Assembly (NCBI GenBank): GCA_029776595.1
Contig: JAKOSX010000005.1
Location: forward strand, 1 to 40,682
Source of the DNA: Bacillota bacterium
Lineage (GTDB): Bacteria > Bacillota > UBA4882 > UBA8346
DNA length: 40,682 nucleotides
Reading direction: 5' to 3'
Shown here in pieces: positions 1-40,682 of this stretch. The notes below the pieces were generated by a model. It was not told where the DNA came from and made no database searches. It saw only the letters and a program-made list of their open reading frames with translations. Position numbers and translations under genes: made by a program. Position 1 is the first letter of the stretch. Each line of letters starts with the position of its first letter.

Positions 1-403
1 CATAAACCCCAGGGAAAATTCCCGGATATTCCACGGTCGCTTCAAAGGATATGCCCTGGGTCCCATTCCATCCAACCCCATACTCCAACGGCGGTTGGAC
101 ATTCATCTCCGCTTCCTCGGAAACGTCGGCCTCGTTCGCCGGATTTTCCGTTTCCCGGACGGCATCGGCCTCTTCCGCGATAGCCACATACAATACATAC
201 GGATACACCATGCCGGTGACAGTCACTTGATTTTCGCCGACTGTTACCGACGGGATCCCGACACGGAAATACCCGCCTTTAAGCCGATTAATTGCAGGAA
301 GTTCATCATCCAGTCGTAATGGGGCCTCCAAGGAAAGCCTTTGGGAAATTTCCTCCTTAAACGTCGGCGCAACGATCAGATCATATTCGCATTGAATACT
401 CAT
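1..403 (-). CDS. DUF3794/SPOCS-like (spore coat/SipL-type) protein, partial, runs off the window start
   Basis: Manual translation of the minus strand from ATG at 403: MSIQCEYDLIVAPTFKEEISQRLSLEAPLRLDDELPAINRLKGGYFRVGIPSVTVGENQVTVTGMVYPYVLYVAIAEE..., open to position 1; AGGAGG just upstream of the ATG. Missing from the ORF track because there is no stop in the window. Confidence 0.6.
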   Translation of the reverse strand, partial: MSIQCEYDLIVAPTFKEEISQRLSLEAPLRLDDELPAINRLKGGYFRVGIPSVTVGENQVTVTGMVYPYVLYVAIAEEADAVRETENPANEADVSEEAEMNVQPPLEYGVGWNGTQGISFEATVEYPGIFPGVY

Positions 404-549
404 ACCAAACCTCCTATCACGATTTTTAACATTAACTACGGTTTATCGTCATGATTCAATATCAACCACCTCCCAAGCATCCTTGTGGAAGGAATATTAC
501 TCCAATAATTGGTATGATGTCTTTCCGGTTTTTAGACCCGCAATAAAAA

Positions 550-571
550 AAACTGTCATCGCTGACAGTTT
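550..571 (-). terminator. Intrinsic terminator of the 601..1881 gene
   Basis: AAACTGTCA-TCGC-TGACAGTTT perfect 9-bp stem, followed by a T-run on the minus strand. Confidence 0.8.
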
Positions 572-600
572 GCACCCTTGAAAGAGAATATCCCTTTTAC

Positions 601-1881
601 CTAAAGATCTTTCAGTCTGCTTCCGGGCATCACCGCAAAGGCATGGGGCACCAGTTGAGAAAGGGTATTTTCCAACGGCGTCGGCCGGCAAATGACCGTT
701 CCCGGAAAATGATGCCGTTTCAAATAATCAAAATAATCAACCCATCCCTGATTATCCCGATAATACAACTTTCGGTTTTCCCCTTGCTGCGTCCATTCCA
801 CCCGGGTTAAAAAGAGCTCCGGAAAGTAACGGGCCGAACGATAATGAAGCGCCCTCAAGATTTTGCATTCCCGGAATGAAACGTGCCGTCCCTCGGCGCC
901 GCCCCACTCCCAGCCGTTCGTAACCACCATTGGGAAAACTCGGTGCATCGTGGCTTGGTTCAATTTGGGAAGCAACCGCCAATAGGCTTTCAGAACCGCT
1001 TCGATATCCTGATTATCCCGGCAAATGGGTGGCTCCGCCAATATCCACCGGCCATAGGAACATATCTCTGCCAACTCTGCAAACGCGATCCGATTATTAA
1101 GCCGCTTAAGATCCGGAACCACGGTAATAACTAAAAAATCAAATTGACCTTTGTTGAGCCCCTTCAAAACCGTACGTAAAAATTTGCTTTGAAGACCACG
1201 CCATTCCTGCGGAATATTTCGCAAATCCAAACCATATTTAATCCCCGGCAATGTCTTTAATGAGGCAATGAGCCGTCGCTGGCAGGACCTCTTCGTCAAT
1301 ATAGCCTCCCAAACTTCACCATCAGCGCCAATCCCATGGTAACTCTCTTCCGAAACAACTTCTTTACAATCCAGTTGCCCTGTGGAGGTTATCTCCGCCC
1401 ATGAATGAAATGTTGCCGAAAAGAACGGAGAGGTTGACGGAACATCTTCCCAAGCAAACAACGCCTTTTCAGACAGCATCAGCTTCATGCCGGGGAACAA
1501 TTTTTTTCTGGGATTGCCTTGACCGGCAATACTCTCCCACGCACTTGGCGCCACTCCGAATTTTTGAGAAATGGTCTCAATGCTGTCATATTTTTTTACC
1601 GTATAGATGGTACGCCCGGATTTTCCGGTCAATTGCCGTAATGCGGAAATAACCTGCTTGCCGGCAATACCGTCAATACGGAGCTTAAAGGTTTTTTCGG
1701 CTAAGATCACCGCTTCTTCGGTCAGAACGCCAAAATATCCGTCAACCTCGCCAAAATAAAAGCCGCCTTGCAACAACAGTTTCTGGAGTTCCCGCACATC
1801 GTTGCCCCGGCAGCCGTACCGTAACACCCTGTGCCCCAGCGGAAGTTGGTCCACTGTCACCAAACGCCATGCCATGTTCAT
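601..1881 (-). CDS. Peptidoglycan-binding + LysM protein with glycosidase-like (GH18-type) C-terminal region
   Basis: 426 aa; N-terminal PG_binding_1 pattern (RGNDVRELQKLLLQGGFYFGEVDGYFGVLTEEAV), then LysM (TIYTVKKYDSIETISQKFG...GMKLML). The C-terminal GH18 call is tentative. Confidence 0.75.
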   Translation of the reverse strand: MNMAWRLVTVDQLPLGHRVLRYGCRGNDVRELQKLLLQGGFYFGEVDGYFGVLTEEAVILAEKTFKLRIDGIAGKQVISALRQLTGKSGRTIYTVKKYDSIETISQKFGVAPSAWESIAGQGNPRKKLFPGMKLMLSEKALFAWEDVPSTSPFFSATFHSWAEITSTGQLDCKEVVSEESYHGIGADGEVWEAILTKRSCQRRLIASLKTLPGIKYGLDLRNIPQEWRGLQSKFLRTVLKGLNKGQFDFLVITVVPDLKRLNNRIAFAELAEICSYGRWILAEPPICRDNQDIEAVLKAYWRLLPKLNQATMHRVFPMVVTNGWEWGGAEGRHVSFRECKILRALHYRSARYFPELFLTRVEWTQQGENRKLYYRDNQGWVDYFDYLKRHHFPGTVICRPTPLENTLSQLVPHAFAVMPGSRLKDL

Positions 1882-1954
1882 ACCTCCGACTATTACTGTA
1901 TGAAAAAGGCATATCCTGCGTGCATGCTACCTTGCTCCGATTTTCAAAAAACAA

Positions 1955-1983
1955 TTGACAGCGGACTGCAACGGTTATAAAAT
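1955..1983 (+). promoter_or_regulatory. Predicted housekeeping sigma promoter for cimA
   Basis: TTGACA (1955-1960), 17-nt spacer, TAAAAT (1978-1983), upstream of the ATG at 2099. Confidence 0.6.
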
Positions 1984-2098
1984 TAAGTTTAATATCTACC
2001 TTTAAACCCGATTATTTTTTTAACGTTTTATATGTCATACAATATAACTATATCACGGAAACCAGCAATCATGAGATGAATGGAAAGGAGTTGGCCAT

Positions 2099-3688
2099 AT
2101 GCCTAAAGTAGCTATCTATGATACGACCTTACGCGATGGCGCACAGGGCGAAGGCGTATATTTCTCGGTTGAGGATAAAATCCGAATCGTCAAACAACTG
2201 GATACTTTGGGAATCGATTATATCGAAGGAGGTTGGCCGGGCTCAAACCCAAAAGATTTCGAGTTTTATAAAGCGGCCACTTCTCTCCGGCTCAACCATG
2301 CCAAACTGGCCGCCTTCGGAAGCACCCGTCGGTTCCAAAACCGTCCTGAAGAGGATAAAACCCTCAATGACCTCTTGGCAACCGGTACACCGGTGGTAAC
2401 CATCTTCGGGAAGAGCTGGGATTTACATGCATTGGAAGTCTTAAAAGTCAGTTTGGAAGACAATCTGAAACTTATCGAAGACTCCGTGGCTTATCTGGTC
2501 TCCCACGGGCGGGAAACCATCTATGATGCGGAACATTTCTTTGACGGATACAAAGCAAACCCGGACTATGCCATTGAAACTTTGAAAGCCGCTCTGCGCG
2601 GCGGAGCATCAACATTGGTCCTCTGCGATACCAACGGAGGGACCCTCCCTCTGGAAGCCTTGGACATTTTCAAACGGGTGGCTTCTCTGATCGACGCGCC
2701 CCTCGGCGTCCATTTTCACAACGACACCGGAGTGGCGGTTGCCAATACCATCATGACGGTTCAGGAAGGTGCCGTCCATTTTCAAGGAACCTTTAACGGT
2801 TACGGCGAACGGTGCGGAAACGCCAATCTTTCCGCCATCATCCCAACGCTCTTGTTAAAGTTGGGTTATGATGCCACTGCCAAAGAAAACCTTCACCTCC
2901 TGACCCAAACGTCCCGTCTCATCTCCGAACTGGCCAATCTGCACCACGACGAACGCCAGCCCTATGTGGGCGCCTCCGCCTTCGCCCACAAAGCCGGGAC
3001 GCATCATGACGCTTTGATCAAAAATCCGCTCAGCCTCGAACACATCCGTTCAGAACAGGTCGGCAACGTGCGCCGTTTTCTCCTGTCGGATCAAGCCGGC
3101 CGAAGCACGGTGCTGAATAAAGTCAAAGAATTTGTACCGGAGACGGAAAAGAATGATCCGAAAGTCGTCAATCTAACCAATCAATTAAAAGAATTGGAAA
3201 ATATCGGATATCAATTTGAAGCCGCCGAAGGCTCCTTCGACTTACTTATTAAAAAAGCGTTTAATCTTTATGAAAAAGCTTTTGAGCTGGAAGGTTTCCG
3301 GATCATCGTCGAAAAGCGGGGCGGCGATCAACCCGTATTGGCGGAAGCCACGATTAAAGTGAACGTCGACGGGGAACAAGAAATTACCGCCGCAGAAGGC
3401 GACGGGCCTGTGAACGCGCTGGACCAGGCCATCCGGAAAGCACTGCTCCGCTTCTATCCCGAAATCAAAAATATCAGCCTTATCGACTTTAAAGTCCGCG
3501 TCTTAGAGGAAAGTCGAGGCACTGCGGCTAAAGTTCGGGTATTGATCGAAAGCACCGACGGCGAAAGAACCTGGGGGACGGTGGGCGTCTCGGAGAACCT
3601 GATCGAAGCTTCCTGGCAGGCGCTGGTCGACAGTATCGAATACGGAATTCTTTACAAAAAAGAAAAGCCCCCGGAAAACGAGGCTTAA
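2099..3688 (+). CDS. cimA: (R)-citramalate synthase (alpha-IPM synthase/homocitrate synthase family)
   Basis: 529 aa; MPKVAIYDTTLRDGAQGEGVYFSVEDKIRI, HFHNDTGVAVANT, GERCGNANLSAIIP, C-terminal LeuA-type regulatory domain; GGAGT RBS. Confidence 0.92.
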   Translation: MPKVAIYDTTLRDGAQGEGVYFSVEDKIRIVKQLDTLGIDYIEGGWPGSNPKDFEFYKAATSLRLNHAKLAAFGSTRRFQNRPEEDKTLNDLLATGTPVVTIFGKSWDLHALEVLKVSLEDNLKLIEDSVAYLVSHGRETIYDAEHFFDGYKANPDYAIETLKAALRGGASTLVLCDTNGGTLPLEALDIFKRVASLIDAPLGVHFHNDTGVAVANTIMTVQEGAVHFQGTFNGYGERCGNANLSAIIPTLLLKLGYDATAKENLHLLTQTSRLISELANLHHDERQPYVGASAFAHKAGTHHDALIKNPLSLEHIRSEQVGNVRRFLLSDQAGRSTVLNKVKEFVPETEKNDPKVVNLTNQLKELENIGYQFEAAEGSFDLLIKKAFNLYEKAFELEGFRIIVEKRGGDQPVLAEATIKVNVDGEQEITAAEGDGPVNALDQAIRKALLRFYPEIKNISLIDFKVRVLEESRGTAAKVRVLIESTDGERTWGTVGVSENLIEASWQALVDSIEYGILYKKEKPPENEA

Positions 3689-3705
3689 TCAGACAAAAGG
3701 CGCGA

Positions 3706-3808
3706 GGTATGAAACTACAGTTGACAGTTCTTCTTTTTTCGGGTACACAGTTCCCAGTGCACAGTGTACAGCTTCATCCTGATATGAAGCCCTAGGTCTT
3801 GAGTCCTA
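3706..3808. repeat. Dispersed intergenic element, copy A
   Basis: GGTATGAAACTACAGTTGACAGTTC...CGGGTACACAGT...CAGTGCACAGTG...AGCTTCATCCTGATATGAAGCCCTAGGTCTTGAGTCCTAGGT; shares ordered blocks with 13411-13539. Confidence 0.8.
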
Positions 3809-4543
3809 GGTAATTTTCACCAACACCACGCCCAATCCAAAGCCAATGATAAACCCAAAGCCGGTCCAAAGAAGACCGGCGATTTTTTTGGCCATGGGCA
3901 GCAACTCTTGAATCACCAGAAAAATCATGGCCCCTCCGGCAAATCCCAACGCCAGCGAAGCCGCCCATCCCGAAATCTGTCCAACGAAAGCCCCGATCAT
4001 GGCTCCCACCGCCATTGGAACTTCAACCAGAAACAAGGCAACCACAATTTTGAAAAACCGGACTTTGCCCAGTTTCAAAGCGGAAGCCATGACCATCCCC
4101 TCCGGAATATTATGAAGGGCCATCAAAGCGCCAAGTCCGCCCCAATATTGAATATGAGGATTGGCAATGAACATGGTTCCGAGGGCGACCCCTTCCGGAA
4201 AATTATGCGTTCCGATACCCATCCCCATGAGCAGTCCCAGCTTGGTGCTTTTGGAAAAGCGCCGCCGTGCATACCAGGGAAACAAGCGCATCATGGCCTC
4301 AAAATAGCGGATTATGATAACCCCCAGCCCCGTACCGAGAAGGGCCGGCATCCACCCTCCGTAGTACAAAGCTTCAGGCCATAAATCCAGCAAAACCACT
4401 GCCACCATGATTCCTCCGGAGAAGCCCATTAATCCGCTTTGTTTAACCGGGCCTTCTCCGAACCGGTAAATAACCAATCCCCCGAAAACCGTTCCGGAAA
4501 TGCCCACTAAGAACCCGATTACCGCAGCCAATAGAATATCCAT
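3806..4543 (-). CDS. ZIP family metal transporter
   Basis: 245 aa polytopic; GTHNFPEGVALGTMF and ALHNIPEGMVMASALK motifs typical of ZIP permeases. Confidence 0.88.
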   Translation of the reverse strand: MDILLAAVIGFLVGISGTVFGGLVIYRFGEGPVKQSGLMGFSGGIMVAVVLLDLWPEALYYGGWMPALLGTGLGVIIIRYFEAMMRLFPWYARRRFSKSTKLGLLMGMGIGTHNFPEGVALGTMFIANPHIQYWGGLGALMALHNIPEGMVMASALKLGKVRFFKIVVALFLVEVPMAVGAMIGAFVGQISGWAASLALGFAGGAMIFLVIQELLPMAKKIAGLLWTGFGFIIGFGLGVVLVKIT

Positions 4544-4636
4544 AACGTCACTCCCGTACCATTGTATGCCAGACTTTTGGCGGGATATGATGGATATTCT
4601 CCGGCCAAACTATAACCGTCGCAATAAGCTGCCTAT

Positions 4637-4650
4637 GCATAAGTTTATGC
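4637..4650. promoter_or_regulatory. Possible operator: near-palindrome GCATAA-GT-TTATGC
   Basis: 6-bp inverted repeat with 2-nt centre in the divergent interval between the ZIP and DMT transporter genes, 30 nt before the DMT start. Confidence 0.3.
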
Positions 4651-4679
4651 GACACCTTTTAATTTTAGGGGGAATTCAC

Positions 4680-5114
4680 TTGAATCAATGGCTGCCTTTC
4701 ATCATGGCTGCGTTGGCAGGCGCACTCATGGCCGTTCAAGGAACATTCAACAGTATTCTGTCAAAAATCATTGGATTATTGGAGGGGACTTTCGTGGTCC
4801 ATCTCATCGGAACCGTCGCCGCAGGCCTGATTATGTTGGTCATGGGGAACGGCCATTTTAACAAAGCGGCTCAAGTTCCATGGTATAGTTGGCTCGGTGG
4901 CTTAATCGGGGTGATGATCATTGTCGGGGTGGCCGTCAGTATTCCCAAATTAGGCGTAGGAATGGCCACCACCGCCATAATTGCAGCCCAATTGCTTACA
5001 GCATATCTGATTGATCATTTTGGCTGGTTTGGAACGGAACCCATCGCATTTAACTTTTGGAAAGCCGTCGGGATTATCCTCATCGCTACAGGGGCCAAAA
5101 TCTTGTTGCATTGA
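4680..5114 (+). CDS. DMT superfamily transporter, DUF606/YdcZ-like
   Basis: TTG start at 4680 preceded by AGGGGGAA; LNQWLPFIMAALAGALMAVQGTFNSILSKIIG...AKILLH; ~144 aa polytopic. Confidence 0.78.
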   Translation: MNQWLPFIMAALAGALMAVQGTFNSILSKIIGLLEGTFVVHLIGTVAAGLIMLVMGNGHFNKAAQVPWYSWLGGLIGVMIIVGVAVSIPKLGVGMATTAIIAAQLLTAYLIDHFGWFGTEPIAFNFWKAVGIILIATGAKILLH

Positions 5115-5117
5115 CAT

Positions 5118-5483
5118 TTACCCCTCCAGTAGCTGCTTGATAACCTCCCGAACCTTGGTATCATTGAACGGCTTAACAATAAAATTGCAAGCTCCCGCCT
5201 CAATGGCTTCTAACACCAAGGCTTTCTGTCCCATTGCCGAACACATGACAATCTTTGCTTTGGGATCCAGAGCCCGGATGGCCCGGACAGCCTGGATACC
5301 ATCCATTTCGGGCATGGTAATATCCATCGTTACCAAATCCGGGTGGCATTCCTGATATTTTTGAACGGCTTCTTTACCGTTGGTCGCTTCCGCAACCACC
5401 TCATAACCCATGGACTGTAAAATATTTTTCAGCATCATCCGCATGACTGCAGCATCGTCTACGATCATAATCCGTTTAGCCAT
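5118..5483 (-). CDS. cheY: CheY-like single-domain response regulator
   Basis: MAKRIMIVDDAAVMRMMLKNIL...DLVTMDITMPEMDG...KIVMCSAMGQ...FIVKPF; 121 aa. Confidence 0.9.
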   Translation of the reverse strand: MAKRIMIVDDAAVMRMMLKNILQSMGYEVVAEATNGKEAVQKYQECHPDLVTMDITMPEMDGIQAVRAIRALDPKAKIVMCSAMGQKALVLEAIEAGACNFIVKPFNDTKVREVIKQLLEG

Positions 5484-5509
5484 CCTGATTCTCCTTTACT
5501 ATCTTCCCG

Positions 5510-5749
5510 TTATCGACGATGATAATATTCCGGCAATATCTGAGCTAAAATTCGGATGAGGCTCTCTAAAATTTCACCGATCTGATGGGCTTGACGAATC
5601 GCCTCTTCCTGCTCGGATTTTCTTGCCAGAGTTAACGCCTGAAAATCCAGGGCGCTTAATGACAGTTGTCTTTTAATATTGCTCAAAGCCTCGATAATAT
5701 GAATCAAATGATCCAAGCGGTTACGGCATTCATCATAATCCTCAAACAT
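5510..5749 (-). CDS. Small helical protein of unknown function upstream of cheY
   Basis: 79 aa MFEDYDECRNRLDHLIHIIEALSNIKRQLS...; preferred start at 5749 has an AGGGGGT RBS, better than the 105-aa extension to 5827. Confidence 0.6.
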   Translation of the reverse strand: MFEDYDECRNRLDHLIHIIEALSNIKRQLSLSALDFQALTLARKSEQEEAIRQAHQIGEILESLIRILAQILPEYYHRR

Positions 5750-5885
5750 CCGGCCTACCCCCTGGCCTATATTATGTCGGCCGGGAATTAAAAGAAACCG
5801 GTGAAACCGGTTAAATATGCCTTCCAAATGTTTGGGATTTCACTTGGATTTCAGTTTAATTTAAATAAAAAACACCGACTGTCGC

Positions 5886-5988
5886 GAGGCCGGCCTGGTT
5901 TCTTAGCTTTATAATAAAAGCCGCCCTCCGTGGCGAACAATCAGCTTCCTTGCCTACTTCGTTATATGTATCGGACGGACCCGGCCTC
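5886..5988 (-). ncRNA. Candidate structured RNA / leader or 3'UTR element, class unknown
   Basis: Outer GAGGCCGG/CCGGCCTC 8-bp complementary arms ~87 nt apart, inner GCTTT-TATTAT-AAAGC hairpin and CCGT/ACGG pairing; T-run just downstream on the minus strand. Confidence 0.3.
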
Positions 5989-6008
5989 TCCTGAATGAGT
6001 CTAAAGTC

Positions 6009-7151
6009 CTAAATCAACTCTTCATAAAGGGCCTTGGTTTTTTGGGCAATCTTATCCCACCCGAAATGGTCTTCCACCCGTTTTCGTCCTGCTTCCCTGA
6101 AGCGGGCGGCCAGTTCTGGATCTTCGGCTACCCGGCGAATAGCCGAGGCCAACTGTCGAGGATCGTCCGGCTGGACCAAAAGTCCGGTCTCCCCGTCGAC
6201 CACCACTTCTTTAATCCCTCCCACCCGGGTTGCCACCACCGGCGCTTTGCAAGCCATGGCTTCCAGATTGATAATGCCGAAGGGCTCATAAACAGAGGGG
6301 CAGACAAATAAAACGGCATGACTGTAGAGTTGAATCACGTCCTGCTTGGGGACCATCCTGTTCATCCATTTAATCCTAGGATTTCCCTGGATCTTCCCGC
6401 ACAATTCCTGCTCAATTTGGGGCGTATCCGGAGCACCGGCACACAACACCAAATGCAAATCGTTTTCAGGAAGACTGTTAAACGCCTCCACCAATTGAAA
6501 AATCCCCTTTTGCCGGCTGATTCTTCCCACAAACAGAATATAAGGATAATCGATACCTTCGGCATCTAAAAAATTCCGGTCCGCTGTCGGCCGATATTCT
6601 TCAAGGTCGATACCGTTATGGATCACCGCCACCCGTTCTTCCGGAACCGCGTAATGCTTTAGAATGTCCCGTTTCATCTCCTCAGAAACAGCGATCACCC
6701 GATCCGCATGTTCGACCGTATTCCGTTCGATCCATGAACTTATTGTATAACCGCTTTGTAGTTGCTCCTCCTTCCACGGCCGAAGAGGTTCCAGGCTGTG
6801 CATCGTCACCACCAGCGGGATCCCGTATAGATATTTGGCTAAAAATCCGGCAAAGAATGTATACCAGGTATGGCAATGAATCACTTCCCCGGTGACGGGC
6901 TCACGGTTAAATGCCAAATTGACAGACAAGGCATGAAGCACTTTCGTAAACGGCAAGGAACCGTGTTTCAACTCATCCCAGCCTGGATATCCCCGAACGG
7001 CCGGATTGGTTTCGTTTTGCCGCTGATCCCCGAACGCCCGGACTTCCACTTCCATGATCCGCGCCAAATACCGGGATAAGTAATCTACATGTACCCCTGC
7101 CCCGCCGTATATATACGGAGGATATTCATTGGTGAACAGTGTGACTTTCAT
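6009..7151 (-). CDS. GT4 family glycosyltransferase, glycogen synthase-like (GlgA/GlgM type)
   Basis: 380 aa MKVTLFTNEYPPYIYGGAGVHVDYLSRYLA...FVGRISRQKGIFQLVEAF...VCPSVYEPFGIINLEAMACKAPVVATRVGGIKEVV. Confidence 0.88.
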   Translation of the reverse strand: MKVTLFTNEYPPYIYGGAGVHVDYLSRYLARIMEVEVRAFGDQRQNETNPAVRGYPGWDELKHGSLPFTKVLHALSVNLAFNREPVTGEVIHCHTWYTFFAGFLAKYLYGIPLVVTMHSLEPLRPWKEEQLQSGYTISSWIERNTVEHADRVIAVSEEMKRDILKHYAVPEERVAVIHNGIDLEEYRPTADRNFLDAEGIDYPYILFVGRISRQKGIFQLVEAFNSLPENDLHLVLCAGAPDTPQIEQELCGKIQGNPRIKWMNRMVPKQDVIQLYSHAVLFVCPSVYEPFGIINLEAMACKAPVVATRVGGIKEVVVDGETGLLVQPDDPRQLASAIRRVAEDPELAARFREAGRKRVEDHFGWDKIAQKTKALYEELI

Positions 7152-7169
7152 GAAAAACTCCTTTCAGTG

Positions 7170-7224
7170 TTTAGTCTTGGATACCGGTTCACAGTGCACT
7201 GTTATACATAACTGTCAACTGTCA
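7170..7224. repeat. Dispersed intergenic element, copy C (short)
   Basis: GGTTCACAGTGCACTGTTATACATAACTGTCAACTGTCAT: same words as copies A and B, partly inverted. Confidence 0.55.
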
Positions 7225-8580
7225 TTACACTTTCTCCACCAACCGCTTCAGCCCGTTTTTGGGGATAACTGCCCAATCGGGGCGATATTTCAGCTCATAA
7301 TCCAATTCATAGACGACCCGTTCCAACTGGAAGAGTTCCAGCAGTTTACGGCTTACCGCCGGTTCAGGCAGCCATTCCCGGCCGCAGGTTGCACAATAAC
7401 CCTCCCAAAACCTGTCGGCCAGTTGGCCTTCCAATGTTTCTCCGTCGGTCAAATCCATCCCGTGAATGCGGTAACTGAAAGAACGCAGCATGGACGCCAC
7501 ATCTTTCAAAGGTGAATCGTAACACCCCCGCTCATGAATGGGTTTCAACGGTTCACCTTCGAAATCAATCAGCAACCAACCGGAATCGGTTTTCAATACC
7601 TGCTCCAAATGGAGGTCGCCGTGAATCCGGAAACAATATCCCAGATCACATCCAGTCAAAGCCTGTTTCACCTTTTTTAGTTTGTCTGCGGCAACACCCG
7701 CTTCAGCCGTCAATTCTTCGTTAAAGGTAAGGAAGATGAAGTTTTCCAGATTCTCAACTTTTTCCGCCAACATCTCTGCAGTAAAACGGAGAAAACGATT
7801 CTCTTCACGGCTGATCTGGGCCAGCTCCCGGTGAAACTCACCGAGAGTTCTCCCCAATGCGACGGCTTCATGGAACAATGCTTCGCGATCTGCCACCAAA
7901 CGCCGACACACTTCCCAGCCGCTGCCGTGATGGGATACCCATTCCTGCACCATGGCCAATGTATAGTGATGGCCGTTGGATGATTGATAAGATAATGAGC
8001 CGTACACTTTCGGAACGATTCCGGCTTTTTTCCGACTTAATGCCCGGTTCAATCCCAACTCCGGATTGATTCCGGGGAAAACCAGGCGGTAATTTTTGAT
8101 TAAAAAACGTTGGGAAACAAAGAGGAGAGAATTGCTGGATGAACCGTGCAAACGGCCTTGAGCAGGCAGGACCCACGGTTCCGAGGAGAAGATAAACCAG
8201 CCGGAGGCCGTCTCATACACTTGCTCCAGAAAACCTTGTTGGAATAGCGACCAATAATACGGGGAATGGACTCCGTCGAAAAAAGAATATCCGCCTTTGA
8301 CAAAGAGGGGTCGTTCTTCCCTTTCTCCCCGGACAGCCCATAACGGTATAAAATAAAAAAAACCAGCAGCTTCCGGTGGAGATGGGGTTACGGAGAACAA
8401 AAGCAAGCATAACCGGTGGTCGCTGAGCGTATCCGGTTGAAAAGTCAATATATCTTCGAGCGTTAACTCGCCGGAATGCCCCCGATGGGAAAACCATCGC
8501 TCCGAGGCAAAAAAAGCCGGTTCCAAGCGGGCGCAGGCATTGCTTAACCGGGTATCCGTCACAGGCTTCCAGAACACCAA
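7225..8580 (-). CDS. Maltokinase-like phosphotransferase (Mak/Pep2-like)
   Basis: 451 aa; FRIHGDLHLEQVLKTDSGWLLIDFEGEPLKPIHERGCYDSPLKDVASMLRSFSY is characteristic of maltokinases. Likely GTG start with GGAGGTC RBS. Confidence 0.8.
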   Translation of the reverse strand: MVFWKPVTDTRLSNACARLEPAFFASERWFSHRGHSGELTLEDILTFQPDTLSDHRLCLLLFSVTPSPPEAAGFFYFIPLWAVRGEREERPLFVKGGYSFFDGVHSPYYWSLFQQGFLEQVYETASGWFIFSSEPWVLPAQGRLHGSSSNSLLFVSQRFLIKNYRLVFPGINPELGLNRALSRKKAGIVPKVYGSLSYQSSNGHHYTLAMVQEWVSHHGSGWEVCRRLVADREALFHEAVALGRTLGEFHRELAQISREENRFLRFTAEMLAEKVENLENFIFLTFNEELTAEAGVAADKLKKVKQALTGCDLGYCFRIHGDLHLEQVLKTDSGWLLIDFEGEPLKPIHERGCYDSPLKDVASMLRSFSYRIHGMDLTDGETLEGQLADRFWEGYCATCGREWLPEPAVSRKLLELFQLERVVYELDYELKYRPDWAVIPKNGLKRLVEKV

Positions 8581-8609
8581 AGACCTCCGTCAGTACAAAC
8601 CTTGGTATA

Positions 8610-8705
8610 ATTGACAATAGGTTCACGGTTCACGGCACACAATTCACAAACAACCAGTTACTGAAATCATGTACTGTGCACTGTGTACCATGTACCACCC
8701 GACTT
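8610..8705. repeat. Dispersed intergenic element, copy D (diverged)
   Basis: TTGACAATAGGTTCACGGTTCACGGCACACAATTCACA...GTACTGTGCACTGTGTACCATGTACC. Confidence 0.5.
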
Positions 8706-8722
8706 CACTTTTAAGCCTGTTA

Positions 8723-9478
8723 TTATATTTTCTTTCCGGCAAAAATTTGATTCATTCGCTCGCTATATTGTCCGGGCTGGGTATAGATGGTTAAAGGAGG
8801 TAAAACTTGCAAACCGGGTTTCCCGCCGGGGCGGGCTTCCAGCAGCACCAGGTTGCTTCCGGCATCAGGATAGGAGTATACAAAGCAAAGCCGCTTCGGC
8901 GTGAGATGATGTTGAATCATGACAGTGATCAATTCCGCCAGCCGCTCAGTGGGATAAATCGCCGCCACCCGGCCGTTCCCTTTTACCAATCGGGAAGCGG
9001 CCCGGACCCAATCCTGAAGGGTACAGGCCACTTCGAACTTGGCCATGGCCAAGGCTGGATTTTCGGAAACAACCCCCGCTCCGGCCGGATAATACGGCGG
9101 ATTGGTCACTACCCAATGAAATCCGTTGACCGGCAACTGACGGTGAATTTCCCGTAAATCCCCTTGGATAATGGTAATCTGATTTTCGAGCCGGTTCAGT
9201 CGAACGCTTCGCCGGGCCATGTCCGCCAACTCCGGTTGAATTTCCACCCCGGTCACCCGGGATACGCGGTCCTGGCCCGCCAATAACAGGGGCAATACCC
9301 CGCTTCCCGTTCCCAGATCAACAATGGTCTCCGACGGTTTGGGACGGATAAAGCCGGTTAATAAGAACGCATCCAATGTGAATTTAAAAACAGCCGGATT
9401 CTGAATGATCTGTAAACCCTGATAGCCCAAGCGGTCAATCCTCTCTCCGGGCTTTAAAACAATATTTCCATTGGTCAC
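8723..9478 (-). CDS. tRNA1(Val) A37 N6-methyltransferase-like (TrmN6/YfiC family)
   Basis: 251 aa; VDLGTGSGVLPLLLA, GVEIQPELADMARRSVRLN, VVTNPPYYP. Confidence 0.85.
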   Translation of the reverse strand: MTNGNIVLKPGERIDRLGYQGLQIIQNPAVFKFTLDAFLLTGFIRPKPSETIVDLGTGSGVLPLLLAGQDRVSRVTGVEIQPELADMARRSVRLNRLENQITIIQGDLREIHRQLPVNGFHWVVTNPPYYPAGAGVVSENPALAMAKFEVACTLQDWVRAASRLVKGNGRVAAIYPTERLAELITVMIQHHLTPKRLCFVYSYPDAGSNLVLLEARPGGKPGLQVLPPLTIYTQPGQYSERMNQIFAGKKI

Positions 9479-9510
9479 CGCTTTACTCCTGAACTATACA
9501 CAGATTATCA

Positions 9511-10767
9511 TTAACAACGGACTCTTTGAATATTGGCCCCCAAATTCCGAAGCTTTTCGTCAAAACGCTCATATCCCCGGTCGATATGATGGACGCCGGA
9601 CACCTCGGTCACTCCGTCAGCCACCAGGCCGGCAATGACCATGGCCACCCCGGCCCGGATATCCGTGGCTTCAACCGGGGCTCCGCTCAACCGTTCCACG
9701 CCGCGGAAGATGGCCGTATCCCGTTCCACCTTTATCTCCGCCCCCATCCGACGCAACTCATCCACATACCGGAAACGGTTGTCGAAGATGGTTTCCCGGA
9801 TAATACCCGCGCCTTCCGCCTGAGATAACAACACACCGAAGGGCGCCTGGAGATCGGTGGCAAACCCGGGAAACACTGCCGTATCCACATCGACCGCTTT
9901 CATCCGGCGGTTGGCCCGGATCAAAATATCCGTATCCCCTTCAGTTATTTCAGCGCCGGCTTCCCGCAATTTGGCGATGGGAATCCGCAAATGTTCGGAC
10001 AAGACATTGGTCACCAACACCTCGCCGCCGGCAGCCGCCGTTGCGATTAAAAACGTCCCGGCTTCAATCCGGTCAGGAATGGGCGAATGTTCACAACCGT
10101 GAAGTTCCTTAACCCCCTCGATCCTTATGGTATCCGTACCCGCCCCGCGGATTTTTGCCCCCATGCTGTTCAGCAAAATGGCCGTATCCACGATTTCCGG
10201 CTCTTTCGCCGCATTTTCCAAAATAGTCACACCGTCGGCCAAAACCGAAGCCAACATCATGTTGATGGTCGTGCCGACGCTGCACTTATTAATATAATAG
10301 TTGGCGCCTGTCAGACGGCTGGCTTTGCAAATCATAAACCCATGTTCCACCGAAACTTCCGCACCCAACGTCTGAAAACCGCGCATATGCAAATCGACAG
10401 GGCGGGAGCCGATCTCATCCCCGCCCGGCAATGCGACTTCAGCCTGGCCCACCCGCCCCAGCAGGAGTCCTGCCGTGTAAACCGACGCCCGGATCTTGCG
10501 GACCAGTTCATACGGGGGCTTATGATCAACAATGTCTTTGCCGTTGATATAAACACACCTTTCCCCGAACCGAACCTGAACCCCGGTGCTCCGCAGGATC
10601 TCCGCCATGGTATATACATCGCTGTTAGATGGAATATTGCTTAAACAAACATCCTCTTTCCCCAAAGCGGCGGCAGACATCAATGCCAAAATACTGTTTT
10701 TGGAACCGCTGATTTCAACCGTTCCCCGAAGTTTATTCCCTCCGATCAGAACCAACTTATCCCCCAT
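9511..10767 (-). CDS. murA: UDP-N-acetylglucosamine 1-carboxyvinyltransferase
   Basis: KLVLIGGNKLRGTVEISGSKNSILALMSAAAL...RPVDLHMRGFQTLGAEV...FATDLQAPFGVLLSQAEG. ATG at 10767 (track uses TTG at 10770). Confidence 0.95.
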   Translation of the reverse strand: MGDKLVLIGGNKLRGTVEISGSKNSILALMSAAALGKEDVCLSNIPSNSDVYTMAEILRSTGVQVRFGERCVYINGKDIVDHKPPYELVRKIRASVYTAGLLLGRVGQAEVALPGGDEIGSRPVDLHMRGFQTLGAEVSVEHGFMICKASRLTGANYYINKCSVGTTINMMLASVLADGVTILENAAKEPEIVDTAILLNSMGAKIRGAGTDTIRIEGVKELHGCEHSPIPDRIEAGTFLIATAAAGGEVLVTNVLSEHLRIPIAKLREAGAEITEGDTDILIRANRRMKAVDVDTAVFPGFATDLQAPFGVLLSQAEGAGIIRETIFDNRFRYVDELRRMGAEIKVERDTAIFRGVERLSGAPVEATDIRAGVAMVIAGLVADGVTEVSGVHHIDRGYERFDEKLRNLGANIQRVRC

Positions 10768-11030
10768 CAAATCCCTTCTCTCTCCAGATAGTCATGAACC
10801 AATTCATCCAGAATCTGATCCCGTTCCAACTGTCTGATCATTAAGCGGGCATTCTGATGATTGGTGATATAGGTCGGATCTCCGGATATTAAGTAACCGA
10901 CAATCTGGTCGAGGGGATTGTAACCGTTTTCCCGAAGCGCACGGCAGACATGTCTCAAAATCGCGGAAACTTCGTTCTTGGATGGTAATTGCGCCGCAAA
11001 CTCCCGGGTATCGTCCATATGCAAACTCAT
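10767..11030 (-). CDS. ireB: IreB/ReoM family regulatory phosphoprotein (UPF0297)
   Basis: MSLHMDDTREFAAQLPSKNEVSAILRHVCRALRENGYNPLDQIVGYLISGDPTYITNHQNARLMIRQLERDQILDELVHDYLE; start at 11030 has an AGGGGG RBS. Confidence 0.9.
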   Translation of the reverse strand: MSLHMDDTREFAAQLPSKNEVSAILRHVCRALRENGYNPLDQIVGYLISGDPTYITNHQNARLMIRQLERDQILDELVHDYLEREGI

Positions 11031-11257
11031 AATATGTATCCCCCTTCGCAACCTCCTGGAATCCATCCCATTCGGGCCGTTTGCGCCTTATTTTTTCCAA
11101 ATTGCCGGAAATAATCCGTTGACACATCCTTCAGGCGGCTGCTGCCAACACTGAATCATGCAACGCTCTATTATTAGACATCCACACCGAATCCCCTTTT
11201 AAATTCTTCCGGTTTTTATTAAATCTCGGGAACAATTTATCGAATAATAAAACAAAA

Positions 11258-11279
11258 AAGAGGACTGTGACGTCCTCTT
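11258..11279 (-). terminator. Intrinsic terminator of the FtsH-like gene
   Basis: AAGAGGAC-TGTGAC-GTCCTCTT with T-run on the minus strand. Confidence 0.85.
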
Positions 11280-11280
11280 C

Positions 11281-12765
11281 TCAAGCGCATTGCAATTGTT
11301 TGCGGAACCAGTCGCCGGAAACTTTCTCTTCTTCCAGCAAAACGTCGCAGATTTTCCGGATGAACGGTTCTTTATCGCGTAAAATATTTCTCACGCGGGT
11401 TTGCTGTTCTTCCAAAATCTCTTTTAAAGCTTCATAAATCCGTTCCTTACCGACCAAATCTTCCTGGACAATTCCCAATTTGGACAGGCCGGTTAAAATC
11501 AGCTGTTTGCCGATGGAAGTCGCCTGTTCAAAATCATTGGAAGCCCCGGTACTCCAGTTATGATAGATCAATTCTTCAGCCAAAGCACCACCCAGGCATA
11601 TGGCTATCTGATCTTCAAGATACCCTTTGGTATACAGATATTGCTCCTGTTCTTGGGCTTGGCGCATGAATCCCAGGGCTTTGCCTCTGGGGATCACCGT
11701 CAAAGTGGCCACCGAGCCTGGTCGGACCGTTTCACTGACCAATGCATGTCCGATTTCGTGGACGGCAACCCGTGTCAATTCTTCCCGGTCCACTTTGCGT
11801 TCGAGTTTCTCCCCGAGCATCACTTTGTCAATGGCTTCCCGGATATCATCCATCTCAATCTGGGTCCGTTCTTTCCGATAAGCCAAGATGGCCGCTTCAT
11901 TGATGAGGGACTCCAGATGCGCTCCTGAAAATCCAAAGGTGTCTTTGGCCACTTCATCCAGATCAACTCCGGCAGCCAAAGGTTTTCCTTTCGCGTGAAT
12001 GTTCAGAATATGCATCCGTCCTTCCCTGTCGGGAAGATCCACTTTCACCTGGCGGTCGAACCGCCCCGGCCGAAGGATGGCCGGATCAAGCATATCCGCC
12101 CGATTCGTCGCGGCAATCACCACAATATTCACGCTCTCCTCGGGCTTAATCCCGTCCATCTCCACCAACAACTGGTTCAATGTCTGGTCATATTCCAAAT
12201 GGGAGCTGTGACTGCCCCGTTTTCCGGCGATAATTTCAATTTCATCAATGAAAATGATGGCACTTTGTTTATTCATTTTCGTTGCAAGTTGCCGGGCTTT
12301 ATTGAACAATTGCCGTACCCTTTGGGCACCCACACCGGCATAGAGCTCGACAAATTCGCTTCCGGAGGCCGATACGAACACCGAATCGGTATAATTGGCC
12401 GCAGCCTTAGCCAACAGCGTCTTTCCGGTTCCGGGCGGTCCGGTCAAGAGAATCCCTTTAAGCGGCCGGATCCCCAACTGTTGCACGGTTTCCCGGTCTC
12501 GCACAAAATCCAGAGCTTCGAGAAGCTCCCGTTTGGCAACTTCCTGCCCTCCGATGTCGTCAAATCGGACGCCGGTATCGACCCGCCCCGCGGACGGATT
12601 GCCGACGAATTCAAACTGATTGCCCATTTTGCCCTGAGTGAGCAAATAAAGAACGAGCAACGCCCCGCCGATTAGGAAAAGAGGCGTCAGATCAATTCCC
12701 CGGCTGGTTAAAAATACCGCCGTTCCAAGAGTTATACCAATTAAAAGCTCACGATAACGCATCAT
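11281..12765 (-). CDS. Short FtsH-like AAA+ zinc metalloprotease
   Basis: 494 aa; GPPGTGKTLLAKA, FIDEIEII, ATNRADMLDPAILRPGRFDRQ, HEIGHAL zinc motif; only a short N-terminal membrane segment. Confidence 0.9.
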   Translation of the reverse strand: MMRYRELLIGITLGTAVFLTSRGIDLTPLFLIGGALLVLYLLTQGKMGNQFEFVGNPSAGRVDTGVRFDDIGGQEVAKRELLEALDFVRDRETVQQLGIRPLKGILLTGPPGTGKTLLAKAAANYTDSVFVSASGSEFVELYAGVGAQRVRQLFNKARQLATKMNKQSAIIFIDEIEIIAGKRGSHSSHLEYDQTLNQLLVEMDGIKPEESVNIVVIAATNRADMLDPAILRPGRFDRQVKVDLPDREGRMHILNIHAKGKPLAAGVDLDEVAKDTFGFSGAHLESLINEAAILAYRKERTQIEMDDIREAIDKVMLGEKLERKVDREELTRVAVHEIGHALVSETVRPGSVATLTVIPRGKALGFMRQAQEQEQYLYTKGYLEDQIAICLGGALAEELIYHNWSTGASNDFEQATSIGKQLILTGLSKLGIVQEDLVGKERIYEALKEILEEQQTRVRNILRDKEPFIRKICDVLLEEEKVSGDWFRKQLQCA

Positions 12766-13325
12766 ATGGAACCACCTCCCGAACCCGTATCATTGAACGT
12801 CACCCAACGGGACGTCCGGGGGACGGCTTGGTACAGAAAATGGGAACCTTCTTCAAGCTGAACATAGACATATTCTTCAGTTAAATAAACCTTGCTTGTC
12901 ACGCCATTCCCCTTCAAATTATCCAAAGCGGATTTCAACTGGATGTAATGGCCGGAAGCCAATGCTTCTTCCAGATAAAACGATAGGTCGTAATGAACTT
13001 TTTCGAGGCGCTGGTTGGGATTGCTTTGTATCACAAACGATGTCACCGGTTTATGATGATACCGTTCGACTTTCGCCTTAACAAACTCCAATAATTCCTT
13101 AAGATCATCCGTCTGTTTTAACGTCAGTTCAACCGCAACTCCGTTCTCAACCGGTCGCACCGCAAAATGCCGGATTTGACCCTTACTCAAAATCTCCTTC
13201 TGAAGTGGTTCGTTAACTTTCCATTTTGTATTTAACGCCTGCCCGCCGAATAAAAGTGCCAGCGTACAAGCGAAAGCGGCCACTACCATCCACGTCTGAA
13301 GATTTTTAAAATACTTCATCGGCAT
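12762..13325 (-). CDS. Membrane-anchored protein of unknown function, coupled to the FtsH-like gene
   Basis: 187 aa, one N-terminal TM (TWMVVAAFACTLALLFGG); 4-nt ATGA overlap with the FtsH-like start. Confidence 0.75.
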   Translation of the reverse strand: MPMKYFKNLQTWMVVAAFACTLALLFGGQALNTKWKVNEPLQKEILSKGQIRHFAVRPVENGVAVELTLKQTDDLKELLEFVKAKVERYHHKPVTSFVIQSNPNQRLEKVHYDLSFYLEEALASGHYIQLKSALDNLKGNGVTSKVYLTEEYVYVQLEEGSHFLYQAVPRTSRWVTFNDTGSGGGSI

Positions 13326-13367
13326 CTTCCTCCTTAGTTAACATAAAAAATTTTAACACAAAAAAAT

Positions 13368-13386
13368 ATCGCCTTGTATAGGCGAT
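13368..13386 (-). terminator. Intrinsic terminator downstream of the 13709..14755 gene
   Basis: ATCGCCT-TGTAT-AGGCGAT followed by a T-run on the minus strand. Confidence 0.65.
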
Positions 13387-13404
13387 TGCTGGAACAAAAG
13401 TTTA

Positions 13405-13708
13405 GGTATGAGGCGTGTTATAGTTGACATTTTACACTTGACAGTGGACAGTTCTTTCCCGGGTACACAGTACATAGTTCACGGTGCACAGTGCATAGCT
13501 GCATCCTAATATAAGGTCCTAGGTCTCGGGTACTAGGTCCCAGGTTCTGGGTTATGGAAGGAACGCTAACGCGTTCCTTCCTAGAACCAGTGCCTAGCAC
13601 CTAACACCTAGAACCCAATGCCATTTTTCCTTTACACTTTAAAACTGTCAACTGTCCCAACTGTCAACTGTAAACTAACTATTAGACCCAGGGCCTATTA
13701 CCCAGTCC
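13405..13708. repeat. Dispersed intergenic element copy B within a ~300-bp compound palindrome
   Basis: Left: TTGACAGTGGACAGTT...CGGGTACACAGT...CCTAGGT...CTAGGTCCCAGGTT; centre GGAAGGAACGC-TAAC-GCGTTCCTTCC (13557-13582); right: AACCAGTGCCTAGCACCTAACACCTAG...AACTGTCAACTGTCCCAACTGTCAACTGT. Confidence 0.85.
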
Positions 13709-14755
13709 CTATTGAATAACCGGCAGACGTTTCTCCTTGAGTACCTGATTCAATAATGTCAAATCATAGATCTTCTCCAAATGGGGTTTATCTTTTCCCA
13801 AAAAACCCAGGCGGTAAGCACGGTCCGCTGAGATGAAGAGGGTCTTCATTGCCGGATCCCAGGTTAACTCAAACCGGCTAAACGCCTGTTTGATGATGTT
13901 CTCCGGCAGAGAAGCACTGGTAATGGCATGCAGCTCCCGGTTTAACATTTTTTGATAACGCTCCGGATCCCCATTGATGCGTTGGGTTAATTCCACATGA
14001 GCTTTCAACCATTTCTTGACCAGCCCGGGATAATTCTTCAGAAATTTCTGGGACACGATAATATTGGCGGTAACAAACTGCCCTTTATCCCATAAACTGC
14101 GTTCATCCACATAGATCACGCCCCGGGCCTCCGCGACCAGACGGCTGACCCATGGTTCTACGGTCCATGCGCCGTCGATCTCTTTCCGTTGCAAAAGATT
14201 CAATTGATCCGGATTGGGCACCGGTAAAACATGGACTGTCCCGCCTTGCTGCACCGGTTTCAGTCCATGGGACATCAGATAATATCGTAAAGCCACATCC
14301 TGGGTGTTTCCTATCTGCGGTGAGGCCAGTTTCAGGCCGCTCAATTGCTTGGGCGACGTGATCCTCAGATCGGAACGCAATACCAGCGAAGCTCCGCCGC
14401 TGGCCGCACCGGCCACAATCTTCAGCAGTTTGCCCTGCGTCCGGATATATCCGTTGATGGCCGGATTTGGCCCGATATAGGCCAAATCCAGATGCCCCGC
14501 CATCATGGCTTCGATGACCGACGGACCCGCATTAAAAATATATTTTTTTACGGCCACGCCCGAACCCAAAGCCTTATGAAACGTCCCGTCGGCCATACCG
14601 ATAACCGCTTGGGCATGGGTAATATTGGGGAAATACCCCACCTTCATCTCCTGTCCGGCCAGACCGGAAGAGAGCGCCAACCACCCCATCCCCGTCAGCA
14701 GCAACCATCCAATGAGCCATTGACGCACCCTGTTTCCCCCCTTAGCATTAGTCAC
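13709..14755 (-). CDS. ABC transporter substrate-binding protein, SsuA/NrtA/TauA-like
   Basis: 348 aa, signal peptide, MKVGYFPNITHAQAVIGMADGTF...AGHLDLAYIGPNPAINGYI...; no permease/ATPase adjacent. Confidence 0.82.
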   Translation of the reverse strand: MTNAKGGNRVRQWLIGWLLLTGMGWLALSSGLAGQEMKVGYFPNITHAQAVIGMADGTFHKALGSGVAVKKYIFNAGPSVIEAMMAGHLDLAYIGPNPAINGYIRTQGKLLKIVAGAASGGASLVLRSDLRITSPKQLSGLKLASPQIGNTQDVALRYYLMSHGLKPVQQGGTVHVLPVPNPDQLNLLQRKEIDGAWTVEPWVSRLVAEARGVIYVDERSLWDKGQFVTANIIVSQKFLKNYPGLVKKWLKAHVELTQRINGDPERYQKMLNRELHAITSASLPENIIKQAFSRFELTWDPAMKTLFISADRAYRLGFLGKDKPHLEKIYDLTLLNQVLKEKRLPVIQ

Positions 14756-14856
14756 CTCCCTATCCTATGCTTTAATCCTGCATTTTGCCTCCATTGGGTA
14801 TAATTGTCCCTGCTTAAGGAAAACATCATGACAACCTGTTGTTATGGAGGAAAGTC

Positions 14857-16473
14857 ATGAATATTGCCCAATGGATCATTGCCCAGCTTTCCGCTTGGGG
14901 CGTTCGTTCCATCTACGGCGTACCCGGAGATGCCATCTTGCCGTTTATCGATGCATTGGCCGGCGACAACACCATCTGGTTCTATGCCGTACGCCATGAA
15001 GCAGCTGCTGCCCTGATGGCTTCCGCTGAAGCCAAACTCACCGGAGAACTCTCCGTCTGCATCGCCACCAGCGGCCCGGGTGCCGCCAACTTAATCAACG
15101 GACTGGCCGATGCCAAAAACGACCGGGTGCCGGTCCTGGCCATCACCGGACAGGTGGACAGCAGCCAAATAGGTACCGATACCAAACAGTACATCGATCA
15201 AAGCCGGCTTCTCTCCGCAGTCGTCAGTTACTCCGGTTTGATCGCCCATGCAGCAGCCTGCCCCTCTGTATTTGTCAAGGCGCTGCGAACAGCCGTCGCT
15301 TTGGGAACTACCGTCCATATTGAAATCACAGCCGACATGTGGAACCAGCCTGTCACCGTGCCGGTCCGCACTCCGGAGCCCTATCTGAAAACCGCCTGTG
15401 CTTCCGACGAAACCGTCCTCCGGCAACTCATCGACCGGCTGAACCAGGCGGAACGTCCGGCCATTCTCGTTGGGCGCGGCATTCAACGGTGCGGCTCGGA
15501 AGTGATCAAGCTGGCGGAGAAATGGCAAGCCGGCATCGCCCACTCCCTGCCGGCAAAAGGCCATGTGCCGGGCAACCATCCTTTGGTCCTCGGGGGACTG
15601 GGCGAAGGAGGAAGCGAGGCTGCCCGCCGTCTGTTCGAGGAAGCCGACCTTATCCTGATCCTCGGCTCCACCTGGTGGCCAAAACCCTTTGTCCCATCCT
15701 CGGCCCAAATCATTCAAATCGACGCCGATCCCTTAAACATCGGACGTATGGCGCCGGCAAGTTTCGGAGCAGCCGGAGACCTGGCCAAAATCATTCCGCT
15801 GATTTCCCAAGCCATTTGCCCGGCGGACCGCACCTCTTGGGTGAACCGCCTTCACGTCATGCGAAAGGAATGGGAATCCCGGATCGCCCCGGAACTTCTC
15901 CCCGCCGAACCTATTCCGCCGGGCTTTCTCATCAAAACCCTGGAAGACCGCATCGCCACCGACGCCGTTATCGCCCTGGATGTCGGCGATCATACCGTCT
16001 GGTTTAACCGGATCTTTACCGGCTCCGGCCAGACGGTCCTGGCCTCCGGAAACTGGCGGACCATGGGCTTCGGCCTTCCGGCAGCCATCAGCGCCAAAAT
16101 CGCTCGGCCCGACCATCAAGTCGTCGCCTTGGTCGGCGACGGCGGTTTTGCGCAAAGCATGGCCGAATTCGCTACGGCAGTCCGTTATCAGCTCCCCATC
16201 ACGGTCATCGTCATGAACAACGGCTGGCTTGCCATGGAACGGGATAAAATGGCGCTCAAAGGGATGAACCCGGAGGCATTGACCCTTACCAATCCGGATT
16301 TTGGCCGATATGCCGAAATCTGCGGCGGACGGGGATTTTCAGTCGCCCAAAGTGACCGGTTGGCTGATGCACTCAACGAGGCATTCAACTGCAACATGCC
16401 GGCCATCGTGGATGTTAAAACCGCTGCACCGCTTTTTCCGGGACTCCGGGCAAAAGCGGCCCGCACCCAATAA
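14857..16473 (+). CDS. Thiamine pyrophosphate-dependent enzyme (pyruvate oxidase/acetolactate synthase-like)
   Basis: MNIAQWIIAQLSAWGVRSIYGVPGDAILPFIDAL...SGPGAANLINGLADA...GDGGFAQSMAEFATAVRYQLPITVIVMNN; ATG at 14857 with GGAGG RBS. Confidence 0.85.
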   Translation: MNIAQWIIAQLSAWGVRSIYGVPGDAILPFIDALAGDNTIWFYAVRHEAAAALMASAEAKLTGELSVCIATSGPGAANLINGLADAKNDRVPVLAITGQVDSSQIGTDTKQYIDQSRLLSAVVSYSGLIAHAAACPSVFVKALRTAVALGTTVHIEITADMWNQPVTVPVRTPEPYLKTACASDETVLRQLIDRLNQAERPAILVGRGIQRCGSEVIKLAEKWQAGIAHSLPAKGHVPGNHPLVLGGLGEGGSEAARRLFEEADLILILGSTWWPKPFVPSSAQIIQIDADPLNIGRMAPASFGAAGDLAKIIPLISQAICPADRTSWVNRLHVMRKEWESRIAPELLPAEPIPPGFLIKTLEDRIATDAVIALDVGDHTVWFNRIFTGSGQTVLASGNWRTMGFGLPAAISAKIARPDHQVVALVGDGGFAQSMAEFATAVRYQLPITVIVMNNGWLAMERDKMALKGMNPEALTLTNPDFGRYAEICGGRGFSVAQSDRLADALNEAFNCNMPAIVDVKTAAPLFPGLRAKAARTQ

Positions 16474-16478
16474 AAAAA

Positions 16479-16497
16479 GCCATCCATATTGGATGGC
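16479..16497. terminator. Hairpin between convergent TPP enzyme and HD-GYP genes
   Basis: GCCATCCA-TAT-TGGATGGC with an A-run on the left flank. Confidence 0.6.
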
Positions 16498-16524
16498 ATT
16501 TCTGATAATTTTTCTCTTCACGTA

Positions 16525-17664
16525 TTAGGGATAAGCCGACAGGGCCACTCCGTTCTTTTCAAGCAAAGCATAGATCTCTTCCAACGCGTTCCCTTCCATA
16601 ATCTCCTGAATATACGTATGGGAGTACTCCTGTTCATTCAAATTTAAGCGGATCGGTTTTTCCAAACAATTGCCTTGGCGGTCGATGAGGATCCGGATAT
16701 CCGGGCGGAAGGGCTGGCCGTAATTGATACCGACCACTTTGGCTACTTCACCGGAGTTCAGCTTGACGATACTGCCAATCGGATAAATGGCCATCGCCGT
16801 AATAAATGCTTTTAATATCTTTAAATCGTACAAATGAGAATTGCCCAGCAGGTTCCGTAGTGCCTCAAGGGGAGTCAACCGCGGCCGGTGTTTCCGCATG
16901 GAAACGCACGCATCATAAACATCGGCTACCGCAATAATCTTACCGAAAAGCCCGATGGCGTCGTCGGTTTTCCCGTCAGGATAACCGCTGCCGTCTTCAC
17001 GCTCATGATGTTCCAAAACCCCGGATAACATTTGTTCCGAAAAATTACCGGAAGCCAATAACATATCATATCCGAAACGAGGATGGGACTTGATCTTCTC
17101 CCATTCTTCGTTGGTTAATTTGCGATCATGGTCGTAAATGGAACGTTCCAGCTGAATCATGCCATAATCATGCAACAAAGCCGATAAACCCAGTTCCCGT
17201 AATTGTTCTGCAGACAACTTAATGGCTCTGCCGATAATCAATGACAATACGCAGACATTCACAGAATGGGCAAACAGATAGTTATCATAAGTTTTCATAT
17301 GGCTCAAATTGAGAAGCACATTGCTGCTTAAATCGATCTGCTCGTTCAGATCGCCAACCATCCCCTGGAGCAATACCGGATCGAGCATCTCCGCGTTGTC
17401 CTGGGAGAGAATGTTCTGAGTGATCCCAACGACCCGGTCATGGGTAACCGACATTTGAGCGGCAATGGCCGCCTCTTGCTGCTCAATCACGGAAAGAGAC
17501 GGCTCTTCCACATATATCTCCGTGAAATTCCAATTGAGTAATTTCTGAATATAATCGCTGGTCAGTTTCGTTCCTTCACTGACGATCAACAATCCGGACT
17601 GATTGTAGATATCCCGGGATACAACCATTCCCGGAACCAACGCATCAATTTTAACTAAATTCAT
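16525..17664 (-). CDS. HD-GYP domain protein (putative c-di-GMP phosphodiesterase)
   Basis: 379 aa; ALLHDYGMIQLE, HHEREDGSGYPDG, ADVYDACVSMRKHRP. Confidence 0.9.
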   Translation of the reverse strand: MNLVKIDALVPGMVVSRDIYNQSGLLIVSEGTKLTSDYIQKLLNWNFTEIYVEEPSLSVIEQQEAAIAAQMSVTHDRVVGITQNILSQDNAEMLDPVLLQGMVGDLNEQIDLSSNVLLNLSHMKTYDNYLFAHSVNVCVLSLIIGRAIKLSAEQLRELGLSALLHDYGMIQLERSIYDHDRKLTNEEWEKIKSHPRFGYDMLLASGNFSEQMLSGVLEHHEREDGSGYPDGKTDDAIGLFGKIIAVADVYDACVSMRKHRPRLTPLEALRNLLGNSHLYDLKILKAFITAMAIYPIGSIVKLNSGEVAKVVGINYGQPFRPDIRILIDRQGNCLEKPIRLNLNEQEYSHTYIQEIMEGNALEEIYALLEKNGVALSAYP

Positions 17665-17687
17665 TCAGACCCCCGTCACTATTGCAG

Positions 17688-18158
17688 TCAAATATCCTCT
17701 TCAGATAGAGCGACATTGATATCTATCTGGCCAAAATCCGTGATCAGCGGTATCACCAATATTTGAATGTTTTTAATCGAGATCAGCAACTCTTTCCCCA
17801 TAATTAACGTTGGAGGAGTAATCGTGCAATTAAACCCATTATGACTAAGCTCCGATGCGGCATTGCCGGTAATCATATTCCCCAGTTCATTGACGGCGCT
17901 TTTGCATAATTCATCGAATTCAGTCACCGGCATTCCCATCATCATCATTTGCGCCACTTTCATGGCTGCATCCAGATTCATGCTGTACAAGACCTGGCCG
18001 CGAACATCGCCTGTCACACCGATAATGGTGTTCACATCATTCCCTTGAATCGGAGACGATTGCAGGCTTAATTTTCCCTTTTCCGTCCTTTGATTCCCCA
18101 AACGTTCCAATACCATCGTGGCTGCAGCAATAAACGGATTAATAAATTCAACTCTCAT
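17688..18158 (-). CDS. cheX: Chemotaxis protein CheX
   Basis: 156 aa; MRVEFINPFIAAATMVLERL...FDELCKSAVNELGNMITGNAASELS. Confidence 0.85.
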   Translation of the reverse strand: MRVEFINPFIAAATMVLERLGNQRTEKGKLSLQSSPIQGNDVNTIIGVTGDVRGQVLYSMNLDAAMKVAQMMMMGMPVTEFDELCKSAVNELGNMITGNAASELSHNGFNCTITPPTLIMGKELLISIKNIQILVIPLITDFGQIDINVALSEEDI

Positions 18159-18316
18159 ATGTTCCTCCGTGAAAATGCATGTAGATAATGGCTTACTTTT
18201 CTTTTCGGCAAAATTCGACTTTTTCCTTATATCGTTTTGCCAAAAATCAAAGAACCCTTATAAGAAAAGTCTTTCTCTTTAATCTTCTTTATTATACCAT
18301 CTGGCGTAAAAATCCG

Positions 18317-20746
18317 CTACTCTTTTTCAAAGATCAAAGCACCGTCTTTCACAGCAGCCACCACCGTAGTCCCCGGACCCAGATTGCCTTTCAACAATTC
18401 CTCCGACAACGGGTTCTCTATCAACCGTTGTACGGCACGACGCAACGGCCGGGCTCCGAAATGAGGATCATACCCCTCTTTAGCCAAAAATTCTTTGGCT
18501 TCTTCCGTCAACTTCAAGGTGATGCCCTTCTCTTTCAGTTGGTTGCACAACGGTTGTACCATCAGATCCACGATGGACTGAATCTGTTCCTTGTTCAGGG
18601 CATGGAAGACAATCACTTCATCGATACGGTTTAAGAATTCCGGCCGGAAGGTCCGTTTCAGCTCCTCCAACACATTATTCTTCATCTTCTCATAATTGTC
18701 TTCCTCTTCCGTACTGGTCATCTGGAAACCCAACGGGCCAGAACGCTCGATCAGATTGGCCCCCACATTGGACGTCATAATCACCACCGTATTCCGGAAA
18801 TCCACGGTCCGACCGTGGGAATCGGTGAGGCGGCCGTCTTCCAGGACCTGCAACAAAATATTGAAGACTTCGGGATGGGCCTTTTCAATTTCGTCCAATA
18901 ACACCACGGAATAAGGTTTCCGGCGGACCCGTTCGGTCAATTGACCCCCTTCTTCGTACCCCACATACCCCGGCGGCGAACCGACCAAGCGGGAGACCGT
19001 ATGGCGTTCCATATATTCCGACATATCGATACGCACCATGGCGTTCTCATCGCCGAACAAGGCTTCCGCCAAAGCCCGGGCCAATTCAGTCTTGCCAACG
19101 CCGGTGGGCCCTAAGAAAATGAAGGAACCAATGGGCCGTTTGGGATCCTTCAGCCCGGCCCGGGCCCGGCGAACCGCCCGAGATACGGCTTCCACCGCTT
19201 CATCCTGCCCAATGACCCGCTGATGCAAGATTTGTTCCATGTGCAACAACCGTTCGGTCTCTTCCTGTTTGAGCTTGGCAACCGGTACTCCCGTCCAACT
19301 GGAGACCACTTGAGCCACCTCTTCTTCCGTAACGGTGGACTCCACCATTCCCCGCTTGCTCTTCCATTCATTCCGCAGGTTTTCTAGTTGTTGCAAAGTT
19401 TTTTGCTCCTGATCCCGCAGTTCAGCAGCTTTTTCAAACTCCTCGTTTTTGATGGCCGCTTCCTTCTCCTGTTGAATTCGGCTCAGCGACTCCTCCAGAT
19501 TTTTCAAATCCGGCGGAGTGATCGTGGTTTGCAGCCGCACCCGCGAAGCCGCCTCGTCAATGAGGTCGATGGCTTTATCCGGAAGGAACCGATCCGTAAT
19601 ATAGCGGTCCGACAAATCCACCGCCGCCCGAATGGCACCGTCGGTAATCTTTACCCGATGATGGGCTTCATAGCGATCCCGTAACCCTTCCAAGATTTTC
19701 ACCGTCTCTTCGCGGGTGGGTTCCCCAACGATAATCGGTTGGAACCGCCGTTCCAAAGCAGCATCCTTCTCAACATGTTTCCGGTATTCATCCAACGTGG
19801 TTGCCCCGATGCATTGCAATTCTCCCCGGGCCAAAGCCGGTTTGAGAATATTGGCTGCGTCGATGGCGCCTTCAGCCGCACCGGCCCCGATTAACGTATG
19901 CATCTCGTCGATAAACAGGATCACATCGCCGGCATTCCGTATCTCTTCCATCACCTTTTTCATCCGCTCTTCAAATTCGCCGCGATATTTGGAACCGGCC
20001 ACCATCGAACCCAAATCCAACGTAATGACCCGTTTGTTCAATAAGACTTCCGGAACGTCCCCGTGAACGATCTTTTGGGCCAAGCCTTCAGCAATGGCCG
20101 TCTTCCCGACGCCCGGTTCACCGATAAGTACCGGATTGTTCTTTGTCCGGCGGGACAAAACCTGAATCACCCGTTCAATCTCTTTATCCCGGCCGATCAC
20201 CGGATCCAGTTTTCCGATCCTGGCCTGTTCCGTCAAATCTCGGCCAAACTGATTCAATGTCTGCGTCTTATTGGCATTTCTCGCTCCGCCGGGCTGATTG
20301 GCCCAGGCGCTGTTTCCGCCCAGCAAACTGAATACCTGTTTCCGCACTTTCTCTAAATCTGCTCCCAAGTTCTTCAATACCTGGGCGGCAACCCCTTCCC
20401 CTTCACGAATCAATCCCAGCAGCACATGCTCGGTACCCACGTAATTATGGCCCATTTGACGGCCTTCATCAATAGCCAGTTCCAAAACCCGTTTTGCCCT
20501 GGGAGTAAAGGGAATTTCCGCAAAAGGATTGGGTTCCCCGACTCCGATAATCCGTTCCACTTCATGGCGAATCTTCGCCAAATCAATATTTAAACTTTCC
20601 AACGCCTTGGCTGCCACGCCTTGCCCTTCGGCGACCAAACCCAACAAAAGGTGTTCGGTCCCCACCACATTATGGCCCAATCGGGCCGCTTCCTGCTGAG
20701 CAAGGTACACAACTTTGCGTGCACGTTCCGTAAACCGTTCAAACAT
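18317..20746 (-). CDS. clpC: ATP-dependent Clp protease ATP-binding subunit ClpC
   Basis: 809 aa; two Clp_N repeats, two AAA domains ([31 protein letters not shown]), UVR motif. Confidence 0.97.
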
Positions 20747-20757
20747 CGTTCATCACC

Positions 20758-21816
20758 TCATTTTGCATTCAATTTTTCTTTGATAATCATAGCCCGATGG
20801 TAATCCCGTTCAGCCGGAGACATCTCCCGCCCGAACACTTTTTGCAAAATGGACGTGCGGGTTAAAAAAAGCAATTCCCGGATTTTGACCTTTTGAATCT
20901 CAGGTATGATTCCCAAATCCGCACCGAGCTTCACATCGGAAAGCAGCTTCAAGGCTTCCTGAGTGGTCATCAACCTGGCCTGCGTTAATACGCCATAGGA
21001 ACGGCCAATCCTATCCTCCAACTGGAGACGGGACTCTTTCAGAAGATTGGCCCGTACATTGCGCTCCTGTTCGATAATTTGTTTGCACACGCCTTTCAGA
21101 TTGTTGGTCAATTCCTCTTCCGAATGTCCCAATGTCACCTGGTTGGAAATCTGATACATGTTTCCGAGGGATTCCGTCCCTTCGCCGTAAAGACCGCGAA
21201 TATTGATGCCCACATGCGTCAATGCGGTAAGCATCTGCTTAATCTGGTCCACCATGGCCAATCCCGGCAAATGCAACATCACCGAAGCCCGCAGGCCGGT
21301 TCCCACATTGGTCGGACAGGACGTGAGATAACCCCGGCGTTCATCATACCAATAGTCCAAGTATTCTTCGAGAAAATCATCAACATCATTGGCCAGCTTC
21401 AATGCATCATCCAAAGCAAAACCGCCGCGAATGGCCTGAATGCGCAGATGATCCTCCTCATTCACCATGATACTAACCGTCTGCGCTTCATTGATAATCA
21501 ACAGCTGATAGGCTGGATTTTCAATAAATTGCGGGCTGCACAGATGCTTTTCCACCAAGACCAGCCGTTGATTGGGTGTCAGATCGGCCAGACGAATCGG
21601 AGGGAGAAACGCAAACGTCCCCGTCCGGCCCACGGCCTCGCTGACCCGTTTCACCACCTGCTCCAACTGATCCTTGCCCGCATGCCCCGGAAAAGGAAAA
21701 CCCTTCAAATTTCGGGCCAAACGAATTCGGCTACTGATAACAACATCACCGGCTTCCCCCTCCGAACGAACCCATTCCGGTAAAAAATCCTTTGGGATAC
21801 CCGCATTCATCGTCAT
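20758..21816 (-). CDS. mcsB: Protein arginine kinase McsB
   Basis: 352 aa; ISSRIRLARNLKGFPFPG, CPTNVGTGLRASVMLHLPGL, RGLYGEGTES. Confidence 0.96.
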   Translation of the reverse strand: MTMNAGIPKDFLPEWVRSEGEAGDVVISSRIRLARNLKGFPFPGHAGKDQLEQVVKRVSEAVGRTGTFAFLPPIRLADLTPNQRLVLVEKHLCSPQFIENPAYQLLIINEAQTVSIMVNEEDHLRIQAIRGGFALDDALKLANDVDDFLEEYLDYWYDERRGYLTSCPTNVGTGLRASVMLHLPGLAMVDQIKQMLTALTHVGINIRGLYGEGTESLGNMYQISNQVTLGHSEEELTNNLKGVCKQIIEQERNVRANLLKESRLQLEDRIGRSYGVLTQARLMTTQEALKLLSDVKLGADLGIIPEIQKVKIRELLFLTRTSILQKVFGREMSPAERDYHRAMIIKEKLNAK

Positions 21817-21827
21817 TTCCCTCCCGT

Positions 21828-22343
21828 TTACAATTGCTGCTGGAGCCGGCGGATTTCATCGCGAATTTGAGCTGCCTTCTCATATTCTTCCCTGGCGACC
21901 GCTTGCTGCAGCTGATGTTTTAATTGTTCCATCTCCTTCAGGAGGCGTACTCTCCCTCCGGTCCGGCGGGGGACTTTCCCAGTATGGACTGTCCCGCCTT
22001 GAACCCGTCTGAAAAGCGGTTCCAAACTCGCCTGAAACGCATGGTAACATTCGCCGCATCCGAGCAACCCCTGATTTCTAAAATCAGTAAAAGTCAAACC
22101 GCAGTTGCGGCAGGTTAACTCTCCGACCATACCCGGCTGTTGGTATAAAAAGTCTCCATCCAGCAATCCGGCAATGAGATTTTGAAATGTAAAGTTCGGT
22201 TCGATCATGATTCCCAGCTCATTTCCGGCCGCTTTCGCACAAATTTCGCATAAATGCAGTTCCGTCTTTTCATAGTTGATGACTTTCGTCAAATGGATCG
22301 TGGCCGGCCTCTCCTGACAGCGTTGACATAGCACTTGACTCAC
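21828..22343 (-). CDS. mcsA: McsA, activator of McsB
   Basis: 171 aa; CQRCQERPATIHLTK, CEICAKAAG, CRNCGLTFTDF...LLGCGECYHAF, C-terminal UVR motif. Confidence 0.93.
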   Translation of the reverse strand: MSQVLCQRCQERPATIHLTKVINYEKTELHLCEICAKAAGNELGIMIEPNFTFQNLIAGLLDGDFLYQQPGMVGELTCRNCGLTFTDFRNQGLLGCGECYHAFQASLEPLFRRVQGGTVHTGKVPRRTGGRVRLLKEMEQLKHQLQQAVAREEYEKAAQIRDEIRRLQQQL

Positions 22344-22354
22344 CTCGATTATTC

Positions 22355-22816
22355 TTACTCTTTATTTTTAAAGCCTATAACCAGGATGATAGCTTTCACC
22401 AATTTGGCCCGGAGTATGGCAGCGGATTCACCGTGGAGGTCGGAAAAATACTTGTTAAACAACTCCCGGCAAAGCACCACGTCTGTACTGTCCAACAGTT
22501 CCCAGGCAGCCAATTTTTCCAGGACGTCTTCCACAACCTCCGCATCCAGCTTCTCCGGGATCAAACTCTCGACCGTCTGGACGAAATCCCCATTGTCCTG
22601 AGGGACTAACGTAATACGGATAAATCCGCCGCCGCCCCGTTTGCTTTCCACCAAATACCCTTTTTCAAAGGTAAATCTGGTCTCCAAAACATAATTGATC
22701 TGCGACGGAGCGCAGCGAAACATTTTGGCCAATTCGCGGCGTTGCAATTCCACTTTTCGCTGGGTTAATAAAATATTTCGGAGATATTGTTCGATAAAAT
22801 CTGCCAAATTACCCAT
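22355..22816 (-). CDS. ctsR: Transcriptional repressor CtsR
   Basis: 153 aa; MGNLADFIEQYLRNILL...FRCAPSQINYVLETRFTFEKGYLVESKRGGGGFIRI. Confidence 0.95.
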   Translation of the reverse strand: MGNLADFIEQYLRNILLTQRKVELQRRELAKMFRCAPSQINYVLETRFTFEKGYLVESKRGGGGFIRITLVPQDNGDFVQTVESLIPEKLDAEVVEDVLEKLAAWELLDSTDVVLCRELFNKYFSDLHGESAAILRAKLVKAIILVIGFKNKE

Positions 22817-22824
22817 GCAGCACC

Positions 22825-22841
22825 TCTGACCTTTTCTGACT
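22825..22841 (-). promoter_or_regulatory. Variant CtsR operator
   Basis: Minus strand AGTCAGA-AAA-GGTCAGA: tandem heptads, 3-nt spacing as in CtsR boxes, G instead of A at heptad position 6 in both. Confidence 0.75.
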
Positions 22842-22843
22842 TT

Positions 22844-22872
22844 ATTGTACTAAATATTATGTAAAAAAACAA
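22844..22872 (-). promoter_or_regulatory. Predicted ctsR operon promoter
   Basis: Minus strand TTGTTT, 17 nt, TACAAT, just upstream of the CtsR box. Confidence 0.55.
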
Positions 22873-22900
22873 GAGAAGGATAAAAAATTTTTCCTTCTCT
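22872..22900 (-). terminator. Intrinsic terminator of rho
   Basis: AGAGAAGGA/TCCTTCTCT 9-bp stem followed by TGTTTTTTT on the minus strand. Confidence 0.8.
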
Positions 22901-22945
22901 CATAGAATTGCGTTTTATGCCCGTATTTATTTATTCGAAAAACCA

Positions 22946-24232
22946 TTAATCCTCGCTGTTTCGTTTCTTCAGCACATTTTCTGCAAAGGTGGAATTCAAA
23001 ATCATCTCCCGCAGCTCATCGTTGGACTTGGTATGGCTTAGGCGGTCCAAAAGGAGCTCCATGGTTTCCTGAGGCCCGAGAGAACCCAGGACTTTCCGAA
23101 GTACCCAGGTGCATTCCAACTCTTCCGGCTTGAGAAGCAACTCCTCTTTCCGGGTACCGGATTTGAGGATATCGATGGCCGGGAAAATCCTCCGGTCCGC
23201 CAATTTCCGGTCAAGGTGCAATTCCATATTGCCGGTACCTTTAAACTCTTCAAAGATCACGTCATCCATCCGGGAGCCGGTTTCTACCAATGCCGTGGCG
23301 ATAATGGTCAAACTGCCGCCTTCCTCGATATTACGTGCGGCCCCAAAAAACCGTTTGGGTTTGTGCAAAGCGTTGGGGTCAACACCTCCGGACAATGTCC
23401 GGCCGCTGGGAGGTTCCACCAAATTATACGCCCGGGCCAAACGGGTAATGGAATCCAAGAGAATCACCACGTCTTTCCCCATTTCCACCAGGCGTTTTGC
23501 TCGTTCCAACACCAATTCGGCCACACGGACATGATTTTCCGCCGGAAGATCAAAAGTGGAACTGACCACTTCCCCCTGGACGGAGCGGGACATGTCGGTA
23601 ACCTCTTCAGGTCGTTCGTCGATAAGCAAAACGATGAGTTCCACATCAGGATTATTGGCGCTGATACTGTTGGCAATTTTTTTCAAAAGCGTCGTTTTGC
23701 CGGCTTTGGGAGGTGCGACCACCATGCCGCGCTGGCCTTTGCCGATGGGGGCCATGATATCCACCAATCGCATGGCAATCTCTTTGGGGGTGGTCTCCAA
23801 ACGCAGACGTTCATTGGGGTAAATGGGTGTCAGTTCTTCAAAGTGATTCCGGAAACGGAGCTTATCCGGATCGGCGAGATTGATGGCTTGCACTTTAAGG
23901 AGGGCGAAATACTTTTCATTTTCCTTCGGGGGACGGACCTGGCCGGATATTAAGTCGCCGGTCCGCATATTAAAGCGGCGAATTTGGGAAGCGGAAACGT
24001 AGATATCTTCCGGGCCCGGGCTAAATCCTTCAACCCGAAGAAACCCGAAGCCATCAGGCAAAATCTCCAATATTCCCTGGGAAAAAATAAGCCCTTCCTG
24101 CACAGCTAAAACCTTCAATAATTCAAAAACCAGTTCCCGTTTGCGAAACTTGGTATAATTTTCGATCTGGTATTCCTTCGCCAAATCCTGCAATTCTTGG
24201 AGCGTCTTCGACTCCAAATCCGCCAATTGCAT
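22946..24232 (-). CDS. rho: Transcription termination factor Rho
   Basis: 428 aa; [82 protein letters not shown]. Confidence 0.97.
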
Positions 24233-24399
24233 AAAATAGCCTCCCTTAGTCAGCGCAAAACATGCGCCCTTCCATTTTGGATCTCCATGATTTGATCAAT
24301 AAATAACAGGACAATAAAATGTAAAAAAATAAAGAAAATGAAAAAAGAAAGGGATAAACTCCTGAGGAACAAAAAACGCGGTTTCCGGGGCAGTCTAGG

Positions 24400-25059
24400 C
24401 TAAGACTGGAGGTTAGGGTGAACCTTACTCAAATCAAAACTGGTAAAACCTTTTTCAATCATCGCGATCATATTGGCTTGCTTTACCACGCGCAAGTCTT
24501 CCAGGGTTTCCGCATAAATGATGTGCAAACTCTGGCATACGGGACAATGCAATTCCAGTTTTTCCGGAAATACGTCGATTTCGATGTGATTATTGCCGCA
24601 AAGGCAGAAAAGCTTGTCGTCTTCCGCGATTTTATGTAAATGGTTGAGGACTTCGAACATGACCGAAGGGTTGCTGAAATAATCGTCAAAACCAAAATTA
24701 TTGATAATGCTTTCCAGATCATGTTGTTTCCGGCTGAGAACTCTTTCAAGGGCAGATTCCAATCCGATATATCCCAACTCCTGTTCGGTATCGACGCACC
24801 GCAATACCGTCAAGGGTTTTTCCCACAAATCATGCCGGTTAAACTTGAGCAAATGAACCTCATCACAAATTAAACAAGGAATTTGAAGATAAAATTCTTT
24901 AAAGTTCTTGGTATTGATGGTTAACTTATTGAAGCCACAGGTACAGGTGAGATGAAGCGGTGAACGACCCGACAATTGAAACAACGAAATCGGAATGATC
25001 TCCAATTTTCCGCAGAGAGGACAACGTAATGCCAGTCTTTTTTGAGTTGTTATGATCAT
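24400..25059 (-). CDS. CpXC domain-like cysteine-rich protein
   Basis: ATG at 25059 with AAGGAGGTGG RBS; MIITTQKRLALRCPLCGKLEIIP plus several CxxC/CxC motifs (CTCG, CLIC, CLCG, CPVC). Confidence 0.65.
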   Translation of the reverse strand: MIITTQKRLALRCPLCGKLEIIPISLFQLSGRSPLHLTCTCGFNKLTINTKNFKEFYLQIPCLICDEVHLLKFNRHDLWEKPLTVLRCVDTEQELGYIGLESALERVLSRKQHDLESIINNFGFDDYFSNPSVMFEVLNHLHKIAEDDKLFCLCGNNHIEIDVFPEKLELHCPVCQSLHIIYAETLEDLRVVKQANMIAMIEKGFTSFDLSKVHPNLQS

Positions 25060-25230
25060 CGCTTCAACCACCTCCTTACCCAATACAATTCGGTATATGG
25101 CCTGAAACTCCTTCTAATTCTCCCCATCTTCATACAAAAAAACCGATATTTTTTCGCACCAACCCCAATATCTGGTATTTCAGTATCAGACAAACATCAA
25201 TATATAGATATATCCTTTCGATCCCGGCCG

Positions 25231-26286
25231 TTAGGTGGTGACGATCTGCATAATCCGGTCAAAGATTCGGGGCAGGCTCTCCACATACTCCGCCGCCCCC
25301 ATCTCGATAGCTACCCGCGGCATTCCAAAAACGACGCTGCTTTCCTCCGATTCGGCAACGGTCCGGCCGCCTAGGTCCCGCAATTGTTTCATGCCAACAG
25401 CCCCGTCGGATCCCATACCGGTTAAGATAACGCTTAACGACTTCTCTTTACACGTTTCAGCCACAGATTTGAAGAGATAATCCACGGACGGTTTATAAAG
25501 AAGTTTCGGTTCTTCGGAAACAATGACACGCAACCCGTCCGCCGCCCGGGTTACCCGGGTCTGGCTGCCCGCCGGCGCCACCAGCGCCAAACCGGGTTCC
25601 AAACGGTCACCGTTTTTGGCTTCGACAACTTCCAAACGACAGAGACTGTTTAACCGTTTGGCGAATACGCCGGTAAAATCTTTCGGCATATGCTGGGCAA
25701 TAATGATTCCCAACGGGAAATTCTTTGGAAATTGCGGCAGTAAGTAATAGAGTGCGCGGGGGCCCCCGGTAGAGGAACCTATGGCCAAAATCTCCAACTG
25801 ATGAGGATTGGCGATGGCATTTTCCTCTTTTTGCCCCTCCGCGCCTAACCCGAAAAACGGAGCCGTAACTTTCTTCAGTTGCGAAATTTTAACCGACGCG
25901 GCCACCTTTACCTTTTGAATCAATTCATCTTTAATCGCTTCCAGTAAATGCGATTCATTGATGGAGGGCTTAGTGATGAAATCAACGGCCCCCAACTCCA
26001 TCGCTTTTATCGTCGGTTCCGCACCTTCGATGGTCAGGGAACTGACCATAATCACCGGCCGCGGAAACCGTTCCATAATCTTAGCCAAACATTCCAGGCC
26101 GTTCATATTGGGCATGTCAACATCTAAAGTAATAACGTCTGGTTGATAGGCCTCGATCTTAGCCAGTGCATCCAAACCGTCCCTAGCCGTTCCGATAATA
26201 CTGATTTCAGGGTCTTCTTGGAGCATTTGCAAGATAACTTGGCGCATAAATGCAGAATCATCCACGATAAGAACACGAATCGCCAT
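25231..26286 (-). CDS. cheB: Chemotaxis protein-glutamate methylesterase CheB
   Basis: 351 aa; VDDSAFMRQVILQML, IGSSTGGPRALYYLLPQFPKNFPLGIIIAQHMP, LTGMGSDGAVGMKQLRDLGG. Confidence 0.96.
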   Translation of the reverse strand: MAIRVLIVDDSAFMRQVILQMLQEDPEISIIGTARDGLDALAKIEAYQPDVITLDVDMPNMNGLECLAKIMERFPRPVIMVSSLTIEGAEPTIKAMELGAVDFITKPSINESHLLEAIKDELIQKVKVAASVKISQLKKVTAPFFGLGAEGQKEENAIANPHQLEILAIGSSTGGPRALYYLLPQFPKNFPLGIIIAQHMPKDFTGVFAKRLNSLCRLEVVEAKNGDRLEPGLALVAPAGSQTRVTRAADGLRVIVSEEPKLLYKPSVDYLFKSVAETCKEKSLSVILTGMGSDGAVGMKQLRDLGGRTVAESEESSVVFGMPRVAIEMGAAEYVESLPRIFDRIMQIVTT

Positions 26287-26423
26287 CCGAATCCCTTCCC
26301 AGCGATAATATAGCTTGAATGCCTCTTTTTGTCTGACATTCTCAACATAAAAACTGGCTCTCCTTTTTAGTTTTCGGCGCGATCCGCCCTCTTCCTTTAT
26401 CCTTTTTTAATTTAAATACCAAT

Positions 26424-27008
26424 TTATTCAGAAAAAATGCCCCGAATTTCTCCGTTGGAATTATAGAGAAAATATAAACCGTTTTCTCTTTGTAGCCAAT
26501 CAGACCCCTTCGGCAGCCTGGCCCGGCTGTCAACCCAATAGACCCCGGTTTCGCCGGATTCCGGACGAAGAAGCGTCAGTCTCAGACGGCCTTGAATGTA
26601 TTGATAATCCCGAATGATCGCCTCAAAACCGTAATAAAATCCGTTGACCAGACAAACCTCGCCTTCAGTATTTATATAAACCGTTGCTTCAAAATATGCA
26701 GTATCCGTAACCGGCAACAAGGCTTTCCACGACGCTTCATAGCCATTACAGAAGAACCGGGCATCCCGGCTAATCTTCCATAATAACGGCTCCCCGTCAA
26801 CCATCAATTGAAGATTCTCCGGTGAAAGAAAGGTGATCTCCCCATAATATTCACCGGATATCCGGTAAACCGTTTTCATCCGGTTCACTTCCGACAGATT
26901 GCCGGCATAATCCGGCATTATTCCGACAGATGCCCAGGCTCTGCTTTGCCACAACAATACCGTAAATAATCCTAACATAATGACACTTAAAGGTTTTATC
27001 CGTTTCAT
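26424..27008 (-). CDS. Secreted/anchored protein of unknown function
   Basis: 194 aa with N-terminal signal/TM (KPLSVIMLGLFTVLLWQSRAWA). Confidence 0.65.
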   Translation of the reverse strand: MKRIKPLSVIMLGLFTVLLWQSRAWASVGIMPDYAGNLSEVNRMKTVYRISGEYYGEITFLSPENLQLMVDGEPLLWKISRDARFFCNGYEASWKALLPVTDTAYFEATVYINTEGEVCLVNGFYYGFEAIIRDYQYIQGRLRLTLLRPESGETGVYWVDSRARLPKGSDWLQRENGLYFLYNSNGEIRGIFSE

Positions 27009-27095
27009 TCCGTTTCACCCCGGACCCTAACAATTTGCATCCTGAATAACTCGATGCAATACTCATTATTGACGGTCCGAAGGTAAAAAATACAA

Positions 27096-27114
27096 AAACC
27101 GGGAAAATCCCGGT

Positions 27115-27116
<2 letters not shown>
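27096..27116 (-). terminator. Intrinsic terminator of pyrG (overlaps the stop codon)
   Basis: AAACCGGGA-AAA-TCCCGGTTT followed by T-rich sequence on the minus strand. Confidence 0.75.
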
Positions 27117-28731
<1,615 letters not shown>

Positions 28732-28745
28732 TCAATCATCCCCCG

Positions 28746-29537
28746 TTAATCTATACTGTCTTGAATTTCGATCTCTTCCCCGTCTTCTGCGTCAACGGTT
28801 TCATAACGTTCCGATATAAGGTCGAAGGCACTGTCCGTCATCCAAAGGTAAAAGGCCCCGTACAAGAAAAGCAATAAAATAACCGACGGTACGCTTAAAA
28901 CGTAAATCAAAGCTATCGTCAGATTGACGGCCAACGTCAAGCCGAAATTGTCCATCATCACCAAAAAGGCTTTGCGAAAAACGTCCGTAAATTTATGTTT
29001 GTAATAAATCAACGGGCTTAAATAAAACGACATCAAAAACACCAGGACAATGAGGTAAAACGTAATCAATCCGACAATTTTCATCAAGAAACTGGTCTCG
29101 ATTAACGTAATGATAAAGTTGAGAATCAATAAGACCAGTCCAAAAGAGAAAGCCCCATATACCTTAAAAGAACTCCAATAAAATTTTTTAAACTGTTCAA
29201 AAAAAGTTTTTTTCTCCAAATAACTTTCCTTCCGGACCTGATGCATACCATAGAGAGCGGTGGTAGCCGGACCGGCAACCAGCGTATTCCAGACAGCCAC
29301 TATCAGCATGGTCGTATTAAATAACGGCAAAACGGCCGTCATAGCTTCTTGATCCGCCTTTAAAAGGCTTTGGGCTGCAAATACGGTGAAACAAAAGATG
29401 ATAACGGTCATGGGCAATGTGGCAACAAACCAAATCAGGCTGACCAGTAACATATAGCCCATGGATTGGTAAAGCTCGGTGGTGGCAGTTTTTAAAACCG
29501 TTCCGTACGCTTTAAGCAGCGGCAATTTTTCTTTCAT
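28746..29537 (-). CDS. YesL/DUF624-like membrane protein
   Basis: 263 aa polytopic; Y..MGYMLLVSLIWFVATLPMTVI... and internal TM pattern resemble DUF624. Confidence 0.6.
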   Translation of the reverse strand: MKEKLPLLKAYGTVLKTATTELYQSMGYMLLVSLIWFVATLPMTVIIFCFTVFAAQSLLKADQEAMTAVLPLFNTTMLIVAVWNTLVAGPATTALYGMHQVRKESYLEKKTFFEQFKKFYWSSFKVYGAFSFGLVLLILNFIITLIETSFLMKIVGLITFYLIVLVFLMSFYLSPLIYYKHKFTDVFRKAFLVMMDNFGLTLAVNLTIALIYVLSVPSVILLLFLYGAFYLWMTDSAFDLISERYETVDAEDGEEIEIQDSID

Positions 29538-29561
29538 CGTTCATCCCCCCGTCCGGCGGTT

Positions 29562-31241
29562 TTACATCCGTTCCGGCGCAGATATCCCCAACAGTTCCAA
29601 TCCCCGGCCAATGACGGTTCGGACCGTCTTCGCCACCGCCAGCCGGGCAGCAGTCACGTCCGCATCGTCCGTAATAAAGCGTTTCCGATTATAGTAAGAA
29701 TGGAATGCTCCGGCCAGATCCAACAAATACGAAGTTAACCGATGGGGTTCGCGCAGGCGGGCTGCTTCAATGATCACTTCCGGAAAATGCGCCGTTTTCT
29801 CGATCAACGTCTCTTCATCTTCGGACCAGCAATTTAAATATGCCTCCACCCGGTCGCCGGAAACCGCGACGGGGCCTACTTGAGCAAAAACGCTCCCTAT
29901 CCGCGCATAGGCATATTGGACATAATATACCGGATTTTCATTGGATTGGGATTTGGCCAAATCCAAGTCAAAATCAAGGTGGCTTTCCGGGCTGCGCATC
30001 AAGAAAAACCAACGGGCCGCATCATTGCCCACTTCTTCCAACAAATCGGCCATGGTGATAAAATTACCGCGCCGTTTGGACATCTTATAAGGCTGTCCGT
30101 CTTTGATCAGATTAATTTGTTGAGCGATCAATACCTCCAGCCGTTCCGGATCGATGCCCAAGGCAGCCATGGCCGCCTTCATCCTGGGAATATACCCATG
30201 ATGGTCCGGGCCCCAGATGTCAATCACCCGATCATAGCCCCGGTTGAATTTATTGAGATGATAGGCGATATCCGCCGTAAAATATGTGGTTCTCCCGTCG
30301 GAAGTGCATAGCACCCGATCTTTATCGTCCCCGAAATCCGTCGTCCGAAGCCAGATGGCTCCGTCCTGATTATAAGTAAGCCCTTTGGCCTCCACCAACC
30401 GGAGAATATCCGCCACCGCACCGGACTGATGCAACGTCCGCTCGCTGAACCAGCAATCGTAATGAACACCGTAACGTTCCAAATCGGCTTTTTGGGAAGC
30501 CAAAATCGTTTGATAAGCATATTCCTTGAAAACCGCCACCCGTTCCTCTTCGGGCAATTGTAAATAGCCGTCGCCTTTCTCTTCCACCAATTGGCGGGCC
30601 AAATCGATAATATATTCCCCTTGGTATCCTTCTTCCGGAAACGCCACGGATTCACCCAACAGTTCCCGATAACGGGCCTCCACCGAACGGCCCAATATCT
30701 CCACTTGGACCCCGTGATCATTCACATAATACTCCCGCTCAACTTCAGCGCCGCAAGCACTGAACAAGCGGCCTAAAGTGTCCCCCAACGCCGCAGCTCT
30801 TGCGTTAACCACGTTCATCGGCCCCACCGGATTGGCACTGACAAATTCCAATTGAATTTTCTGCCCAGACATTTCCGAATTACCGCCATAGGCAGTCCCA
30901 TCATTCAATACCGAGGCGACGACCTCCGCCAACCATCTCCGGTTGAGAAAGAAATTGATGAATCCGGGACCGGCAACTTCGCACTTTTCCAAATACGGAT
31001 TGTCGCCAAAATTGGCGATAATGATCTGCGCCGTCTCCCGCGGGGATTTCCGGACGCTTTTGGCTAAAACCAACGCTAAATTAGATGAAAAATTGCCATG
31101 ATTTTTATCTTTGGGCACCTCCAACATAATCGGTGGAAGTTCCTCAAACGCCAATTCCCCTTTGGCTTTTGCCCCTTCCGCTCCATTTTTGAGCAGATGA
31201 ATCAAACTTTCTTTGACTTTCCGGGTAACGATCTTTTCCAT
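29562..31241 (-). CDS. argS: Arginyl-tRNA synthetase
   Basis: 559 aa; EFVSANPVGPMNVVNARAAALGDTLGRL, KMSKRRGNFITMADLLEEVG. Confidence 0.97.
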   Translation of the reverse strand: MEKIVTRKVKESLIHLLKNGAEGAKAKGELAFEELPPIMLEVPKDKNHGNFSSNLALVLAKSVRKSPRETAQIIIANFGDNPYLEKCEVAGPGFINFFLNRRWLAEVVASVLNDGTAYGGNSEMSGQKIQLEFVSANPVGPMNVVNARAAALGDTLGRLFSACGAEVEREYYVNDHGVQVEILGRSVEARYRELLGESVAFPEEGYQGEYIIDLARQLVEEKGDGYLQLPEEERVAVFKEYAYQTILASQKADLERYGVHYDCWFSERTLHQSGAVADILRLVEAKGLTYNQDGAIWLRTTDFGDDKDRVLCTSDGRTTYFTADIAYHLNKFNRGYDRVIDIWGPDHHGYIPRMKAAMAALGIDPERLEVLIAQQINLIKDGQPYKMSKRRGNFITMADLLEEVGNDAARWFFLMRSPESHLDFDLDLAKSQSNENPVYYVQYAYARIGSVFAQVGPVAVSGDRVEAYLNCWSEDEETLIEKTAHFPEVIIEAARLREPHRLTSYLLDLAGAFHSYYNRKRFITDDADVTAARLAVAKTVRTVIGRGLELLGISAPERM

Positions 31242-31262
31242 GCTAAACCCCTTTGCTACAAA

Positions 31263-31286
31263 GAAAGGTCACCGAAGTGACCTTTC
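31263..31286. terminator. Hairpin/terminator between the FmdB-like gene and argS
   Basis: GAAAGGTCAC-CGAA-GTGACCTTTC perfect 10-bp stem; weak T-tract on the minus strand. Confidence 0.65.
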
Positions 31287-31287
31287 G

Positions 31288-31545
31288 TTATGATGCTTTT
31301 GATTCTGATTTTGCTGACGATGAAGCTTTGCCTTCCGACTTTTCGGCGGCAGCTTTCGAATTATAGTCACCGGACCGATAGTCGGTAACATGGAAGCCAG
31401 ACCCTTTAAAAATGATATTGCTATTCTGGCTTATTAAGCGACGAACTTCTCCAGAGCATTTGGGACAACGAGTCAGTGTCGTATTGATGCCGTGGAACTC
31501 TTCAAAAATCCCACAGTTTACACATTCATACTCGTATGTTGGCAT
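31288..31545 (-). CDS. FmdB-family zinc ribbon protein
   Basis: 85 aa MPTYEYECVNCGIFEEFHGINTTLTRCPKCSGEVRRLISQNSNIIFKGSGFHVTDY. Confidence 0.92.
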   Translation of the reverse strand: MPTYEYECVNCGIFEEFHGINTTLTRCPKCSGEVRRLISQNSNIIFKGSGFHVTDYRSGDYNSKAAAEKSEGKASSSAKSESKAS

Positions 31546-31700
31546 GGCTTCACCTCCTTTTACCGATCCAAACCATATAACCTAAAATAGTAATTTATTT
31601 AAAAAATTAAAAATAATTCGTCATGGTTATTTCTTCAAGCAACAACAATATCTTAAGTGAAAGACGGCGGATTGTCAAGATGGATTCGCTCTCCTGATTT

Positions 31701-33449
31701 TCATTCATCCCGCAATGCTTCAGCTTCAATTTCCGCTATCCGAACCTGGTCCGGCCCATAAACGAACAAGAGCACCACCGGCCCGCCGAACGGTTCCGTT
31801 TCGGGACATTCCAAAACCCGCCGCGGATCGAAATCAAACCCCGCCATATATGTTTTCCGCAAGATTTCCCGCACCGAAAGCCCTTCATATTCCGGAATCC
31901 GACCAATGACATTATCCGGGTTCTTCCAAAAGGAATATGCCCGGGATGCCAATTCCCGATCCGGCGGTCCGGCCCATTCCGGCAGCTCAACCGAACGCTC
32001 TCCGGACAAATAATCATACTTCAGAAGATTACGGATGACCTCCGTATCGAAGCCATGATCCCGACTATAATCCCGAAGAAAGCCATAATAATCTTTCCCC
32101 TTATGAGACATCTCATCCAATCCCCGACGCTTCCACCATTGAGCCAACGATTCAAAGAAGGCAAAAGGCGAAGCATGCCGGGAAATTAGATAAGCCAGGG
32201 CTGCCCGAAACCGCCCGGTATTGTGATAACGTTCCAACAATTCTTCAATGGTTTTTAACTGCAAAAGCTCGTCATAGGTTATCCAACGGTTACCCAATAC
32301 TTCATAGGGGGTCTCCCGGGTGAAACGGTAACCGTATTCCTCCGCTCGGGCCCGCAACCCCGAGCCGCGCAACAGTTTCAAAAAACCCAACTGTAACCGG
32401 TGGGGATTCAGCAAAAAGGTCTGATTGAACGTCCCACCGAAGGTTAGGTAATCTTCAGCCGGCAAACCGGCAATCAGGTCCAAATGGACAAATACTTTGG
32501 TTTCAGCCACCAGACGACGGACATTATGGGCCAACCGCTCCCAATCCATCCGACGGCGAATCAACGTCAACGTCTCGAGATGAGTGCTTTGAACGCCGAT
32601 TTCAAACTGGAACATTCCGGCCGGAGCCTCTTTCAGGATCTCAAAAGCCTCTTCATCCAGCAGATCGCCGACGACCTCAAAATGGAAATTGGTCTCGCCG
32701 GGGTGAGCAATGAGAAAGCGCCATATTTCCTTGGCCCATTTAAGATTGCAATTGAAGGAGCGATCCACCAGTTTCACCTGACGGATACCGGCTCGGATAA
32801 ACCGTAACAGTTCCTCCTTCACCCGTTCCATGGGAAAATAACGGACTCCCTTTTCATTGGCGGAGAGACAATATTGGCATTGGAACGGGCAGCCCCGGGT
32901 GGTTTCATAATACACCAGTTTCTGTCGGAACGGCGTCAGATCCTCCGGATACGGAAAAGGAAGAACGCTTAAATCTTCAATATCCGGTCGGGCTACCGTC
33001 CGGACCGTCCTCTCCCCGTCCCGGAACACCAGTCCCCGCACCTTCACAAAATCCGGACAAGGGCTCTTCAGCTCATCCAACCATTCTTTAAAAGCAATTT
33101 CCCCTTCTCCGCAGATAATGTAATCGATCTCCGGATTATCTTCCAAAATCCCTTCCGGATCTTCCCAGACCTCCGGCCCTCCCAAAATTATCACCGTATC
33201 CGGAGCCACCTGTTTTATCCTCCGGCTTATTGTGAGAATCTGCTCAATATTCCAGATATTGCAGGAAAAGCCGATGACGTCCGCCTTTTCCCTGTATATT
33301 TCACCACAGACCCAAGCTAAATCCTGATTGATGTTATACTCTTTAAACTCAACTTCCGGATGAAATCTGCGACTATATTGATAAATGTACCACAAAGCCA
33401 GTGATGTATGAACATATTTGGCGTTTAGCGTTGTAAGTAATACTTTCAT
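31701..33449 (-). CDS. B12-binding-domain radical SAM protein (DUF4080-like C-terminus)
   Basis: 582 aa; MKVLLTTLNAKYVHTSLALWYIYQY..., ETTRGCPFQCQYCLS (CxxxCxxC), HLDLIAGLPAEDY. Confidence 0.88.
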   Translation of the reverse strand: MKVLLTTLNAKYVHTSLALWYIYQYSRRFHPEVEFKEYNINQDLAWVCGEIYREKADVIGFSCNIWNIEQILTISRRIKQVAPDTVIILGGPEVWEDPEGILEDNPEIDYIICGEGEIAFKEWLDELKSPCPDFVKVRGLVFRDGERTVRTVARPDIEDLSVLPFPYPEDLTPFRQKLVYYETTRGCPFQCQYCLSANEKGVRYFPMERVKEELLRFIRAGIRQVKLVDRSFNCNLKWAKEIWRFLIAHPGETNFHFEVVGDLLDEEAFEILKEAPAGMFQFEIGVQSTHLETLTLIRRRMDWERLAHNVRRLVAETKVFVHLDLIAGLPAEDYLTFGGTFNQTFLLNPHRLQLGFLKLLRGSGLRARAEEYGYRFTRETPYEVLGNRWITYDELLQLKTIEELLERYHNTGRFRAALAYLISRHASPFAFFESLAQWWKRRGLDEMSHKGKDYYGFLRDYSRDHGFDTEVIRNLLKYDYLSGERSVELPEWAGPPDRELASRAYSFWKNPDNVIGRIPEYEGLSVREILRKTYMAGFDFDPRRVLECPETEPFGGPVVLLFVYGPDQVRIAEIEAEALRDE

Positions 33450-33748
33450 GATGACCTCATTCGCGTTTTTCTTTTATATTTTCTTTTTCCAAAAGGTTTC
33501 CTGCTGATTATATTCTGTAATATTTTTAATTTCAATTAGTTTTTTTTGATTTAAATTAGCTATATGCTTATGCTGTTAATTTAGGCCCACCAGATGCCGA
33601 CGGCGGGTGACTTTTGACCGGCCAAAAGCCACCAAAAGCCGCCGAGACCGACTTCCGGATTATCGATAAATTTATCAAATCGTAACATCCCGAAAAAAAG
33701 GGCGTCCCCCTTTCCTGTCGAAATGGATCCCGGAAAGAGGTGTCCGTT

Positions 33749-34585
33749 ATGTTTATTGATTGCCATACCCACGCGTTTGCTGATAAAATTGCCGACCGTG
33801 CCGTTGAACAACTGATCAATTATTATCATATCGACACGTCCTTCGGGGGCCGCCTGGCCGATCTGATCGCCGCCGCCAACGCCGCCCGTTTGGATGCCCT
33901 TGTTATGCTGGTAGCTGCCACCAAACCTGAACAACTCAAACCGGCCAATGACTGGATTTTGACCATTGCCGGCCTTTCCAAAGCACAATTGGAAGCCAAA
34001 CTCCAAATGCCCGTTTATCCCCGGCTCATTCCTTTTGGAACCTTTCACCCCGAAGCTCCCGAGTGGGAAAAAGAGATCGCCAGACTCCGTTCGGCCGGGA
34101 TCAAAGGCATTAAACTTCATCCCGAATTTCAGCAGATCGATTTGGCCGCCCCTGAATTGCTGCCGTTTTGGGAAGAAGTCCGCCGCGATTTCATCATTAT
34201 GATTCACGTCGGCGATCCCGTCGTCAGTGCCGACAATTACAGCACGCCCCGGAAAATTGCCTCTTTGCTCGACAAATTCCCCGGAATCCGCATCATTGCC
34301 GCCCATCTCGGCGGGTATAATTTTTGGGACGAAGTCCTTCAGGTCCTGGCCGGCAAAGAAGTCTATCTCGATACCTCCAGCAGCCTGCCTTATATTGATC
34401 CGGCTTTGCTCCGTCAGATCGTTTCCAAACACGGCACCGACCGGTTGCTTTTCGGCAGTGACTATCCGTTACAATCCCCCGCCCAGGAGCGAGAAATGTT
34501 TGAGGCCAAAATGCATTGGCTGACTTCCCGGGAAAAAGACCGAATTCTGGGAGATAATTGCGCCGCTTTATTGGAAATCGCCTAA
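33749..34585 (+). CDS. Amidohydrolase (Amidohydro_2 / TatD-like TIM barrel)
   Basis: MFIDCHTHAFADKIADRAVEQL...GIKGIKLHPEFQQIDL...IMIHVGDP...IAAHLGGYNFWDEV...DRLLFGSDYPL; ATG at 33749 with AGAGGTG RBS. Confidence 0.88.
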   Translation: MFIDCHTHAFADKIADRAVEQLINYYHIDTSFGGRLADLIAAANAARLDALVMLVAATKPEQLKPANDWILTIAGLSKAQLEAKLQMPVYPRLIPFGTFHPEAPEWEKEIARLRSAGIKGIKLHPEFQQIDLAAPELLPFWEEVRRDFIIMIHVGDPVVSADNYSTPRKIASLLDKFPGIRIIAAHLGGYNFWDEVLQVLAGKEVYLDTSSSLPYIDPALLRQIVSKHGTDRLLFGSDYPLQSPAQEREMFEAKMHWLTSREKDRILGDNCAALLEIA

Positions 34586-34604
34586 AATTATGTTGAAACG
34601 ACAA

Positions 34605-34630
34605 AAACTCTTTCGGCCCCGAAAGAGTTT
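34605..34630. terminator. Intrinsic terminator, amidohydrolase
   Basis: AAACTCTTTCGG-CC-CCGAAAGAGTTT followed by a T-run on the plus strand. Confidence 0.85.
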
Positions 34631-34675
34631 TTTTGCGAAAGATCTGCCGTTGCAAATGATGTCTATTGTCCTTCT

Positions 34676-35680
34676 TCAACCTTCGCCCAACCGAAATTTC
34701 CGTTCTCGAAACAGCTTAACGCAAGCATCCACCACATCGGCGTCATAGAGGGTCCCCCGATGAAGCAAGATCTCATTTAACGCCGTTTCAATGCCCAAAG
34801 CCGGGCGGTAGGGACGGTGGGAAGACATGGCTTCAACCACATCCGCCACACTGAGAATTTTCGCTTCCAACAATATTTCCGAACCGGTTAATCCTTCCGG
34901 ATAGCCGGAACCGTTAATACGTTCATGGTGTTGCAATACGATCCGGTCAATGGGCCAAGGGAATTCGATGGACTTCAAAATATCATACCCTACTTTAGGA
35001 TGGGTTTGAATTATATTGAACTCTATCTGAGTTAACGCTCCCGGTTTGCTCAGGATTTCCGCCGGAATGCTGATTTTCCCCAGATCATGGACTTCCGCGG
35101 CCAACCGTACGCCGTCAAGTTGTTCCTTGTCCAATCCCATCTCCCGGCCGACGGCCTCCGCCAGTTTCGTCACTTGCCGTTGATGCCCGGCTGTATAGGG
35201 ATCCCTGATTTCCACCATCAACGACATGGCCGAGATGGTCTTTTCCAAAGAACGCCGTAGCTTTTCCAGACTCAGCCGCAATTCTTCCCCGACCCTTTTC
35301 CGCTCAATCGCATACCGAATGGTCCGGGCCAGAATATGATGATCCACCTGCCCCTTAACCAAATAGTCCTGGGCTCCCTCCCGTACTGCCGTTAATGCGA
35401 TCCGTTCATCATTCAGCCCGCTCATAACCACGATGGGAACCCCGGGTGCTTCGGCATATACCCGCATAAATGTCTCCAAGCCTCCGCTGTCAGGAAGAGA
35501 AAGATCCAACAAAACGATATCCACCTCGCCGGAAGCCACCATTTCCAAGCCTGTTTCCAATTCTCCGGCACACTTGAGCAGAAAGGACTGTCCCCCCATC
35601 TCCGACAGCAATTCCCGAATTAATAAAACATCCTCCTGGTCATCCTCGACAAGCAACAAACGGATCGGCTTTTCCATCAT
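34676..35680 (-). CDS. Response regulator with HD-GYP output domain
   Basis: 334 aa; LLVEDDQEDVLLIRELL, VDIVLLDLSLPDSGG, VHDLGKISIPAEIL, HHERINGSGYPEGLTG. Confidence 0.93.
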   Translation of the reverse strand: MMEKPIRLLLVEDDQEDVLLIRELLSEMGGQSFLLKCAGELETGLEMVASGEVDIVLLDLSLPDSGGLETFMRVYAEAPGVPIVVMSGLNDERIALTAVREGAQDYLVKGQVDHHILARTIRYAIERKRVGEELRLSLEKLRRSLEKTISAMSLMVEIRDPYTAGHQRQVTKLAEAVGREMGLDKEQLDGVRLAAEVHDLGKISIPAEILSKPGALTQIEFNIIQTHPKVGYDILKSIEFPWPIDRIVLQHHERINGSGYPEGLTGSEILLEAKILSVADVVEAMSSHRPYRPALGIETALNEILLHRGTLYDADVVDACVKLFRERKFRLGEG

Positions 35681-35771
35681 GACACATCTCCCGTTTTTTA
35701 AGAAATGCCATCACAACCTCGCTAAACGTGATAACAGTCTGGGATGTCTTCATGGGTATCAATACTGGAGC

Positions 35772-36859
35772 TTATTGTTCCCAGGCTATGGTATGAACCA
35801 CCTCTGAACTCAACAATGTACGGCTTCTCACCTGTATCCCTAAGCGTTTGGCCCGGGCCAAACTGATAATGGGCCTCCCTTTCAGCGTCGGTTTCATTCC
35901 GAGAGATGCCGGGCTTTTCCCGTTAACCAAAATTTCATAAGCCAGTTTACCTGCTCCGAAACCCTGTTCATACCCTGATACATAGACAACGCAAAGCGTC
36001 CCGTAATATATCCGGTCTTTCCAAAAGCTGAAATCCGGCAAACGGCTGTTCTTCCCCGTCCATTCCAGCACTTCTTGCCAGGGAACATTCTCTCCCTTTT
36101 CATTTTTAAACGTATGAATCCCCAGCAACGCCAGGGCATCCGCCTGATTTTGCAACCGTTTCACCGTTTCTTGGTATTCGGCAAAAGTTTTGATGACATT
36201 CCAACTGATAAATCGGACGTTTTTCAATTGTTCCGGAGCATCCTGCTTCATCCGTTCAACGACCCCGTTCCAGGTGGGATCGTCGTCGACGATGACCGCA
36301 ATCCGCTTGATATCCGGTTTCAACTCCAACAGCAAACGGACGGTTTGAACAAAATGTTCCTGTTCCAGCACGCCGCAGATGTTCGAACTGGAATCAAATC
36401 CATAAGCCGAAGGTTCCGCATTGACCGCACTGAATACGAAGGGAATATCGGAATGGGTGAAGTATTTGGTGACATACTCCTGGGCATTGTCATCGTTGGT
36501 ATATACCAAATCCGGTTTCCAGGATTCAATCAATTCACGGGCTTCCCGTCCAACCTTCTCTTTCCATTCGGGGGAACTTTTCCTTTTGGTGTCCATCTCG
36601 AACACCTTGTATTCGATATCCAAACCTTTCAGGGCATCCTTAAAACCCCGAAATTGGTCCTGAGTCCACTCCAATCCATATGATAACTGGTGATATGTAA
36701 AATCTTCCATTTCTTTTTCGGTAATTCAACCGTTGGCTCCGATTGAATCACCGGTCCATGCTTAACCGGGAAAACGAACCATATCAAACCGGCTGCCAAG
36801 GTTACAAAACAAATGAATCCGACCCAAAACCAAGGTTTGCGGTAAAATTGACATGTCAT
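35772..36859 (-). pseudogene. ABC-type periplasmic binding protein with N-terminal frameshift (two ORFs: 36629..36859 and 35772..36710)
   Basis: Frame 1 MTCQFYRKPWFWVGFICFVTLAAGLIW...KKKWKILHITSYHMDW joins by a -1 shift to frame 2 EWTQDQFRGFKDALKGLDIEYKVFEMDTKRK.... Confidence 0.75.
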
Positions 36860-36924
36860 AGCGGGATCCCCCTTTATATATCCTTATACTCCATCATCCC
36901 TGACACATCAAAATAACCTTTCTT

Positions 36925-38133
36925 TCAACTGAATATTTGCTGTACCCATTGCAACGCGGTTATATATAAACGGGAGACTTCACTTTCCGGTACATCCAAG
37001 CGGGCAGTCTTCTCCGCTAATACGTCCCATTCCCCCCGCTCATAGGCGATGATCACATCATATATTTCTCTCAAAGGATTGACATTTCCGAGCAAAGCAT
37101 CTTTCACATCGTCAGCCACAGGGATCTCATCAATAATCTCCTGCAACGGTTTATCCATCAACGCGTCAATCATGGAAAACATACCCATCAGGAACAGGTC
37201 CGAACTGCGTTCTCTCAGGCCTACTTCCGGGGCTAATAATTCCGCAAAGCGGGCTCGAATCAGCGAAAGGATGATCAATTCGTCCGGCTTGTCCTCACCT
37301 ATATTGCGCAGCGAAACCAATGTCACCCATTTTACAAATTCTTTGATTCCCAGAAGGACCAGGCAATATTTGATAGACGTAACTTTTGTCACCAGTCCGA
37401 AGGCTGCGGAATTGATCAACCGTAACAATTTATACGAAAGGGAAACATCCTGCTTCACAATTTCTTCAATTCGGTCAAAATCGCCGCCGAACCGGTTGAT
37501 TTCCTGAATAATTCGGAGATAATTCAATTTATACGGAGCCAGATCCTGTCCTGAGAAAATCTCCGGCTTGCTGAAAAAATACCCCTGAAAATAGGAATAT
37601 CCGCAAGCCATGGCTTCCTCATATTGTTCCAGAGTCTCAACCTTTTCCGCCAAAAACCGGATTCGGCCGTTGCCTATTTCCCGGGGTATCGCTTTCCAGT
37701 CATCCGGCTTCGCTTTCAGAAAATCCACTTTAATGATGTCGGCCAAATCGATCAACGGCGAAATCTTATTGAAAGCCACAAAATCATCCAATGCCAATGT
37801 ATAACCCAGCTGCTTCAACTTACGGCAAGCCGCCAAAATTTCTTCATCAGGGACAATGTCTTCCAAGAGCTCAATGACAACCGATCCTGGCGGAATAATG
37901 GTCGCCATTTCTTTCTTCAGAAGATTCTGGGTAAAGTTAATGAACGCCGGTTTCCCGCCGGTCAGGGTGTCAATGCCGATGACCGAAAAACTGTTGGTAA
38001 TCACATCGGATGTCGCCTGATCTCCGTCAGTATGATCATAGAAATTTTGTTTGCCGGAACGGTAGAGCAGCTCATAGGCAAATACATTTTTATTCTTGGT
38101 GAATATCGGCTGTCTGGCAACAAATACTTCCAT
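36925..38133 (-). CDS. EAL-HDOD domain signalling protein (YuxH/CdgJ-like)
   Basis: 402 aa; MEVFVARQPIFTKNKNVFAYELLYRSG, VVIELLEDIVPD, HDOD region (YKLLRLINSAAFGLVTKVTSIKYCLVLLG). Confidence 0.9.
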   Translation of the reverse strand: MEVFVARQPIFTKNKNVFAYELLYRSGKQNFYDHTDGDQATSDVITNSFSVIGIDTLTGGKPAFINFTQNLLKKEMATIIPPGSVVIELLEDIVPDEEILAACRKLKQLGYTLALDDFVAFNKISPLIDLADIIKVDFLKAKPDDWKAIPREIGNGRIRFLAEKVETLEQYEEAMACGYSYFQGYFFSKPEIFSGQDLAPYKLNYLRIIQEINRFGGDFDRIEEIVKQDVSLSYKLLRLINSAAFGLVTKVTSIKYCLVLLGIKEFVKWVTLVSLRNIGEDKPDELIILSLIRARFAELLAPEVGLRERSSDLFLMGMFSMIDALMDKPLQEIIDEIPVADDVKDALLGNVNPLREIYDVIIAYERGEWDVLAEKTARLDVPESEVSRLYITALQWVQQIFS

Positions 38134-38175
38134 AGAGAATCTCCTACAAATTGAAAATGATTAACCTAAAATGCC

Positions 38176-38703
38176 CTAATCCGCGGCATAATGGATTAAA
38201 CTGAACACCTCATGCCCTTCCAACCTTTTCCGTCCTCCTAAGGCATCCAGTTCGATCAAGAAGGAAAATCCGACGATTTTGCCGCCCAACTTGGTCACCA
38301 ATTCTGCCGTGGCCGAAATGGTTCCTCCGGTGGCCAGCAAATCATCGACAATCAACACCCGTTGGCCCGGTTCGATGGCATCGCGATGAATCTCCAAGGA
38401 ATCCTGGCCGTATTCCAATTCATACGTTACCTTTTCCACTGCCGCCGGAAGCTTCCCGGGCTTGCGCACTAAAATGAAACCGCACCCCAATTTATAAGCT
38501 AACGGCGCTCCCAATATAAATCCCCTGGACTCAGCGCCCACCACCAGATCCGGACGGGCATCCTTAAAATGTTCGGCCATTTGGTCGATGGCATACTGCA
38601 AGGCAGGGCCGTTCTTCAACAATGTGGTAATATCTTTAAAATTGATACCAGGTTTCGGGAAATCCGGAATCTCCCGAATCAATGCTTTTAAATCCATCTT
38701 CAC
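38176..38703 (-). CDS. apt: Adenine phosphoribosyltransferase
   Basis: 175 aa; [70 protein letters not shown]. Confidence 0.97.
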
Positions 38704-38715
38704 ACTCTCCTCACT

Positions 38716-40104
38716 TTACTCGCTGCCTTTTTCGGCCAACAGCCATTCCCGGGCATCGTCCAATTGTTTCCGAACCTGCTCGAAGGCGGTTCCTCCTTCG
38801 GAACGCCGGACATCCACTACCCTTTCCATACGTAAAACCGGATATACCGTACTGTCGATGGAAGCACAGAATGTCTGCATCTCTTCCAGAGTCAGTTCTT
38901 CCAATTTCTTCCCGGTTTCAATCCCGTAACGGACCAAACGGCCGACAATGGCATGGGCTTCCCGGAACGGAATGCCTTTGACCACCAGATAATCAGCTAA
39001 ATCCGTCGCGTTCAGAAAACCGTCTTCAGTGGCAGAAAGCATTTTTCCCCGGTTGAATTTCAACGTCTGTAACATGGGGATGAAAATCGTCAGGCATCCC
39101 TTGACCGTTTTGACACTGTCAAACAAAGCTTCTTTATCTTCCTGCATATCCTTGTTATATGCCAAGGGCAATCCTTTCATCACCGTCAGGATGGCCATAA
39201 GGTTTCCGTAAACCCGGCCGGTTTTCCCCCGTATTAATTCGGCAACATCCGGATTTTTCTTTTGGGGCATGATGCTCGAACCGGTGCTGAACGAATCATC
39301 CATCTCCACAAAGCCGAACTCCGCCGAAGACCAGAGTACCAACTCTTCACAAAAACGGGAAAGATGCATCATGATTAAAGAGGCGATGAAGTTAAACTCC
39401 GCGACAAAGTCCCGGTCACTTACCGCATCCAAGCTGTTTTGGCAAACACCGTCCATTTGCAAAGCGGCGGCAACCCGGCGGCGGTCAATGGGAAAACCCG
39501 TCCCCGCCAGAGCCCCGGCGCCCAACGGCGAAACATTCACCCGGTTCAGACATTCATTCAACCGGTCATAATCCCGGCGAAACATCTGAAAATACGCAAG
39601 CAAATGATGGGCCAGTAAAACCGGCTGTGCCCGCTGTAAATGGGTGTATCCCGGCATGATGGTCTTCGATTCCCGTTCCGCAGTCTCGAGCAACGTCTCA
39701 AACAACTGTTTCAACAAATCCAATATGGCATGGATCTCACGGCGTAGGTACAACCGGACGTCCAAAGCCACCTGATCGTTGCGGCTGCGGGCCGTATGAA
39801 GTTTCTTTCCCAAATCGCCGATTTCCTGGATCAACAATTTTTCGATGTTTAAATGAATATCTTCAGCCGACGGATCCCACTGGATCTCCCCGGCCATCAC
39901 CCGCTCCCGGATTCGGGACAACCCTTCGCGGATGCATTCCGCTTCTTCCGGGGTTATAATGCCGCAAGCTCCCAGCATTTCGGCATGGGCCATGCTTCCT
40001 TCGATATCTTCCTGGGCCAATTGATAATCAAAATGTATCGATGAATGGAAATCATCCATTATCGCCGCTGTTTCCTTCAAAAACCGCCCGCTCCAGGCTT
40101 TCAT
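38716..40104 (-). CDS. argH: Argininosuccinate lyase
   Basis: MKAWSGRFLKETAAIMDDFHSSIHFDYQLAQEDIEGSMAHAEML..., GSSIMPQKKNPDVAELIRGKTGRVYG; ATG at 40104 with GGAGG RBS (track extends to 40122). Confidence 0.97.
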   Translation of the reverse strand: MKAWSGRFLKETAAIMDDFHSSIHFDYQLAQEDIEGSMAHAEMLGACGIITPEEAECIREGLSRIRERVMAGEIQWDPSAEDIHLNIEKLLIQEIGDLGKKLHTARSRNDQVALDVRLYLRREIHAILDLLKQLFETLLETAERESKTIMPGYTHLQRAQPVLLAHHLLAYFQMFRRDYDRLNECLNRVNVSPLGAGALAGTGFPIDRRRVAAALQMDGVCQNSLDAVSDRDFVAEFNFIASLIMMHLSRFCEELVLWSSAEFGFVEMDDSFSTGSSIMPQKKNPDVAELIRGKTGRVYGNLMAILTVMKGLPLAYNKDMQEDKEALFDSVKTVKGCLTIFIPMLQTLKFNRGKMLSATEDGFLNATDLADYLVVKGIPFREAHAIVGRLVRYGIETGKKLEELTLEEMQTFCASIDSTVYPVLRMERVVDVRRSEGGTAFEQVRKQLDDAREWLLAEKGSE

Positions 40105-40211
40105 GATGCATAAAACCTCCACTATAATCTAAATATCTGTGATAATTCCACAATAATATAAAAAACCCTTTTTCATTTCCAAAGAATTCAATTTATATTG
40201 TCATAAAATAA

Positions 40212-40233
40212 AAAAACCCGTTGCCGGGTTTTT
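40212..40233. terminator. Intrinsic terminator of the PaaK-like gene
   Basis: AAAAACCCG-TTGC-CGGGTTTTT. Confidence 0.75.
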
Positions 40234-40240
40234 TTCAATT

Positions 40241-40682
40241 TCAGATATCTCTTTCATCATAAACACGTTTGGACTTTTTTTCGCTGCGCGGTAAGGTCCC
40301 CAGCGGAACCGCTTGCACATCGACCACAATCCCGATCTTCCGCTTGAAATTCTGTCCGATTTTCGCGGCAACCGTTTCCAGGTCGCTTCCGGGTTCCGCT
40401 TCCGCCAAGACCAACATATGATCCCTGGCATCCCGCCGGCTGAGACGAACCTGATATTCGCTGCTGGCACCGGGTGTTTCCCGCAACACATCTTCGATTT
40501 GTCCCGGGTAGATGTTGACCCCTTTAATTTTGATCATATCGTCGCTTCGGCCCAAAATCCGGTCAATCCTCGGGAAAACGCTGCCGCAGGGGCAACGGCC
40601 GGGGATAATCCGCGTCAAATCTCTGGTACGGTAACGGATTAAAGGGGCTCCTTCCTTCGTCAACGTGGTGATCACCAATTCG
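40241..40682 (-). CDS. paaK: Phenylacetate-CoA ligase, C-terminal part (runs off the window end)
   Basis: ELVITTLTKEGAPLIRYRTRDLTRIIPGRCPCGSVFPRIDRILGRSDDMIKIKGVNIYPGQIEDVLRE; frame stays open to 40682. Confidence 0.9.
   Translation of the reverse strand, partial: ELVITTLTKEGAPLIRYRTRDLTRIIPGRCPCGSVFPRIDRILGRSDDMIKIKGVNIYPGQIEDVLRETPGASSEYQVRLSRRDARDHMLVLAEAEPGSDLETVAAKIGQNFKRKIGIVVDVQAVPLGTLPRSEKKSKRVYDERDI

Follow-up and report, generated by a model that had tools for sequence, protein, structure and literature searches.

The interval 13405-13708 of the window, the whole analysed stretch of 40,682 nucleotides, sits between two minus-strand genes and holds an imperfect palindrome whose parts are given in Table 1. 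Neighboring the 187-aa protein gene is a gene for an FtsH-like AAA protease (11281-12765), whose score falls short of the FtsH cut-off and which has no counterpart to the N-terminal portion of the model (the match starts at model position 115); its 187-aa partner is conserved in the family. Adjoining the element, the minus strand carries at 13368-13386 a terminator-like stem with a T-tract, which is common to the sister species.

Table 1. Position and composition of the palindromic element, its flanking genes and the related arrays of the window.
Feature	Position	Strand	Basis or remark
187-aa protein gene	12762-13325	-	no Pfam or NCBIfam match
Palindromic element, imperfect and nested	13422-13671		intergenic, non-coding; around an exact 11-bp hairpin
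Outer left arm, A words (GTTGACA-type heptamers)	13422-13452	+	sequence; period-7 segment 13415-13503
Left arm, B words (GTNCACA-type heptamers)	13463-13498	+	sequence; period-7 segment 13415-13503
Linker CTGCATCCTAATATAAGG, variant of CTTCATCCTGATATGAGG	13499-13516	+	
Inner left arm, C words (GGTNCTR-type heptamers)	13515-13555	+	period-7 segment 13513-13558; alignment of copies
Core hairpin GGAAGGAACGC-TAAC-GCGTTCCTTCC	13556-13581	unstranded	repeat search, copy alignment, hairpin inspection
Inner right arm, reverse-complement C words (ACCTAGN-type)	13582-13617	-	period-7 segment 13580-13679
Linker ATGCCATTTTTCCTTTACACTTTAA, variant of GATGCCATTTTCCCTTTACACTTTGG	13618-13642	+	
Outer right arm, reverse-complement A words (AACTGTC-type)	13643-13671	-	sequence; period-7 segment 13580-13679
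Sulfonate-type ABC substrate-binding protein gene	13709-14755	-	
Half copy: left-arm A, B and C words, no hairpin or right arm	about 3711-3811	+	75% identity to query 37-134
Another heptamer pair, simpler and convergent, lacking the core hairpin: forward B words followed by their reverse complement	8606-8707	unstranded	period-7 segments 8606-8657 and 8661-8707

Heptamer arms and hairpin core

The arms consist of degenerate 7-bp tandem units of several word types (e.g. GTTGACA, GTNCACA and GGTNCTR). This phased tandem nature is absent from the preliminary description of this DNA, although all the words quoted there are present in the sequence. Its 11-bp hairpin stem is exact, but had been placed one base too far to the right (13557-13582). 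The mirrored order of words that it proposed is imperfect: the GTNCACA block at 13463-13498 lacks a complementary counterpart on the right. In 199 kb of the window's own genome, we counted 23 intergenic segments with a period of 7, compared with 0-3 at other non-harmonic periods, and a single period-7 segment in coding sequence. Positions within the units are partly free, with an entropy of 1.78 bits at the N of GTNCACA and of 1.88 at the N of GGTNCTR, the others being kept.

A repeat search extended the hairpin arms to 38 nt (13529-13566 and 13571-13608, 74% complementary). The interval can form a long imperfect stem-loop or cruciform, as had been proposed, and the predicted stability is far above chance: the DNA fold of the plus strand of 13405-13708 reached -49.6 kcal/mol vs. 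-31.7 +/- 3.6 for shuffled sequences (z -4.9), the RNA fold of the minus strand -123.8 vs. -87.5 +/- 5.7 (z -6.4), and none of 100 shuffles folded as well, either as DNA or as RNA. The window gave no Rfam match above the gathering score. An intrinsic terminator was considered and rejected, given that a T-tract stands beside the stem in only 4 and 3 of 76 elements and that the terminator-like site of this gap lies elsewhere.

Alignment of copies gave a family core of the form GGAACGC, 2-6 variable nucleotides, GCGTTCC. Each stem pair is intact in about 85-95% of the hairpins (n = 84), and the loops, 2-6 nt long, comprise more than 35 different sequences. Thus the stem is the conserved part while loops and arms are variable, the reverse of the varying stem and conserved arms that the preliminary description had suggested looking for. 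Six complementary two-sided stem changes were found in the 84 hairpins, against an expectation of about 2.4 double changes, whatever their kind, for independent sides; we take this weak signal of covariation as suggestive only, because the copies have a common origin and the search pattern capped the number of changes on either side. An RNAalifold consensus of 28 copies contained no compensatory pairs.

Copies, polarity and comparison with related genomes

The element is one copy of a dispersed, non-coding, intergenic fold-back repeat. BLAST with the interval produced 49 matches in the window's own genome (G000, a 2.05-Mb draft). A covariance model built from 28 copies matched 129 times in this genome and 37 times in a same-genus genome, the sister (G001), both strands being counted; as the element is palindromic, most sites count twice in this search. 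The model had no match in 8 other genomes of the same family or in the rest of the 40 relatives. Inspection of the hairpins reduced these numbers to about 60 sites in the own genome and about 17 in the sister; the former count starts from 67 hairpins with a positive arm score, a few of which, in coding sequence, were taken as chance. A search of GTDB contigs with the exact hairpin pattern returned only two matches, in Streptomyces and Taibaiella, and these were also judged to be chance. Gaps with copies comprise 42 tandem, 8 convergent and 3 divergent ones (background: 55, 7, and 12, respectively). The half copy of the window matches the left half only, with hairpin and right arm missing, as the preliminary description had it. 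From this a full element made of two inverted half-units had been suggested; full and half elements are indeed both common in the genome, yet the family is more than a pair of inverted halves with a set sequence, and the heptamer blocks are modular.

The order and number of the blocks vary by site (ABC|ca, CFde, DEBfc, and EFcb), while their polarity never does. Among word pairs within one gap (1.05 Mb sampled, both species), 45 in 20 clusters were arranged forward-then-reverse and none reverse-then-forward; the polarity labels of the words were chosen after inspection of the data, each label being one free choice against many clusters. The G-rich strand is always met first when reading inward from either flanking gene. 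Where a gap holds arrays, GC skew is positive in its left part and turns negative in its right part, and this skew is absent in gaps without arrays; therefore, it does not reflect general composition. Junctions between word blocks are conserved in both species (loci L016, L008, L195, L180, and L173). F and A words, for instance, are joined by CAGAAG-CTTTAAAAT-CA-GTTGACAG, and GGCATGA-type words are linked to A words by GTATA. Word blocks seem to travel together with their junctions.

At the window locus the sister has the same flanking genes, with about 80-84% protein identity. The first ~90 bp of the gap are common to both species, followed in the sister by other heptamer words without such a hairpin. 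This sister gap (L149:1084-1497) contains a small palindrome of another kind, CCTCACCCCGGCCCTCTCCGAAAGGAGAGAGATGA, and variants of this palindrome are present in further sister gaps (orthologues of L062 and L073). In two other genomes of the same family the gap at this locus is shorter and has no arrays. Period-7 arrays were found in 12 of 16 orthologous sister gaps, as opposed to 28 of 222 other gaps comparable in length (p 1e-7; background 13%), and the hairpin in 5 of 16 vs. 7 of 222 (p 4e-4). In these orthologous arrays the hairpin stems agree, whereas loops and arms differ and are not alignable.

Results showed that copies have also spread, in the window's lineage after the split, because a composite of ~230 bp with two linkers occurs at at least 11 sites of the own genome and at none in the sampled sister. 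Its linkers, of the CTTCATCCTGATATGAGG type (11 copies) and the GATGCCATTTTCCCTTTACACTTTGG type (8 copies), are absent from 0.85 Mb of sampled sister sequence and from the sister's element loci. The ends of the composite bear inverted A words. We saw no target-site duplication or clean empty site, the sister being too distant for this comparison.

The pattern of three C units was found in 3 of 300 genomes of the phylum, namely the two of this genus and G186, a member of another family. G186 contains 211 copies of CTAGTTGCTAGTT (0 for the backwards control), and its arrays were forward-then-reverse in 14 cases (8 from loci that were read and 6 from a table of places) and the opposite in none, around centres that are unrelated. 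Inverted symmetry, whose loss in relatives would have spoken against the preliminary description, is thus kept in both the sister and G186. The inverted arms of G186 (CTAGTTG/AGGTGCT; loci L199, L205, L211, and L215) are near-perfect and the centres variable, and the genome has more than 200 exact doublets; this heptamer system looks younger and is suited to study.

Known repeat systems and mobility genes

The nearest known counterpart is the G-rich heptamer repeat, with convergent pairs, described from Xanthomonas and Nostoc (Rehm et al., 2015, PMC4692102). There the intergenic units are GGGAATC / GGGGA(C/T)T with free positions (GGGANTN), convergent pairs number 70 and 75 in two Xanthomonas genomes, few arrays lie between divergent genes, and sister species keep repeats in the same gaps with different length and sequence. 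The family described here has in common with these repeats the degenerate 7-bp tandem units with fixed and free positions, the convergent pairs whose G-rich strand leads into the gap, and the gaps that sister species keep while the sequence varies. However, its units are GTTGACA, GTNCACA, GGTNCTR, etc., and therefore we regard it as the same kind of repeat and not as that named one. At least six word types are combined here in one gap, while the same source deals with one per genome; no core hairpin is reported in its available portion for the Xanthomonas and Nostoc heptamers, whereas a conserved one stands at or near the centre here. As a rule, our family is also without quadruplex-type G runs, and its hosts are unrelated to those of PMC4692102. 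The combination of many words with a REP-like hairpin core looks new compared with the facing runs of Xanthomonas in that source.

REP and REPIN sequences with their RAYT (Bertels and Rainey, 2011, PMC3116915; Di Nocera et al., 2013, PMC3733652) share with the family a short extragenic palindrome in dozens of copies, specific to a species or genus, as well as larger fold-back units and a location mostly in tandem and convergent gaps nearer the 3′ ends of genes. They differ by their GTAG or CGTC tag, whereas the family has no constant tag and no RAYT, and its arms are period-7 tandem arrays. At the foot of the stem, GGTA precedes GGA in 20 of 76 elements, the others having GGAA, GGAG, GGAT and others. 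Membership in REP/REPIN-RAYT was rejected on the lack of PF01797 and of a constant GTAG or CGTC tag. TAACTGA heptamers of Beggiatoaceae, cyanobacteria and Bacteroidetes (MacGregor, 2015, PMC4679880) and the heptanucleotide elements of Geobacter metallireducens (PMC2700814) are 7-bp direct repeats as well, mostly intergenic and many per genome. The TAACTGA sets run in direct orientation, apart from a single inverted case, and lie just before start codons, whereas inverted pairs are the rule in the family studied here.

Mobility genes were looked for with profile models. The Y1/RAYT transposase (PF01797) was absent from the own genome, the sister and G186, while control genomes gave matches. Transposases of the IS110 (PF02371) and DDE_Tnp_1 (PF01609) families and reverse transcriptase (PF00078) were absent from the own genome and the sister, the latter being 99% complete. 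A transposase of a family other than Y1, IS110 and DDE_Tnp_1 is possible.

Possible origin and role of the repeat

We consider it about an even chance (roughly 50%) that this fold-back repeat, with its G-rich 7-bp arms converging on a conserved hairpin, persists by turnover of units in place and by fold-back copying between gaps. This reading is favored because no Y1, IS110, DDE_Tnp_1 or reverse transcriptase gene was found. Both spread and turnover are observed; for the enzymology of unit turnover and copying we infer the following steps. Units would be gained and lost through slippage and unequal exchange inside the 7-bp arrays. Inversion of the arms relative to each other would let single-stranded DNA at a replication fork, or a transcript, fold back on itself. 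Template switching or ectopic conversion between folded copies would then renew the arms and move whole copies to other gaps, so that no dedicated transposase of the tested families would be needed, and the conserved stem would be the part required to pair. Within 3′ untranslated and intercistronic regions the copies are most likely hairpins that are passive or of slight use to the cell. Eukaryotic fold-back (FB) transposons have long inverted repeats built of short tandem units; compared with these, the window element is far smaller and without observed transposition or target-site duplication.

By themselves, slippage and fold-back offer no obvious reason for the G-rich strand always leading, or for at least six word types sharing one polarity, and no model accounts well for so strict a polarity. 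A classical MITE or fold-back transposon, in which the heptamer blocks would be terminal inverted repeats made of tandem transposase sites, a transposase would copy the element in trans and nested insertions would fall at the hairpin centre, is possible but doubtful. The nested inverted architecture and the composite with defined A-word ends at its at least 11 sites in one lineage would fit such a history; however, Y1, IS110 and DDE_Tnp_1 genes are absent from the own genome and the sister, block order and ends vary, no target-site duplication was seen, and the same gaps carry arrays in both species in place of present/absent sites. Somewhat less probable, in our view, is an RNA element whose long hairpin protects or ends mRNAs between genes, as a REP-like 3′ stabilizer or an attenuator. 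Consistent with this are the RNA fold (z -6.4), the element centre, which in 36 of 51 tandem gaps lies closer to the stop codon upstream than to the start codon downstream, and the low share of divergent gaps (3/53 vs. 12/74 in the background). On the other hand, the hairpins do not follow the direction of transcription (15 same, 19 opposite, p 0.61), T-tracts beside the hairpin are as rare as 4 and 3 of 76, the gap of the window has its separate terminator-like site at 13368-13386, and a need for pairing leaves the strict polarity unexplained.

A role of the G-rich heptamers at gene borders as DNA structures or as arrays that bind protein, whether G-quadruplex-like or phased sites, with selection keeping their orientation with respect to genes, is improbable. 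That orientation is constant here, with the same preference reported for Xanthomonas and Nostoc (PMC4692102), and units such as GTNCACA and GGTNCTR combine fixed positions with a free N. Yet the words differ between gaps and mostly have no GGG runs of the kind a quadruplex needs. To our knowledge, no protein binding these heptamer arrays has been described. If a telomerase-like enzyme added G-rich heptamers to the two 3′ ends of a break and these were then joined, the outcome would resemble fused telomeres, namely head-to-head arrays. The G-rich strand does lie 5′ of the centre in every case here, and one unit position is free; nevertheless, we find this origin hardly credible, since PF00078 is absent from the own genome and the 99% complete sister and a conserved hairpin occupies the centre.

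Beyond the fold-back reading, we hold as a speculative and rather unlikely idea that a general and so far undescribed process, at work in unrelated bacteria, lays down or preserves G-rich 7-bp units, always pointing inward from the ends of genes, which would turn each affected gap into a palindrome with one centre, marked by the conserved hairpin. Among long-unit tandem repeats, those of heptamers are over-represented in many bacteria (PMC4692102, PMC4679880). The convergent polarity known from Xanthomonas (PMC4692102) recurs here in another two families whose words are different, and one of these families has a conserved hairpin core as well. This recurrent polarity is a rule that any model has to meet, whether it invokes slippage, fold-back template switching, transposition or selection on gene ends, and the kept stem with its free loop offers a handle for experiment.
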